Below are positions 1 through 64,000 of a DNA stretch of 64,000 bases, piece by piece. The stretch lies in the NCBI RefSeq assembly GCF_900102425.1, contig NZ_FNBT01000006.1, positions 186,001 to 250,000 on the forward strand, written 5' to 3'. The DNA is from Blastococcus aurantiacus (GTDB lineage: Bacteria; Actinomycetota; Actinomycetes; Mycobacteriales; Geodermatophilaceae). How positions within the stretch are numbered: position 1 is the stretch's first letter; each line of letters begins with the position of its first letter. The position numbers were made by a program, and so were the translations under genes. A model generated the notes under the pieces. The model was given only the letters and a program-made list of their open reading frames with translations, ran no database searches and was not told where the DNA came from.

Positions 1-722
1 TCTGCGTCGGCGCCGTTCGGCCCGACGGCCGCCATGACGCGCAGCGCCGCCTCGTCTCCCGGGACCGGCATCAGGACCCCGCCCGCCTGCGCCTCGGAGA
101 GCTGGGCCACCCGACCCGCGGCCGCGCGGAGCACCTCGTCGGGGTCGGCGCCGGCGAGCAGCGTGGTCGAGATGTCCATGCCGGCCTGCGCCCAGGCCCG
201 CCGCCGCTCGGCCCGCTCGAGCAGCCGGGCGTTCTCGATGGCCAGCCCGGCCACGGCGGCCAGCGCCTGCGTCGCCTCGACGTCGGCGTCGGTGAACGGG
301 CCGCCGCCCTGCTTCTCGGTCAGGTAGAGGTTGCCGAACACGGCGTCACCCACGCACACCGGGACGCCGAGGAAGGACCGCATGACCGGATGCCCCTCCG
401 GGAAGCCGCCGAAGGCGGGGTGGTCGGCGAGGTCCGCCAGCCGGAGGGTGACCGGCTGGGCCACCAGCAGCCCGAGCAGGCCCTCCCCCGTGGGCGGCGT
501 GCCGATCCGCCGTCGGGTGTCCTCGTCCATGCCATGGATGACGAACCGGTCCAGCCGGCGGCCGTCGGAGCTGAGCACGCCCAGCGCGCCGTAGCTCGCC
601 TCCACGTGCTGCACCGCCGCGCGGACCACCTCGTGCAGGGTCGCCTCGAGATGGCCGCCGTTCGCGGCGGCGAGGACGGCGGCAGCGAGCTCCGGTGTGC
701 TGCGCGGGGTGTCGCCGGTCAT
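1..722 (-). CDS. GAF-domain sensor protein, DevS/DosT-like (C-terminus beyond window)
   Basis: About 240 N-terminal residues are visible; the gene runs off the left edge. Residues ~25-170 form a GAF domain (GVPVCVGDAVFGNLYLTEK and AVAGLAIENARLLERAE are typical). A second GAF-like segment starts near residue 175 (ISTTLLAGADPDEVLRAAA). This tandem arrangement is that of DevS/DosT-type redox or gas-sensing histidine kinases, whose kinase domain would follow outside the window. The ATG is preceded by GGAGG at good spacing. A universal stress protein gene lies 93 bases upstream on the same strand, a pairing typical of DevR/DosR dormancy regulons. Without the C-terminus, a GAF-SpoIIE phosphatase or a GAF-only regulator cannot be excluded. 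Confidence 0.75.
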   Translation of the reverse strand, partial: MTGDTPRSTPELAAAVLAAANGGHLEATLHEVVRAAVQHVEASYGALGVLSSDGRRLDRFVIHGMDEDTRRRIGTPPTGEGLLGLLVAQPVTLRLADLADHPAFGGFPEGHPVMRSFLGVPVCVGDAVFGNLYLTEKQGGGPFTDADVEATQALAAVAGLAIENARLLERAERRRAWAQAGMDISTTLLAGADPDEVLRAAAGRVAQLSEAQAGGVLMPVPGDEAALRVMAAVGPNGADA

Positions 723-815
723 CGGACCTCCACCCCGTCGGGCGGGGTCACGGCCCGACGGTAGGGGGGCCCGCCGACGGCGGGAAGGGGTTGCCGCGGC
801 GTCCCGGACCGCCGC

Positions 816-1328
816 TCACGCGCCACGTGCGACGCGGCGGAGGGGCTGGCGGGGCAGAGCGGGGCGGAGCAGGCGCTTGCCCCCGGTGCCCACCATCACC
901 AGGTCGGCGCCGTGCATCGCCGCGTCCAGGGCCTCGAAGACGGGGCGCTCGAGGATGGCGGTGCGGGTCCGCCCGGTGATGCCGGTCTCGGCGACGGCGC
1001 GGAGGACCAGCGCCTCGAGGTGGTCGCGGGACGCCTGCTGGGTGCGCCGCGGCATCCGGGCGGTGCCTTTCAGCGGGTCATCCTCCGGTGCGTGGAGGAC
1101 GCTGACGGCCACCACCGTGGCCTCGCGCCGGGCGGCCTCGCGCAGGGCCCAGACGAGAGCGCGATGTGCCTCCGCGGACCCGTCCACCTCGACGAGCACC
1201 CAGGGCGCCCGGCGACGCGACGTCGGTGGCGCCCCCCGGGCGCCTTCGCCGTCGTCGGCCCGGAGATCCTCCTGCGGGCGCGCGTGGGGAGTCGGCTCCG
1301 CGTGGGCGTAGGGAGCTGGCCGGCTCAT
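816..1328 (-). CDS. Universal stress protein (UspA family), shortened C-terminus
   Basis: The 170-residue protein has an UspA fold signature: APWVLVEVDGSAEAHRALVWALREAA at ~42-67, the mid-protein VLHAPEDD strand and ADLVMVGTGGKR near residue 146. The N-terminal ~40 residues are polar and non-conserved. After VGTGG the usual ATP-binding continuation (a G-S/T-V motif and a final PVVVV strand) is missing and is replaced by the basic tail RLLRPALPRQPLRRVARGA. ATP binding may therefore be impaired, or the end may be frameshifted. A CAGGAT hexamer 7 bases upstream of the ATG suggests a leaderless start. It lies upstream of the GAF sensor and is probably co-expressed with it. Confidence 0.75.
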   Translation of the reverse strand: MSRPAPYAHAEPTPHARPQEDLRADDGEGARGAPPTSRRRAPWVLVEVDGSAEAHRALVWALREAARREATVVAVSVLHAPEDDPLKGTARMPRRTQQASRDHLEALVLRAVAETGITGRTRTAILERPVFEALDAAMHGADLVMVGTGGKRLLRPALPRQPLRRVARGA

Positions 1329-1363
1329 GCAGACGATCCTGGTCCGCTGGGCGGTCTTTCCAC

Positions 1364-1378
1364 AGGGCCCAAGGGCCT
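1364..1378 (-). promoter_or_regulatory. Possible DevR/DosR-like box upstream of the universal stress gene
   Basis: AGGGCCCAAGGGCCT is an imperfect palindrome resembling the GGGAC-N4-GTCCC core of DevR/DosR boxes. It lies 36-50 bases upstream of the universal stress protein start and 22 bases upstream of its -10-like hexamer CAGGAT. The downstream genes (USP and a GAF sensor) fit a DevR target. The match is by eye only. Confidence 0.35.
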
Positions 1379-1495
1379 CACCGGCGGCGTCCGACCGCTC
1401 TCGCGGCGCCCCGGCCCGGCCCGGCTGCCTCGCCCGGAGGGGGAGTGTGATCTGGGCAACTCAAGAAGGCGGCCGGATCCCCCGATGCGAAGGGT

Positions 1496-3544
1496 ATGGA
1501 GCCACTCCGCCGGTTGCGCGCGACCAGCCTGCTCACCCGGTTCGCCGTGCTGAGCCTGCTGCTCACGATCGCGGTCGGTGTCGTGCTCTCCTCGACGCTG
1601 ACCACCGTCATCGAGGACCGCGCACGTCAGCAGGCCGAGGACGCCGCCCTCATGGCGGTGCGCCTCGGGCTCCAGCCGCAGTTCAGCCGCGCCGACCTCG
1701 CTGCCGGTTTCGACGCCGCGCGACTGGCCGACGTCGAGCAGGCCGTCGACGACGCCTCCGCGCAGTTCGGGGAACGCGGCACGGCGCTGGCCGCCTTCGA
1801 CCCTGTCGAGCTCAAGGTGTTCGGCGCGGACCGGACGATCCTCTACCACTCCGAGCACCCCGAGCTCGTCGGCGAGATCTCGACCTCGGGGGAGCTCCGC
1901 TCCGCGCTCGCCGGGTACGTCGTGTCCGGCTTCGCGCACTCCGCCGACGACGGCGCGGACAGCGAGGACGGCGCGCACCAGCTGCTGGAGGTCTACGTCC
2001 CGCTCCAGTACGACGGCGTCGCCGCGCCGGACGGCGCCATCGAGCTCTACCTGCCCTACGCGCCGGTGGCGGCCGCGGTCCGTGACGACGTCCGCACCAT
2101 GACCGTCACGCTCGGCGTCAGCCTCGCCGTCTTCTACCTGGTCGTCTTCCGGCTGATCGCGTCGGCTTCGACGCGGATGCGCCGGCAGGCGGAGGCGCTG
2201 GGTGCCTCCGCCGACCGCGACCGTCACCGGTCCACGCACGACGCGCTCACCGGGCTGCCCAACTGGGTCCTCCTGCGGGACCGCCTCACGCAGGCGCTCG
2301 CCGCGGCCGCCCGCTCGGAGAGCGAGGTGGCCCTGCTGCTCATCGATCTCGACCGCTTCAAGGAGATCAACGACAGCCTCGGGCACTCCTACGGCGACAA
2401 GCTGCTGGGCCAGGTCGGTCCGCGGCTCCGCTCGGTGCTCCGGGACATGGACACCGTCGGGCGCCTGGGCGGTGACGAGTTCGCCGTCCTGCTCCCGTCG
2501 GTGGACGGCGTCACGGAGGCCGAGGCCGTGGCCGAGCGGCTGCGCCAGGCCCTCCACCAGCCCTTCGACGTCGACGGCGTCATCCTCGACGTGGAGGCCA
2601 GCATCGGCATCGTGCTGTCCCCCTGGCACGGCGCAGACAGCGAGGAGCTGCGCCGCAACGCCGACATCGCGATGTACGCCGCCAAGGAGCTGAAGGCCGG
2701 CGCGGTCGTCTTCCAGCCCGAGGTGCATGCCACCACCCCGGTGCGGCTGTCCGTCCTGGGTGACCTCCGGCGCGCCCTCGACAACGACGGCGAGCTGTTC
2801 CTGCACTACCAGCCCAAGGTCGCCCTGGACGGCGAGCGGATCGAGGGCATGGAGGCCCTGCTGCGCTGGCAGCACCCCACCCAGGGGCTCATCCCCCCGG
2901 GCGAGTTCATCCCGGTGGCCGAGGGGACCGGCATCATCCTGCGGCTGACCGAGCGGGTGCTGGACCTGGCCCTCGCCCAGCAGCGGTGCTGGGTGGACGC
3001 CGGCACCGCTGTCCCGGTAGCGGTCAACCTCTCCACGCGCTGCCTGCTCGACGCCGGCCTGCCCGACCGGGTGCAGCGGCTGCTCGCCGAGCACGGGGTG
3101 CCGGCCGCCCTGCTGCGGCTCGAGGTCACCGAGAGCGCGGTCATGGGCGACGCGGCCCGCTGCATGGACGTCCTGCAGCGGCTGCACGACCTGGGCGTGC
3201 ACCTCTCCATCGACGACTTCGGCACCGGGTACAGCTCGATGGCCTACCTCCGCCGGCTGCCGGTCGACGAGCTGAAGATCGACCGCTCGTTCGTCCTGGG
3301 CATGACCACCACCTCGCAGGACCTGGTCCTGGTGCGCACCGCGATCGACCTGGGGCACAACCTGGGCCTGACGGTCGTGGCGGAGGGCGTCGAAGGGGGC
3401 GAGCACGTCGTCGCGCTGCGGGCGCTCGGGTGCGACGTGGCCCAGGGCTACCACTACGGCCGGCCGATGGCGGCCGGCCCGATGAGCGAGGTGCTGTCCC
3501 GGATGGGCACGATCCACCAGGGCCAGGTGCCCTCGGACCGCTGA
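1496..3544 (+). CDS. Membrane-bound GGDEF-EAL cyclic-di-GMP protein
   Basis: This 682-residue protein makes and/or degrades cyclic di-GMP. TM1 is at ~15-37, an extracytoplasmic sensor region lies at ~38-198, and TM2 (VTLGVSLAVFYLVVFRLI) is at ~200-220. The GGDEF domain (DALTGLPN near 250) has an intact GGDEF active site at 325-329. The EAL domain has EAL at 453-455, EVTESAVM, DDFGTGYSS at ~573 and KIDRSFV. All key catalytic residues look intact in both domains, so either activity is possible. The start lacks a clear Shine-Dalgarno. No partner gene sits in an operon with it; a tRNA on the opposite strand follows 26 bases after the stop. Confidence 0.93.
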   Translation: MEPLRRLRATSLLTRFAVLSLLLTIAVGVVLSSTLTTVIEDRARQQAEDAALMAVRLGLQPQFSRADLAAGFDAARLADVEQAVDDASAQFGERGTALAAFDPVELKVFGADRTILYHSEHPELVGEISTSGELRSALAGYVVSGFAHSADDGADSEDGAHQLLEVYVPLQYDGVAAPDGAIELYLPYAPVAAAVRDDVRTMTVTLGVSLAVFYLVVFRLIASASTRMRRQAEALGASADRDRHRSTHDALTGLPNWVLLRDRLTQALAAAARSESEVALLLIDLDRFKEINDSLGHSYGDKLLGQVGPRLRSVLRDMDTVGRLGGDEFAVLLPSVDGVTEAEAVAERLRQALHQPFDVDGVILDVEASIGIVLSPWHGADSEELRRNADIAMYAAKELKAGAVVFQPEVHATTPVRLSVLGDLRRALDNDGELFLHYQPKVALDGERIEGMEALLRWQHPTQGLIPPGEFIPVAEGTGIILRLTERVLDLALAQQRCWVDAGTAVPVAVNLSTRCLLDAGLPDRVQRLLAEHGVPAALLRLEVTESAVMGDAARCMDVLQRLHDLGVHLSIDDFGTGYSSMAYLRRLPVDELKIDRSFVLGMTTTSQDLVLVRTAIDLGHNLGLTVVAEGVEGGEHVVALRALGCDVAQGYHYGRPMAAGPMSEVLSRMGTIHQGQVPSDR

Positions 3545-3570
3545 TCACCTGCGCCCGAGGGATCGATGCG

Positions 3571-3644
3571 TGGAGCGGGTGACGAGAATCGAACTCGCAC
3601 TGTCAGCTTGGGAAGCTGATGTTCTACCATTGAACTACACCCGC
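3571..3644 (-). tRNA. tRNA-Gly (anticodon CCC)
   Basis: The complement folds as a 74-base tRNA including an encoded CCA. The acceptor stem is GCGGGTG/CACCCGC, the D arm contains TTCAATGGTAGAAC, the anticodon stem TCAGC/GCTGA closes the loop TTCCCAA (CCC at 34-36), and the T arm carries GTTCGATTC. The short D-loop form is typical of bacterial tRNA-Gly. Confidence 0.96.
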
Positions 3645-3799
3645 GTACCGCTCTGACCTGCGCACTTCCCGAGCAGACCCACGGCCGGCGGCCGAGCGAG
3701 CGATCGCGGTGAGATTACACGAAGCGCCCGCTGCGTCGACCGGCGGGAGCGGCCCTCGAGGCGCCCACTCCGCCTGTCCGCCCCGGAGGAGGCCCGACG

Positions 3800-4420
3800 A
3801 TGCAGGCGTACGACCTCAAGCGCGAGCGCAGGGACCTGTACGCGCCAGGACGCGAGTTCGCGGTCGTCGACGTGCCGGAGATGGCGTTCCTGATGGTCGA
3901 CGGGCACGGCGATCCCAACACCGCGCCGGCCTACCGTGCCGCCGTCGAGGCGCTGTACACCGCCGCCTACGCGGCACGGGCCGTGGCGAAGGCGGCGCTG
4001 GGGCGGGTCCATGTCGTGGCCCCGCTGGAAGGGCTGTGGACCGCTGCCGACCTGGCCGTCTTCCGCACCCGGGACAAGAGCGCGTGGAACTGGACGATGA
4101 TGATCGCCCAGCCCGACTGGCTGACCCCGGAGATGGTGGACGAGGCGCTGACAGCGGCCCGGAGGAAGAAGGGGGCGCCCGCGGCGCTCGACCTGCTGCG
4201 CTTCGAGCGCTACGCCGAGGACCGGAGCGTGCAGGTCCTGCACGTGGGTCCCTACGACGACGAGGGCCCGACGCTCGCCCGCCTGCACGACGAGTACCTC
4301 CCGGAGAACGGGCTCGTGCCGACCGGGCGGCACCACGAGATCTACCTCTCCGACCCGCGGCGGATCGAGCCCGCCAGTCGCCGGACCGTCCTCCGCCAGC
4401 CCGTGGCCCCGGCTGCCTGA
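3800..4420 (+). CDS. GyrI-like small-molecule-binding domain protein
   Basis: The 206-residue protein matches stand-alone GyrI-like proteins: a MAFLMVDGHGDPN strand near residue 30, LEGLWTAADL, the SAWNWTMMIAQPDW segment, and the closing TGRHHEIYLSDPRR strand near 180. The family shares the effector-binding fold of AraC/MerR regulators and SOUL proteins; free-standing members are thought to bind or hydrolyse small molecules. No DNA-binding domain is present. A GGAGGA Shine-Dalgarno precedes the ATG. It is followed by the two-component block but separated from it by an operator-like palindrome, so it is probably a separate transcript. Confidence 0.85.
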   Translation: MQAYDLKRERRDLYAPGREFAVVDVPEMAFLMVDGHGDPNTAPAYRAAVEALYTAAYAARAVAKAALGRVHVVAPLEGLWTAADLAVFRTRDKSAWNWTMMIAQPDWLTPEMVDEALTAARRKKGAPAALDLLRFERYAEDRSVQVLHVGPYDDEGPTLARLHDEYLPENGLVPTGRHHEIYLSDPRRIEPASRRTVLRQPVAPAA

Positions 4421-4447
4421 CCTCGGCCCCGCCCTGTTGCACCCGTT

Positions 4448-4503
4448 GGATGAGAGCTCTCTCATCCAGCTCTCACGCGCAGGTCACCGGTCCGGTGCAG
4501 GCT
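4448..4503 (+). promoter_or_regulatory. Promoter/operator 1 of the two-component regulon
   Basis: A perfect 9-2-9 palindrome (GGATGAGAG-CT-CTCTCATCC, 4448-4467) overlaps a direct repeat, CTCATCC (4461-4467)-AGCT-CTCACGC (4472-4478), in OmpR-type 7-4-7 spacing. Nineteen bases later comes CAGGCT (4498-4503), six bases before the GTG of the small acidic protein gene. The same geometry recurs at 7442-7484 and 8752-8794. The RR encoded downstream is the obvious candidate ligand. Confidence 0.6.
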
Positions 4504-4509
4504 GGGCCC

Positions 4510-4836
4510 GTGCGCATCCGCCCGGCCCTGCTCGCGGCCTCGGCGGTCGTGCTGCTCGCCGTGCTGCTCGGGGGATGGTTGCTGATGCGGCCGGTCGACC
4601 CGGCCGGCGGCACGGTGCCGGCGCCGATCACCGTGCCCGGCCGGCCGTCGGGCACGGTCTCACCGACCCCGCCGCCGACCGGGACGCCGCCGGACCCCGT
4701 CCCGGTGCCGGGTGACGTGGTCCCCCCACCACCGGTGCCTGACGACGACGGCCCGGACGACGACGGCCCGGATGACGACGGCCCGGACGACGACGGCCCG
4801 GATGACGACGGCCCGGATGACGACGATGGCGGCTGA
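4510..4836 (+). CDS. Small membrane-anchored acidic repeat protein
   Basis: This 108-residue protein starts with a short basic stretch and one hydrophobic helix (ALLAASAVVLLAVLLGGWLLM, ~5-26). A Pro/Thr/Gly-rich spacer (~30-75) follows, then an acidic tail of DDDGP pentapeptides encoded by a 15-base tandem repeat. Topology predicts an anchored protein with an extracytoplasmic polyanionic tail. The GTG start is chosen because CAGGCT sits six bases upstream, giving a likely leaderless mRNA. Its 3' end overlaps the histidine kinase start by 11 bases, so the two are translationally linked. I recognise no family; cation binding or cell-wall contact sensing is only a guess. Confidence 0.6.
   Translation: MRIRPALLAASAVVLLAVLLGGWLLMRPVDPAGGTVPAPITVPGRPSGTVSPTPPPTGTPPDPVPVPGDVVPPPPVPDDDGPDDDGPDDDGPDDDGPDDDGPDDDDGG
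4741..4824 (+). repeat. 15-base tandem repeat encoding DDDGP
   Basis: About five and a half units of GACGACGACGGCCCG, with GAC/GAT variation, sit at the 3' end of the small acidic gene and run up to the kinase ATG. The unit length is a multiple of three, so gains or losses change tail length without a frameshift. Confidence 0.9.
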
Positions 4837-6280
4837 CCGCCACACCCTGGGACGGTGGGCGCCGCGGGCGGCGCGCACCCGCATCATCGGCTGGGTCCTC
4901 CTCCTGGTGCTGCTCGCCCTGGCGCTGGTCACCTTCGTCACCTGGCGATTGCTGATCCGGACCATCGACGAGCGCATGGACACCGCGCTGCGGGCCGAGG
5001 TCGAGGAGTTCACCCAGATCGCATCGGCCGACGTCGACCCGGACACCGGTCGTCCCTTCGCCACCGTCGACGACGTCCTGCAGACCCTGATCACCTACAA
5101 CCTGGCCCGACCCAACGAGAAGTTCCTCGGCTACGTCGACGGGCGGTACCGCTTCCAGAGCCGGATCGAGGCGCCGATCCTGCTCAGCGAGGACCCCGCC
5201 TTCACGGCGCTGGCCGGCTCGGTGACGGACACCGCGATGGGCAGCTACGACAGCGCGGCCGGCGAGGTCCGCTACCTGGCCGTCCCGGTGACACTGGCGA
5301 GCGATCCGTCGCGGGGGGTCGCCGTCGTGGCCTACTTCGCCGACCAGGAACGGGAGTCCGCCGACGAGTCCGCCCAGCTCATGCTGGCCGTGGGCGCGGG
5401 CACGATGCTCCTCGCCGCTGCCGGCGCCTGGGTGGTGGCGGGCCGGGTGCTGCAGCCGGTCCGGGACGTCGCGGCCACCGCCCACGGCATCACCGAGACC
5501 GACCTCTCCGGCCGCATCCCGGTGGACGGCCGGCCGGGAGACGAACTCACCGAGCTGGCCGTGACGGTCAACGCCATGCTGGACCGGGTGGAGCGCGGCG
5601 TCGCGGCGCAGCGGCGCTTCCTGGACGACGCGGGGCACGAGCTGCGCACGCCGATCACCATCGTGCGCGGGCACCTGGACGTGCTGGACCCCGCCGATCC
5701 GGCCGACGTCCGCGAGACCGTGGCGCTGGTCGACGACGAGCTGGACCGGATGAACCGGCTCGTGTCGGACCTCCTGCTGCTCGCGCGGGCCGAGCAGCCC
5801 GCCTTCGTGCGACCGCAGCCGGTGGACGTCGCCGCCCTGACCGCCGACGTGTTCGGCAAGGTGCGCCGTCTTGCCGAGCGCGAGTGGGTGCTGGAGACCG
5901 CCGCGGACGCCGACGTGCCGCTCGATCCGCAGCGGGTGACCCAGGCGCTGGTGGCGCTGGCGGACAACGCCGCCAGGTACACCGCGCCCGGTGACCGGAT
6001 CGCGCTCGGCAGCCAGGTGTCCGGCGGCGAGCTGCGCTTCTGGGTGTCCGACTCCGGACCGGGGATCGCCGAGGAGGACCGCGCGCGGGTGTTCGAGCGG
6101 TTCGCCCGAGGCGCCGCCGGTGCCCGCCGGTCCGACGGTGCGGGGCTCGGGCTGTCGATCGTCCAGGCCATCGCAGCGGCCCACGGAGGGCGCGTCCTGC
6201 TCGACGGCCGGCCGGGGTCCGGCGCCACGTTCACCGTCGTCCTGCCGGCCGACGCCCACCGTCCGCAGGAGGACCCATGA
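4826..6280 (+). CDS. Two-component sensor histidine kinase
   Basis: This 484-residue classical HK has TM1 at ~20-42, an extracytoplasmic sensor of ~145 residues, TM2 at ~188-212 and a HAMP linker (VLQPVRDVAATAHGITETDLSGRIP). The HisKA dimer domain carries the phospho-acceptor His271 in FLDDAGHELRTPIT. The HATPase domain has an N box (ALADNAARYT), G1 (DSGPGI) and G2 (GAGLGLSIV). The start at the ATG of MAADRHTLG is preferred over upstream GTGs, which would translate the repeat out of frame. It overlaps the preceding acidic gene by 11 bases and the RR by 4 (ATGA), so the three form one operon. Confidence 0.93.
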   Translation: MAADRHTLGRWAPRAARTRIIGWVLLLVLLALALVTFVTWRLLIRTIDERMDTALRAEVEEFTQIASADVDPDTGRPFATVDDVLQTLITYNLARPNEKFLGYVDGRYRFQSRIEAPILLSEDPAFTALAGSVTDTAMGSYDSAAGEVRYLAVPVTLASDPSRGVAVVAYFADQERESADESAQLMLAVGAGTMLLAAAGAWVVAGRVLQPVRDVAATAHGITETDLSGRIPVDGRPGDELTELAVTVNAMLDRVERGVAAQRRFLDDAGHELRTPITIVRGHLDVLDPADPADVRETVALVDDELDRMNRLVSDLLLLARAEQPAFVRPQPVDVAALTADVFGKVRRLAEREWVLETAADADVPLDPQRVTQALVALADNAARYTAPGDRIALGSQVSGGELRFWVSDSGPGIAEEDRARVFERFARGAAGARRSDGAGLGLSIVQAIAAAHGGRVLLDGRPGSGATFTVVLPADAHRPQEDP

Positions 6281-6939
6281 GCCGCGTGCTGATCGCCGAG
6301 GACGAGCCCCGCATCGCCTCCTTCATCGAGAAGGGGCTGCGGGCCAACGGGTTCTCGACCTCCGTGGCGGCCGACGGGGGCGCCGCCCGCACGCAGGCGG
6401 CCAGCGGGGAGTTCGACCTGCTGGTCCTGGACATCGGACTGCCGGTCATGGACGGCTTCGAGGTGCTGCGCCGGCTGCGCGCCGAGCGGAACCCCATCCC
6501 GGTGATCATCCTGACCGCGCGGGACAGCGTGCAGGACACCGTGGCGGGGCTGGAGGGCGGCGCGGACGACTACATGCCCAAGCCCTTCCGGTTCGAGGAG
6601 CTGCTCGCCCGGGTGCGGCTGCGGCTGGCGACCGACCGCACGGTCGAGCTCACCGTGCTCACCTGCGGCGAGCTGTCCCTGGACCTCCGTACCCGCCGGG
6701 CGCGGGTCGGGGACGCGACGGTCGACCTGTCCGCGCGGGAGTTCGCGCTGGCCGAGACGTTCCTGCGGCACCCGGGCCAGGTGCTGGCGCGGGAGCAACT
6801 GCTCAGCCACGTGTGGGGCTATGACTTCGACCCGGGTTCCAACGTGGTCGACGTCTACGTGCGGTACCTGCGCCGGAAGATCGGCGCCGACCGGATCGAG
6901 ACGGTGCGCGGGATGGGCTACCGCCTCGTCGAGGACTGA
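6277..6939 (+). CDS. OmpR/PhoB-family response regulator
   Basis: This is a 220-residue response regulator. The receiver domain has the acidic pair EDE (8-10), phospho-acceptor Asp52 (LLVLDIGLPVMDG), the LTARD switch Thr and Lys near 102 (PKPF). A winged-helix DNA-binding domain (~130-218) ends in VVDVYVRYLRRKIG and TVRGMGYRL. It overlaps the kinase by four bases. Members of this family bind tandem direct repeats. The CTCATC 7-4-7 repeats in front of its own operon and of two neighbouring genes are its probable sites. The regulon reading is an inference from spacing and sequence. Confidence 0.95.
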   Translation: MSRVLIAEDEPRIASFIEKGLRANGFSTSVAADGGAARTQAASGEFDLLVLDIGLPVMDGFEVLRRLRAERNPIPVIILTARDSVQDTVAGLEGGADDYMPKPFRFEELLARVRLRLATDRTVELTVLTCGELSLDLRTRRARVGDATVDLSAREFALAETFLRHPGQVLAREQLLSHVWGYDFDPGSNVVDVYVRYLRRKIGADRIETVRGMGYRLVED

Positions 6940-6951
6940 CCGGTACGACGG

Positions 6952-7001
6952 GACCGCCGGCCCGCACGCTTCCCCGGGGCGGGGCGCGCGGACCGGCGGT
7001 C
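6952..7001. terminator. Long-loop hairpin between converging genes
   Basis: GACCGCCGG (6952-6960) pairs with CCGGCGGTC (6993-7001) across a GC-rich loop. It lies between the RR stop and the stop of the convergent acidic protein gene and may serve both strands. There is no T-tract. Confidence 0.4.
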
Positions 7002-7019
7002 GCGGCGGTGCGGCCGGGA

Positions 7020-7400
7020 TCAGTTGTCGGGGGAGGCCGCGGACTGGGCCGACTGGGCGGTCTGGGCGGTCTGGACGTCGTCCGGGGTGGCGTCGTCCGG
7101 GGTGGCGTCGTCCGGGGTGGCGTCGTCGGGGGTGGCCGTGTCGGGCGAGGCGTCGTCGGTGCTGTCGATGGCGCTCTCGTTCGGGGAGTCGGCGCTCTCG
7201 GGCGAGGCGTCCACCGGCGCGTCGACCGGCGCTTCGACCGGGGCGTCGGCCGGGGCGTCGACGGCGGCGACCGAGACGCCGGCGGGGAGTGGCCGGTCGC
7301 GGTCGTCGTCGGCAGCCGCGACGCCGATGCCGGTGGCGCCCAGGCCGGTCAGCGCTGCGCCGAAGGTGACGATCTTCCAGGTGGCGGGGCGGTGGGTCAT
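7020..7400 (-). CDS. Exported acidic low-complexity protein
   Basis: This 126-residue protein begins with a signal peptide (KIVTFGAALTGLGATGIGVAAA; a cut near AAA-DD is plausible). The rest is almost entirely Asp, Ala, Pro, Ser and Thr. It comprises an APVDAPVDA block, a Ser-rich acidic middle, four TPDDA units encoded by a 15-base tandem repeat, and a TAQTAQSAQSA tail. A GAGGAG Shine-Dalgarno supports the ATG. Its promoter carries the same direct repeat and spacing as the two-component operon, and the protein resembles the operon's own DDDGP protein in composition. No family recognised; I infer a cell-envelope polyanion controlled by the neighbouring RR. Confidence 0.65.
   Translation of the reverse strand: MTHRPATWKIVTFGAALTGLGATGIGVAAADDDRDRPLPAGVSVAAVDAPADAPVEAPVDAPVDASPESADSPNESAIDSTDDASPDTATPDDATPDDATPDDATPDDVQTAQTAQSAQSAASPDN
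7076..7135 (-). repeat. 15-base tandem repeat encoding TPDDA
   Basis: Four units of TCGTCCGGGGTGGCG (plus strand; the last unit diverges) encode TPDDA pentapeptides in the exported acidic protein. As in the DDDGP repeat 2.3 kb away, the unit is 15 bases and encodes paired aspartates. Confidence 0.85.
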
Positions 7401-7441
7401 GTCGTGCTCCTCGTGCTGGGGGGTCTCGCTCGGACGACTCC

Positions 7442-7484
7442 AGGTTCTCCACCGGAGGTGAGGGGTCGGGGAGAGACCGATGAG
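7442..7484 (-). promoter_or_regulatory. Promoter/operator 2 of the two-component regulon
   Basis: Read on the minus strand: CTCATCG (7484-7478), GTCT, CTCCCCG (7473-7467), then exactly 19 bases, then GAACCT (7447-7442) as the -10. The predicted start is near 7436, giving a ~36-base leader with a Shine-Dalgarno before the ATG at 7400. A palindrome-like CGATGAGGGCTCTCTCATCC (7479-7498) matches 18 of 20 bases of the site at 4448-4467. Confidence 0.6.
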
Positions 7485-7491
7485 GGCTCTC

Positions 7492-8745
7492 TCATCCCCG
7501 TGCGGGGCCCGCCCAGCGCTCCGCCAGCGCGATCCGCGCCTCGGATCGCGCTGCCCAGTCGGCCTCCAGCACGCGGAACGGGCCGGTGGCCAGGCCGAGC
7601 AGCACGGCGGCCACCCGGGGGCGCAGCTGGGCAGCCGGCCATCGGCGCAGGGCCGCCTCCTCCAGCTCCGCCCGGTAGCGGACGGCGAGAGCGGGCGCGG
7701 GCAGGATCGTCTCCAGCAGCGCCAGGTGCCCGAGGAGCGTCGACCAGTCGTCGATCCGGCGCCCCCGGCCGACGGTGTCGACGTCGAGCAGCCCCACCAC
7801 CGCGCCGTCCTCGACCAGCAGTTGCGACTCGTAGAAGTCCCCGTGCACCGGCACCTCGGGGTGCTCGCCCGGATCGGCGGCGCGGAGGGCGCCGACCAGG
7901 CGGTCCAGTCGAGCCCGCTGCGCGGGCAGCACCAGACCGAGCACCGTCGCGTGGTCACCGATCCGTGCCTGCGCGTCGCCCGGGCGGCTCCGGCCCACGG
8001 GAGTCACCCGCGCCGCGGTCGCGGGGAGCGCGTCCAGGAGGCCGTCGATGCCTTCGGCGTCGGGCAGGCCCGCGCCGTCCCTGGCGAGGAGCTCGCGCAT
8101 CGGCGTCCCGGGAAGCCCCGGCAGCACGATCACGCCGTCGTCTGTGCAGCCGAGCACAGGGGGCACGGGCACCGCCCCGTCGAGGACTGCGTGCCGCTCG
8201 ACCAGCCGGGGGGCGGCGACGGGGCGGACCACCTTGAGGAACAGCGACGCCGCGCCCGTCGACGCCTCCACCACCGCACGGCGCCCGGGCCGGTAGGCGC
8301 GCAGCCGCATCCGGAGCGGGCCTTCGGTGAGGCCCAGTTCCGCGAGCCGGGTGCCGGCGGCGGTCGCGCGGCTCGCCCAGGCCAGCCCGGGCAGCGCCGG
8401 GTCCAGCGGCCAGCGCCAGACGCCGACCGTGACGCACTCCCCGTCGATCACGCCCTCCAGCACGGTCGCGCCGGTGGGGATCCGGGCGCCGGTGGTGGCG
8501 GCAAGGGATTCGCGGGTGCGCCGTCCGTCGGCCCAGGCGACCTCGGCGGCGTACTGCACGGTCGCCGCACCGCTGGGCTGCACCGTGGTGCCCGTGGCGC
8601 GCAGCTGCGTCACCTGCCCGCGGACCGGGGCCAGTGCGGCGTCCCAGAGCTCGCCCGCCTCCTCGCCGAGCAGCAGGCGGAGGGCGGGCGGCCAGGTCCG
8701 GCGCAGTGCCGGGGACACCGGTGGTGCAGGGGCTGTCGGGGTCAC
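7492..8745 (-). CDS. Aminoglycoside-phosphotransferase-like kinase
   Basis: This protein of about 417 residues has the APH/choline-kinase fold in its C-terminal half. VPVHGDFYESQLL carries the Brenner HGD motif and GLLDVDTVGRGRRIDDWS the Mg-binding Asp; RAVVEASTGAASLFLKVV resembles the ATP-binding Lys strand. The N-terminal ~170 residues are specific to actinobacterial members and their role is unknown. The substrate is not deducible. I prefer the GTG at 8745 because CAACGT lies six bases before it and is itself 19 bases after a CTCATCC direct repeat, exactly as in the two-component operon. An ATG at 8769 is the alternative start. Confidence 0.75.
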   Translation of the reverse strand: MTPTAPAPPVSPALRRTWPPALRLLLGEEAGELWDAALAPVRGQVTQLRATGTTVQPSGAATVQYAAEVAWADGRRTRESLAATTGARIPTGATVLEGVIDGECVTVGVWRWPLDPALPGLAWASRATAAGTRLAELGLTEGPLRMRLRAYRPGRRAVVEASTGAASLFLKVVRPVAAPRLVERHAVLDGAVPVPPVLGCTDDGVIVLPGLPGTPMRELLARDGAGLPDAEGIDGLLDALPATAARVTPVGRSRPGDAQARIGDHATVLGLVLPAQRARLDRLVGALRAADPGEHPEVPVHGDFYESQLLVEDGAVVGLLDVDTVGRGRRIDDWSTLLGHLALLETILPAPALAVRYRAELEEAALRRWPAAQLRPRVAAVLLGLATGPFRVLEADWAARSEARIALAERWAGPARG

Positions 8746-8751
8746 CCGGCC

Positions 8752-8794
8752 ACGTTGGGGGGCGCACATGGCAGCCGGATGAGACGGGGATGAG
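8752..8794 (-). promoter_or_regulatory. Promoter/operator 3 of the two-component regulon
   Basis: Minus strand: CTCATCC (8794-8788), CCGT, CTCATCC (8783-8777), 19 bases, then CAACGT (8757-8752), six bases before the GTG at 8745. This is the best-conserved copy of the repeat, with two identical half sites at 11-base spacing. Confidence 0.6.
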
Positions 8795-8799
8795 CACGA

Positions 8800-8842
8800 C
8801 ACCGCGCCCCGTCCGCATGGGGAAGTCGGACGGGGCGCGGTG
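8800..8842 (-). terminator. Rho-independent-type hairpin after the S8 protease
   Basis: A 16-bp perfect stem, CACCGCGCCCCGTCCG (8800-8815) with its complement at 8827-8842, closes an 11-base loop. It lies 49 bases beyond the protease stop and insulates the operator of the kinase gene. Confidence 0.75.
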
Positions 8843-8890
8843 GTCGGGCGGCGCCGGGGTCAGGGGCGCCGGTCGGGCGGCGACGCGCGG

Positions 8891-11593
8891 TCAGATCGCG
8901 ACGCCGGTGCAGGAGGCGGAGCAGTCCACCGACCAGATGCCGCGCAGCGCCGAGAAGGTCGCCGAGCGGACCAGCCGTTCACCAGCGGGGCCGGTGCGCT
9001 CGACCGGCCCGGTCCCCGGGGAGCCCGGGGTGCTCGGCGTCCCGGTCGGGGGCGGGGTCGTGCCGGAACCGGGCGGCGTGCCGCCGGGCGTGGTGCCGCC
9101 ACCGGGCGTGGTGCCCGGCGCCGGAGTGCCGCCGGCCGGGGGTGCGTCCGCGCGGTAGGTGAGCGCCGCGGGCAGCACCGTCGAGCGGCCGTCGGGAGCG
9201 AACACGGCGACGTCGTAGGTCCCCGCCACGCGGGCCGGCACCCGGAACTGCACCCGCGTCGCCGACTCGGAGACCACGGTCGCCCGGGCCGTCCCGCCGA
9301 TGAGGACCTGCGGCCGCGCCGGCAGCGAGGTCCCGGTGACGGTCACCAGCGTGCCGCCGGCCACCGACACGGTGTTCGGGCTCAACGAGGTGATCCCGAA
9401 CGCGCCGATCGAGGGGTAGGTGGTCGTGTCCGGCACCGGGGTGCCCGGCGACGTCCCACCGGAGGGAGGCTGCACCGGGGCGGGGGGAGTGGCCGGGGTC
9501 GGGCCACCAGGATTCGTCCCGGTGCCCGGGTTGGCCGGCGTGGTGCCCGGTGCCGGTGTGGCCGGAGCTGGCACGGCCGGGGCCGGTGTGCCCGGCGCAG
9601 GCGTCGTCGGGCCCGGAGCAGGGGCGCCCGGGGTGGAGCCACCGGGCGGCGTGCCGCCGGGGTTCGGAGTGCCCGGGGTGGGCGTCCCGGGGGTCGGGGC
9701 GCTGGGAACCGGGGCACCCGGCACCGGGGTCCCAGGAGCAGGAGCGGGCGCGGGCGTGCCGGGAACCGGCGTGCCCGGGACCGGCGTGCGCGGCGGAGTG
9801 GTCCCACCCGGCGCCCCCGGTGTGGTGCCCGGTGCGGTGCCGCCACCCGGCGTCGTGCCCGGGGTCGTCCCGGGGGTGCTCCCGCCACCAGATCCGGGGA
9901 GGGACGTCCGCACGAGCAGCGGAGCGGCCGACGCCCGGCCGACGGGGGTGCCGTCGCGGAGCAGCTGGACCGTCAGCACGTACCGGCCGTCGCCCAGGGG
10001 CATGGTCGGAGACAGGCCGAGGCCGGCCAGGTCCGGGACCCGGCCCAGGTCGAAGACGGCGCTGCCCGTGTCGTCCGTGGCGACGGTCGTGCCGCCGAGC
10101 GTGACGGGCTTGTCGGCGAGGGCCCAGATGTCGCCCTCGAACTCCATGCCCAGGCCCAGGGCGACCGAGTAGTCGCCGCCCGCGGCCGAACCGCTGACGC
10201 CGATGCGGGGGGAGACGGTGCCCGCGGGTGCCGTCATGGAGGTGAACGCGTACCGGACCGACTCGGCAGGGGTGCCCGTCAGCCGGGCGAGGGACAGCCG
10301 TCCCCCCGTCACGGACCGGCCGGCGAACGCGGGCTTCGGGTCGACGTCGTCGAGCAGCGTCTGCTTGATCTCGGCGGCGGAGGCCTGCGGCATCGCGGCG
10401 CGGTACAGGGCGACGGCGCCGGCGACGATCGGGGAGGAGAAGGACGTGCCGTTCGCCAGCGAGTAGCCACCGGTGTTGGTGGTGACGACGGTCTGCGAGC
10501 CCGGGGCGAACAGGTCGACCGCGGTGGCGCCGTAGCCGGAGAAGCTGCTCACGGTGTCGGCCGCGGTGGAGGCCCCGACGCTGATGAGGTTCCAGTCGGT
10601 CAGGCTCGCCGGGTAGACCGGGTTCGTGTCGCGGTCGCCGCTGTCGTTGGCGGCTGCGGCCACGACCAGCACATCGTGCGCGGCCGCGTAGGCGACGGCC
10701 GACCGCAGCGCGGTCAGGGCGCTGCCGCCCATGGATCCGCCCCACGACGCGTTGATGACGTCGGCCCCGTGGTCGACGGCGTAGCGGATCGCCTCGGCTC
10801 CCGCATAGACGTCGACGGTGCTGCCGCCGCCGATCACCAGCGGCATGATCGTGACCTCGGGTGCCACGCCGGCCAGGCCGATGCCGTTGTCCGCCCGGGC
10901 GCCGACGGTGCCGGACACCATCGCGCCGTGGCTGCCCATGCTGCCGTTGTCGATGTCCGCGCTGTTCGTGTACCAGTTCCAGCCGTGGCAGTCGCCGCGC
11001 TTGCCGTTGCCGTCGGTGTCGGCCGTGCCGCACGGCTCCGCGGGGTTCACCCACAGCGAGCCGGCGAGGTCCGGGTGGTCGGAGTCGAAGCCCGAGTCGA
11101 CGACCGCGACCACGATGCCGCCGCCCCGGGTGACGTCCCAGGCGTCGGGGGCATCGGTGTCGGCGTCCGCGACGACAGGGCTCTGGGTGGGCGCGTTGGA
11201 GCCGGTGTTCTCGAGGTGCCATCCGTGGCTGCGGCCCAGGGGGTCGGTCACCGAGCCGAACAGGGGCACCGACGTGGACGGCTCGACGGTGCCGACGCCG
11301 GCCACGCCGGCGAGGTCCCGGGGCGTGAGTGCGTCGGTCGCGACGAGCGCGCGCCCGTCGCTGAGCGGCTGCGCACTCACCACGCCGTCGACGGCGGCGA
11401 GGCCGGCCAGCACGTCGTCGACCGGGCCGCCCTCGGCCGCGGCGACGACGTAGCGGGTCAGCCCGTCGCCCGGGCCGAAGTCGGTGACGACGGGCAGGGA
11501 CGGCGCCGCGAGGGCCGTGTAGGCCGCCGCTCCGCCGTACCCGGCCGCCAGGGCGGTCGCCAGGATCACCGCCTGGACGCGCTTGCTCTTCAT
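8891..11593 (-). CDS. Secreted subtilisin-family (S8) protease with IPT/TIG domain
   Basis: This is a 900-residue exported serine protease. A signal peptide ([26 protein letters not shown]) selects the ATG at 11593. An inhibitor-like prodomain (~35-120) precedes the catalytic core. Asp~165 lies in [14 protein letters not shown], His~220 in [10 protein letters not shown], the oxyanion Asn in [11 protein letters not shown] and Ser~383 in [13 protein letters not shown] beta-rich region follows. Next come a ~170-residue Pro/Gly/Thr linker of PGTP-type repeats, an IPT/TIG Ig-like domain ([25 protein letters not shown]), a second linker and a C-terminal module ending in [13 protein letters not shown] with two Cys. 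It probably spans or binds the cell wall; the target is unknown. Confidence 0.9.
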
Positions 11594-11638
11594 CCGTCGA
11601 GCCCTCCGCACGCCCGCCACCCGGCCCGTCCGGGAAGA

Positions 11639-11662
11639 GCCGGCGCCCCGTGGGGAGCCGGC
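11639..11662 (-). other. Hairpin in the 5' leader of the S8 protease
   Basis: GCCGGC-GCCCCGTGGGGA-GCCGGC folds into a strong stem-loop 46-69 bases upstream of the protease ATG. A GGAGG ribosome site lies between the hairpin and the start. It could stabilise the mRNA or control translation. No known riboswitch consensus was recognised. Confidence 0.4.
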
Positions 11663-11755
11663 AGGCGTCATCGCGCTCGCAACGGCCGGCGCACGGGTGG
11701 GCTTGAGCAGGTTCACCCGGGGGCTCACCCGGAAGGAGGAGCCCGGGACGTTCCC

Positions 11756-11761
11756 TAGACT
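11756..11761 (+). promoter_or_regulatory. -10 box of a leaderless dcd transcript
   Basis: TAGACT followed by seven bases and then the ATG of dcd places the predicted transcription start on the start codon itself. There is no Shine-Dalgarno. Confidence 0.6.
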
Positions 11762-11768
11762 CCGCGCC

Positions 11769-12356
11769 ATGCTGCTGAGCGACCGCGACATCACGGCCGC
11801 GATCGCCGAGGGACGCCTCGGCATCGAGCCCTACGACCCGGGCCTCGTGCAGCCCTCGAGCATCGACGTCCGGCTCGACCGGTTCTTCCGCGTGTTCAAC
11901 AACTCGCGGTACACCCACATCGACCCGGCCGAGCAGCAGGACGACCTCACGACGCTGGTGGAGCCGGACGGGGACGACCCGTTCGTGCTGCACCCCGGTG
12001 AGTTCGTGCTCGGCTCGACCCTCGAGGTGATCAGCCTGCCCGACGACCTGGCCGCGCGGCTGGAGGGCAAGTCGTCGCTGGGCCGCCTGGGGCTGCTCAC
12101 CCACTCCACCGCGGGCTTCGTCGACCCGGGCTTCTCCGGGCACATCACGCTGGAGCTGTCCAACGTGGCCAACCTGCCGATCACCCTCTGGCCGGGCATG
12201 AAGATCGGCCAGCTGTGCATGTTCCGGCTGTCCAGCCCGGCCGAGCACCCGTACGGCTCGGCGGTCTACGGCTCCCGGTACCAGGACCAGCGGGGGCCGA
12301 CGCCGTCCCGGTCCTTCCGCAACTTCACCCGCGCGGAGACCCGTCGGCCGGCCTGA
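11769..12356 (+). CDS. dcd: dCTP deaminase, likely bifunctional with dUTPase activity
   Basis: The 195-residue protein deaminates dCTP and, in actinobacterial relatives, also hydrolyses the dUTP formed to give dUMP for thymidylate synthesis. The signatures are [11 protein letters not shown] near 30, [39 protein letters not shown] (~110-135) with the catalytic Glu in [23 protein letters not shown], and a C-terminal [16 protein letters not shown] lid. It looks very close to the M. tuberculosis bifunctional enzyme, on which I base the dual call. It is divergent from the S8 protease, and its last 32 bases overlap the end of the convergent MFS gene. Confidence 0.95.
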
Positions 12357-13674
12357 CCTGCGCGCTCACCGGCGCCTCGGCGCCGGCGGTCTCGAGCACC
12401 TCGGTGTCGACGGTGGTCCGCCCCGCCGTCGACCAGCCCGGGACGGCACGGTCCACCTCGTCGTCGACGAACCGCGGCCGGGTGACCAGCCAGCCCAGGG
12501 TCCACAGCCCGGCGACGCCGGCCAGCATCAGCACGAACATGCCGTCGTAGCCGCCGGTGGCCCCGCGCAGCACGCCGACCAGCAGGGGTCCCGCGCCGGC
12601 GATCAGGTAGCCCCAGCCCTGGGCGACGGTGGAGAGCGCCGCCGTCGTCTCCGGCGTGCGGGCCCTCAGCCCGAACAGGGTGAGCACCATCGAGAAGGTG
12701 CCCAGGCCGAGGCCGAGCAGCACCATCCAGAGCCACGGGGCGGCCAGCGGCGCAGCCCAGAGACCGATCCAGCCGGCCACGTAGCAGCACATGAAGAACG
12801 ACAGCAGTGGCCACTGCGCCCGCGGCCGCACCGTCACGGCCGGCACGACGGCGTTCACGGGGATGGCCACGATCGAGTTCACGCCGAGGAGCAGGCCGGC
12901 CGTGGCGGCGCTCAGGCCGGTGTCGCGCAGGTACTGCGCCGACCAGCCGACGATGACGTAGGCCTGCATCGCCTGCAGGCCGAAGAACACGGTCAAGGCC
13001 ACGGCGAGGCGGCTGTGCACCAGGTCGCGCATGCGGACGGCGACGTGCGAGGCCCGCGAGACCCCTGGGGTGGCCCGCACCAGAAGCCAGGCGAGGGCGG
13101 CGACCAGCGCCAGCGCCGACCACACGCCCAGGCCCCACCGCCAGCCGTCCTCGGTGCCCACGGCGTCGGCGATGGGCTGGGTGCTCACCGACACCAGGGC
13201 GGCGCCGGCGCTCAGCGCGGTGCCGTACGCGCCGACCATCAGGCCGGTGCGGTCGGGGAAGTAGCGCTTGACCAGGCTGGGCAGCAGCACGTTGCCCAGC
13301 GCGCCGCCGGCCATGGCCAGCACGGTGCCGACGAGGAACAGCCAGAAGGAGCCCGCCAGCGAGCGCAGCACCAGCCCGGCGGCCATGGCGGCCAGCGCCC
13401 CGCCCAGCACGTGCGCGTCGCGGAACCGCGCCGACAGCGGCGGGCCGGCGAACCCGATCGCGGCGAAGCAGAGCACGGGTAGCGAGGTGATGAGGCCGGC
13501 CACGCCGCTGGAGACGCCCAGCGCGGTCTCGATCTCCTCCAGCACGGGACCGACGCTGTTGACGGCGGTGCGGAGGTTGAGCCCCGTGAGGACGATCGCG
13601 GTGCCGATGAGCACGAGGCCGCGCCGGTCGGATCCGGTGCCGGGAACGGTGCTGGTGGGCGCGGTGCGGGTCAC
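12325..13674 (-). CDS. CynX/NimT-type MFS transporter
   Basis: A 449-residue transporter with about 12 membrane segments, beginning [26 protein letters not shown], the characteristic first helix of the CynX/NimT (cyanate, nitroimidazole) branch. A central loop after TM6 and a ~60-residue hydrophilic C-terminus ([17 protein letters not shown]) are present. The GTG start has GGAGG about 10 bases upstream. The substrate is unknown. It lies downstream of etfD on the same strand, but a strong terminator separates them. Confidence 0.85.
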
Positions 13675-13725
13675 GCAGGAATGGTCCTCCCCCCGCCGCG
13701 GGCGTCCGGGCGGGGGCCCGCGAAC

Positions 13726-13769
13726 GACGACGGCGCGTGCTCCCCGGGCGGGGAACACGCGCCGTCGTC
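13726..13769 (-). terminator. Terminator hairpin downstream of etfD
   Basis: GACGACGGCGCGTG (13726-13739) pairs perfectly with 13756-13769, enclosing a second GC-rich mini-stem. It is placed 16 bases after the etfD stop. Confidence 0.75.
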
Positions 13770-13784
13770 GGCTACCGGCTTGCG

Positions 13785-16082
13785 TTACTTCGGGTCGTGC
13801 TCCGTCGCGGCGGAGTCCAGGCCGACGACGTCGTCGGCCTTGGTGCCGACGTCGGCGCCGGAGGCCGCGCCCTGCACGCCCGCCGCCACCGGCTGCATCG
13901 AGCGCAGCAGGATCTGGCTGACGTCGAGGACCTCGACGTGCTCGCCGGCCTCGCCGTTCTGCTTCTTCGACGTGAGGGCGTCGGAGAGCATCGTGATGCA
14001 GAACGGGCACGCGGTGGAGATGACGTCGGGATCCAGCTCGAGCGCCTCCTCGGTGCGCTCGACGTTGATCCGCTTGCCGATCTTCTCTTCCATCCACATG
14101 CGGGCACCACCGGCGCCGCAGCAGAAGCCGCGGTCCTTGCAGCGGTGCATCTCCTGCGTGGTGAGGCCCTGGACGGAGTCGAGGATCTCGCGCGGGGGCG
14201 TGTAGACCTTGTTGTGCCGGCCCAGGAAGCACGGGTCGTGGTAGGTCACCTTGCGGTCGATCGGAGTGACCGGGACGAGCCGGCCCTCCTCGATCAGCTG
14301 GCCGAGCAGCTGCGTGTGGTGGATGACCTCGTACTCGCCTCCGACCTGCGGGTACTCCTTGCCCAGCGAGTTGAAGCAGTGCGGGCAGGTGGCCACGATC
14401 TTGCGCGTGCCGGGGACGCGGCCCTCGAAGACGCCGTTGAGGGTCTCGACGTTCTCCATGGCCAGCTGCTGGAACACGAACTCGTTGCCGAGGCGGCGGG
14501 CCGGGTCACCGGAGCAGGTCTCCCCGTTGCCCAGGACGGCGAACTCGACGCCCGCGGTGTGCAGCAGCTCCGCGACGGCCTTGGTGACCTTCTTGGCCCG
14601 GTCGTCGACGGCGCCGGCGCAGCCGACCCAGAACAGGTACTCGACGTCGTGGGGCAGCGGGCCGTCGGCCATGCGGACCTCGAAGTCGAGCTCCTTGATC
14701 CAGTCCTCGCGGACGTTGCCGCCCATGCCCCACGGGTTGCCCCGCTTCTCCAGGTTGGTCAGCATCACGCCGGCCTCGGAGGGGAAGTTGCTCTCGATGA
14801 GGACCTGGTACCGACGCATGTCGTTGATGTGGTCGACGTGCTCGATGTCCACCGGGCACTGCTCGACGCAGGCGCCACAGTTGGTGCAGCTCCACAGGAC
14901 GTCGGGGTCGATGACCCCGCCCTCCTCGAGGGTGCCGACCAGCGGGCGGTGGGCCTGCGCGTCGTTGGTCCCCTCGATGCGCGCGTAGCCCGACGCCCAG
15001 ACCTGCTCGTCGCTGGGCTTGAGGACGTCGTAGTCCGGGGCCGTGTCCGACGCGGTCTGGGCACCCAGCAGGTAGGGGGCTTTCGCGTAGAGGTGGTCGC
15101 GGAGGTCCATGATCACCATCTTGGGGCTGAGCGGCTTGCCCGTGTTCCACGCCGGGCACTGGCTCTGGCACCGCCCGCACTCGGTGCAGGTGCTGAAGTC
15201 CAGCATCCCCTTCCAGGTGAAGTCCTCGATCTTGCCGCGGCCGAAGATCGCGTCCTCGTCGGGGTCCTCGAAGTCGATCGGCTTGCCACCCGAGGTCATC
15301 GGGAGCAGCGGGCCCAGCGCGGGGGCGCCGTCGGCGTTGCGCTTGAAGTAGATGTTGAAGAAGGCGCTGAACCGGTGCCAGGCGACACCCATGTTCAGGA
15401 TCCGGCTGATGACGACCAGCCAGGTCAGGCTGACGACGATCTTGACGAACGCGACGATCGATACGACGTCCGGGTTGTCCGGGAAGATGTTCGACACGAG
15501 GCTCGCGACCGGGTGGGACCAGGTCGGGGCGTCGTCCAGGCCGCTGGCGATCTTGGCGGCGCGGATGCCGAGGATGCACAGGCCCACGGTGAGGACGACG
15601 AACTCGACGAAGTAGCCGCGGCCCTGGTTGGTGCCGGCGAAGCGGCTCTTGCGGCCCTGGCGACGCGGGTGGTCGCGCTGGCGCCGGATGATCAGGTAGA
15701 TGATCCCGAGGATCGTGCCGGTGCCGATGAAGTCGACGAACAGGTTCCACAGCGGCCACGTGCCGATCAGCGGGAGGTGGAACTCGGGGTTGAACACCTC
15801 ACCGAAGGCCTCGACCAGCGTCAGGAACAGGCCGTAGAACCCGACGAAGACGAACCAGTGCGCGATCCCGATGGACGACCACTTGAGCATCCGGGTGTGG
15901 CCCAGGGACTCGATCGCCAGGGTCTTCAGTCGGGTCTTCACCGGGCCGAACCGGGTGCCGTCGGGCTGGCCGGTGCGGATGATCCGCACCATGGCCCGCA
16001 CGGCCCGGTAGATGAGCACGGACGACACGATCAGGAACAGGACGCTGATCGTCCCCAGGACGATCTGCAGCGGGCCCGTCAT
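13785..16082 (-). CDS. etfD: EtfD-like membrane Fe-S oxidoreductase (HdrD/GlpC-type)
   Basis: A 765-residue membrane reductase resembling M. tuberculosis Rv0338c/EtfD, which passes electrons from ETF (fatty-acid beta-oxidation) to the quinone pool. The N-terminal ~270 residues contain about five hydrophobic helices. Two ferredoxin clusters follow, CTECGRCQSQCP (~297-308) and CTNCGACVEQCP (~398-409). Two C-terminal CCG domains come next (CSGDPARRLGNE...ATCPHCFNSLG and HDPCFLGRHNK...CCGAGGARMW), then a ~45-residue polar tail. All cysteine motifs are intact. GGGAGG precedes the ATG. It is transcribed alone; no etfBA genes lie in the window. Confidence 0.88.
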   Translation of the reverse strand: MTGPLQIVLGTISVLFLIVSSVLIYRAVRAMVRIIRTGQPDGTRFGPVKTRLKTLAIESLGHTRMLKWSSIGIAHWFVFVGFYGLFLTLVEAFGEVFNPEFHLPLIGTWPLWNLFVDFIGTGTILGIIYLIIRRQRDHPRRQGRKSRFAGTNQGRGYFVEFVVLTVGLCILGIRAAKIASGLDDAPTWSHPVASLVSNIFPDNPDVVSIVAFVKIVVSLTWLVVISRILNMGVAWHRFSAFFNIYFKRNADGAPALGPLLPMTSGGKPIDFEDPDEDAIFGRGKIEDFTWKGMLDFSTCTECGRCQSQCPAWNTGKPLSPKMVIMDLRDHLYAKAPYLLGAQTASDTAPDYDVLKPSDEQVWASGYARIEGTNDAQAHRPLVGTLEEGGVIDPDVLWSCTNCGACVEQCPVDIEHVDHINDMRRYQVLIESNFPSEAGVMLTNLEKRGNPWGMGGNVREDWIKELDFEVRMADGPLPHDVEYLFWVGCAGAVDDRAKKVTKAVAELLHTAGVEFAVLGNGETCSGDPARRLGNEFVFQQLAMENVETLNGVFEGRVPGTRKIVATCPHCFNSLGKEYPQVGGEYEVIHHTQLLGQLIEEGRLVPVTPIDRKVTYHDPCFLGRHNKVYTPPREILDSVQGLTTQEMHRCKDRGFCCGAGGARMWMEEKIGKRINVERTEEALELDPDVISTACPFCITMLSDALTSKKQNGEAGEHVEVLDVSQILLRSMQPVAAGVQGAASGADVGTKADDVVGLDSAATEHDPK

Positions 16083-16402
16083 CTTTTCCTCCCCCGCACG
16101 CCTGCCGGCGTCGGTTGACTCCCGTCCGCCGATCGGCGACGGCGAAGCTGTGGTCGGTGCAAGCGCCGTCGTCAGCGCCGGTCAAGGGACCGGCGCGCGG
16201 AACGCATGCGGGCACGGCGTGCCCGCACGGATCGCACGATAGCTGGCGTGCCAGCAGGCTACTCGCGCGTAGTCGGAGGCCGGTGATCACGATCCGGCCA
16301 CCACCCCTCCGGGCGTTCCGACCGCCGTGCGCCAGAGCCACCGTGCGGCTTTGCAGCCACCGGGCGCGGCGGCTCCCGCAGCAGCGCGGCGGCTCTCGCG
16401 GC
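16083..16402. other. Intergenic region with inverted repeats upstream of etfD
   Basis: 320 bases without a gene, between the start of etfD and the stop of the AbiEi-like gene. It holds two inverted repeats, GGGCACGGCGTGCCC (16210-16224) and GCTGGCGTGCCAGC (16242-16255), which could be operators for etfD. It also holds several copies of the short motif GCGCGGCGGCTC (near 16364 and 16384; a reverse copy at ~16334). No coding sequence was recognised. Confidence 0.5.
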
Positions 16403-17419
16403 TCACCCGCTGCGGCACAGCCCTCGGATGCGCGGGTGCACGGTGAACCTCCGCTCGGCGGGGCCGGGCGTCGACGTGAGGTGACGCAGGCGCTGCTCCG
16501 TCGCCGCCCAGCCGGGCCCCACGTCGGGGTCGACGATGCGGACGACGCGGATGTCCAGCGCCCGCAACGCGTCCTCGCGACGCTTCTCCTCCCACAGCAC
16601 CTGCCCGGCGGAGCGGTCGCGCCACGGGTCCGTGTACTTCACGCGCCCGTCGAACTCCACCGCGACGGCGGCGTCGTCGAACCACCCGTCGACGACCGCG
16701 ACGAGCCGGCCGCCCACCCGGATCTCCACCTGCAGCTCGGGCGTCGGCAGGCCGGCGCCGACGATCCGCAGCCGGCCCCGCGTCTCCAGCGGTGACTCCG
16801 CCCGCCCGTCCGCCAGCTCCACGGCCCGGACCGCTCGCCGCGCGCCGGCCCAGTGGGCGGCGGCCGTCGTCGCATGCCGCAACTGCTCCGGAGTCGTGTG
16901 CTCGGCGAGCAGCGCGGCGTCCATCGCCACGACGGCGTCCTCCAGCGGCCACTCGCGGGCGCAGTCGACGAGGGTGCGGGCGGTGCTCGTCACGCGCAGC
17001 GGTCCCCGACGGACGACGTCGCCAGGAGGGAGCGGTGCTCGGGACATGACGAAGCCCTGGCCACGCCGCCAGCGGTCGGGATCGGTCAGCCGGACGGTCC
17101 GGTCGGTGTCGCGGGGGAGCGGCCATCCCCGGAGGCGGGCCGCCGTCGTGTGGCTGACCGCGGTGTGCGGCCTGCCGAGGTGCAGCAGCACGGCCATGCA
17201 CGCCACCTCGTCCCGGGCCTGCGCGTCGTCCGTGGCCGGCACGTCGTCGGCGGCGATGTAGACGCCGCGCCGGAGGCGCACCCACCGGCCGGACGCGCAC
17301 AGCTGCCGGACCTCCGAGTGGTCGTACGCGGCACGGCGGACGTCGGCTGCGGTGAAGACCCCGAGCCGACGCTCGGCCGCCGCACGGAGCAGGGGATGCA
17401 CCGCGCGAGTCTCGGTCAC
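16403..17419 (-). CDS. AbiEi-antitoxin-like winged helix fused to DUF559 nuclease-like domain
   Basis: A 338-residue protein. The N-terminal ~70 residues (GVFTAADVRRAAYDHSEVRQLCASGRWVRLRRGVYIA) match the winged-helix domain of type IV AbiEi antitoxins. The C-terminal ~110 residues (VDGWFDDAAVAVEFDGRVKYTDPWRDRSAGQVLWEEKRREDALRALDIRVVRI) match DUF559, a Vsr/restriction-endonuclease-like fold with D, E and K positions present. The GTG start has GGAG upstream. No AbiEii toxin is adjacent, so this is an orphan. Its flanks carry inverted copies of a ~19-base repeat. Actual function unknown. Confidence 0.8.
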   Translation of the reverse strand: MTETRAVHPLLRAAAERRLGVFTAADVRRAAYDHSEVRQLCASGRWVRLRRGVYIAADDVPATDDAQARDEVACMAVLLHLGRPHTAVSHTTAARLRGWPLPRDTDRTVRLTDPDRWRRGQGFVMSRAPLPPGDVVRRGPLRVTSTARTLVDCAREWPLEDAVVAMDAALLAEHTTPEQLRHATTAAAHWAGARRAVRAVELADGRAESPLETRGRLRIVGAGLPTPELQVEIRVGGRLVAVVDGWFDDAAVAVEFDGRVKYTDPWRDRSAGQVLWEEKRREDALRALDIRVVRIVDPDVGPGWAATEQRLRHLTSTPGPAERRFTVHPRIRGLCRSG

Positions 17420-17455
17420 AGAGCTCCGATCGCGGTGCCGCGCTGTGGACAGCCG

Positions 17456-17474
17456 GTCGCGAGAGCCGCCGTGC
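17456..17474 (-). repeat. Short dispersed repeat, inverted copy flanking the AbiEi-like gene
   Basis: The reverse complement GCACGGCGGCTCTCGCGAC matches 17 of 19 bases of 16384-16402 on the other side of the AbiEi-like gene. A third copy lies at 50578-50595. The two flanking copies are in opposite orientation. Confidence 0.6.
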
Positions 17475-17545
17475 GGCGGTCCAGCCGGGGTGTGCGGCGG
17501 CCCCACGACTGCGCGGCGGCTTCCGGGCGAAGGCCGCGCCGCCCC

Positions 17546-17572
17546 GGGAACACGTTCCCGGACCCTGCCGTT
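17546..17572 (+). promoter_or_regulatory. SigH/SigR-type promoter of dnaK
   Basis: GGGAAC (17546-17551), 18 bases, then GTT (17570-17572) matches the thiol/heat-stress ECF sigma consensus GGAA-N18/19-GTT. A housekeeping -10, TATGGT (17572-17577), overlaps it. The GGGAAC also forms an inverted repeat with GTTCCC (17554-17559). Confidence 0.6.
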
Positions 17573-17587
17573 ATGGTGGGCAGGAAA

Positions 17588-17608
17588 GTTGAGCGGACCT
17601 CGCGCAAG
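17588..17608 (+). promoter_or_regulatory. HspR operator (HAIR-like) of dnaK
   Basis: GTTGAGC-N7-GCGCAAG matches 5+5 of the 14 fixed positions of the HAIR consensus CTTGAGT-N7-ACTCAAG. It lies about 15 bases after the predicted -10, in a repressing position. The operon encodes HspR itself. Confidence 0.6.
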
Positions 17609-17673
17609 GCGGTCGGGCTCGACTCCCCACACGGACCAGAACCACCCCAGCACACGGAAGAGAGGCCATCCCC

Positions 17674-19532
<1,859 letters not shown>

Positions 19533-19536
<4 letters not shown>

Positions 19537-20219
19537 CAAGCGGGGAGGAGCAGCCGCGGGTCGTCATCCGCGACAAGCGGCGCATCGACCCGATCAGTGG
19601 TGAGGTGCGGGCACCGGCCGGCGAGCAGCCGGCCGGTGCCCCGCCCGGCCCGACCGTCGCAGGGGAGCAGATGAGCGAGCACGAGATGCCCGTGGACGAC
19701 CAGCCGCAGCAGGCGCCGTCGGCCGATGGGGGCGGGGACGACCTGTCCGCGCAGCTGGCCGAGCGGACCGAGGACCTGCAGCGGGTCACCGCGGAGTACG
19801 CCAACTACCGGCGCCGGGTGGACCGGGACCGGACCCTCGTCGTCGACCAGGCGGCCGAGCGGTTCGCCACCGGCCTGTTCCCGATCGTCGACGACATCGA
19901 GCGGGCGCGGGACCACGGCGACCTGACCGGCGCGTTCAAGCTGGTGGCCGACCGCATCCTGGGCCTGCTCGACGGCCTGGGTGTGGAGGCGTTCGGCGCG
20001 GCCGGTGACGCCTTCGACCCGTCGCTGCACGAGGCGGTCATGCACGACACGTCCGCCGACGTGACCGTGCCGACCGCGACGACGGTGCTGCGGCAGGGCT
20101 TCCGCCGCGGCGACCGGGTGCTGCGGACGGCGATGGTCGCGGTGACCGAGCCGGAGAACCCGGCACCCGCCGGCGACGGCGCCGTGCCGGCCGACCCGGG
20201 CGCCGCGGCGTCCGACTGA
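19533..20219 (+). CDS. grpE: Nucleotide exchange factor GrpE
   Basis: The 228-residue GrpE releases ADP from DnaK. A variable, Pro/Gln-rich N-terminus (~1-70) is followed by the coiled coil ([30 protein letters not shown]). The beta-wing head is [12 protein letters not shown]...[21 protein letters not shown]. The start overlaps the dnaK stop by four bases (ATGA), implying coupled translation. The last ~20 residues are Ala/Pro rich and unconserved. Confidence 0.98.
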
Positions 20220-20241
20220 CCCGCAGGGAGGGGGACACCCG

Positions 20242-21465
20242 ATGAGCACCCGTGACTTCATCGAAAAGGACTACTACGGCGCGCTGGGCGTCCCCCAGGG
20301 CGCCGACGCCGCCGAGATCAAGAAGGCGTACCGCAAGCTCGCCCAGGAGCTGCACCCGGACAAGAACCCCGGCAACGCCGAGGCGGAGTCCCGGTTCAAG
20401 GAGGTCTCCGAGGCCTACGACGTGCTGTCCGACCCCAAGCGGCGCGGTGAGTACGACGAGGCCCGGCGGCTGTTCGGGGCCGGCGGGGCCGGCGCTCGCG
20501 CCGGCTTCCCCGGCGGGGGCGGCTTCCCCGGCGGCGGTCAGACCTTCGACTTCGGCGACCTGTTCAACGCCGGCGCCGCGGGCGGCGCCGGCGCCGGTGC
20601 CCGGGGCGCCAGTGGCCCCGGTGGGCTCGGTGACCTGCTCGGCGGCCTCTTCGGCGGCGCAGGGGGAGGCGCGCGGGCCCGCAGCCAGGCGGCCTCGGGC
20701 CCGGCCCGCGGTCAGGACGTCGAGACCGAGGCGACCCTCTCCTTCGAGGAGGCCGTCCTCGGGGTGACCGTGCCGCTGCGCATGCAGAGCCCGGGCAGCT
20801 GCCCGACGTGCGCGGGCAGCGGCGCGAAGCCGGGCACCAGCCCGCACACCTGCCCGGTGTGCTCGGGCGCCGGAGTCACCAGCCGCAGCCAGGGGGCGTT
20901 CGCGTTCTCCGAGCCCTGCCGCAACTGCCGCGGCACCGGCTCGGTCGTCGACGACCCCTGCCCGACCTGCTCGGGCAGCGGCATCACCAGCCAGACCCGC
21001 ACGATCACCGTCCGCATCCCGGCCGGCGTCCGGGACGGTCAGCGCATCCGGCTGGCCGGCAAGGGCGCCCCGGGACGGCGCGGTGGCCCGGCCGGCGACC
21101 TCTTCGTCGTCGTCCACGTCTCCGAGCACGCGCTGTTCGGGCGCAAGGACGACGACCTGACGCTCACCGTGCCCATCAGCTTCGCCGAGGCGGCCCTGGG
21201 GACGACGCTGACCGTGCCCACCCTCGACGGCACGGTGTCGCTCAAGGTCCCCGCCGGCACCGCGAGCGGCCGCACCCTGCGCGTGCGCGGGCGCGGCGTC
21301 CCGGCGAAGGGGCGCACCGGCGACCTGCTGGTGACCCTCGACGTCGCGGTGCCGGTCCGCCTGACGCCGGCCGAGCGCAAGCTCATCGAGCAGCTGGCCG
21401 AGGAGATGGACGAGGACCCGCGTCCGCAGATCACCGCGGCCCTCCAGGCGGGAGGCGAGCGATGA
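20242..21465 (+). CDS. dnaJ: Chaperone DnaJ (Hsp40, type I)
   Basis: The 407-residue co-chaperone stimulates DnaK ATPase. The J domain is at ~8-73 with the HPD motif in [11 protein letters not shown] Gly/Ala-rich linker (~80-150) follows. Four CxxCxGxG zinc repeats ([32 protein letters not shown]) lie at ~190-250. The two C-terminal beta domains and the dimerisation tail ([16 protein letters not shown]) are complete. GGAGGGGG precedes the ATG. The operon position next to hspR marks this as the HspR-linked DnaJ1-type paralogue. Confidence 0.98.
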
Positions 21466-21911
21466 GCGGCCCGGTCGACCCGACCGGGGGCGCCGCGCGG
21501 TCGGTCGCCGAGGACGCGCCGGTCTTCGTGATCTCCGTGGCGGCCGAGCTGGCCGGCATGCATGCGCAGACGCTGCGCCAGTACGACCGGCTCGGCCTGG
21601 TCAGCCCCGGGCGCACGCCCGGCGGCGGCCGCCGCTACAGCCCACGCGACGTGGCGCTGCTCCGCGAGGTCCAGCGGCTGTCCCAGGAGGACGGCGTCAA
21701 CCTCGCCGGGATCAAGCGGATCATCGAGCTCGAGTCGCAGGTGGAGGCGCTGCAGGCGCGGGTGCACGAGCTGCTGGCCGAGCTCGAGCACAGCGAGCAC
21801 CGCCGGATGGCCGCCGAGGCGGCGGTCCCGGTGGGCTACCGGGCCGACCTCGTGCCCCAGCGCCGGCCGGGGAACGCCCTGGTCGTGTGGCGCCCCCGGA
21901 GCGGTCGGTGA
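21462..21911 (+). CDS. hspR: Heat-shock repressor HspR (MerR family)
   Basis: The 149-residue MerR-type repressor of the dnaK operon and clpB uses DnaK as co-repressor in Streptomyces. The winged helix-turn-helix [46 protein letters not shown] lies at ~24-70. The dimerising helix and the characteristic C-terminus ([12 protein letters not shown]) follow. The start overlaps dnaJ by ATGA. HAIR-type operators at 17588 and 25817 are its expected binding sites. Confidence 0.97.
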
Positions 21912-22378
21912 GCGAGCTCGACCCGCACGCCGCCTTCGTCGAGCTCGAACGCGAGATCGGCCTGCTGCTGCGGCGCGCCAGGGCGATCTCCTCCCGGCTG
22001 GCCACTCAGCTGCACCCGGACCTCGATGGCGCCGCCTTCGGCCTGCTCGCCCTGCTGCAGGACGCCGGCCCGCTGCGCGCCAGCGACCTCGTCGCACGCC
22101 TCGGCCTGGACAAGAGCACGGTGAGCCGCCAGGTGGCCAGCCTGGTGGGCCTCGGCCTGGTCGACCGCAGCGCGGACCCCGATGACCGGCGGGCCCAGGT
22201 GCTGACGCCGTCGGCCGAGGGAGCCGCCCGGCTCGCACAGATCCGCGACGCCCGCCGCGAGCGCTGGGAGGCCGATCTCGGGGACTGGCCCGCCCAGGAC
22301 GTCGCCACGCTGGCCGAGCTGCTGCACCGGCTCAACCGGATCGGCGAAGCGCGGGCCCGCGAGGCCGGCGAGGAGTAG
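21908..22378 (+). CDS. MarR-family transcriptional regulator
   Basis: A 156-residue MarR repressor with the winged helix LRASDLVARLGLDKSTVSRQVASLVGLGLVDRSADPDDRRAQVLTPSAEG. The GTG start overlaps the hspR stop (GTGA), so it may be partly co-transcribed with the chaperone operon. The N-terminal helix carries no Cys, so thiol sensing is unlikely. It resembles the second MarR just downstream in arrangement; the target and ligand are unknown. Confidence 0.9.
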   Translation: MSELDPHAAFVELEREIGLLLRRARAISSRLATQLHPDLDGAAFGLLALLQDAGPLRASDLVARLGLDKSTVSRQVASLVGLGLVDRSADPDDRRAQVLTPSAEGAARLAQIRDARRERWEADLGDWPAQDVATLAELLHRLNRIGEARAREAGEE

Positions 22379-22412
22379 ACGACAGGGCGGGAAGAACGCC
22401 GACGCGTCGTTC

Positions 22413-22444
22413 GTTGCAGACAACAACCAAGAGGCTTATGGTTG
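22413..22444 (+). promoter_or_regulatory. Promoter with MarR-type operator for marR2-exporter operon
   Basis: TTGCAG (22414-22419), 17 bases, TATGGT (22437-22442) is a clear vegetative promoter. The palindrome GTTG-CAGA-CAAC (22413-22424) covers the -35, and CAACC (22424-22428) is mirrored by GGTTG (22440-22444) across the -10. These are good candidates for autoregulation by the MarR protein encoded next. Confidence 0.6.
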
Positions 22445-22481
22445 CACTCTGCACGCTTTCCGACCGTCAGGATCTCGTCCC

Positions 22482-22973
22482 ATGTCCATCAGTCCCGGCA
22501 CGCGGGACCGGCTGACCGCCAGCATCGCCCAGCTCATCCGGACCGGCCGCCACGTCAGCACGCGCGCGGCCACCCAGCTCTACGGTGAGCTGCCGTCCTT
22601 CGGCTGGACGCTGCTCCTGCCCCTCGAGCAGGACGGCGACCAGCGGTGCAGCACGCTCGCCGCACGCGCCGGCGTCGACGTCTCCGTGGCCAGCCGGCAG
22701 CTCGCCGTCCTCGAGCGCTCGGGCTACGTGGAGCGCCGCCCCGACCCCCGCGACGGCCGGGCCACCCTGTTCCGGCTCACACGGCAGGGCACCGAGGCCC
22801 TCGCCGCGACGCGCGCCATGCGCGCCGACTGGGCGCTCGCCGCCCTCTCCGGCTGGAGCGAGCACGACGCCCGCCGGCTGACCGACCTGCTCGACCGCCT
22901 CCGGGCCGACATCGAGGTGGCCGTCCCGGCGCCCCGCTCGGCCCGCCCGGAACCGCAGGAGGCCCGCCGATGA
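22482..22973 (+). CDS. MarR-family repressor of the adjacent exporter
   Basis: A 163-residue MarR regulator: winged helix CSTLAARAGVDVSVASRQLAVLERSGYVERRPDPRDGRATLFRLTRQG (~53-100), then a C-terminal dimer helix. It lies immediately upstream of a drug-exporter gene on the same strand, the classic MarR/EmrR arrangement in which the regulator is released by an exported compound. Its promoter carries palindromes at -35 and -10. Confidence 0.9.
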   Translation: MSISPGTRDRLTASIAQLIRTGRHVSTRAATQLYGELPSFGWTLLLPLEQDGDQRCSTLAARAGVDVSVASRQLAVLERSGYVERRPDPRDGRATLFRLTRQGTEALAATRAMRADWALAALSGWSEHDARRLTDLLDRLRADIEVAVPAPRSARPEPQEARR

Positions 22974-23035
22974 GCCGGGTCCGCGCCGTTCCGGCCACCA
23001 CGCACGAACGCCCCCCGCAGCAGTCCAGGAGAAGC

Positions 23036-24622
23036 ATGACCAGCACCGTCGATCGGCCGGCCGTCGAGGCCCCCGTCGAGCAGCAGGGGCGCATGACGCA
23101 CCGGCAGATCCTCTCGGCGCTGTCCGGGATGATGCTGGCGATGTTCGTGGCGTTCCTGTCGGGGACGATCGTCTCCAACGCCCTGCCCACGATCATCACC
23201 GACCTGCGGGGCTCGCAGAGCCAGTACACCTGGATCGTCACCGCCACCCTGCTGGCGTCGACCGCGTCCACCCCGATCTGGGGCAAGCTCTCGGACCTGT
23301 TCAGCAAGAAGCTGCTGCTCCAGCTCGCCATCGTGATCTTCATCGTCGGCTCGATGCTGGCCGGGCTGTCCCAGTCGGTGGAGACGCTCATCGCCTGGCG
23401 TGTCCTGCAGGGACTGGGTCTCGGCGGGCTGCAGGCCCTCGTGCAGATCGCGATGGCGGCGATGATCAGCCCGCGCGAGCGCGGCCGGTACTCCGGCCTG
23501 CTCGGCAGCGTCATGGCGGTGTCCACCGTCGGCGGCCCGCTGATCGGCGGGCTGCTGGTCGACACCAGCTGGCTCGGCTGGCGCTGGTGCTTCTACGTCG
23601 TCGTCCCCTTCGCCGCGGCCGCCCTGGTGCTGCTGCAGCGCACCCTGCACCTGCCGGTGACCAAGCGCGAGGTGCACATCGACTACATGGGGGCGGCGTT
23701 CCTCACCGCCGGAGTTTCCACGCTGCTCATCTGGGTCACCCTGGCCGGCAACAGCTTCGACTGGGCCTCCACCGAGACGGCGTTCTACGTCACCGGCGGC
23801 GGGCTGGCGATCGCGGCGTTCATCGTCACGGAGCTGCGCGCCAAGGAGCCGATCGTCCCGCTGCGGCTCTTCCTCGACCGGACGACGACGCTGGCCATCG
23901 CCGCCAGCACCGCGATCGGTGTGGCGATGTTCGGGTCGACGGTCTTCCTCGGCCAGTACCTGCAGATCTCGCGCGGCTACTCGCCGACGGCGGCCGGTCT
24001 GCTCACCGTCCCCATGGTGGCCGGGCTGCTGCTCTCCTCGACCGGTTCGGGCCTGCTGATCACCCGGACCGGGCGGTGGAAGCGTTTCCTCGTCGGCGGC
24101 TCGCTGCTGGTGGTCGTCGGGTTCGCCCTGCTGTCCACCATCGACCACGAGACGAACATCGTGGCGCTGTGCGGCTTCCTGTTCGTGCTGGGCGTCGGCA
24201 TCGGGGCCACCATGCAGAACCTCGTGCTCGCCGTGCAGAACACCGTGGCGGCCAAGGACCTGGGCGCGGCCAGTTCCGCGGTGGCCTTCTTCCGCAGCCT
24301 GGGCGGCACGGTCGGTGTGTCGGTGCTGGGTGCGGTGCTGTCTGGTCGGGTCGGCGGGATCATCGCCGAGCGGCTCGAGGGCATCCCCGGCGCGGCCGAG
24401 GCCGCCGGCTCGGGGGACGTCGGACTGGCCGACCTGGCGGATGCGCCGGGTCCCGTCCAGGAGCTCATCCGGCTGGCCTACGGCGACGCCACCGGGCGGA
24501 TCTTCCTCGTCTCGGCCGTGGTCGCGGTGATCGCGGTGGTGACCATCCTGCTGATCCGCGAGATCGCGCTCGGCACGGAGAGCGGCGAGGAGCGCCTGCA
24601 GCGCGAGGCCGGCGAGCAGTAG
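23036..24622 (+). CDS. EmrB/QacA-type (DHA2) multidrug MFS transporter
   Basis: A 528-residue, probably 14-helix proton-driven exporter. The first helix AMFVAFLSGTIVSNALPTIITDLRGSQSQYTWIVTATLLASTASTPIWGKLSDLFSKK carries motif A. Motif C-like GSVMAVSTVGGPLIGGLLVD is at ~165, and a last helix lies near 505. The ATG at 23036 has AGGAG upstream. An earlier ATG at 22970, overlapping the MarR stop and also preceded by AGGAGG, would add 22 polar residues and is possible. The stop codon lies inside the first bases of a dispersed repeat. Confidence 0.9.
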   Translation: MTSTVDRPAVEAPVEQQGRMTHRQILSALSGMMLAMFVAFLSGTIVSNALPTIITDLRGSQSQYTWIVTATLLASTASTPIWGKLSDLFSKKLLLQLAIVIFIVGSMLAGLSQSVETLIAWRVLQGLGLGGLQALVQIAMAAMISPRERGRYSGLLGSVMAVSTVGGPLIGGLLVDTSWLGWRWCFYVVVPFAAAALVLLQRTLHLPVTKREVHIDYMGAAFLTAGVSTLLIWVTLAGNSFDWASTETAFYVTGGGLAIAAFIVTELRAKEPIVPLRLFLDRTTTLAIAASTAIGVAMFGSTVFLGQYLQISRGYSPTAAGLLTVPMVAGLLLSSTGSGLLITRTGRWKRFLVGGSLLVVVGFALLSTIDHETNIVALCGFLFVLGVGIGATMQNLVLAVQNTVAAKDLGAASSAVAFFRSLGGTVGVSVLGAVLSGRVGGIIAERLEGIPGAAEAAGSGDVGLADLADAPGPVQELIRLAYGDATGRIFLVSAVVAVIAVVTILLIREIALGTESGEERLQREAGEQ

Positions 24623-24679
24623 AAGGACCCCGTTGCCCCCCACCGCTCGCAGGCTCGCGCCGGGGCCTGCAACGGGGCC
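24621..24679 (+). repeat. Dispersed 59-base repeat, copy A
   Basis: Starts AGAAGGACCCCG, ends AACGGGGCC, and contains CCCCGTTGC...GCAACGGGG dyad symmetry. Copies B (31561-31619, same length, 43 of 59 positions identical in ungapped hand alignment) and C (about 60502-60561) share the layout. Copy A begins at the last bases of the exporter stop codon. Confidence 0.75.
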
Positions 24680-24692
24680 GCATGCCGACAGC

Positions 24693-24729
24693 ACGAAGGC
24701 CCGGTCCCCTCGCGGGACCGGGCCTTCGT
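24693..24729. terminator. Strong bidirectional terminator hairpin
   Basis: A 16-bp perfect stem, ACGAAGGCCCGGTCCC (24693-24708) with 24714-24729, closes the loop CTCGC. It separates the converging exporter and OsmC genes. Confidence 0.88.
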
Positions 24730-24742
24730 CGTCGTGCCGGGT

Positions 24743-25180
24743 CTAGCTCTCCAGCGAGGCGTCCAGGGTGATCTCGGTGCCGGCGAGCGCCTTGCTGACC
24801 GGGCAGCCGACCTTCGCCGCCTGGGCCGCGGTCTGGAAGGCGTCGGCGTCCAGGCCCTCGACCTCACCGCGGACGGTCAGCTTGATGCCGGTGATCGCCG
24901 AGGCGCCGTCCTTCTGGCCGAGCGTGACGTCCGCGGTGACCTCCAGCGCGGTCGGCGTCCCGCCGGCCTTGCCGATCTCGTTGGACAGCGCCATGGCGAA
25001 GCAGGAGGAGTGGGCGGCCGCGATGAGCTCCTCGGGGCTGGTGGTGCCCCCGGCCTCGTCGGCGGCCCGCTTCGGGAACGAGACCTCGTAGGTGCCGACC
25101 TTGGAGCTGGAGAGCTCGACCTGACCGGACCCCTCCTGCAGGGAGCCGTTCCAGGCGGTGCGTGCGGTGCGAGTGGGCAT
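24743..25180 (-). CDS. OsmC/Ohr-family hydroperoxide reductase
   Basis: A 145-residue thiol peroxidase that reduces organic hydroperoxides. The two redox cysteines lie in AAHSSCFAMALSNE (~60) and VGCPVSKAL (~124); TTSPEELIAAAHSSCF is the family signature. The spacing and the CPVSKAL motif place it in the OsmC branch rather than strict Ohr. It lies 85 bases downstream of an OhrR-type regulator on the same strand, a functional pairing for peroxide response. Confidence 0.92.
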   Translation of the reverse strand: MPTRTARTAWNGSLQEGSGQVELSSSKVGTYEVSFPKRAADEAGGTTSPEELIAAAHSSCFAMALSNEIGKAGGTPTALEVTADVTLGQKDGASAITGIKLTVRGEVEGLDADAFQTAAQAAKVGCPVSKALAGTEITLDASLES

Positions 25181-25265
25181 GTCACTTCTTCCGTGCCGGG
25201 CGCCGCCCGCTCCTGGACGGCGCGTCGACGCAGCCCCTACCCGCTGACGTGCGAGGTCAACGCAC

Positions 25266-25721
25266 TCAGCAGACGGCTTCTCCGCTGTTCACCCGCTCGA
25301 TCAGCTGCTGCAGTCGGCCCTTGAGCTCGGCGAACTCCTGGGTGTCGAACCCGATGGCCCCGATCATCTCCTGCGAGATGCCGACGGCCTTGTCCTGCAG
25401 CGCGCGACCCTCGTCGGTCAGCGCGATCGCCACGGAGCGCTCGTCCTCGACGCGGCGGTGCCGGGTGACCAGACCGGCGGCGGTGAGTCGCTTGAGCAGC
25501 GGGGACAGCGTGCCGCTGTCCAGCGCCAGGCGGGAACCCAGCTGCCCCACGGTCTGGTGGTCCTCTTCCCAGAGCAGCATCATGACCAGGTACTGCGGAT
25601 AGGTGAGACCGATGGCCTCGAGCATGGGCCGGTAGCGCGCGGTCACGGCCCGTGAGGCCGCGTACAGCGCGAAGCAGAGCTGGTCGTCGAGCGCCACGCT
25701 CGGCGCCGGCAGGGCGGTCAT
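25266..25721 (-). CDS. ohrR: OhrR-type MarR regulator, peroxide-sensing
   Basis: A 151-residue MarR family repressor with the OhrR hallmark LDDQLCFALYAASRAVTARYRPMLEAIGLTYPQYLVMMLLWE. The reactive Cys16 near the N-terminus is oxidised by organic peroxides, and the conserved Tyr residues are present. A second Cys is the last residue. TAGACT six bases before the ATG predicts a leaderless mRNA. The next gene on the strand is OsmC, the probable target. Confidence 0.9.
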   Translation of the reverse strand: MTALPAPSVALDDQLCFALYAASRAVTARYRPMLEAIGLTYPQYLVMMLLWEEDHQTVGQLGSRLALDSGTLSPLLKRLTAAGLVTRHRRVEDERSVAIALTDEGRALQDKAVGISQEMIGAIGFDTQEFAELKGRLQQLIERVNSGEAVC

Positions 25722-25816
25722 GACCCGAGTCTAGGGCGCGTGAGCGTAGAAGCCAGCGGCCGAGCACCCGGACGTGGCGTGAGCCGGCTCCCGGTGCGGC
25801 GGGTGGACTCGCCAGG

Positions 25817-25849
25817 GTTGAGTGGAACAGACTCAACTCCTCGGTCGTT
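25817..25849 (+). promoter_or_regulatory. clpB promoter: HspR operator overlapping a SigH-type promoter
   Basis: GTTGAGT-N7-ACTCAAC (25817-25837) is a near-perfect HAIR element (12 of 14 fixed positions). Inside it GGAAC (25824-25828), 18 bases, GTT (25847-25849) gives a SigH/SigR-type promoter with the same N18 spacing as at dnaK. HspR binding would cover the -35. Confidence 0.75.
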
Positions 25850-25921
25850 CTTCACAGCGATCATGCAGCCGCCCACGAGGCGGCACCAGGCACGACAGAC
25901 GGAAGGACCCGGTCCGCGCCC

Positions 25922-28513
<2,592 letters not shown>

Positions 28514-28592
28514 TCGTCGCGGGGCTGGGGCGGGCCCGGCTGGACGCGTCGGCCATGATCGGGAGGCACACCGAGGCGGGGAGGCAGCAGAC

Positions 28593-29345
28593 ATGACGTC
28601 GGACCAGGGCGGCGCGCACGGGGAGCCCACGGGGCGCCCCGAGGGCGGTTCCGAGCCGGCTGCTCCGCAGGGCTGGAACGCCCCGCCGCCTCCTCCGCAG
28701 CAGGGGTGGGGTGCCCCGCCCCCGCAGGGCTGGGGCGCCCCACCGCCTCCGCAGCAGGGCTGGGGTGCTCCGCCCCAGCAGGGGTGGGAGGCGCCGCCGC
28801 CCCCGCAGGGCTGGCAGCAGCCGGGGCAGCAGTGGTCCGGGTACGGCGCGCCCTACGTGCCGCCGCCCCCGCCCGGCTCGGCCGAGCAGCCGCTGACCGT
28901 GCGGGCCGGCATCGGCGCCTTCGTCGTCAACTTCGTGCTGGGCCTGGTGGGCGCGCTCGTGGCCTTCGCCGACATCGACGACCTCGTCCGGCAGGCGTCG
29001 CTGGAGACGAACGACCCCGAGATCACCGACGAGGTCCTGCGCACCGCCATCCTGGTGTTCGCCGTCATCGGGCTGGTGCTGGTCGTGCTGCACGCGCTGT
29101 TCATCTGGTGGGCCTGGCGGGGCCGGAACTGGGCGCGGATCACGCTGTGGGTGCTGGGTGGCCTGGCCCTCCTGAGCGGCTTCGGCACGCTCGGTGGCGG
29201 CACCGGCGCGACCGACTTCCTCTCCGCGCTCAGCATGTTCCAGCTGCTGGCGCTGGTCGCGGGCATCGTGCTGCTGGCGCTCAAGCCCAGCAACGACTGG
29301 TACCGCTACATGGGCTGGGCGCGGACATACGGCCAGCAGCACTGA
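28593..29345 (+). CDS. Pro/Gln/Trp-rich four-TM membrane protein
   Basis: A 250-residue protein. Residues 1-98 are disordered and repeat PPPQGWGAPP-type units (nine or so W-containing repeats). The rest has four hydrophobic helices (~102-124, 148-172, 180-200, 210-232) with an acidic loop (DIDDLVRQASLETNDPEITDEV) after the first and WRGRNWARITLWVLGGLALL as the third. The membrane part resembles the convergent neighbour 29346-29810 in order and motifs. Function unknown; such proline-rich membrane proteins are frequent near actinobacterial envelope genes. Confidence 0.8.
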   Translation: MTSDQGGAHGEPTGRPEGGSEPAAPQGWNAPPPPPQQGWGAPPPQGWGAPPPPQQGWGAPPQQGWEAPPPPQGWQQPGQQWSGYGAPYVPPPPPGSAEQPLTVRAGIGAFVVNFVLGLVGALVAFADIDDLVRQASLETNDPEITDEVLRTAILVFAVIGLVLVVLHALFIWWAWRGRNWARITLWVLGGLALLSGFGTLGGGTGATDFLSALSMFQLLALVAGIVLLALKPSNDWYRYMGWARTYGQQH

Positions 29346-29810
29346 TCAAGCGGGCCGCTCCGCGCCGGGCAGCCAGGCGCGGGTCGTGCCCGCCATCAGG
29401 CTGGTCAGGCCGGCGATCGAGAGCACGAGCAGCAGCAGCGAGGCCACCGTGATCCCGCCGGACGAGAGCACGCTGACCACGGTCAGCAGGGCGAGTGCCG
29501 CGGTGGCGGCGACGCCGGTCACCCTCGCCCAGCCCTTCCGCCGCACCAGGAAGACGGCGGCAACGGCCAGGACGACACCGAGCAGCAGGTAGGGCACCAG
29601 GGACAGCAGGACGAACTGCTCGGCCTCCGCGCGGGTGATGTCGTCGGTCTCGTCGACGACGCGGTCCACGGCGACGTCGAAACCGGCCCAGAGCAGCAGG
29701 GCGTTGGACAGCAGCAGGAGCGCGAGGACGGCCAGGACGCCGACGGCGACCCGCACCGAGGGCGGCATGGCCGGGCGGGCGGACGGGGCGGGGGACGGGT
29801 CGGTCGGCAC
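29346..29810 (-). CDS. Four-TM membrane protein, paralogue of its convergent neighbour
   Basis: A 154-residue protein with four helices. TM1 is VRVAVGVLAVLALLLLSNALLLW; the acidic loop is VDRVVDETDDITRAEAEQ; TM3 begins RRKGWARVTGVAATAALALL. Each element has a counterpart in the protein encoded tail-to-tail at 28593-29345. The GTG at 29810 is chosen because CAGGCT lies six bases upstream (leaderless). An earlier start at 29846 would overlap the promoter of the divergent oxidoreductase. The stop codons of the pair abut with no spacer (TGATCA). Confidence 0.75.
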   Translation of the reverse strand: MPTDPSPAPSARPAMPPSVRVAVGVLAVLALLLLSNALLLWAGFDVAVDRVVDETDDITRAEAEQFVLLSLVPYLLLGVVLAVAAVFLVRRKGWARVTGVAATAALALLTVVSVLSSGGITVASLLLLVLSIAGLTSLMAGTTRAWLPGAERPA

Positions 29811-29852
29811 CCGCCCAGCCTGGCAGTTCCGGCGGCGACCGATCATCGGGGG

Positions 29853-31538
29853 ATGAATCCCGATCGGCCCGGGCCCCGAAGAGAGGGCGTGACGACGACT
29901 CTGCGCGCCCCCGATCCGGTCGCCCCGGCAGGCCCCGGCCGGGCCCGGCGGGGCCTCGCCGCCCTGGCAGGGCTGCTCGCCGCGGCGGTCGCCCTCGGTG
30001 TCGGCGAGCTCGTCGCCGGGTTCGTCGGCCCGGCGGCATCACCGGTCATCGCCGTCGGGGACGCCGTCATCGCGCTGGTGCCCGAGCCGGTCACCGCCTT
30101 CGCCATCCGCACCTTCGGCGAGGACGACAAGACCGCCCTGGTCGCCGGCACGCTGGTCGTCGTCGCCCTGTACGCGCTGCTCGTCGGCGTCCTCGGGCTG
30201 CGGGACCGTCGCCTCGCCGTCCTCGGGGTCGTGCTGTTCGGGACCGTCGGCGCCCTGGCCGCCCTCACCCGGCCCGCGGGCGCTCCGGCCGACGTGCTGC
30301 CCTCGCTGGCCGGCACGGCCGCCGGGGTCCTCGCGCTGCTGGCGCTCCTCGCCCCGCTCGCGACGGCGCCGGCCTCCGCGCCCGGGACGGCGCCCGCAGC
30401 GGACCGGCCGCTCGTCGGGCGGCTGCGCGCGGTCCTCGCCGCCGGCGACCGCAACGGAGCCGGACTGGACCGCCGCCGGTTCTTCCTCACCGGTGCGGCC
30501 GCCGTCGGCGTCGCCGCGGTCACCGGGGGCGGCGGTCGGCTGCTGCAGCGCAGCACCGAGGTCACCTCGCTGCGCGCCGGCATCCGCCTGCCGACGCCGT
30601 CGTCCCCGGCCGCCGCGCTGCCCGCGGGCGCGGACCTCTCCCGGGGGATCGAGGGCCTCACCCCCCTGACCACGCGCAACGGCGAGTTCTACCGGATCGA
30701 CACCGCGCTGATCGCTCCGCGCATCCGGCCGGCGGACTACCGGCTCGAGCTGACCGGGATGTTCGACTCCCCGCGCACCTACACCCTCGACGACCTGTTC
30801 GAGCGCGACGACGTGATCGAGCGGGACATCACGCTCACCTGCGTCTCCAACGAGGTCGGGGGCGCCCTCGTGGGCAGCGCGCGCTGGATCGGCGTCCCCC
30901 TGGCGGCCCTGCTGCGGGAGAACGGCCTCCGCCCCGGCAGCGACCAGCTGCTGTGCCGGTCGGAGGACGGGATGACGATCGGGGCGCCGACCCGGAGCGC
31001 GCTCGAGGTCGAGGACGCGATGCTCGCCTTCGGCATGAACGGCGAGCCGCTCCCGGTCATCCACGGCTTCCCGGTGCGGATGATCATCCCCGGCCTCTAC
31101 GGCTACGTCTCGGCCTGCAAGTGGCTGGTCTCCATCGAGGCGACGACGTTCGACGCGTTCGACGCCTACTGGATCGAGCGGGACTGGGCGGTGGACGGGC
31201 CCATCCGCATCGCCTCGCGCATCGACACCCCCGACATGCGGCGGGAGTTCCCGGCCGGGCGCCGCGCGATCGCCGGCGTCGCCTGGGCCCAGACCCGCGG
31301 CATCGCGAAGGTCGAGGTGCGCGTGGACGACGGGGACTGGGCGGAGGCCCGGCTGTCACCCGAGGTGGACGCCGACCTGTGGCGCCAGTGGGTGCTGCCC
31401 CACGACTTCACGCCCGGCCGGCACGTCCTCACGGTGCGCGCCACCGGTGCCGACGGCGAGGTGCAGACCGACGAGCGCGCCGATCCCTTCCCCGCCGGCT
31501 CCACGGGCCTGCACTCGGTCGAGGTCCTGGTCGGCTGA
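29853..31538 (+). CDS. Sulfite-oxidase-like molybdopterin oxidoreductase with membrane domain
   Basis: A 561-residue protein. Four hydrophobic helices (~35-58, 68-84, 92-112, 125-165) precede a Tat-like DRRRFFLTGAAAVGVAAVTGG (~208-230). Then comes the sulfite-oxidase Moco fold (~290-450) with Cys in DITLTCVSNEVGG, the Mo ligand position, GFPVRMIIPGLYGYVSACKW, and a C-terminal Mo-co dimerisation Ig-like domain (RREFPAGRRAIAGVAWAQTRGIAKVEVRVDDG). It is likely anchored facing outward and may reduce oxidised protein or small molecules, as YedY/MsrP-like enzymes do; the substrate is unknown. GATCAT six bases before the ATG supports this start; a GTG at 29889 is possible. Confidence 0.88.
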   Translation: MNPDRPGPRREGVTTTLRAPDPVAPAGPGRARRGLAALAGLLAAAVALGVGELVAGFVGPAASPVIAVGDAVIALVPEPVTAFAIRTFGEDDKTALVAGTLVVVALYALLVGVLGLRDRRLAVLGVVLFGTVGALAALTRPAGAPADVLPSLAGTAAGVLALLALLAPLATAPASAPGTAPAADRPLVGRLRAVLAAGDRNGAGLDRRRFFLTGAAAVGVAAVTGGGGRLLQRSTEVTSLRAGIRLPTPSSPAAALPAGADLSRGIEGLTPLTTRNGEFYRIDTALIAPRIRPADYRLELTGMFDSPRTYTLDDLFERDDVIERDITLTCVSNEVGGALVGSARWIGVPLAALLRENGLRPGSDQLLCRSEDGMTIGAPTRSALEVEDAMLAFGMNGEPLPVIHGFPVRMIIPGLYGYVSACKWLVSIEATTFDAFDAYWIERDWAVDGPIRIASRIDTPDMRREFPAGRRAIAGVAWAQTRGIAKVEVRVDDGDWAEARLSPEVDADLWRQWVLPHDFTPGRHVLTVRATGADGEVQTDERADPFPAGSTGLHSVEVLVG

Positions 31539-31543
31539 GCCCC

Positions 31544-31549
31544 TAGGCT
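31544..31549 (+). promoter_or_regulatory. -10 box of leaderless pyrE
   Basis: TAGGCT, seven bases, then the pyrE ATG: same layout as dcd and purD. Confidence 0.6.
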
Positions 31550-31556
31550 CGGGCAC

Positions 31557-32159
31557 ATGGAGAAGGACCCCGCTCCCCCCCACACGTCGTCCCTCGGCGC
31601 GGGCCCCTGGAACGGGGCCACGCATCCCGACCGCGACCGCCTGCTCGACCTGATCGTCGACCTCGCGGTCGTGCACGGAAAGGTGACGCTCTCTTCCGGG
31701 CAGGAGGCGGACTGGTACATCGACATGCGCCGGCTCACGCTGCACCACGAGGGCGCCCCGCTGGTCGGCCGCGTGATGCGCCAGCTCACCGGCGACCTGC
31801 GCTACGACGTCGTCGGCGGGCTCACCCTGGGCGCCGACCCGGTGGCCACGGCGATGCTGCACGCGGCGTCGGCGGGCGAGGGGTTCCTCGACGCCTGCGT
31901 CGTCCGCAAGGAGGGCAAGGCGCACGGCCTGCAGCGCCGCATCGAAGGGCCGGACGTCGCCGGGCGCGCGGTGCTCGTCGTCGAGGACGTCTCCACGACC
32001 GGGGGCAGCCCCCTCACCGCTGCGGAAGCGCTGCAGGAGGCCGGGGCTGAGGTCATCGCGGTGGCCGTGATCGTCGACCGCGGGGCGCGCGCGGCGGTCG
32101 AGGCGGCCGGCTTCGAGTACCGGGCCGCCTACGAGCTCTCCGACCTCGGCCTGGCCTAG
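31557..32159 (+). CDS. pyrE: Orotate phosphoribosyltransferase
   Basis: A 200-residue enzyme joining orotate and PRPP to OMP in pyrimidine synthesis. The core shows KVTLSSGQEADWYIDMRRLTLH, GGLTLGADPVATAM, RKEGKAHGLQRRIEG (catalytic loop) and the PRPP motif VLVVEDVSTTGGS. The first ~22 residues (MEKDPAPPHTSSLGAGPWNGAT) are not part of the family and are encoded by repeat copy B. The ATG is nevertheless supported by a -10 box seven bases upstream. The stop lies two bases from that of the convergent ROK kinase. Confidence 0.93.
   Translation: MEKDPAPPHTSSLGAGPWNGATHPDRDRLLDLIVDLAVVHGKVTLSSGQEADWYIDMRRLTLHHEGAPLVGRVMRQLTGDLRYDVVGGLTLGADPVATAMLHAASAGEGFLDACVVRKEGKAHGLQRRIEGPDVAGRAVLVVEDVSTTGGSPLTAAEALQEAGAEVIAVAVIVDRGARAAVEAAGFEYRAAYELSDLGLA
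31561..31619 (+). repeat. Dispersed 59-base repeat, copy B (inside pyrE)
   Basis: Begins AGAAGGACCCCG and ends AACGGGGCC like copy A at 24621. It starts at the fifth base of pyrE and supplies codons 2-21, so an intergenic repeat has been recruited as coding sequence. Confidence 0.75.
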
Positions 32160-32160
32160 G

Positions 32161-33078
32161 TCATCTCCGGCCGGTGCTGTCCAGCAGGACCAGCGCCGCC
32201 CCGTGGACACCCGCCTCGGCCCCGAGCGTGGAGATCGTGATCGGCGGCGGTCGACGCCAGGCCAGACCGCCGGCCACTGCGGTCCGGACGGGGGCCGCGA
32301 GGCGCTCGCCGGCACCGGTGAGCCCTCCGGCCAGGACCACGAGCCCCGGATCCAGCAGGAGGATCGCGCTCCGCAGCCCCAGGCCGAGGGCTTCCATGCC
32401 CTCCGTCCAGATGCGACCGGCGAGCGGGTCGCGGTCGACGGCGTGGGCCATGTCCGCGGCGCTCAGTGCGGGGTCGCCCCCCGCGGATCGGTAGCGGCGG
32501 ACCATCCCTCCGGCCGAGGCGTAGACCTCCAGGCATCCGCGTTGGCCGCACGGGCAGCCCTCTCCGTCCGGGTGCACGGGGGCATGCCCGATCTCCCCGC
32601 CTAAGCCCAGCGAACCCGGCACGAGCCGGCCACCGGTGAGCACGCCCGCGGACAAGCCGGCGCCCAGGGCGACGAGCAGCAGGTCCCCCACGCCACGGCC
32701 GGCGCCCAGCCGGTGCTCGGCGAGGCAGGCCGCCCTGGCGTCGTGCTCCAGCGTCACGGGCAGGCCCACGGCCTCCCGCACGATCCGCGCGAGCGGGACG
32801 TCGCGCAGGCCGAGATTGCCCGCGCGGCGGACCACCCCGGCGCCCGTGTCGACGAGGCCGGCCGAGCACACGCCCACCCCGATCGTGTCGGGACACGTGA
32901 GCGATCGTGCCGCCTCGACCACGGCCCGCACCACGGCGGTCGGCCCCTCGGCCACCGGTGTGGGGATGGTGACCCGCTCCAGGACCTCACCGTGCAGGCT
33001 CAGGCGTGCGCCGTTGATGCCCGTGCCGCCGAGGTCCAGACCGACGACGGAACCGCTCGCTGCGCTGGATCCGATCAC
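32161..33078 (-). CDS. ROK-family sugar kinase, likely N-acetylglucosamine kinase
   Basis: A 305-residue ROK kinase: ATP loop VVGLDLGGTGINGARL (~11-26), catalytic Asp in VTLEHDARAACLAE, zinc motif GHAPVHPDGEGCPCGQRGCLEVYAS (~165-190), and second phosphate loop LAGGLTGAG. The ROK signature allows glucose, GlcNAc or mannose substrates. Placement two bases after nagB and at the end of the nagA operon argues for GlcNAc. There is no helix-turn-helix, so it is a kinase rather than a NagC-type repressor. Confidence 0.88.
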   Translation of the reverse strand: MIGSSAASGSVVGLDLGGTGINGARLSLHGEVLERVTIPTPVAEGPTAVVRAVVEAARSLTCPDTIGVGVCSAGLVDTGAGVVRRAGNLGLRDVPLARIVREAVGLPVTLEHDARAACLAEHRLGAGRGVGDLLLVALGAGLSAGVLTGGRLVPGSLGLGGEIGHAPVHPDGEGCPCGQRGCLEVYASAGGMVRRYRSAGGDPALSAADMAHAVDRDPLAGRIWTEGMEALGLGLRSAILLLDPGLVVLAGGLTGAGERLAAPVRTAVAGGLAWRRPPPITISTLGAEAGVHGAALVLLDSTGRR

Positions 33079-33080
33079 GG

Positions 33081-33860
33081 TCAGAATCCCTGCCCCGGCA
33101 GCTTCTTCGCCGCCACGTGCCGGTAGTAGTCCGCCAGCTGCAGGCGCCGTGCGGCGAGCTCGTCCACGACGACGGTGGCGTGGGGGTGCAGCTGGAGGAC
33201 CGAGGCCGGGCAGAATGCGCTGACCGGCCCCTCGACCGCTGCCGCGACCGCCGCGGCCTTGGTGCGTCCGGTGGCGACGAGCACGAGGTGGCGGGCCTCG
33301 AGGATCGTGCCGAGGCCCTGGGTGATGACGTGCTGGGGAACCTGCTCGCCCTCGGGGAAGAAGCGGGCGTTGTCGCGGCGGGTCTGCTGGGTGAGGGTCT
33401 TGACCCGCGTCCGGGACGCCAGGGAGGAGCCGGGCTCGTTGAAGCCCAGGTGACCGTTGGCCCCCGTGCCGAGGATCTGCACGTCCAGCGGACCGGCGGC
33501 CCGTAGGTGGGCGTCGTAGCGTCGCGCCTTTTCCAGGACGTCGTCCGTGGCGCCGTCGGGGCCGTGGACGTCGTCCGACGCCAGGTCGACGTGGTCGACG
33601 AAGTCGGCGCGGATGACGCGGGCGTAGGACTGCGGGTGGCTCGCGGCCAGGCCGACGTACTCGTCCAGCAGGAACGCGCGGATGCCCGCGAAGCTCAGGC
33701 CCTCCTCCCGGTGCCGCCGCGCCAGCTCGCGGTAGGCGCCCACGGGGGAGGAGCCGGTCGCGAGACCCAGCGTCCGGGCGCCGGTCGCGAGGGCTCCCGC
33801 CACGATGTCGGCGACCACCCGCCCCGCCTCGTCCGCGGACGGGACGATCACGACCTCCAC
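33081..33860 (-). CDS. nagB: Glucosamine-6-phosphate deaminase
   Basis: The 259-residue NagB converts GlcN-6-P to fructose-6-P and ammonia. Motifs: LGLATGSSPVGAYREL, FLLDEYVGLAASHPQSYARVI (catalytic Asp), ILGTGANGHLGFNEPGSS (His/Glu). The GTG start with AGGAGG upstream overlaps the end of nagA by 13 bases. It lacks the C-terminal allosteric extension seen in some enteric forms. Confidence 0.95.
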   Translation of the reverse strand: MEVVIVPSADEAGRVVADIVAGALATGARTLGLATGSSPVGAYRELARRHREEGLSFAGIRAFLLDEYVGLAASHPQSYARVIRADFVDHVDLASDDVHGPDGATDDVLEKARRYDAHLRAAGPLDVQILGTGANGHLGFNEPGSSLASRTRVKTLTQQTRRDNARFFPEGEQVPQHVITQGLGTILEARHLVLVATGRTKAAAVAAAVEGPVSAFCPASVLQLHPHATVVVDELAARRLQLADYYRHVAAKKLPGQGF

Positions 33861-35074
33861 GAGTCCTCCTCGGGTCCCGGGTCGGAGCCGGCGACCCGGC
33901 GACCGCCCCGCACGACCGCGACCGCGTGCAGCTGCCCGTCGACGACCAGCACGTCCGCGCGGCGGCCGGCTTCCAGGGCGCCGACCTCGCCGTCCAGGCC
34001 GAGGAGGGTGGCGGGGGTCCGGCTCGCGGACGTGACGGCGGAGAGCAGTTCGACGCCGGCGGAGAGCACCGTCCGTCTCAGCACGTCCAGCAGGCGGAAG
34101 GTGCCCCCGGCGATCGGACCCGGCTTCCCGGTGCCGTCGGGTGCCAGCCGCGCGACGCCCGCGGCGACCGACACGTCCCGCGAACCCAGGCGGTAGGAGC
34201 CATCGGGCATACCGGCGGCGGCCGTGGAATCCGTCACCAGGGCGATCTGCCGGGGCCCGACCAGGTCGAAGACCGCGGCGACCGTCTCGTCGTCCACGTG
34301 GACGCCGTCGGCGATCAGCTCGACGACCGCTGTTCCGCGGGCGGCCGCGGCCAGGCAGGCGGCGACCGGTCCGGCCGCACGGTGGTGCCAGGAGGGCATG
34401 CCGTTGAACAGGTGGGTCACGCCGACCGGCGTCCCCGCGGACTGCATCCACCGGGTGGCCTGCCCGGCGTCCGCGCCGGTGTGCCCGAGGCAGGGGAGGA
34501 CGCCGTACCGCCGGAGCACGGCGACCAGCTCGTCGCTGCGGGGAACCTCCGGCGCCAGCGTCATGGAGCGGACGACCCCGTCGGCGCGCAGGAGCACCGC
34601 CTCGAGCACGTCCGGGTCGCCCGGGAGGAGCGCCGCGGGGTCGTGCGCCCCGCGGAACGCCGGCGACAGGAAGGGTCCTTCGAGGTGGATGCCGGCCAGT
34701 TCGCCGGCGGCGACCAGGCCGGCCAGTGCCTCGACCTGACGCAGCAGCACCTCCACCGGAGCCGAGACGAGGCTGGCGAGCACCGTGGTGCTCCCGGAGT
34801 TGCGGTGGTACCGGACGGCGGTCAGCGGACCGTCGCCCTCCACCTCACCGAAGCCGTGCCCGGCCCCGCCGTGGCAGTGGACGTCGACCAGCCCCGGGAG
34901 CAGCGTCCTGCCGGAGGGCGGCGGGGCCGCGTGCGGCCAGTCCTCGACGGGTCCCACCCAGCTGATCCGGTCGCCGTGCAGGACGACCAGCCCGTCGTGC
35001 AGCACGCCCTCAGGGGTCACGACCCGCCCGCGCAGCCGCTCCTCCGACCTGCCGGCGTCGAGTGGGGCGGTCAC
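33848..35074 (-). CDS. nagA: N-acetylglucosamine-6-phosphate deacetylase
   Basis: The 408-residue amidohydrolase removes acetate from GlcNAc-6-P. The metal motif DVHCHGGAGHGFG lies at ~60-72. Other motifs are GIHLEGPFLSPAFRGAHD (metal Glu, ~125-142), LGHTGAD, GVTHLFNGMPSWHHR and the catalytic Asp in ALVTDSTAAAGMPDG. The GTG start has GAGGAG upstream. It lies 10 bases after the GH1 gene and overlaps nagB, so it is mid-operon. Confidence 0.95.
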   Translation of the reverse strand: MTAPLDAGRSEERLRGRVVTPEGVLHDGLVVLHGDRISWVGPVEDWPHAAPPPSGRTLLPGLVDVHCHGGAGHGFGEVEGDGPLTAVRYHRNSGSTTVLASLVSAPVEVLLRQVEALAGLVAAGELAGIHLEGPFLSPAFRGAHDPAALLPGDPDVLEAVLLRADGVVRSMTLAPEVPRSDELVAVLRRYGVLPCLGHTGADAGQATRWMQSAGTPVGVTHLFNGMPSWHHRAAGPVAACLAAAARGTAVVELIADGVHVDDETVAAVFDLVGPRQIALVTDSTAAAGMPDGSYRLGSRDVSVAAGVARLAPDGTGKPGPIAGGTFRLLDVLRRTVLSAGVELLSAVTSASRTPATLLGLDGEVGALEAGRRADVLVVDGQLHAVAVVRGGRRVAGSDPGPEEDSWRS

Positions 35075-35084
35075 GGATGGCTCC

Positions 35085-36257
35085 TCAGCGCTGGGACCGA
35101 CGGCGGACCGCCTCGGCGTACCAGTGTGCGCTCGGCTTGACCGTGCGGGCGAAGGTCTCGCGATCCACCGAGACCAGGCCGAACGTGGGCGCCCAGGAGC
35201 CCCACTCGTAGTTGTCGAGCAACGACCAGTGCACGTACCCGCGGACGTCGATGCCGTCGGCGAGCGCCCGTTCCAGTCCGGCGAGCGCTCCGGCCAGGTA
35301 CTCCGCGCGCTCGTCGTCGTCACCGGTCGCGATCCCGTTCTCGGTCACGACGATGGGGGTGTCGATGCGCCCGGCGGTGTACCGGATGGCTCCCTCGATC
35401 GCGTCCGGGTAGAGCTCCCAGCCCATCTGCGTGCGGCGGGTCCCCTCCGGCGCCTCGACCGGACCGGTCCGACCGATCATGAGCCGGGTGTAGGCCTGCA
35501 CGCCGATGAAGTCGTCGCCCTTGGCCGCGTCGATGAACTGATCCTCCCGCAGCGCGGCCCAGGCACGTGCAGCTGCTTCCTCACCGGGCAGGGCCTGGAA
35601 GTTCTGGTTGGCGACGGTCCACCCCGACCGCAGTCCCGGCACCGCCGACAGCTCCTCGCGCGCCGCACGGTGGGCCGCGACCAGGGCGTCCACCAGCGGC
35701 TGCTCCGGTGCGGGCAGGGCACCGGCCACCGTCTCGGTACCGCCCGTGTCCCGCGCGGCGCTGACCATGGCGACCATGTTCGGCTCGTTGATCGTGCAGA
35801 CCCAGTCGACTCCGTCGAGGATGGGCAGCACCGCGCGCACGTAGGCGCGGAACAGCTCCGTCGAGCCGGGGGCCGTCCAGCCACCGGCCCGCTGGAACCA
35901 CAGCGGGCTGGTGAAGTGGTGCAGGGTCACCACCGGGGTCAGGCCGCGCGCGAGGCACCCCTCGATCATCCGCCGGTAGTGGGCGAGGGCGGCACGCGAG
36001 ATGTGGCCGTGGACCGGTTCGATCCGCGACCACTCGATGCTGAACCGGTAGCTGTTCAACCCGAGGTCCCGGACGATGTCCAGGTCCTCGGGCCAGCGGT
36101 GGTAGCTGTCGCACGCGTCGCCGCTGCGCTCGGCCATCGGCGAGCCCTCGACGTTCTCCAGCGCCCAGAGATCGCTGGCGACGTTGTTGCCCTCCACCTG
36201 GTGGGCCGCGGTCGCCGCCCCCCAGAGGAAGCCGTCCGGGAAGGGGGATGTCGTCAC
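35085..36257 (-). CDS. GH1 family beta-glycosidase
   Basis: A 390-residue TIM-barrel retaining glycosidase. The acid/base is Glu158 in TINEPN, the nucleophile Glu306 in VVTENGIA, and the N-terminal signature is FPDGFLWGAATAAHQVEGNN. At 390 residues it is shorter than most GH1 enzymes (~450). No signal peptide is present, so it acts in the cytoplasm on imported sugars. Its operon (GH3, GH1, nagA, nagB, ROK) suggests beta-linked GlcNAc-containing di- or oligosaccharides, although GH1 substrates cannot be told from sequence. Confidence 0.93.
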   Translation of the reverse strand: MTTSPFPDGFLWGAATAAHQVEGNNVASDLWALENVEGSPMAERSGDACDSYHRWPEDLDIVRDLGLNSYRFSIEWSRIEPVHGHISRAALAHYRRMIEGCLARGLTPVVTLHHFTSPLWFQRAGGWTAPGSTELFRAYVRAVLPILDGVDWVCTINEPNMVAMVSAARDTGGTETVAGALPAPEQPLVDALVAAHRAAREELSAVPGLRSGWTVANQNFQALPGEEAAARAWAALREDQFIDAAKGDDFIGVQAYTRLMIGRTGPVEAPEGTRRTQMGWELYPDAIEGAIRYTAGRIDTPIVVTENGIATGDDDERAEYLAGALAGLERALADGIDVRGYVHWSLLDNYEWGSWAPTFGLVSVDRETFARTVKPSAHWYAEAVRRRSQR

Positions 36258-36300
36258 GGGGATGTCCTCTGCGGAGTCGGGGTCGGAGTGGGTCGGGTCA

Positions 36301-38637
36301 TCACGAGGACCGGTAACGGCCGGAGTCGACGAGCCGCCGGTGCTCGGCGGCGACCTGCTCGACGAGGCCGTCGATGACCTCCTCGGTCAGCCCGAGCCGG
36401 AAGGTGCGCAGTTTGACGAGCGGGAAGTCGTCGAGCATCCGGAGCAGCTCCGGAGCCACGGTCCCGCGCCCGGCGGCCGCGGCGAAGCGGCCGAGCAGCG
36501 CGCTCAGCACCTCGCTGCCCGCGGGGTCGGCACGCCACTCGCCGATGGTCGACATCCTGGTCAGCGGCGGCAGGAACCGGTCGCCCCCGGTCTCGACGGT
36601 CGCCACCAGCCGCACGTCCCGCGACGACGCACCCATGCGCACGTCGTAGGTGCCGGCGGCCAGCGACCAGCGCCGGTGCGCCGCGTCCCAGGTCGACAGG
36701 TCCCGTGCGCGCAGCGGCAGCGCCACGCGCTGGGACGCGCCTGGTTCGAGGGCGACCGAGGCGAAGCCGGCGAGCTGCACGCGCGGCCGGGTGGGCCGGT
36801 CCTCCTGCCGGCCGACGTAGAGCTGCGCGACCTCCCGTCCGGCACGCGGCCCGGTGTTCGTGACGGTCCAGGAGATCTCCCAGGCGTTCTCGCCGCAAGC
36901 GGTCACCCGCGGGTCGCTGTAGGCGAACGTCGTGTACGTCAGTCCGTGGCCGAAGGGATAGGCCACCGGGACGTCGAGGGTGTCCAGCTGTCGGTAGCCG
37001 ACGTAGGTGCCCTCCCCGTACGTGACGGTCCCGTCCCGCCCCGGGAAGTGCAGGTGGCTCGGGTGGTCGGCCAGACGCAGCGGGATGGCTTCGGCCAGAC
37101 GGCCCGAGGGAGCGGCGTCGCCGAGCAGCAGGTCGGCCACGGCCTCGCCGCCCGCCTGGCCGAGCAGCCAGCCCTCCAGCACCGCCCCGGCCCGGTCCTG
37201 CCACGGGGAGACGGAGACGACCCCGCCGTTGGAGAGCACCACGACGACCTCCGGTGCCACCTCCGCCACGGCCGACAGCAGGGCGAGCTGGTCGTCGGGC
37301 AGGTCGATGGTCGTGCGGTCGAACCCCTCGGACTCGGCGGCCTCGGGCAGACCCAGGAAGACGACCGCGACGTCGGCGTCCCGCGCCGTGGCGACGGCCT
37401 CGTCGACCAGTTCGCGGGAGGGTGTGCCGTCGAGGGTGTAGCCGGCGGCGAACCGCAGCCGGTCCCCGAGACGCCCGCTCAAGGCGTCGAGCGCCGAGGA
37501 CAGACGCGTGGGCACCACCCGGGAGGAGCCGCCGCCCTGGAAACGGGGCGTGCGGGCCAGTTCGCCGACGACGGCCACCGACTGTCCGGCCGCGCGGTCG
37601 AGGGGCAGCAGCCGTCCGTCGTTCTTGAGCAGGACCACCGAGGCGGTCGCGGCCTCGCGGGCCAGCGCGTGGTGCGCGGCGCGCATGTCGGCGAGGTCGT
37701 CGTCGGACGCCGATCCCTCGACCCATCCCTCGGGTCGTGCCGGCGCGGTGGCGCGCACCCGCTCCGCCAGCCGGGCCATCCGGTCGGCCACCCGGTCGAG
37801 CACGGCCTCGTCGAGCTCGCCGGCGGTCACCGCGGCGACGATCCGCTCGTCGGTGCCGGACGGGGGCATCTCCAGGTCCAGGCCCGCGCGTACGGCCGCG
37901 ACCCGGTCCTCGACCGCGCCCCAGTCGGACACGACGACGCCGTCGTAGCCCCACTCGTCCCGCAGCACCTCGGTCAGCAGCCACGGGTGTTCGCTCGCCG
38001 GCACGCCGTTGACCCGGTTGTACGCGCTCATGACCATCCAGGGACGCGCCGTCCGGACGACGTGCTCGAACGCGGCGAGGTACACCTCGCGCAGGGCGCG
38101 GTCGTCGACGTCCGCGCTCACGCGCATCCGGTCGGTCTCCTGGTTGTTCACCGCGAAGTGCTTGATGCAGGCCGCGACGCCGGCCGACTGGATCCCCTCG
38201 ACCATGGCGGCGGCGAGCCGGCCGGTCAGGAACGGGTCCTCGGAGAGGTACTCGAAGTTCCGGCCGTTCAGCGGCGACCGCTTGATGTTCATGCCGGGGG
38301 CAAGGAGCACGTCGACGTCCAGCGCCCGGGCCTCGGCGCCCAGCGCCGCGCCGACCCGCCGGAGCAGGTCGACGTCCCACGTAGCGCCCAGGCCCACCGC
38401 CGGCGGGAAGCAGGTGGCCGGAACGCTCGTACCGATGCCGAGCGCGTCACCTCCGCCGCGCTGACGACGGACGCCGTGCGGACCGTCGGCGAGCACGAGC
38501 AGGGGGACGCCGACGGCGGCCGTCGTGTGCCAGGTGCTCGAGCCGGAGGTGAGGGCGGCCCTCTCGGCCAGCTCCGTCGTCACGTCCGCCGCTCCCGGCT
38601 CAGGAGAGCCGGAGCGGGGGTGGAGGTCTGCGCTCAT
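36301..38637 (-). CDS. GH3 family beta-glycosidase
   Basis: A 778-residue GH3 enzyme of the beta-glucosidase layout. The N-terminal TIM barrel has nucleophile Asp238 in VVVSDWGAVEDR and the KHFAVNNQETDR motif. An alpha/beta sandwich follows (VAVVGELARTPRFQGGGSSRV), then a fibronectin-III-like domain (VSWTVTNTGPRAGREVAQLYV region) and a ~120-residue C-terminal extension. No signal peptide, hence cytoplasmic. The domain order differs from NagZ-type GH3, so the substrate could be a beta-glucoside or a GlcNAc-containing dimer. First gene of the catabolic arm, 48 bases from the operator palindrome. Confidence 0.93.
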   Translation of the reverse strand: MSADLHPRSGSPEPGAADVTTELAERAALTSGSSTWHTTAAVGVPLLVLADGPHGVRRQRGGGDALGIGTSVPATCFPPAVGLGATWDVDLLRRVGAALGAEARALDVDVLLAPGMNIKRSPLNGRNFEYLSEDPFLTGRLAAAMVEGIQSAGVAACIKHFAVNNQETDRMRVSADVDDRALREVYLAAFEHVVRTARPWMVMSAYNRVNGVPASEHPWLLTEVLRDEWGYDGVVVSDWGAVEDRVAAVRAGLDLEMPPSGTDERIVAAVTAGELDEAVLDRVADRMARLAERVRATAPARPEGWVEGSASDDDLADMRAAHHALAREAATASVVLLKNDGRLLPLDRAAGQSVAVVGELARTPRFQGGGSSRVVPTRLSSALDALSGRLGDRLRFAAGYTLDGTPSRELVDEAVATARDADVAVVFLGLPEAAESEGFDRTTIDLPDDQLALLSAVAEVAPEVVVVLSNGGVVSVSPWQDRAGAVLEGWLLGQAGGEAVADLLLGDAAPSGRLAEAIPLRLADHPSHLHFPGRDGTVTYGEGTYVGYRQLDTLDVPVAYPFGHGLTYTTFAYSDPRVTACGENAWEISWTVTNTGPRAGREVAQLYVGRQEDRPTRPRVQLAGFASVALEPGASQRVALPLRARDLSTWDAAHRRWSLAAGTYDVRMGASSRDVRLVATVETGGDRFLPPLTRMSTIGEWRADPAGSEVLSALLGRFAAAAGRGTVAPELLRMLDDFPLVKLRTFRLGLTEEVIDGLVEQVAAEHRRLVDSGRYRSS

Positions 38638-38684
38638 CAGTTCGTCCTCGCCTCTTCGGTCGGGGGTCGTCGCCGCACCGAAGT

Positions 38685-38706
38685 GAATCTACCACTTGGT
38701 AGATTC
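38685..38706. promoter_or_regulatory. Operator palindrome of the GlcNAc-oligosaccharide locus
   Basis: AATCTACC-ACTT-GGTAGATT (core of a 22-base palindrome with one mismatch) lies in the divergent promoter between the GH3 arm and the ABC transporter arm, able to control both. The same sequence with another centre occurs at 45911-45930, near a TetR gene. Confidence 0.75.
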
Positions 38707-38775
38707 CTTGTGTAACGTGCGTCACGGCGTCCCGGACGGGCGCCCTCCGACGACCACGACGAGGTGTGAGGACCG

Positions 38776-40323
38776 ATGAGAAGGACGCGCAGGATCGCGA
38801 GGACCACGGCGGCGGCGGTGGGCGCGGCACTGGCCCTGACCTCCTGCTCGGGGGGCGGCACGGAGGCGGACGAGGGGTCGTCGGACAGCGGCACCCTGGC
38901 GATCGCCACGATGACGGCCGCGACCAGCATGGACCCGGCCAACTCCGGCGGAGGCACGATCCCCTACTTCCAGGCGGTGTACGACACCCTGATCAAGCGC
39001 GAGCCGGACGGCACCTACAGCCCGATGCTCGCCTCCGCCTGGGAGTACGACGAGGCCCGCACCGCCCTGACCCTTACCCTGCGCGACGACGTGACCTTCG
39101 ACGACGGCACGCCGCTGGACGCCGAGGCGGTCAAGGCCAACCTGGAGCGGTTCAAGGAGGCCGGCGGCCCCGAGACGGCCCAGTCGCAGGCGGTCGCGTC
39201 GGTCGAGGCGCCCGATCCCACCACGGTGGTCATCCGGCTGTCGGCTCCCGACCCGGCCCTGGTCAACAGCCTCACCGACGCGTTCGGCTTCATCGCCAAC
39301 CCGGCCGGATTCGGCGCCGAGGAACCGTTCGCCACGGAACCCGACGGCACCGGCCCCTACGAGCTCGACAGCGACGAGACGGTCATCGGCTCCACCTGGA
39401 CCTTCGTGCGGAACGAGGACTACTGGGGCGAGGCCGCGCCGTTCGAGACGATGACGATCAGCGTTTTCGACAACGAGAACGCCATCGTCAACGGCCTGCG
39501 GACCGGCCAGCTCAACGCCGCCGTCCTCCAGGTCGTCGACCAGCAGGTCGCGGCCGAGAGCGACCCGAACCTCACGCTGACCCCGCAGGAGATCGATCTC
39601 AAGCTGCTCAACCTCTTCGACCGCAGCGGCGAGATGGTGCCCGCCCTCGGTGACGCGAGGGTCCGCCAGGCCATCAACCACGCAATCGACCGCGAGACCC
39701 TCGTCGAGCAGATCCAGCAGGGCCGCGGCACGGCGACCGCGCAGCTCTGGGGCGTCAACACGCCCGGCTACGTCGAGGAGCTCGACGACGCCTACGAGTA
39801 CGACCCCGAGCAGGCTCGCGAGCTGCTGGCCGAGGCCGGGCACGCCGACGGCTTCGCCTTCTCCCTCGCCCGGCTGCCCGCGCTGGTGCCCGATGCGCTC
39901 GCCGCAGCCCTGCAGGCGAACCTCGCCGACGTCGGCATCACGCTGACGTGGGAGGACACGGACCAGTCGTCGTTCGTCCAGCGCACGTTCCTCCAGCGCG
40001 AGTTCCCCGGCGTGGTGATGAACGGCGGCCAGCCGGCGCTGGACTGGGCGACGGTCGCGGGGTCGATCCTGCCCGGACTGGTGTCCAACCCCCAGGGGAC
40101 CACCGATCCGACGATCGAGGAGCTGTCGGCCGTCGTGCGGTCCGGCGACGAGGCGGCCGCCGAGGACGCGGCCGAGGAGCTCAACCGGTACATCGTCGAG
40201 CAGGCGTGGTTCGTTCCGCTCTACCGCATGCAGTACATGCACACCACCGACCGCACGGTCACGGTGACGCCGCAGGTCGGGCTCGCCGTCCCGTCGATCT
40301 ACAACTACCAGCCGGCTTCCTGA
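38776..40323 (+). CDS. Opp/Dpp-type ABC solute-binding lipoprotein
   Basis: A 515-residue family-5 binding protein. The signal peptide ends in a lipobox (ALTSC, Cys~24), so it is anchored outside the membrane. The core includes LRDDVTFDDGTPLDAEAVKANLERF and DARVRQAINHAIDRETLV, both family-5 signatures. This family is best known for peptides, but several members bind oligosaccharides, including the chitobiose system of Vibrio. With nagA, nagB, GH20 and GH3 around it, GlcNAc oligosaccharide is the likely ligand. First gene of the transporter arm. Confidence 0.92.
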   Translation: MRRTRRIARTTAAAVGAALALTSCSGGGTEADEGSSDSGTLAIATMTAATSMDPANSGGGTIPYFQAVYDTLIKREPDGTYSPMLASAWEYDEARTALTLTLRDDVTFDDGTPLDAEAVKANLERFKEAGGPETAQSQAVASVEAPDPTTVVIRLSAPDPALVNSLTDAFGFIANPAGFGAEEPFATEPDGTGPYELDSDETVIGSTWTFVRNEDYWGEAAPFETMTISVFDNENAIVNGLRTGQLNAAVLQVVDQQVAAESDPNLTLTPQEIDLKLLNLFDRSGEMVPALGDARVRQAINHAIDRETLVEQIQQGRGTATAQLWGVNTPGYVEELDDAYEYDPEQARELLAEAGHADGFAFSLARLPALVPDALAAALQANLADVGITLTWEDTDQSSFVQRTFLQREFPGVVMNGGQPALDWATVAGSILPGLVSNPQGTTDPTIEELSAVVRSGDEAAAEDAAEELNRYIVEQAWFVPLYRMQYMHTTDRTVTVTPQVGLAVPSIYNYQPAS

Positions 40324-40384
40324 CGGACAGTCGTGGCCCCCTCCTCCGGCGGAGGGCCACGGCCGGTGGAGAGGATCCAGGGAC

Positions 40385-41326
40385 GTGCTCTTCTACGTCG
40401 TCCGCCGAGCGGCAGCGGGCGTGCTCCTGCTGCTGGTCATCTCGTTCCTGACCTTCGTCCTGCTGTCCCTGCCGGGACAGGACGTCGGTCGCACCCTGCT
40501 CGGGCTCAACGCCAGCGAGCAGGCGGTGGCCGCCAAGAACTCCCAGCTCGGCATCGACCGGTCCGTGCTGGCGCAGTACGGCGACTGGCTGTCCGGCGCC
40601 GTCCGCGGGGATCTCGGCACCTCCTGGTTCACCAGCGAGGACGTCTGGACCGCGATCGGCAACCGGTTGCCGGTCACGCTCAGCATCATGGTCGGCGTCA
40701 CGCTGGTCACCGGCGTCCTGTCCTTCGGGCTCGGCGTCTGGGCCGGGGTGCGGCGCGGTGCCGTCGACCGCTTCGTCCAGGTGTTCGGCGTCGCGGGCTA
40801 CGCCCTGCCGGGGTTCCTCGTGACGCTGGTGCTCGTGCTGGTCTTCGCGGTGGAGCTCGGTTGGTTCCCCGCGATCGGGTACGTCCCGCTCACCGACTCG
40901 GTCGGCGGCTGGCTGTCCACGATCACCCTGCCCATCATCGCGCTGTCCATCGGGTCCGTCGCCGGGATGGCCCAGCAGGTGCGGTCCTCGGTCATCGAGG
41001 TGATGCGCCAGGACTACGTGCGCACCCTGGTCTCGCGCGGGCTCCCGATGCGCTCGGTCCTGTTCCGCCACGTGCTGCGCAACGCCTCCGCGCCGGCACT
41101 CACGGTGCTCGGCCTGCAGTTCGTCGGGTTGCTCGGCGGAGCGGTGCTGGTCGAGCAGATCTTCGGGCTGCCCGGCATCGGCGCCATGACCGTCTCCTAC
41201 ACGACGCGTGGCGACGTCCCGATCATCATGGGTCTGCTCATGGTGAGCGTCGTCGGGGTGGTCGTCATCAACCTCTTCGTCGACATCGCGATCGGCCTGC
41301 TGAACCCGAAGGCGAGGGTCGCGTGA
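40385..41326 (+). CDS. ABC transporter permease, DppB type
   Basis: A 313-residue inner-membrane permease with six helices. The N-terminal MLFYVVRRAAAGVLLLLVISFLTFVLLSLPGQD is typical of DppB/OppB. The EAA loop lies in MRQDYVRTLVSRGLPMRSVLFRHVLRNASAP. The GTG start follows GGAGAGG. It overlaps the next gene by GTGA. Confidence 0.94.
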   Translation: MLFYVVRRAAAGVLLLLVISFLTFVLLSLPGQDVGRTLLGLNASEQAVAAKNSQLGIDRSVLAQYGDWLSGAVRGDLGTSWFTSEDVWTAIGNRLPVTLSIMVGVTLVTGVLSFGLGVWAGVRRGAVDRFVQVFGVAGYALPGFLVTLVLVLVFAVELGWFPAIGYVPLTDSVGGWLSTITLPIIALSIGSVAGMAQQVRSSVIEVMRQDYVRTLVSRGLPMRSVLFRHVLRNASAPALTVLGLQFVGLLGGAVLVEQIFGLPGIGAMTVSYTTRGDVPIIMGLLMVSVVGVVVINLFVDIAIGLLNPKARVA

Positions 41327-43125
41327 CCGAGAGCCTGCCGGCGCTGACCGAGCCGGCCGGCGCAGCTGCCCCGCACGTACCGGCCGTCCGGCGAGGCGCG
41401 TTCCGCCGGCTGGTGCGCAATCCGCTCGGACTGGTCGCGGCCGTCGTCCTGCTCGTCGTCGTCGTGGGCGCGGCCGCCGCGCCCTGGCTGACCACCCACG
41501 CACCTGACGCGGCCGACCTGCGCAGCGCCTTCGGGCCGTCCGCGCCCGGACATCCTCTCGGCCTCGACTCGGCCGGCCGGGACATCTGGAGCCGCCTGCT
41601 CTTCGGCGCGCGCAACACCCTCGGCGGGGCGTTGCTCGCGCTCGCGGTCGCGATGGTTCTCGGGATCCCCGCCGGACTGGTCGCCGGCTACGCCGGCCGA
41701 TGGTTCGACGCCGTGTCGGGCTGGGTCGTGAACCTGCTCATGGCGCTGCCCGCGATGATCGTGCTCCTGGCCGCCCGGGCCATCATCGGTCCCACGGTGT
41801 GGGCGCTGATGATCATCCTCGGCGTGCTCGCCGCGCCCAGCTTCTTCCGGCTGGTCCGCGGCATCGTGGTCAACGTCCGGCACGAGCTCTACGTCGACTC
41901 CGCCAGGGTCTCGGGGCTGCCGCCCTGGCGCATCATCGGTCGGCACGTGCTCGTGGTGGTCCGAGCGCCGATCATCATCCAGATCTCCCTCGTCGCCGGC
42001 GTGGCCCTCGGCCTGCAGGCCGGGCTCGAGTTCATCGGCGTCGGCTCCAGCAGCGACCTGCCCACCTGGGGCGGGATGCTCAACGAGGGGTTCCAGTTCG
42101 TCCAGCGGGACCGGACGCTGCTGCTCTGGCCGGGTCTGGCCCTGGGGCTGACCAGCGCCGCACTGGTACTGCTCGGAGCCGCGCTGCGCGACGTCCTGGA
42201 GGACCGGGGGACCGATCCGGTGGTACGCCGCCGGGACCGGGCCGCGCAGCGCGCGGTCGCCCCGGCAGTCCTCGACGGCAAGGCGGAGCGCTCCCCGCTG
42301 CTGTCCATCCGGTCGCTGGCGGTCAGCTACGCGCTGCCGGACGGATCGCAGCGCGAGGTCGTGCACGAGGTGGATCTCGACGTGCGCCCGGGCGAGGTCG
42401 TCGGGCTGGTCGGCGAGTCCGGCTCGGGCAAGACCCAGACCGCGTTCTCGGCGCTGGGGATCCTTCCCTCCGGCGGCCGGGTGTCCCGCGGGTCGATCCA
42501 GGTCGACGGGCAGGAAGTGGTGGGCCTGTCCGCCGCCTCGTGGCGGCAGCTGCGCTCGCACGTCGTGTCGTACGTCCCGCAGGAACCCATGAGCAACCTC
42601 GACCCGTCGTTCACGGTCGGTTCCCAGCTCGTGGAGCCGATCCGCGCCGCCACCGGCGCGTCACGGGCGCAGGCGCGGGAGCGCGCCCTGGGGCTGCTGC
42701 GGTCGGTGGAGATCGAGGATCCGGAGCGCACCTTCCGGGCGTATCCGCACGAGATCTCCGGCGGCATGGCCCAGCGGGTGCTCCTGGCGGGCGCGATGGC
42801 CTGCAACCCGCGGCTGCTCATCGCCGACGAGCCGACGACCGCCCTCGACGTCACCGTCCAGGCCGAGGTGCTGGAGGTGCTGCGCCGCCTCCAGCAGGAG
42901 CGGGGTCTCGGTGTCCTGCTGGTCACCCACAGCCTCGGCGTCGTCGCCGACCTCTGCGACACCGTCGCGGTCATGCAGGACGGACGGATCGTCGAGAGCG
43001 GCCCGGTGGACCAGGTGCTCACCGCGCCGCGCGAGGAGTACACCCGCCGGCTGCTGGCCGCGGTGCTCGACGAGGGGCAGCCACCGACCGTGGCGGCCGG
43101 TCGGGCCGACGAGGGGGAACGATGA
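41323..43125 (+). CDS. ABC transporter permease-ATPase fusion (DppC-DppD type)
   Basis: A 600-residue single-chain fusion. Residues ~1-300 are a DppC-type permease (HPLGLDSAGRDIWSRLLFGARNTL; EAA loop HELYVDSARVSGLPPWRIIGRHV). Residues ~325-600 are an ATPase with Walker A GESGSGKTQT, a Q-loop Gln in VPQEPMSN, signature ISGGMAQRV and Walker B LLIADEPTTALD. The joint is an Arg/Ala linker (RRRDRAAQRAVAPAVLDGKAERSP). Such fusions exist in other actinobacterial Opp-type systems. Start and stop both overlap neighbours (GTGA, ATGA). Confidence 0.93.
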   Translation: MTESLPALTEPAGAAAPHVPAVRRGAFRRLVRNPLGLVAAVVLLVVVVGAAAAPWLTTHAPDAADLRSAFGPSAPGHPLGLDSAGRDIWSRLLFGARNTLGGALLALAVAMVLGIPAGLVAGYAGRWFDAVSGWVVNLLMALPAMIVLLAARAIIGPTVWALMIILGVLAAPSFFRLVRGIVVNVRHELYVDSARVSGLPPWRIIGRHVLVVVRAPIIIQISLVAGVALGLQAGLEFIGVGSSSDLPTWGGMLNEGFQFVQRDRTLLLWPGLALGLTSAALVLLGAALRDVLEDRGTDPVVRRRDRAAQRAVAPAVLDGKAERSPLLSIRSLAVSYALPDGSQREVVHEVDLDVRPGEVVGLVGESGSGKTQTAFSALGILPSGGRVSRGSIQVDGQEVVGLSAASWRQLRSHVVSYVPQEPMSNLDPSFTVGSQLVEPIRAATGASRAQARERALGLLRSVEIEDPERTFRAYPHEISGGMAQRVLLAGAMACNPRLLIADEPTTALDVTVQAEVLEVLRRLQQERGLGVLLVTHSLGVVADLCDTVAVMQDGRIVESGPVDQVLTAPREEYTRRLLAAVLDEGQPPTVAAGRADEGER

Positions 43126-43958
43126 GCGAGCCGCTGCTGTCGGTCGAGGGCCTGCGGGTGTCGTTCCCCGGCAAGGGATGGCGCGCGCCGGAGCACGAGG
43201 TCCTGCACGGCGTCGACCTGCACATCGAGGCCGGCCGGACCCACGGCCTGGTGGGTGGATCCGGCTCGGGCAAGACCACCATCGGCCGGGCGATCCTCGG
43301 GCTGGTGCCCGTGGCCGGTGGGTCGATCACCTTCGACGGGCGCCCGATCCACGCGGCCGGGGCCCGGCAGCGTCGCCGGCTCAGCCGCGACATCCAGGTG
43401 ATCTTCCAGGACCCCTTCACCTCCCTGAACCCGTCGATGACCATCGGCGACACCCTCGCCGAACCACTGCTGGCCCAGCGTCTCTCCTCCAGGGAGGCCC
43501 GCTCCCGCGTGGCCGGGCTGCTCGACGACGTGGCGCTGCCGGCCGACGCGATGGACCGGCTCCCGCGCGAGTTCTCCGGCGGCCAGCGCCAGCGGATCGC
43601 GATCGCCCGGGCGCTGGCCATCGGGCCGCGGCTGATCGTGTGCGACGAACCCGTCTCGGCGCTCGACCTGACCACCCAGCGCACGGTCCTGGACCTGCTG
43701 CAGGAGGTCCAGCGCACGACCGGCGTGGCCTACCTGTTCGTCTCCCACGACCTGGCCGTCGTCCGCCACGTCAGCGACGTCGTGTCGGTGATCCGGCGCG
43801 GGGAGATCGTCGAGTCGGGGACGGCGGTCCAGGTCACCGAGCGGCCGCAGCACCCCTACACGCGCCGGCTCCTGCTCTCCGCCCCGGTTGCCGACCCCGC
43901 CGCCCAGCGGGTGCGGCGCGAGGCCTACCGGCGCGAGTTCGCCGGGACGGAGGCGTGA
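43122..43958 (+). CDS. ABC transporter ATP-binding protein, DppF type
   Basis: A 278-residue second ATPase of the importer: Walker A GGSGSGKTTIG, Q-loop VIFQDPFTSLNPSMTIGDTLAEPL, signature FSGGQRQRIAIARAL, Walker B LIVCDEPVSALD, and the family-5 C-terminus HPYTRRLLLSAPV. It pairs with the ATPase half of the fusion protein. ATGA overlap upstream, GTGA overlap with GH20 downstream. Confidence 0.95.
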   Translation: MSEPLLSVEGLRVSFPGKGWRAPEHEVLHGVDLHIEAGRTHGLVGGSGSGKTTIGRAILGLVPVAGGSITFDGRPIHAAGARQRRRLSRDIQVIFQDPFTSLNPSMTIGDTLAEPLLAQRLSSREARSRVAGLLDDVALPADAMDRLPREFSGGQRQRIAIARALAIGPRLIVCDEPVSALDLTTQRTVLDLLQEVQRTTGVAYLFVSHDLAVVRHVSDVVSVIRRGEIVESGTAVQVTERPQHPYTRRLLLSAPVADPAAQRVRREAYRREFAGTEA

Positions 43959-45514
43959 CCGTGCCGCCGATCGTGCCCGCACCGCAGCGGCTGACGGCGT
44001 CCGGCGACACGCGCGCGATCGGGGAGGCCCTGCTGGTCACCGGCGACGAGGAGGTCCGCGAGGTCGTCGAGGTGCTCGGCCGGCTGGCGCCGGGCTGGGC
44101 TGGGCTGGAGCTGCGGTGGGTGGACGACGACGCGTCGGCCGACGTGCTCGTGCGGCTGGGCCCGCCCGACCTCGCGCCCGACCTGCCCGAGCCCTCCGGT
44201 CCGGACCCCAGCGGCGGCACGTCCGGGGACGAGCGGTACTCGGTCGCGCCCGTCGACGGGCGCCTGGTGCTGCGGGGCGCGTCGCCGCACGGCGCCTTCC
44301 GAGGGCTGACCACCGTGCTGCAGGCGGCCGCCGGCACCGAGCTACCGCTGTTCGCGGCCGCCGACGCGCCCCGCACGCGGTGGCGGGGGCTGTCCCTCGA
44401 CGTCGCCCGGTTCTTCCTGCCCCCGGCGCAGATCGAGAAGGTCATCGACCTGATGGCGCTCTACCGGCTCGACGTCCTGCACCTCCACCTGACCGACTCG
44501 CAGGCCTGGCGGCTCGAGCTCGCGGACCGGCCGGCGCTCACCGGCCCCGACGTCGGGTCCCCGGGGCACTACACCGCCGACGACCTCGCCGGGCTGGTCG
44601 CGTACGCAGCGCGGCGGTTCGTCACCGTCGTCCCGGAGATCGACCTGCCGGGTCACGTGCTCGCGGCCTTGCGCGCCCATCCGGAGCTGCGCGGGGGCGT
44701 CCCGCCGCTGCACCCGCTCCTCGGGCACCTGAGCCCGTCCGTGCCGGCGGCCATGGCCTTTGCGCGGGAGGCGGTGGAGGCGCTGGTCGGGGTCTCGCCG
44801 TCGCCGTACGTGCACGTGGGCGGCGACGAGGCCTTCGGCATGCCCGACGAGGAGTACGTCGCGTTCGTGCGCGTGGTGCACGGCTGGGTCCGGGAGGCGG
44901 GCAAGCGCCCGGTGGCCTGGCAGGAGGCCTCCCGGGCACGGGCCTTCGGTCCCGGGGACGTGCTGCAGCTGTGGATCGCGCCGTCCGACGCGCCGCGGGA
45001 GGACCGGGTGCGGGCGGCCGCGCCGGCCGACCTGGCGCACCTCGTCGACGCCTTCCTGGCCACGTTCCGCGAGGCGCCCGGCGACCTCGGCCGGGCCCTC
45101 GAGGACGGCGCCGCGGTCCTGCTGTCGCCGAGCCTGCCGTTCTACCTCGACCGCCGGTACGCCGAACCCAGCACGGATCCGGCGCAGACCGCGGACCTGA
45201 CCCGGCTCGGGCACGCCGGCTACCCCCGGGCGCGCACGAGCGACCTGTCGGCCTGGAGCCCCGACGACGTCGGTGGCCTCGACCCGGCGGCCGTCGCCGG
45301 CATGGAGGCCGCGATCTGGGCCGAGTCGATCGAGTCCTTCGACGACCTGGCGATGCTCCTCCTGCCCCGGCTCCCGGTCCTCGCCGAGCTCATGTGGACC
45401 GGCCCCCGGCGCCCGTGGCCGGACCTGGCCACCCGGTTGCGCCCGCACGCGGCGGCGTGGACCCGTTCGGGCTTCGGCGCCTACTACCGCTCCGCGGACC
45501 TCTTCCCCGCCTGA
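43955..45514 (+). CDS. GH20 beta-N-acetylhexosaminidase
   Basis: A 519-residue GH20 enzyme releasing terminal GlcNAc. An N-terminal GH20b domain (~1-130) precedes the TIM barrel. The catalytic Asp291-Glu292 pair lies in HVGGDEAFG, with LHLHLTDSQAWRLEL and VPEIDLPGHVLAAL as substrate-shaping motifs and WAESIESFDD near the end. The absence of a signal peptide places it in the cytoplasm. The GTG overlap with the transporter ATPase shows that uptake and hydrolysis are co-translated. Confidence 0.95.
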   Translation: MTVPPIVPAPQRLTASGDTRAIGEALLVTGDEEVREVVEVLGRLAPGWAGLELRWVDDDASADVLVRLGPPDLAPDLPEPSGPDPSGGTSGDERYSVAPVDGRLVLRGASPHGAFRGLTTVLQAAAGTELPLFAAADAPRTRWRGLSLDVARFFLPPAQIEKVIDLMALYRLDVLHLHLTDSQAWRLELADRPALTGPDVGSPGHYTADDLAGLVAYAARRFVTVVPEIDLPGHVLAALRAHPELRGGVPPLHPLLGHLSPSVPAAMAFAREAVEALVGVSPSPYVHVGGDEAFGMPDEEYVAFVRVVHGWVREAGKRPVAWQEASRARAFGPGDVLQLWIAPSDAPREDRVRAAAPADLAHLVDAFLATFREAPGDLGRALEDGAAVLLSPSLPFYLDRRYAEPSTDPAQTADLTRLGHAGYPRARTSDLSAWSPDDVGGLDPAAVAGMEAAIWAESIESFDDLAMLLLPRLPVLAELMWTGPRRPWPDLATRLRPHAAAWTRSGFGAYYRSADLFPA

Positions 45515-45920
45515 GCGCCCTGACTGCGGACGCCCGGCAGCGAGCCGGGGCTCACCGCCGCACGCAGGGCCGCGGGGAAACGGTCCGCGATCAGATCCGT
45601 CCCCGCCTGGTCCGGGTGCAGGTCGTCGCCGAGCAGCCCGACCGGCCCGTCCACGACCGTCACCTGCGGCGGCACGACCAGGTCTCCGAGGCGGACGGTG
45701 AGCGCGTGCAGCCGGATCGTCACCCGCCCCGCCCCGTGCCCGAGCGCGGCCGGATGCGCACGCCGGCGGGGGTCTGCGCAGCCCACCGCAGGTCCGGCCG
45801 GTCGTGCTGGCGCGCGGCCCAGGCCGGCAGCCGGAGCGGGACGATCCCACCGTGCGGACCGGCCTCGTGTGCCAGGTGCCCGACCAGGTAGGCCTCGAGC
45901 CCGGACGCGTTATCTACCAT
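45484..45920 (-). pseudogene. Decayed SGNH/GDSL hydrolase
   Basis: Two open pieces in different frames resemble the two ends of an SGNH hydrolase. The piece from 45920 encodes LEAYLVGHLAHEAGPHGGIVPLRLPAWAARQ...QTPAGVRIRPRSGT, like the family's N-terminal beta domain. The piece from ~45727 encodes VTVVDGPVGLLGDDLHPDQAGTDLIADRFPAAL, which carries the final Asp-x-x-His block. The GDS block and middle are absent, so a deletion plus a frameshift are inferred. The upstream end overlaps the second operator palindrome, consistent with former membership in the same regulon. Confidence 0.5.
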
Positions 45921-45930
45921 GCGGTAGATT
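45911..45930. promoter_or_regulatory. Second copy of the locus operator palindrome
   Basis: TATCTACC-ATGC-GGTAGATT shares both 7-base arms with 38685-38706. It sits between the decayed SGNH hydrolase (minus) and the esterase-TetR pair (plus), and covers the hydrolase start codon. Confidence 0.75.
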
Positions 45931-45983
45931 CTACGGTGGTCCGCCCTGCCGGGTCGCCCGTCCGAGCCGCCCCGGAGGTCGCC

Positions 45984-47072
45984 GTGCCCACGTTCGTTCC
46001 CGTCGGGCTCGCCGCCGGAGGCGTCCTGGCCGCCTGGCTGGCCGGGCCCCGCCCGATCGTGGCCGTGCTGCGCCTGCTCACCCGCCGCTCGGGGCGCGAC
46101 GAGGCCGAGGACATCGCGCGGCGCAACGGCCCTCTGGTCCCGGCAGGGATCGAGGAACGGCTGGACCTTCCTTACGGCTCCGGGCGGCGGTGCCGGCTGG
46201 ACGTGTTCCGTCCCGGAGGAGCGACCGGTCCGCTGCCCACCGTCGTCTGGGTGCACGGCGGCGGGTGGATAGGCGGCACCAAGGACGCGCTGCGCGACTA
46301 CCTGCGAGTCCTCGCATCGCACGGTCTCGTCACCGTGGGCGTCGACTACTCGTGGGCCCCCGAGGCCACCTTCCCCCGCCAGCCGCGCGAGGTGGCGACC
46401 GCCGTCCGGTTCGTCGTGGAGCACGCCGACGAGCTCGGCACCGATCCCGATCGGCTCGTCCTGGCCGGCGACTCCGCCGGAGCGCAGATCGCGGCCTGCG
46501 TGGCCGCCGCGTTCGTCGATCCGGCGTACGCGCGGCTGGTCGGCGTCGACCCGGCGGTCGAGCCGCGGCAGCTCCGGGGCGCGGTGCTGTTCTGCGGCGC
46601 GTACTTCCTGCGGGTGCCACCGCCCTCGGACCGGCGCGCGGCGACCTTCGTCCGGTTGCTGCTGTGGTCCTACCTCGGCCTCCGGCGGCCGGCCCTGCTG
46701 CCGGACGGTCATCCCGCGTCGGTCGGGGACCTGCTGACCGCCGCCTTCCCGCCCAGCCTCGTCAGCGCGGGGAACGGCGATCCGCTGCTCGCCCAGTCCC
46801 ACCGCCTGGTCGAGCGGCTGCGCGGGGTGGGGGTCCCGGTGACCGAGCTGTTCTTCCCCGACGCCGACCCGCCCGTCCCGCACGAGTACCAGGTGCACCT
46901 CGACACCGGCACGGGGCGCCGCGCGCTCGACGCGGTCGTCGCCTTCGCGCAGCGGTACGCCGGGGCCGGGCCTGGGAGCTGCGCGAATAGCATGCGCGTG
47001 ACCCAGGAGGTGGCGAGTGACCACGACGATGGACGGCGACCGCAGCGGCGTGCCACCTCTGACCAAGGGTGA
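45984..47072 (+). CDS. Alpha/beta-hydrolase esterase with N-terminal membrane helix
   Basis: A 362-residue hormone-sensitive-lipase-like carboxylesterase. One helix (VPVGLAAGGVLAAWLAG) leads. The oxyanion motif HGGGWIGG (~93-100) comes next, then the nucleophile in AGDSAGAQ (~163), Asp in SAGNGDPLLAQSH and His in VPHEYQVHL. GGAGG five bases before the GTG at 45984 selects this start over upstream GTGs nearer the operator. The 3' end overlaps the TetR gene by 56 bases. In this locus it might remove acetyl or other esters from imported sugars; that role is inferred. Confidence 0.85.
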   Translation: MPTFVPVGLAAGGVLAAWLAGPRPIVAVLRLLTRRSGRDEAEDIARRNGPLVPAGIEERLDLPYGSGRRCRLDVFRPGGATGPLPTVVWVHGGGWIGGTKDALRDYLRVLASHGLVTVGVDYSWAPEATFPRQPREVATAVRFVVEHADELGTDPDRLVLAGDSAGAQIAACVAAAFVDPAYARLVGVDPAVEPRQLRGAVLFCGAYFLRVPPPSDRRAATFVRLLLWSYLGLRRPALLPDGHPASVGDLLTAAFPPSLVSAGNGDPLLAQSHRLVERLRGVGVPVTELFFPDADPPVPHEYQVHLDTGTGRRALDAVVAFAQRYAGAGPGSCANSMRVTQEVASDHDDGRRPQRRATSDQG

Positions 47073-47700
47073 GCGGACGCGCCGGCGCATCATGGACAGC
47101 GCGCTGGAGCTGTTCGGCGAACGCGGCTACACCAGCGTGTCCCTCCGGGACGTCGCGGCGCGTGCGGCCATCACCCACGCCGGTCTGCTGCACTACTTCT
47201 CGGGCAAGGACGACCTGCTCATCACGGTGATGATCGACCGCGACAAGCAGGAGATCATCGCGCTGCAGGAACACATCGAACAGCTGAGCCGGCGCGACGG
47301 ACGCCCGTGGACCGTCGACGACGTGGGCCTGTCCTGGCTGGTCGGGCAGATCGCCGCCAACCAGCGGCGTCCCGATCTGGCGCCGCTCTACGTCAAGCTC
47401 TCCGCCGAGGCCACCGAGCCGTCCCATCCGGCGCACAACTACTTCCGCAAGCGCTACGCCCGGCTGCGGAGGACGCTGACCGGCTCGATGGCCCGGGCCT
47501 TCGCCACCGCCGACCCCCCGGTGACGGGGCACGATCCCGTGGCGGCTGCGGCGCAGGTCATCGCGCTGGCCGACGGCCTGCAGATCCAGTGGGTCCTCGA
47601 CCCCGATTCCGTGGACATGGTCGCCTCGTTGCTGGGCTACCTGCGGATGCTCGGGATCGATCCCGATGGGTGGGCGCTGGCCGACGAAGCCGCCGGCTGA
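47017..47700 (+). CDS. TetR-family regulator, likely controller of the oligosaccharide locus
   Basis: A 227-residue TetR protein. The HTH is at ~18-62 (KGERTRRRIMDSALELFGERGYTSVSLRDVAARAAITHAGLLHYFSGKDDLL). A helical ligand domain and a TetR_C-type ending (ADGLQIQWVLDPDSVDMVASLLGYLRMLG) follow. The GTG has AGGAGG seven bases upstream. It is co-transcribed with the esterase behind one copy of the AATCTACC-N4-GGTAGATT palindrome, whose other copy controls the glycosidase/transporter arms. TetR repressors bind such palindromes; the ligand may be a GlcNAc-derived sugar. Confidence 0.9.
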   Translation: MTTTMDGDRSGVPPLTKGERTRRRIMDSALELFGERGYTSVSLRDVAARAAITHAGLLHYFSGKDDLLITVMIDRDKQEIIALQEHIEQLSRRDGRPWTVDDVGLSWLVGQIAANQRRPDLAPLYVKLSAEATEPSHPAHNYFRKRYARLRRTLTGSMARAFATADPPVTGHDPVAAAAQVIALADGLQIQWVLDPDSVDMVASLLGYLRMLGIDPDGWALADEAAG

Positions 47701-47737
47701 GCTCCGCCCGGGGGACAGGAGCACCTACGGTGTGACG

Positions 47738-49162
47738 GTGACCACTTCCTGGGTGACCGAGCTGCAGGACGCGCTGGGGGCCGACAGCGTCCTGACCGAT
47801 CCCGACGTCACCGCCGGGTACGCCCGGGACCAGGCGATGATGGCGCCCGCGGGCACTCCGGCGGCCGTCGTCCTCCCGCGCAGCACCGCCGATGTCGTCG
47901 CCGTCATGCAGGTCGCCACCCGGCACGGTGTCCCGGTCGTGCCTCGCGGCGCCGGGTCCGGGCTCGCCGGGTCCAGCAACGCCGTGGACGGCGCGATCAC
48001 GCTGGTCATGACCCGGATGGACGCGGTCCTGGAGGTCTCGCCCGCCGACCGGCTCGCCGTCGTCCAGCCGGGCGTGGTGAACAAGGACCTGCGCGACGCC
48101 GTCGCCGGGTACGGCCTGTTCTACCCACCTGACCCCTCCAGCTACGACTGGTGCACGATCGGCGGCAACCTCTCCACCAACTCCGGTGGGCTCTGCTGCG
48201 TGAAGTACGGCGTCACCACCGACTACGTGATGGCGCTGGAGGTCGTGCTCGCCGACGGCCGCGTGCTGCGCACCGGGCGGCGCACGGTCAAGGGCGTCGC
48301 CGGCTACGACCTGCCGCGGCTGTTCGTCGGGTCGGAAGGGACGCTCGGCGTCATCACCGAGGCGACGCTGGCCCTGCGCCCGGCACCGGAGCGGCCCGTC
48401 ACCCTCGCCGCCTCGTTCGGGACGACGGCGCAGACCGGCCAGGTGGTCGAGCGCGTGGTCACCAGCGGGCTGGTGCCCAGCCTGCTCGAGGTCATGGACA
48501 ACACCTGCATCCGCGCCGTCGACGACCTGCTCAAGGCCGACCTGGACCGCTCCGCCCACGCGCTGCTGGTGGCGCAGTCCGACGCCGGCGGCGAGACCGC
48601 CGTCCGGGAGATGGAGGCCCTCGCGCAGCTCTGCCGGGAGGCCGGCGCCGATTTCGTGCACACCACCGATGACCCGGCGGAGGGCGACCTGCTGCTGCAG
48701 GCTCGCCGCATGGCCCTGCCGGCGCTGGCCACGCTGGGCAGCACGCTCATCGACGACGTCGCCGTGCCGCGCTCCCGCATCGCAGCGTTCCTCGACGGCT
48801 GCGACGCGGTCGCCGCGGCCCGCCGGCTCACCATCGGCGTCGTCGGCCACGCCGGCGACGGCAACATGCACCCGACCATCTGCTTCGACCCCGCCGACGC
48901 CGACCAGCGGGAGCGCGCCTTCGCCGCCTTCGACGACATCTGCGAGCTGGGGCTCTCCCTCGGCGGCACGATCACCGGCGAGCACGGGGTGGGTGCCATC
49001 AAGGTCGACTGGCTCGAGCGCGAGATCGGCCCGGTGGCGCTGGACGTGCACCGGGCGATCAAGGACGCGCTCGACCCGGACGGCCTGCTCAACCCGGGCA
49101 AGGTCTTCCGCCGCGCGTCCGTGCGCGACCTCCCGGCGGTGGCTGAGCTGACCGGCCGCTGA
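47738..49162 (+). CDS. FAD-linked oxidase, GlcD/D-lactate dehydrogenase type
   Basis: This ~474-residue flavoprotein oxidises a 2-hydroxy acid (glycolate, D-lactate or D-2-hydroxyglutarate). The FAD-binding PCMH domain shows PRGAGSGLAGSSNAVDGAI, YDWCTIGGNLSTNSGGLCCVKYGVT and GSEGTLGVITEATLAL. The C-terminal domain has GVVGHAGDGNMHPTICFD and GEHGVGAIKVDWLEREIG. The GTG at 47738 lies six bases after TACGGT, so it is read as leaderless; a GTG six bases earlier is possible. There is no Fe-S partner gene next to it. Confidence 0.92.
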   Translation: MTTSWVTELQDALGADSVLTDPDVTAGYARDQAMMAPAGTPAAVVLPRSTADVVAVMQVATRHGVPVVPRGAGSGLAGSSNAVDGAITLVMTRMDAVLEVSPADRLAVVQPGVVNKDLRDAVAGYGLFYPPDPSSYDWCTIGGNLSTNSGGLCCVKYGVTTDYVMALEVVLADGRVLRTGRRTVKGVAGYDLPRLFVGSEGTLGVITEATLALRPAPERPVTLAASFGTTAQTGQVVERVVTSGLVPSLLEVMDNTCIRAVDDLLKADLDRSAHALLVAQSDAGGETAVREMEALAQLCREAGADFVHTTDDPAEGDLLLQARRMALPALATLGSTLIDDVAVPRSRIAAFLDGCDAVAAARRLTIGVVGHAGDGNMHPTICFDPADADQRERAFAAFDDICELGLSLGGTITGEHGVGAIKVDWLEREIGPVALDVHRAIKDALDPDGLLNPGKVFRRASVRDLPAVAELTGR

Positions 49163-49169
49163 GCCCGCG

Positions 49170-49688
49170 TCAGGTGGGGTGGCGGAGCGAGACCCGGACG
49201 GGATCGATCCACATCGCCGAGGAGGGCCAGAGCACCCGCTCGGCCTCGTCGAGCGTCATCCACCGCAGCGCGAAGCGGTGCCCGGTGACGTCGCTGTCGG
49301 TCTCCTCCCACTCCCACTGCTCGTGCGGCCCGGGCGTCGTGCGGCTGAGATGGAAAGCGTGCTGGATCTGCTCCTCGAGGCCCGCCGGCACGTTGCCGGG
49401 CTCCGACCGGTTCCAGGCCTCACCGAGCTTCCGGACGACGACGGCGGAGTCGAGACCGGACTCCTCGGCGAGCTCACGGAGCACGGCGTCCTCGGCGGAC
49501 TCGCCCACGTGGATGCCGCCGCCCGGGACCTGCGTCCCCGCGTCCACGTCCAGGTGCTCGAAGACGAGGAGCCGACCGGACGGGTCGGTGAGGTAGGCGA
49601 TCGCCCGCTGGTAGCAGTCGGGATGCCAGCCGGCCATCGCCGTCAGCCGCTTCGTCGGTCGCCCGGCTCCGTGCACCGCCGGAGTCAC
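49170..49688 (-). CDS. Nudix hydrolase
   Basis: A 172-residue protein with a complete Nudix box, GGGIHVGESAEDAVLRELAEESGL. It hydrolyses a nucleoside-diphosphate-linked substrate that cannot be specified. The GTG at 49688 overlaps the methyltransferase stop (GTGA), suggesting coupling. An ATG at 49637 (155 residues, AGWHPDCYQRA) is equally reasonable on domain grounds. Confidence 0.88.
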   Translation of the reverse strand: MTPAVHGAGRPTKRLTAMAGWHPDCYQRAIAYLTDPSGRLLVFEHLDVDAGTQVPGGGIHVGESAEDAVLRELAEESGLDSAVVVRKLGEAWNRSEPGNVPAGLEEQIQHAFHLSRTTPGPHEQWEWEETDSDVTGHRFALRWMTLDEAERVLWPSSAMWIDPVRVSLRHPT

Positions 49689-50494
49689 GAACTGGTCGAG
49701 GCGGTGAGCTGCCAGAAGCGGGCGGTGCGCCAGTAGGGCTCCCGTTCGCACAGCCGGAGTTCCAGATCGAGCAGCTGCTCGTAGAAGGCGGGCTCGGACT
49801 TGCGCTCGTCGTCGGCGATCAGGTCCATGACGCACCGGATGCCGAACCGGTGCTGGACGGTGCACCCGGCGTCGGTGAGCGCCTCCTCCGCCTCCGCCGC
49901 CCCGAGCCGCCGCATGGGGTGGTCGAAGGTCTCGCCGTGCACCGTGGGGGAGTCCAGGACGGCGAGGGCGCCGGCCGGGTCCTGCCGGCGGACCGCGGCG
50001 GACAGCACGTCCATCGCAGGGTTGGGCGCCATCACCGACACCACCCCGTCCGCCCGGGCCAGCCTGGCGAGCCAGCGCACGGTCGCCGGGACGTCGGCGC
50101 GGTAGTGCAGCACGTTGTGGCAGAGCACGACGTCGAACGTGCCCAGGGGCTCGTCGCCGGCACCGGTCATCAGGTCGTCGAGGTCGGCGCGCACCACCCG
50201 GACGCGGTCGGCGACGCCCCGGCGACCCGCCGCCTCCTGCGCCTGCATCAGGAGCTCGGGCGCGAAGTCGAGCACCGTCACGTCGTGCCCGTCCTCGGCC
50301 AGCGGCAGGCTGTCGGCGCCGTCGCCACCACCGACGTCGAGCACCCGGAGCCGCCCGGGGAGCGCCGCGATCGCCCGCGCCGTCGTCTCCCGGGCGACGG
50401 CGTAGCGCAGCCGGCCCCAGGGCGAGGACTGCCAGGACGCCCACTGGCCGGCGCGATCGCCGAAGACGCCTGCCGCCGCTCCACCGTCGCTCAT
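49685..50494 (-). CDS. SAM-dependent methyltransferase (CmoA/SmtA-like)
   Basis: A 269-residue class I methyltransferase: SAM motif I VLDVGGGDGADSLPLA (~51-66), motif II VTVLDFAPELL, motif IV FDVVLCHNVLHY and motif VI-like GVVSVMAPNP. The C-terminal part (FYEQLLDLELRLCEREPYWRTARFWQL) resembles SmtA-type enzymes. TAGGGT six bases before the ATG predicts a leaderless mRNA. It is followed by an overlapping Nudix gene. Substrate unknown. Confidence 0.88.
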   Translation of the reverse strand: MSDGGAAAGVFGDRAGQWASWQSSPWGRLRYAVARETTARAIAALPGRLRVLDVGGGDGADSLPLAEDGHDVTVLDFAPELLMQAQEAAGRRGVADRVRVVRADLDDLMTGAGDEPLGTFDVVLCHNVLHYRADVPATVRWLARLARADGVVSVMAPNPAMDVLSAAVRRQDPAGALAVLDSPTVHGETFDHPMRRLGAAEAEEALTDAGCTVQHRFGIRCVMDLIADDERKSEPAFYEQLLDLELRLCEREPYWRTARFWQLTASTSS

Positions 50495-50541
50495 CCGGCG
50501 ACCCTAGAGGCGTCCGCGTGCTCGTGGGGAAGCCGCGGTGT

Positions 50542-50595
50542 GGTCACGCAGCCGCCGTACACCGCGGCTCCGTGACCGCACGGCGGCTCTCGTGG
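50542..50595. repeat. Intergenic hairpin and short dispersed repeat
   Basis: GGTCACGCAGCCGC (50542-50555) pairs with GCGGCTCCGTGACC (50564-50577) with one mismatch. It is followed by GCACGGCGGCTCTCGTGG (50578-50595), the same motif that flands the AbiEi-like gene on both sides. It lies between divergent genes. Confidence 0.55.
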
Positions 50596-50652
50596 CGCAG
50601 GCAGCCGGGCGATGGGCTGTCCGCTGTCGGTGCCGGATGACACGCTGTGCCG

Positions 50653-52005
50653 GTGAGCACCGATCGGCTGGTCGTCATCGGCGGGGACGCCGCCGGAATG
50701 TCGGCCGCCGCGCAGGCGCGCCGGCTCCGGCCGGCGGGCGACCTCGACATCGTCGTGCTGGAGCAGGGCCCGGAGATCTCCTACTCGGCCTGCGGCATCC
50801 CTTACTGGATCGGCGGCCAGGTCCCCGACCGCGACGCGCTGCTGGCCCGCACGCCGGCCGAGTTCGAGGCCGACGGCATCACCGTGCACACGCACGTCCG
50901 TGCCGAGGCGATCGATCTGGACGCGGGGGAGGTGCGGGCCTCCGACGGCCGGCGGTACGGCTACGACAACCTGGTGGTGGCCACCGGCGGGCGGCCGACC
51001 CGCCCGCCGGTACCGGGCCTGGACGCCGACGGCGTCTTCGGCGTGCACCGGCTGGCCGACGGCGCCGACATCCGGGCCGCGATCGCCGCGGGCGCGGAGA
51101 AGGCCGTCGTCCTGGGCGGCGGCTACATCGGCCTGGAGATGGCCGAGGTGCTGCTCGCCCGGGGACTGTCGGTCACCGTCGTCCTGGCCGACCCGCTGCC
51201 GATGGCCCAGCTCGACGACGACATGGGCGAGCGGATCTGCAAGGCCATGGGCGACATGGGCATCGACGTCCAGCCCGACCAACCCGTGCGCGAGATCGAG
51301 GTCGACGCCGACGGCGCGGTCCGGGCGGTGCGCACCGATGCGGGCAGCTACGACGCCGACCTCGTCGTCCTGGGGCTGGGCATGGGCCCGGAGACGACGC
51401 TGGCGCGCGAGGCCGGCCTCCAGATCGGCGTCACCGGGGGCATCGACGTCGCCCACACCCAGCGCAGCCGCTCGCATCCCGAGGTGTTCGCCGCCGGGGA
51501 CTGCGTGCAGACCTTCCACCGGATCACCGGCGAGGGCATCCACGTCGCCCTCGGCACGCACGCGAACAAGCAGGGCCGGGTCGCGGGCTCGGTGATCGGC
51601 GGACGGCCGGCCCGGTTCGCCGGCGTCCTGGGCACGGCGGCGACGAAGGTGGGCGATCTGGAGGTGGCGCGCACCGGGCTGTGCACGACCCAGGCCGAGC
51701 AGGCCGGCTTCGACCACCGCACCGAGACGATCGAGGCGACGACGCGGGCCGGCTACTACCCGGGCGCCGAGGCAATCGCCGTCAAGATCATCACCGAGCG
51801 CGGCTCCGGGTTGCTGCTGGGCGCGCAGATCGTGGGCGGGCCGGGCAGCGGCAAGCGGATCGACGTCCTGGCCACGGCCATCTGGGCGGGGATGACCGCT
51901 GAGGAACTGGCCGGCTCCGACCTCTCCTACGCGCCGCCGCTCTCGCCGACCTACGACCCGGTCGTCGTCGCCGCGCGGGTGGCCAGCCGGATCGAGACGG
52001 GCTGA
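50653..52005 (+). CDS. CoA-disulfide-reductase-like FAD/NAD(P) oxidoreductase
   Basis: A ~450-residue pyridine-nucleotide-disulfide oxidoreductase. The FAD motif VVIGGDAAGMSAAAQARR is at ~7-24. A single redox Cys in EISYSACGIPYWIGG (~45) is typical of CoA-disulfide reductases and NADH oxidases. The NAD motif is VVLGGGYIGLEMAEVL, FAD motif II is VFAAGDCVQ, and the dimerisation domain is complete. CACGCT six bases before the GTG at 50653 favours this start over 50647. Likely role: thiol or oxygen metabolism; actual substrate untested. Confidence 0.88.
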   Translation: MSTDRLVVIGGDAAGMSAAAQARRLRPAGDLDIVVLEQGPEISYSACGIPYWIGGQVPDRDALLARTPAEFEADGITVHTHVRAEAIDLDAGEVRASDGRRYGYDNLVVATGGRPTRPPVPGLDADGVFGVHRLADGADIRAAIAAGAEKAVVLGGGYIGLEMAEVLLARGLSVTVVLADPLPMAQLDDDMGERICKAMGDMGIDVQPDQPVREIEVDADGAVRAVRTDAGSYDADLVVLGLGMGPETTLAREAGLQIGVTGGIDVAHTQRSRSHPEVFAAGDCVQTFHRITGEGIHVALGTHANKQGRVAGSVIGGRPARFAGVLGTAATKVGDLEVARTGLCTTQAEQAGFDHRTETIEATTRAGYYPGAEAIAVKIITERGSGLLLGAQIVGGPGSGKRIDVLATAIWAGMTAEELAGSDLSYAPPLSPTYDPVVVAARVASRIETG

Positions 52006-52011
52006 GCAGCG

Positions 52012-52626
52012 GTGGGCGAGCCGACGGACGCCGCACCGACCGAGGTCCGGGACGCGGACTGGTACGGCGAGGACCTCTCCGGCCAGGAGCACACGGCGGT
52101 CCGGTTCTCCGGCGTGGACCTCACCGAGGCCACGGGTGAGGGCGCGGTCTTCACCGACTGCACCTTCGTCGACTGCAAGTTCAACGCCACCTCCTTCACC
52201 GACGCCGCCTTCCTGAACTGCTCGTTCACCGGCTGCGCGTTCTTCCAGGCCGAGTTCACCGCGTGCAAGTTCGTGGGCAGCCGGTTCCAGCGGTGCACCT
52301 TCGACCTGATGAGCGTCGACGGCGGGGACTGGTCCTTCGTCCTCCTGCCCGGGGCCGACCTCGCCCGCGCCACGCTCGCCGGCACCCGCATGCGCGAGGC
52401 CGACCTCACCGGGGTGCGGGCGGCGGGTGCCACGCTGCGCGGACTGGACCTCTCCGCGGCCGAGCTGTCGGGCGTGGACCTCAGTGGCGCCGACCTCCGC
52501 GGCAGCGACCTGAGCGCCCTCGACCCGCGCGACGCCGAGCTCGCGGGGGCGCAGATCGACGTCACCCAGGCGGTCGTACTGGTCACCACCCTGGGGTTAC
52601 GGGTCGGCCCCGACGCCCCGGGATGA
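52012..52626 (+). CDS. Pentapeptide-repeat protein
   Basis: The 204-residue protein is built of A(D/N)LXX-like and CxFxx repeats that form a right-handed beta helix: FTDCTFVDCKFNATSFTDAAFLNCSFTGCAFFQAEFTACKF, then ADLARATLAGTRMREADLTGVRAAGATLRGLDLSAAELSGVDLSGADLRGSDLSALD. A hydrophilic N-terminus (~30) and a short C-terminal strand cap it. Some such proteins mimic DNA and protect gyrase, but most are uncharacterised. It starts seven bases after the oxidoreductase stop and is probably in the same operon. Confidence 0.9.
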   Translation: MGEPTDAAPTEVRDADWYGEDLSGQEHTAVRFSGVDLTEATGEGAVFTDCTFVDCKFNATSFTDAAFLNCSFTGCAFFQAEFTACKFVGSRFQRCTFDLMSVDGGDWSFVLLPGADLARATLAGTRMREADLTGVRAAGATLRGLDLSAAELSGVDLSGADLRGSDLSALDPRDAELAGAQIDVTQAVVLVTTLGLRVGPDAPG

Positions 52627-52694
52627 CGGGCCCGGCGCAATACTGAGCGCGACGTACAGCGCCGTACACCAGCTTCACCGGAGGAGTGCCCCGC

Positions 52695-53729
52695 ATGCCC
52701 ATCGCGACCCCCGAGGTCTACGCCGACATGATCAGTCGGGCCAAGGAGGGCGGCTTCGCCTACCCGGCGATCAACTGCACCTCGTCGGAGACGATCAACG
52801 CGGCCCTCAGGGGCTTCGCCGACGCCGGCAGCGACGGCATCATCCAGTTCTCCACCGGCGGTGCCGAGTTCGGCTCGGGCACCAAGGTCAAGGACATGGT
52901 CACCGGCGCGGTGGCGCTGGCCGAGTTCGCGCACGTCGTCGCCGAGAAGTACCCGGTCAACGTCGCGCTGCACACCGACCACTGCCCCAAGGACAAGCTC
53001 GACGGCTACGTCCGCCCGCTGATCGCGCTGTCGAAGGACCGCGTCGACGCCGGCCAGGAGCCGCTGTTCCAGTCGCACATGTGGGACGGCTCGGCCATCG
53101 AGCTCGGCGAGAACCTCGACATCGCCGAGGAGCTCATGGAGAAGTCGGCGGCAGCCAAGCTCGTGCTCGAGCTGGAGATCGGCATCGTCGGCGGTGAGGA
53201 GGACGGCGTCGTCGCCGAGATCAACGAGAAGCTCTACACCGCCGACGGCGACTTCCGGCGCACCGCCCAGAAGCTGGGCCTCGGCGAGCGCGGCGTCTAC
53301 CTTCTGGCCGCCACCTTCGGCAACGTGCACGGCGTCTACAAGCCCGGCAACGTCAAGCTCCGGCCCGAGATCCTCAAGCAGGGTCAGGACGTCGTCGCCA
53401 AGGAGTTCGGTCTGGGCGAGGGCGCCAAGCCGTTCAACCTGGTCTTCCACGGCGGTTCGGGGTCCGCGGAGTCGGAGATCCGCGAGGCGATCTCCTACGG
53501 CGTCGTGAAGATGAACGTCGACACCGACACCCAGTACGCCTTCACCCGCCCGATCGCGGCGCACATGTTCAGCAAGTACGACGGCGTGCTGAAGATCGAC
53601 GGCGAGGTCGGCGACAAGAAGGCCTACGACCCGCGCAGCTACCTCAAGGCCGCGGAGGCGGGCATGGCCGCCCGCGTCGTCGAGGCGTGCGAGCACCTGC
53701 TGTCCGCCGGCCAGTCCCAGGGAGCCTGA
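52695..53729 (+). CDS. fba: Class II fructose-bisphosphate aldolase
   Basis: The 344-residue zinc aldolase splits fructose-1,6-bisphosphate. Motifs: NCTSSETINAALRGFADAGSDGIIQFSTGGAEF, zinc/catalytic VALHTDHCPKDKL, LELEIGIVGGEEDG, FGNVHGVYKPGNVKL and FHGGSGSAESEI. The ATG at 52695 is preferred to a GTG three codons earlier and is preceded by GGAGGAG. Adjacent DUF3151 and nearby purA reproduce the mycobacterial neighbourhood. Confidence 0.97.
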   Translation: MPIATPEVYADMISRAKEGGFAYPAINCTSSETINAALRGFADAGSDGIIQFSTGGAEFGSGTKVKDMVTGAVALAEFAHVVAEKYPVNVALHTDHCPKDKLDGYVRPLIALSKDRVDAGQEPLFQSHMWDGSAIELGENLDIAEELMEKSAAAKLVLELEIGIVGGEEDGVVAEINEKLYTADGDFRRTAQKLGLGERGVYLLAATFGNVHGVYKPGNVKLRPEILKQGQDVVAKEFGLGEGAKPFNLVFHGGSGSAESEIREAISYGVVKMNVDTDTQYAFTRPIAAHMFSKYDGVLKIDGEVGDKKAYDPRSYLKAAEAGMAARVVEACEHLLSAGQSQGA

Positions 53730-53731
53730 CC

Positions 53732-54151
53732 ATGACGCACTCCCACAACCTGCTGGGCGAGCCCGAGCCGACGCTGCTCCCGGCGAACCCGGAGGCCGAC
53801 GGCGAGCTCGCCTCCGGCACCCCGGCCGCCGAGGTCGCCGCCCGCCACCCCACGGTCAGCGCCGCCTGGGCGGCCCTGGCCGAGGAGGCGCTGGGCCGCA
53901 CCGAGCGCCTGCTGCCCGACACCATCGAGGCCTACGCCTACGCCCGCACCGGCTACCACCGCGGGCTGGACGCGCTGCGCCGCAACGGTTGGAAGGGCTT
54001 CGGCCCCGTCCCGTGGTCGCACGAGCCCAACCGCGGGTTCCTGCGCTGCGTCACGGTGCTGGCGGCGGCCGCGGAGGCCATCGGCGAGCACGACGAGCAG
54101 GAGCGCTGCACCCAGTTGCTGCGCGACTGCGACCCCACCCTCGCGCCCTAG
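53732..54151 (+). CDS. DUF3151 family protein
   Basis: A 139-residue actinobacterial protein of unknown function. Characteristic stretches are LLGEPEPTLLPANPEA at the N-terminus, IEAYAYARTGYHRGLDALRRNGWKGFGPVPWSHEPNRGFLRCVTVLAAAAEAIGE, and a short Cys-containing C-terminus. It is mostly helical with no membrane segment. It starts two bases after fba, so it is co-transcribed with the aldolase; this linkage recurs in mycobacteria. Confidence 0.9.
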   Translation: MTHSHNLLGEPEPTLLPANPEADGELASGTPAAEVAARHPTVSAAWAALAEEALGRTERLLPDTIEAYAYARTGYHRGLDALRRNGWKGFGPVPWSHEPNRGFLRCVTVLAAAAEAIGEHDEQERCTQLLRDCDPTLAP

Positions 54152-54152
54152 A

Positions 54153-54196
54153 CCTGCTTTTCCGCGGAAAAGCAGGACGCTTCTCCGCGGAGAAGC
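54153..54196. terminator. Twin perfect palindromes with CCGCGG cores
   Basis: Two palindromes lie side by side between convergent stops. The first, 54153-54176, has core CTTTTCCGCGGAAAAG; the second, 54179-54196, is GCTTCTCCGCGGAGAAGC. Their centres are 23 bases apart. Each can form a hairpin on either strand, so bidirectional termination is likely; a protein-binding role is possible. Confidence 0.7.
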
Positions 54197-54200
54197 GGGG

Positions 54201-55003
54201 TCAGCGCTCGCCGAGCTCCGGGTGGAGCTCGGTGAGCGCGTCGGTGAGCACGCCGAGCTGGTCGCCGCCGGCCATCAGCGCGGTGAGGCCGTCGGCGTCG
54301 ACGTCCTCCCGCGTGAGGTTGCCGGCCACCTGGCCACCGGCCAGCAGCAGGAACCGGTCGCCGATGAGGTGGGCGTACCGGGGGTTGTTGGTGACGACGA
54401 CGACGGTCAGCCCCTGGGCCCGCGCGGCGAGGATGGCCTGCCCGAACAGCGTCTGACGGGCGACCGTCACCGCCGCCGTGGGCTCGTCGACGACCAGCGC
54501 GCTGGCGCCGAAGTGCAGCGCCCGGGCCACGGCGAGGCTCTGCCGCTCACCGGCCTGCAACCGGCTCGCCGGCTGGTCGGGGTCCAGGCCCGGGACGCCG
54601 ACCCGGGCCATCGCCCGCGCCGTCGTCGCCCGCGCGGAGTCCAGGTCGAGCCGGCGCAGCGGCCACACGCCCCGGGTCGGCTCCGCGCCCAGGAAGAAGT
54701 TGCGCCACACCGACAGCAGCGGCGCGACGGCGAGGTCCTCCCAGACGGTCGCGATCCCGGCAGCCCGTGCCGCACGCGGCGAGCGGAAGCGCACCGCCGT
54801 CCCGTCGACCAGGAGCTCGCCCTCGTCGTGCCGGCGCAGCCCGGACAGCAGCGCAACCAGCGTGGACTTGCCCGACCCGTTCTCGCCGAGCACGCAGCTG
54901 ATCTCGCCGGCGGGGAACGTCGCGCTCACCCGGGACAGCGCCGGGACGCTGCCGTGTCGCACCGTCACCCCGCGCAGCTCCAGTCCGCGCGTGCCGCCCT
55001 CGC

Positions 55004-55007
<4 letters not shown>
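54201..55007 (-). CDS. Sugar-type ABC transporter ATP-binding protein (single RbsA-like domain)
   Basis: A 268-residue ATPase: Walker A GENGSGKST, Walker B ALVVDEPTAAV and a switch-like VVVVTNNPRYA. The signature is LQAGERQSL instead of the usual LSGGxxQ, and the H-loop His is replaced (TNNPRYA), so catalysis may be weak. Only one ABC domain is present, unlike full RbsA. The GTG start overlaps the permease stop. Confidence 0.85.
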
Positions 55008-58161
<3,154 letters not shown>

Positions 58162-58198
58162 ACCCCGGAGCGGGGCCCATCGGGCCCCGCTCCGGGGT
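58162..58198. terminator. Bidirectional terminator of purA and the phosphodiesterase
   Basis: A 17-bp perfect stem, ACCCCGGAGCGGGGCCC (58162-58178) and its complement 58182-58198, closes a three-base loop. It touches both convergent stop codons. Confidence 0.9.
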
Positions 58199-59223
58199 CA
58201 GGCGGCCGCGGTCTGGCGGGGGTGGCTGCGCAGGGCGGTGACGGCCAGGTCGGGAGAGTCGGTGATCAGCCCGTCCAGGCCCAGGTCCAGCAGGTGCCGG
58301 GCATCGGCGACGGCGTCACCGTGAGCGCCGGGCTGGTCGCCGCGGCGCCGCTGCTCCGGCAGGAAGGCGTTCTCCGCCCGGAGGGTCCAGCAGAAGACCG
58401 ACAGCGCGGCGCGGTGGGCCTCCTCGACCAGGCGGCACACCCGGGCGCCGGCACCGCAGGCCTGCAGGATCCGCCGGCGGCTGGGCGCGATGCCCTGCGC
58501 GTAGGTGGAGATCTCGCGCAGCCCGGCCAGGCCGACCATCCGATCGCCCTCGGCGCCGTCGTCGACGAGCTGGATCAGGCGCGGGCCGTTCTCGCCGAGC
58601 CGGGCGCGCAGCTCGCGCAGCAGCGCCGCGTCGAACGACTGGACCAGCACAGGGCTCGCGCCGTGGGCGACACCGAGCCGGCGCAGCTCCTCGGCCGCCA
58701 GCGCCGCCAACGAGGGGCCGGAGCCGTCCGGCCAGGTCACGGTCTTGAGCTCGACCAGCACCTCGATGCGGCGGGTGGGCGTGGAGCGCCGCCGGGCCAG
58801 CTCGATGACCTCGGCGAGGGTCAGGATGCCGAACCTGCCGTCGTAGGCGGTGTTCAGCGGTCGCAGCGTGGGCATGCGCTCGACGGCGCGGAGGGTGCGC
58901 AGCTCGGTGAGCGTGAAGTCCTCCGTGAACCAGCCGGTGACCTCCTTGCCCTTCACGGTGCGGGTGGTGCGCCGGTCGGCGAACGCGGCGCGCTCGGCCA
59001 CGTCGGTCGACAGCGAGAGCTCGCTCTCGTGACGGACGACGAGCACCCCGTCGCGGCTGACCACGACGTCGGGCTCGATGAGGTCGGCGCCCATGTCGAT
59101 CGCCAGCTCGAAGCTGGCGGCCGTGTGCTCGGGGCGGTAGGCGGGGGCACCGCGGTGCCCGATGACGACGGGCCGGGGAAGGCGGGTCACAGGCGGCATG
59201 GCCAGCGACTCGGTCGCGTGCAT
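58198..59223 (-). CDS. Glycerophosphodiester phosphodiesterase
   Basis: A ~341-residue GDPD enzyme hydrolysing glycerophosphodiesters to glycerol-3-phosphate. The catalytic motif VVIGHRGAPAYRPEHTAASFELAIDMGADLIEPDVVVSRDGVLVVRHESEL contains both catalytic His and metal Glu/Asp. The C-terminal DLGLDGLITDSPDLA completes the barrel. No signal peptide is present, so it is cytoplasmic. ATG at 59223 is chosen; GTG at 59232 and ATG at 59199 are alternatives. Confidence 0.93.
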   Translation of the reverse strand: MHATESLAMPPVTRLPRPVVIGHRGAPAYRPEHTAASFELAIDMGADLIEPDVVVSRDGVLVVRHESELSLSTDVAERAAFADRRTTRTVKGKEVTGWFTEDFTLTELRTLRAVERMPTLRPLNTAYDGRFGILTLAEVIELARRRSTPTRRIEVLVELKTVTWPDGSGPSLAALAAEELRRLGVAHGASPVLVQSFDAALLRELRARLGENGPRLIQLVDDGAEGDRMVGLAGLREISTYAQGIAPSRRRILQACGAGARVCRLVEEAHRAALSVFCWTLRAENAFLPEQRRRGDQPGAHGDAVADARHLLDLGLDGLITDSPDLAVTALRSHPRQTAAA

Positions 59224-59232
59224 GGATCCCAC

Positions 59233-59478
59233 AACACCTTAATCGGATGGCTGATGGGCGAACTGAAGGGAACGTGTTGCGCACGATCGGACGCATAACG
59301 CGTTGACCAGCAGCGGTGCATGCAGCCAGTGACGCATCTCTCATGTTTGCGATCGCGTTGCGGCACGAGCCCGCGCGAGGCCGGTCGTCACGCCCGTCCC
59401 GTCAGTCCCGTGGGTCGCGTCGCCCCACCTCGGCAAATCGGGTGACAGCGGACCGGGCGGGCGCCCACCATCGGCTGC
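59233..59478. other. Divergent intergenic region, lower GC than surroundings
   Basis: It holds the promoters of the phosphodiesterase (TAAGGT near 59239 on the minus strand) and rsgA (CACCAT seven bases before its GTG). No gene seen. Confidence 0.45.
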
Positions 59479-60534
59479 GTGATCCCCCTGCCGTCCCTGG
59501 GCTGGCGCCCCGAGCTCGCGGAGCACCTGCCCGCCGGCACGGTGCCCGCCCGGGTGGTGCGCGTGGACCGCGGCCGGCTCGGCGTCCTCGCCGGGGGCGG
59601 TGCACGGCGGGTGCACACCAGCGCCGGCCTCTTCGCCGACCCCACCGCCGGCGGGCCGGCGGTGGGCGACTGGGTGGCGCTGCGGGACGAACTGGCGGTC
59701 GCCGTCCTCCCCCGGACCAGCGCGTTCGTGCGCACCGCGGCGGGCCGCACGTCGACCGCGCAGGTGGTGGCGGCCAACCTCGACGTAGTCCTGGTGGTGG
59801 ACGCGCTGACCGCCGATCCCCGGTTGCGCCGCGTGGAGCGCTACCTCGCCGTCGCCTGGAGCAGCGGGGCGACGCCGGTCGTCGTCCTGACCAAGGCCGA
59901 CCTCTGCGACGACGTCGATGCCGGGGTCGAGGCCGTGCGGGAGGACGCGCTCGGGGTGGACGTCCTCGCCGTCAGCTCCTGGACAGGAGAGGGCATGGAC
60001 GCGGTCCGCGCACTGCTCCGGCCGGGCCGGACGGCGGCGATGGTCGGCCCGTCGGGGGTCGGGAAGTCCAGCCTGCTCAACGCGCTGGCCGGGGAGACGG
60101 TCGCCGGCACCCGGGAGATCCGCGAGGACGGGCGGGGCCGCCACACCACGACCGCCCGGGAGCTGCACCTGCTCCCCGGCGGGGCGCTGCTGGTCGACAC
60201 CCCCGGCATGCGCGAGCTGGCGCTGCACGACGACGCCGCCGGTGTCGAGGCCACCTACGCCGATGTCGCCCGGCTGGCCGCCGACTGCCGGTTCCGGGAC
60301 TGCCACCACGCGGGCGAACCCGGGTGCGCGGTCGCCGCGGCCATCGACGAGGGCCGGCTCGACCCGGCCCGCTTCCGCGGCTGGCGCAAGCTGCAGGCCG
60401 AGGCGCACCGCCAGCTGCTGCGCGTGGACGCCCGCGCACGGGCGGAGGAGCGGGCCCGGCTGCGCTCCCTGCACCGCTCGATGCGCGACCAGCCCAGCCG
60501 TGAAAGGACCACCCGTCCCCCCACGCCTCGCTAG
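59479..60534 (+). CDS. rsgA: Ribosome small-subunit-dependent GTPase RsgA
   Basis: A 351-residue circularly permuted GTPase that assists late 30S maturation. An OB-fold N-domain (~20-85) precedes the G domain, in which G4 (VLTKADL) comes before G1 (VGPSGVGKSSLLNAL, ~195) and G3 (VDTPGM). The zinc knuckle CRFRDCHHAGEPGC (~273-286) follows. The last eight or so residues (TTRPPTPR) are encoded by dispersed-repeat copy C. The start is GTG, probably leaderless. Confidence 0.95.
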   Translation: MIPLPSLGWRPELAEHLPAGTVPARVVRVDRGRLGVLAGGGARRVHTSAGLFADPTAGGPAVGDWVALRDELAVAVLPRTSAFVRTAAGRTSTAQVVAANLDVVLVVDALTADPRLRRVERYLAVAWSSGATPVVVLTKADLCDDVDAGVEAVREDALGVDVLAVSSWTGEGMDAVRALLRPGRTAAMVGPSGVGKSSLLNALAGETVAGTREIREDGRGRHTTTARELHLLPGGALLVDTPGMRELALHDDAAGVEATYADVARLAADCRFRDCHHAGEPGCAVAAAIDEGRLDPARFRGWRKLQAEAHRQLLRVDARARAEERARLRSLHRSMRDQPSRERTTRPPTPR

Positions 60535-60561
60535 CTCGGCGCGGGCCCCTGACGGCTGGCC
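60502..60561 (+). repeat. Dispersed repeat, copy C (overlapping the end of rsgA)
   Basis: AAAGGACCACCCGTCCCCCC followed by CTCGGCGCGGGCCCCTG aligns with copies A and B; the 3' end is more diverged. It supplies the rsgA stop and last codons. Confidence 0.65.
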
Positions 60562-60599
60562 GTTCCAGCACGCTCCGGGCCATGGGTAGCGTTCGACGG

Positions 60600-61871
60600 G
60601 TGCGCGTGCTCGTGATCGGTTCCGGTGCCCGGGAGCACGCTCTGTGCGTGGCTCTGACGTCCGACCCCGCCGTCGAGGCGCTGGCCTGCGCGCCCGGCAA
60701 CGCCGGCACCCGTGCGCTGGCCGAGTCGCAACCCGTCGACGTCCGCGACCCCGACGCGATCGCCGCCCTGGCGCGGACGTGGCAGGCCGACCTCGTCGTC
60801 ATCGGCCCCGAGGTCCCGCTGGTGGCCGGCGCGGCCGACGCCGTCCGCGACGCGGGCATCGCCTGCTTCGGCCCGTCCGAGCAGGCGGCCCAGCTGGAGG
60901 GCAGCAAGTCCCTCGCCAAGCACGTGATGACCGCGGCCGGCGTGCCCACCGCGCAGGCCTGGCCCGTCGGCGGGCCGGCCGAGCTGGAGACGGCGCTCGA
61001 CGAGGTGGCCGCGCTGACCGGCGGCGCGCCCTGGGTGGTGAAGGACGACGGCCTGGCCGCGGGCAAGGGCGTGCTGGTGACGCCGGACCGCGACGCTGCC
61101 GCCGCGCACGGGCGCGCCGTCCTGGACGCCGGGGGAGCGGTGCTGGTCGAGGAGTACCTCGACGGCCCGGAGGTGTCGCTGTTCGCCGTCACCGACGGGA
61201 CGACGGTGCTGCCGCTGGTGCCCGCGCAGGACTTCAAGCGCCGGGACGAAGGCGACGGCGGACCCAACACCGGCGGCATGGGCGCCTACGCGCCGCTGCC
61301 CTGGGCGCCCGCCGGGCTGGTCGAGGACGTGCTCGCCACCGTGCTGCAGCCCACCGTCGACGAGATGGCCCGCCGCGGTGAGCCGTTCAGCGGGCTGCTC
61401 TACGCGGGGCTGGCGCTGACCTCGCGCGGCGTGCGGGTGGTCGAGTTCAACGCGCGGTTCGGGGATCCCGAGACCCAGGTCGTGCTGCCGCTGCTGGCGA
61501 CGCCGTTGGCCGGCCTGCTGCACGCGGCGGCGACCGGCACCCTCGCCGGCCACCCGCCGCTGGAGTGGCGCGCCGGCTCCGCCGTCACGGTGGTGGTCGC
61601 CGCGCCCGGATACCCGGAGGCGCCGCGCACCGGCGACCCGGTGACCGGTGCCGACGGCGAGGGCGTGCTGCACGCCGGCACCGCCCTGGCCGACGACGGC
61701 AGCGTGGTGTCCGCCGGCGGTCGCGTCCTGGCCGTGACGGCAGTGGGAGACGACCTCGCCGCCGCGCGGCAGACCGCCTACGAGCGGGTGGCCGGCGTGC
61801 GACTGGCCGGGGCGCACTGGCGCACCGACATCGCCCTGGCCGCCGTCGAGGGGCGGATCGCCGTCCGCTAG
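60600..61871 (+). CDS. purD: Phosphoribosylamine-glycine ligase
   Basis: A 423-residue ATP-grasp enzyme for step two of purine synthesis: VRVLVIGSGAREHAL, ADLVVIGPEVPLVAGAADAVRDAGI, LEGSKSLAKHVM, PWVVKDDGLAAGKGV, QDFKRRDEGDGGPNTGGMGAYAP and FNARFGDPETQ. The GTG at 60600 is preferred because TAGCGT lies seven bases upstream, giving a leaderless start; an ATG at 60582 would add six residues. Its TAG stop overlaps the stop of the convergent SMI1 gene (CTAG). Confidence 0.96.
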   Translation: MRVLVIGSGAREHALCVALTSDPAVEALACAPGNAGTRALAESQPVDVRDPDAIAALARTWQADLVVIGPEVPLVAGAADAVRDAGIACFGPSEQAAQLEGSKSLAKHVMTAAGVPTAQAWPVGGPAELETALDEVAALTGGAPWVVKDDGLAAGKGVLVTPDRDAAAAHGRAVLDAGGAVLVEEYLDGPEVSLFAVTDGTTVLPLVPAQDFKRRDEGDGGPNTGGMGAYAPLPWAPAGLVEDVLATVLQPTVDEMARRGEPFSGLLYAGLALTSRGVRVVEFNARFGDPETQVVLPLLATPLAGLLHAAATGTLAGHPPLEWRAGSAVTVVVAAPGYPEAPRTGDPVTGADGEGVLHAGTALADDGSVVSAGGRVLAVTAVGDDLAAARQTAYERVAGVRLAGAHWRTDIALAAVEGRIAVR

Positions 61872-62779
61872 CTGTACCGGTTCGCGTAGTAGGTCAGGTC
61901 GACGTCCCCGTCCGCGTCGACGACCTGCTCGCCGGCCTCCAGCTCTTCGGCCCAGCGGGTGAGCCAGCCCTCGAAGCGCCGCGTCTCGACCTCGCCGCCC
62001 TCCACGTGGTCGCGGAAGAGCACCTCGCCGGTGACGGCGTCGAGGCAGTAACCGTTGCCCGAACCGTCGGCGGTGAAGCTCACCCAGGAAGGCCGCCACC
62101 AGTCGTCGAGCGCGCCACGTTCGTCGCTGATCTCCTTCATCATCGTCCACTCCCCAACGATGGAGGCCGCGTCGAGCAGCTCGTGGCCTTCCGTGATCGC
62201 GGTGACGGCCTCGCCCTGCCCGTCGTGGCGGGCCAGCGACCGGCGCAGCGGTGCCGGGATCGGCCGGCCGATCACCTCCTCGAGCGCGCGGAGCGCCTCC
62301 TCGCTCGCGCCGGGGGACAAGGCGCCGTTGCCCAGCGGGTGGTGCTCGGCGAACCAGCGCTCGATCCGCTCCCACGCGGCGTCGACCGCCGCCTCGCCCT
62401 CGACGTCGGGTTCGGGCCGCCGCTCCAGCGGCTGGTACCGCAGCAGGTACGTGGTGCCGGGCACCAGGCCTTCCGCGAGCACGTGCGGGGCGATCCCGCC
62501 TTCGACGAGCTCGACCTGGCGGCCGCCCCCGTCGACGTCGAGACGGACGTGGAACAGGAACCGCGTGAGCCGCTCGAGCGTCGCGCCGAGCCGGGGGCGC
62601 GCCGCCTCGTCGAGCACCCCGACGCCGCCGTCGGTCCGGGCCAGCTGCAGCAGCTGGTCCGGGCGTCGGCGCCAGCGGCTGACCCGAACGGGCCACTCGC
62701 CGGCGCGTTCGACGTCGTCGGCGATTCCCTCGGCCTTGATCCGGTGCAGGCCCTCCCCGCGCAGGACGAGCTTCGTCAT
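61868..62779 (-). CDS. SMI1/KNR4-domain protein
   Basis: A 303-residue protein. The C-terminal ~190 residues form a SMI1/KNR4 domain (ERIERWFAEHHPLGNGALSPGASEEALRALEEVIGRPIPAPLRRSLARHDG, then WWRPSWVSFTADGSGNGYCLD and GWLTRWAEEL). The N-terminal ~110 residues are an unrecognised beta-rich domain with a WPVRVSRWRRR motif. SMI1 domains are often immunity proteins of contact-dependent toxin systems, but no toxin gene is adjacent here. TACGGT seven bases before the ATG implies leaderless expression. Confidence 0.82.
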   Translation of the reverse strand: MTKLVLRGEGLHRIKAEGIADDVERAGEWPVRVSRWRRRPDQLLQLARTDGGVGVLDEAARPRLGATLERLTRFLFHVRLDVDGGGRQVELVEGGIAPHVLAEGLVPGTTYLLRYQPLERRPEPDVEGEAAVDAAWERIERWFAEHHPLGNGALSPGASEEALRALEEVIGRPIPAPLRRSLARHDGQGEAVTAITEGHELLDAASIVGEWTMMKEISDERGALDDWWRPSWVSFTADGSGNGYCLDAVTGEVLFRDHVEGGEVETRRFEGWLTRWAEELEAGEQVVDADGDVDLTYYANRYS

Positions 62780-62903
62780 GCCCCGGACCGTAGGGGCCCG
62801 GCGGACCGCCCGGGCCGTTCCGGAAGGGCTTCATCCGTTCGGCCGACAGGGACGTCGGCATCCACCGGGGCGGCCCGGCACGCGGGTGCGAGAGGATGGG
62901 CCC

Positions 62904-62945
62904 GTGGCGCGACGAGCAGACCAGGCCGAAGCGGTGTTCGCATGA
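62904..62945 (+). CDS. 13-residue mini-ORF overlapping purB
   Basis: GTG at 62904 opens VARRADQAEAVFA, ending in ATGA that contains the purB start. GAGGAT lies six bases upstream, so a leaderless mRNA could start at this GTG and feed ribosomes into purB, which lacks a convincing Shine-Dalgarno. Confidence 0.35.
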   Translation: MARRADQAEAVFA

Positions 62946-64000
62946 TCGACCGGTACACGCTCCCCGAGATGGGGCGCGTCTGGAGCGATCAGCACAAGTA
63001 CGAGCTGTGGTGCCGCGTGGAGACGCTGGTGCTCGAGGCGCACGCCGCCGCGGGCCGGGTGCCCGCTGACGTCGTCGAGCCGGTGCGCAACGCGCCCCCG
63101 CCTACGCCGGAGCGGGTCGCGGAGATCGAGGAGACGACGCAGCACGACGTCATCGCCTTCCTCACCGCCTGGGCGGACAACACCGAGCCGCGCTCGGCCG
63201 CCGCCTACGTGCACCACGGCATGACGTCGTCCGACCTGCTGGACACCGCGCTCGCCGTCCAGCTCACCGACGCGACCGACGTCCTGCTCGCCAAGGCCGA
63301 CCGGTTGGTGGCCGCGCTGCGCGACCACGGGCTGGCGCACCGCTCCACGATCCGGGTGGGCCGCACCCACGGGGTGCACGCCGAGCCCGTCGTCTGGGGG
63401 CACCGGGTCGCCGACCTCGCCTTCGCCATGGCGCGCTCGCGCGACCGGCTGCGGGCGGCGCGCGAGCGCGTCGGCGTCGTCGCCATCTCCGGCGCCGTCG
63501 GCACGTACTCGCTGATCGACCCCTCCGTCGAGGTGGCCGTGGCCGAGGCGCTGCAGCTGAAGCCGGCGGACGCCTCGACCCAGGTGGTGCTGCGCGACTC
63601 GATCTCCGAGTGGGTCTCGGCCCTCGCGGTGATCGCCACCGTCTGCGAGGCGATCGCCCTGGAGGTCCGGCACGGGCAGCGCACCGAGGTGCGCGAGCTG
63701 TCGGAGGCGTTCGGGTCGGGCCAGAAGGGCTCGAGCGCGATGCCGCACAAGAAGAACCCGATCCGCTCCGAGCGCATCGCCGGGCTGGCCCGGGTCGTGC
63801 GCGCGGCGATCGTGCCGGTCATGGAGGGCATCCCGCTCTGGCACGAGCGCGACATCTCGCACTCCTCCACCGAGCGGGTGTTCCTGCCCGACGCCGCGAT
63901 CACCACCGACTACCTGCTGCACCTGACCACGGGCCTGGTCGAGAACCTCGTCGTGGACGCCGACCGGATGCGGGCCAACCTGGAGTCGACCGGCGGGCTG
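62942..64000 (+). CDS. purB: Adenylosuccinate lyase (C-terminus beyond window)
   Basis: 353 residues are visible. PurB cleaves SAICAR and adenylosuccinate. It opens MIDRYTLPEMGRVWSDQHKYELWCRVE; motifs are VHHGMTSSDLLDTALAVQL, GRTHGVHAEPVVWGHRVADL (catalytic His) and the mobile signature loop GSGQKGSSAMPHKKNPIRSERIAGLAR. Purine genes purA and purD are nearby on the same strand. The ATG overlaps a short upstream ORF. Confidence 0.97.
   Translation, partial: MIDRYTLPEMGRVWSDQHKYELWCRVETLVLEAHAAAGRVPADVVEPVRNAPPPTPERVAEIEETTQHDVIAFLTAWADNTEPRSAAAYVHHGMTSSDLLDTALAVQLTDATDVLLAKADRLVAALRDHGLAHRSTIRVGRTHGVHAEPVVWGHRVADLAFAMARSRDRLRAARERVGVVAISGAVGTYSLIDPSVEVAVAEALQLKPADASTQVVLRDSISEWVSALAVIATVCEAIALEVRHGQRTEVRELSEAFGSGQKGSSAMPHKKNPIRSERIAGLARVVRAAIVPVMEGIPLWHERDISHSSTERVFLPDAAITTDYLLHLTTGLVENLVVDADRMRANLESTGGL

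What the first reader, a model, noticed from the sequence alone, without database searches (positions are those of the whole stretch)
4448..8794. Three promoters with identical geometry define a probable RR regulon
Upstream of the acidic-protein/HK/RR operon, the exported acidic protein and the APH-like kinase there is a CTCATC-type direct repeat in 7-4-7 spacing. Each is oriented toward its gene and followed after exactly 19 bases by a NANNNT hexamer (CAGGCT, GAACCT, CAACGT). Two of these hexamers stand six bases before a GTG. The constant spacing across three otherwise unrelated leaders is unlikely by chance and fits activation by the OmpR-type RR encoded between them.
Basis: partly seen in the sequence, partly recalled or inferred. 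Interest (0 to 1): 0.82.

Follow-up and report, generated by a model that had tools for sequence, protein, structure and literature searches.

The report
Shared switch for acidic envelope proteins
Three neighbouring bacterial transcription units carry the same DNA switch at the same distance from their start, and the same switch tends to sit beside the same regulator gene in related bacteria, so a sensor-regulator pair very probably turns on a small set of acid-rich surface proteins and a kinase.

Summary
The operator is four half-sites: an upstream inverted GATGAGAG, three direct CTCATC/CTCACC/GTCACC units every 11 bp, 9 bp, then [C/G]ANNNT; site 3 is degenerate. A profile from 47 promoters of 18 relatives, own genome left out, ranks the three sites 1-3 genome-wide. 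In 112 family genomes the motif follows the regulator gene (both 33, motif only 5, regulator only 2, neither 72). The -10 position, not used to choose sites, is fixed: 98 of 105 sites at +37, at most 5% at any of 18 other offsets. Outside the order, 10 of 11 Actinomycetota genomes with an exact match encode this regulator type. Best explanation: the encoded OmpR/PhoB-type regulator activates its own operon, an exported acidic protein gene and an APH-fold kinase gene, PHO-box fashion with another half-site; two promoters probably give leaderless mRNA. Asp-rich products suggest cation sequestration; the signal is unknown. Binding and activation are inferred, not shown. A new regulon and operator variant of a known kind.

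The parts
4449..4456 (-). Site 1, inverted half-site (GATGAGAG on the + strand)
   Evidence: same position in relatives
4461..4488 (+). Site 1, three direct half-sites CTCATC / CTCACG / GTCACC at 11-bp period
   Evidence: rank 1 of the genome scan, 45.3 bits
4498..4503 (+). Site 1, -10-like CAGGCT, 9 bases after the last half-site
4510..4836 (+). Small protein, 108 aa: N-terminal hydrophobic segment, Asp-rich tail; GTG 6 bases after the -10 (leaderless candidate); first gene of the operon
   Evidence: no Pfam or NCBIfam match; family
4826..6280 (+). Sensor histidine kinase (HAMP, HisKA, HATPase_c), overlaps the small protein gene and the regulator gene
6277..6939 (+). OmpR/PhoB-type response regulator
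7020..7400 (-). Acidic protein, 126 aa, signal-like N terminus (taken as exported), TPDDA repeats
   Evidence: no Pfam or NCBIfam match
7442..7447 (-). Site 2, -10-like GAACCT
7457..7484 (-). Site 2, three direct half-sites CTCATC / CTCCCC / CTCACC at 11-bp period
   Evidence: rank 2, 41.5 bits
7489..7496 (+). Site 2, inverted half-site (GATGAGAG on the - strand); overlaps the stop codon of the APH-fold gene
7492..8745 (-). APH-fold kinase (PF01636), 417 aa, GTG 6 bases after the -10 (leaderless candidate)
8752..8757 (-). Site 3, -10-like CAACGT
8767..8794 (-). Site 3, direct half-sites CTCATC / CTCATC / weak GCCATG; no inverted unit
   Evidence: rank 3, 23.9 bits

Best explanation
The three sites are operators of the OmpR/PhoB-type regulator at 6277-6939. 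When its kinase phosphorylates it, the regulator binds head-to-tail on the three 11-bp direct half-sites, sits where a -35 element would be, and recruits RNA polymerase to a weak [C/G]ANNNT -10. An extra subunit on the upstream inverted half-site may nucleate or stabilise binding at sites 1 and 2. It thereby activates its own operon (small membrane protein with Asp-rich tail, kinase, regulator), the exported acidic protein and the APH-fold kinase. In this genome the strong regulon is these three units. Sites 1 and 3 probably give leaderless transcripts starting at GTG; site 2 has a leader of about 35 bases with a ribosome site. Function, inferred only: the response puts Asp-rich chains on the cell surface, most likely to buffer or trap a cationic stress (Ca2+, metal ions or polycations); the small Asp-tailed membrane protein may compete with or damp the sensor. 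Shown by sequence: sites, geometry, conservation, co-inheritance. Inferred: binding, activation, signal, function.
For: Genome-unique pattern. Held-out profile ranks the three sites first. 98 listed hits of at least 28 bits in 112 family genomes, 78 within 6 kb of a regulator orthologue; 2x2 table 33/5/2/72, and 14/5/2/72 on the 93 genomes other than the own one and the 18 that gave the profile. Offset test: NANNNT at +37 in 98 of 105 sites, at most 5% at each of the other 18 offsets tested (28 to 46), background 1.85%; 0 sites of that score in 5 resampled copies; outside Geodermatophilaceae 48 of 52. Phylum: exact 4-half-site pattern in 12 of 396 genomes, reversed control 0; 11 of the 12 encode the regulator, which 45 of 396 do, p 1.4e-10; without the own genome 10 of 11, p 1.1e-9. 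13 of the 15 matches have NANNNT at +37, which was not in the pattern (my count). Recognition-helix stretch constant in 60 of 61 loci. Geometry of PHO boxes: two 7-nt repeats with 4 nt between, later defined as 11-nt units (PMC4415409, passages). Asp-rich tails in the operon's first product across genera.
Against: No binding, expression or phosphorylation data. Sites were located by the half-site score, so conservation of those columns is inflated by selection (not so the -10 columns). Genomes are related, and some named loci are the same strains as the profile's genomes, so p-values overstate independence. A looser family pattern without the inverted unit was far less specific: 28 matches in 21 of 57 genomes, only 11 of them at this locus by my count, 1 in the reversed control. 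Order-wide, only 30 of 42 genomes with a motif hit have the regulator at E<=1e-75, and 31 of 61 regulator genomes have no motif hit at E<=1e-4 (my count). Phylum-wide, 34 of 45 regulator genomes lack the exact pattern, and at least three of the 15 matches (L165, L166, L169) precede ORFs of other kinds. Loci L127 and L131 have the same recognition helix but no operator; four Mycobacterium/Mycolicibacterium loci (L128, L130, L132, L133) lack it before the kinase operon. Site 3 of this genome is degenerate. The cation idea rests on composition only.
Confidence: 0.87

Rival explanations
1. Another, widely conserved actinobacterial regulator with a similar 11-bp direct-repeat box (PhoP/RegX3 or MtrA type) controls the three promoters.
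For: PHO boxes of Streptomyces have the same 11-nt repeat design with half-site GTTCACC (PMC4415409); PolR of Microlunatus binds GTTCACnnnnnGTTCaC (PMC6754071). The third half-site here is GTCACC at site 1.
Against: The strong motif is absent from 72 of 77 family genomes that lack this regulator, although phosphate regulators are expected there (recalled, not tested). Half-sites 1 and 2 are CTCATC/CTCACC, not GTTCACC. A site-1 operator stands before this regulator's own operon in 52 of 60 loci scanned, own window included.
Confidence: 0.06
2. The sites are this regulator's operators but it represses, or the GATGAGAG-N2-CTCTCATC palindrome of site 1 is bound by a different dimeric repressor that also controls the operon.
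For: Most site-1 rows keep an 8-2-8 palindrome; the operators overlap the -35 region, where a repressor would also sit.
Against: The last half-site keeps a constant 9-base distance to a -10 with a poor first base, which fits an activator; site 3 keeps two direct units but has no inverted one here.
Confidence: 0.06
3. The repeats are chance likeness of GC-rich leaders.
For: The pattern was read off the sites themselves.
Against:: genome-unique, zero in the reversed controls of these patterns and zero at that score in resampled sequence, conserved across the order.
Confidence: 0.01

Closest known systems
PHO box / PhoB, PhoP (Streptomyces), RegX3, PolR operators
   Same: 11-bp direct half-sites (7+4), OmpR/PhoB-type regulator bound head-to-tail (PMC4415409 and PMC7866108, passages).
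   Different: Half-site CTCATC/CTCACC instead of GTTCACC or CTGTCAT; extra inverted half-site; regulator below the NCBIfam PhoB cut-off (177.6 against 296.2 bits); regulon of acidic envelope proteins and a kinase, not phosphate genes.
CzcR/SilR/CopR-type metal regulators and CzcS/SilS/CopS kinases
   Same: Best NCBIfam models for regulator and kinase; same kinase-regulator operon type.
   Different: Both below cut-off (202.2 against 279.2; 210.3 against 292.55); no efflux gene seen among the three units.
MprAB of Corynebacterium
   Same: OmpR-type system of Actinobacteria, positive autoregulation, cell-envelope genes.
   Different: Reported binding motif TKTTAAGAAM (PMC12113857, passages), unlike CTCATC repeats.
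PrrA of M. tuberculosis (PDB 1ys6)
   Same: Closest solved relative by sequence, 186 bits.
   Different: Different recognition-helix stretch (TNVVDVFIGYLRRK); operator not compared here.
PhoPQ-MgrB (recalled)
   Same: Small membrane protein made by the regulon that feeds back on the kinase: an analogy for the Asp-tailed protein.
   Different: No sequence relation tested; role here only proposed.

Membership tests
OmpR/PhoB-type response regulators | Receiver domain plus Trans_reg_C winged helix | tested here: met
   PF00072 96.9 bits, PF00486 92.6 bits, both above cut-off
OmpR/PhoB-type response regulators | Target made of direct half-sites one helical turn apart, next to the -10 of activated promoters | tested here: met
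   Sequence level only: units at 11-bp period and 9 bases to the -10; -10 columns A 48 of 50, T 48 of 50
OmpR/PhoB-type response regulators | Physical binding to the proposed operator after phosphorylation | not testable with these tools
   Needs EMSA or footprint
Pho regulon (PhoB/PhoP/RegX3) | Half-site GTTCACC (Streptomyces) or CTGTCAT (E. coli) | tested here: not met
   Consensus here CTCATC, TCTCACC, (G/C)TCACC against the published ones
Pho regulon (PhoB/PhoP/RegX3) | Regulator above PhoB equivalog cut-off | tested here: not met
   177.6 against 296.2 bits
Heavy-metal regulators CzcR/SilR/CopR | Above TIGR01387 cut-off | tested here: not met
   202.2 against 279.2 bits
APH(3') aminoglycoside kinases | Above NCBIfam APH(3') cut-off | tested here: not met
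   21.7 against 400 and 20.1 against 205 bits; only the broad PF01636 domain is met, 39.0 against 23.2
Leaderless genes of Actinobacteria | -10 motif about 7-12 bp before a start codon that is also the transcription start | tested here: inconclusive
   Start codon at +49 or +50 in 62 of 105 sites, near the -10 distance described for mycobacterial starts (PMC3898074, passages); no 5'-end data

The most novel reading that the evidence does not exclude
An old and undescribed regulon of Actinomycetota, possibly shared with cyanobacteria, in which one operator of one inverted and three direct half-sites drives surface proteins with Asp-rich tails plus a kinase-fold enzyme, as a cation-buffering envelope response whose small Asp-tailed membrane protein tunes its own sensor.
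Probability: 0.35. Interest if true: 0.72.

Novelty: new variant of a known kind. Interest (0 to 1): 0.58.

Why it matters
It gives an operator, a regulator and a target set for a two-component system that I found no description of, present in Geodermatophilaceae, Pseudonocardia, Rhodococcus, Saccharomonospora, mycobacteria and other Actinomycetota. The fixed distance from operator to -10 and often to the start codon makes regulon members and start codons predictable from sequence, and the Asp-rich products give a concrete first hypothesis for a signal.

Tried and rejected
A chance origin was tested with reversed patterns, resampled sequence and held-out genomes and rejected. Control by a universal PHO-type regulator was considered and judged unlikely because the motif follows this regulator. 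MprA was set aside on its published motif. Filing the kinase as an APH(3') aminoglycoside phosphotransferase was rejected on NCBIfam cut-offs.

Led nowhere: literature searches for the motif (no paper; 116 papers hold 'response regulator' with TCTCATC anywhere; the 15 listed were seen only as titles and abstract starts and none looked related), a mixed search on actinobacterial systems (12 papers, 10 listed, seen as listing), for Geodermatophilaceae regulators (2 papers, not opened), for poly-Asp membrane proteins with kinases (170 papers, 6 listed, one opened for passages), for PhoB promoter geometry (one paper, not opened). That this regulon is not in print rests on these searches only; the library lacks most subscription journals. 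A structure of the kinase's sensor domain (alignment A2) could not be made because the queue was full.

Flaws of my own: the query for the exported acidic protein was out of frame, so its blast result was ignored and the protein was traced by its operator and N terminus instead; the kinase query there lacked its first Met. caught two rows (L086, L117) that look wrong in frame, and only 12 rows for the exported acidic protein because its search pattern was narrow. In one search hits were transcribed by hand, whose list was cut at the low end. G068 was scored as lacking the regulator at E<=1e-80 but has most of it, 87% identical from residue 67 on, so the table is rather 34/4/2/72.
Full report
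What was claimed and what is there. The window lies at bases 186001-250000 of contig C14 of a 4.16-Mb, 18-contig genome. The nearest named relatives of its kinase are Blastococcus strains (90% identity in Blastococcus sp. DSM 44205). The three repeats, their orientation and the 19-base distance to a NANNNT hexamer are as described.

The full operator. Reading the same promoters in relatives shows that the 7-4-7 repeat is part of a longer unit: GATGAGAG, four bases, CTCATC, five bases, CTCACC (CTCC- at the site-2 promoters of close relatives), five bases, (G/C)TCACC, nine bases, [C/G]ANNNT. Of 50 promoters (3 own, 47 from 18 relatives), positions +38 and +42 are A in 48 and T in 48, and the first -10 base is C in 27, G in 21, A in 1, T in 1. 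I chose positions by half-site score, so those columns are inflated, but the -10 columns were not part of the score. Rows dropped before counting: the site-2 searches in L035 and L041, whose contigs end near the regulator, and L042, whose 52%-identical regulator I do not take for an orthologue. Sites 1 and 2 of the window have all four units; site 3 has two good ones and a weak third.

Held-out tests. A sequence-only profile was built from the 47 relatives' promoters. In the own genome, which was not in the profile, the three sites come first, second and third (45.3, 41.5, 23.9 bits), the next hit has 17.0 bits. So the strong regulon here is just this cluster. In the 112 family genomes held, 98 listed hits reach 28 bits and 78 of them lie within 6 kb of a regulator orthologue. 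By genome: motif and regulator 33, motif only 5, regulator only 2, neither 72; on the 93 genomes other than the own one and the 18 training ones 14, 5, 2, 72. Of the five motif-only genomes, G068 does have most of the regulator. G080 keeps an operator before a piece of the APH-fold gene (residues 12-75, 59% identity, E 1e-17). G037 and G034 keep operators before what looks by eye like the broken start of that gene; tblastn gives only E 0.08 for G037 and nothing for G034. I read G080, G037 and G034 as scars of cassette loss. G045 has an isolated hit before no recognised gene. In the earlier exact-pattern scan of 57 genomes, ATGAGAGN4CTCAYCN4TCTC gave 29 matches in 19 genomes with none in the reversed control, 24 of the 29 at this locus by my count. 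A looser pattern without the inverted unit gave 28 matches in 21 genomes, 11 of them here, and 1 in the reversed control, so the inverted unit adds much of the specificity.

Wider conservation. The kinase search in named genomes gave 77 loci. In 59 of them (L082-L140), 105 sites score at least 20 of 24, none did in five resampled copies of each locus; NANNNT stands at +37 in 98 of 105 and in at most 5% at any other offset from +28 to +46; a start codon stands at +49 or +50 in 62 of 105. The loci include Pseudonocardia, Rhodococcus, Saccharomonospora, Mycobacterium/Mycolicibacterium and Actinomycetospora. Seven Rhodococcus loci that missed the threshold do have the site-1 operator at 17-18 of 24 with the -10 in place; L127 and L131 have none; four Mycobacterium/Mycolicibacterium loci lack it before the kinase operon but have it elsewhere. 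Order-wide, 61 of 298 genomes have the regulator and 42 a motif hit, 30 have both (my count), so half of the regulator genomes have no hit with this family-tuned profile. Phylum-wide, an exact pattern for the four half-sites matched 15 places in 12 of 396 genomes, 0 in the reversed control; 11 of the 12, own genome included, have the regulator, which 45 of 396 have. In several of these the two are on different contigs, so linkage was not shown there. The -10 was not in that pattern, yet is in place at 13 of 15.

The regulator. It is an OmpR/PhoB-type protein that stays below the cut-off of each of the 25 models listed (95 matched). The stretch SNVVDVYVRYLR, which contains the DNA-recognition helix (location recalled from OmpR-family structures), is identical in 60 of 61 loci compared, including an Acidimicrobiaceae MAG; the cyanobacterial one differs by two residues. 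Solved relatives differ there: PrrA, PhoP and BasR.

Mechanism. In the classical PHO box two 7-nt repeats with 4 nt between are bound head-to-tail (PMC4415409, passages read). Here the direct units cover the place of a -35 element and end 9 bases before a -10 that lacks the usual first T; 73% of primary M. tuberculosis starts have TANNNT (PMC3898074, passages). Both points fit activation. Sites 1 and 3 place the GTG where the transcript should begin; about a quarter of M. tuberculosis genes with a primary start are leaderless (same paper). Site 2 has a leader with GAGGAG.

Function. The first gene of the operon makes a small protein with one hydrophobic segment and an Asp-rich tail; 52 such products were read behind site-1 operators in 60 loci, median 106 aa, 20% D+E, 3.3% K+R, with a hydrophobic N terminus in 51 (two rows look out of frame). 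The site-2 product has a signal-like N terminus and is Asp-rich; a database search gave 15 relatives. Neither has a Pfam or NCBIfam match. Extra targets in four genomes of one genus look like lipoproteins with an Asp-rich C terminus, three with a DTDGDGSFSxxD loop. Acidic ORFs follow the operator in other classes too, though L165, L166 and L169 have ORFs of other kinds. I therefore propose a response to cationic stress; this is inference from composition. The kinase-fold product has the broad APH domain only; 709 relatives at E<=1e-20 were found among the 8000 candidates scored, and of the 120 listed those with names are mostly called phosphotransferase, aminoglycoside phosphotransferase family protein or hypothetical protein. 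Its substrate is unknown.

Verdict. It is a new regulon with a variant operator of a known kind.

Noticed in passing
L070, L044, L043: Relatives without the cassette keep operators beside a piece of the APH-fold gene (clear in L070, weak in L044, by eye only in L043), so the set may be lost as a unit.
   Followed up: partly
window 4510-4836 and products read in L082-L140: A small membrane protein family with an Asp-rich C-terminal tail and no domain annotation, encoded behind the site-1 operator (52 rows).
   Followed up: partly
L162, L173: In two distant Actinomycetota an ORF near the operator reads like a Ser/Thr protein kinase (by eye).
   Followed up: no
L067, L074 (glycosyltransferase-like), L075 (sigma-factor-like), L076: Extra operator sites before other genes in single genomes, possible lineage-specific regulon members; gene types read by eye.
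   Followed up: no
L141 (cyanobacterial MAG), 1187 minus strand: ATGAG-CTCATG-TTCATC-CTCATC with the same spacing and TAGAAT at +37, upstream of a 118-aa regulator-like ORF; two related kinases and a 62%-identical regulator lie nearby.
   Followed up: partly
window 7492-8745: The kinase loop reads HGDFYESQ, with Q where APH-type kinases usually have N (recalled motif).
   Followed up: no
window 8891-11824: Subtilisin-like protease ORF with a long Pro/Gly-rich stretch; its end lies next to the kinase-gene promoter.
   Followed up: no
window 3571-3644: tRNA-Gly (ccc) on the minus strand, next to an ORF at 1496-3544 that reads like a GGDEF/EAL protein.
   Followed up: no
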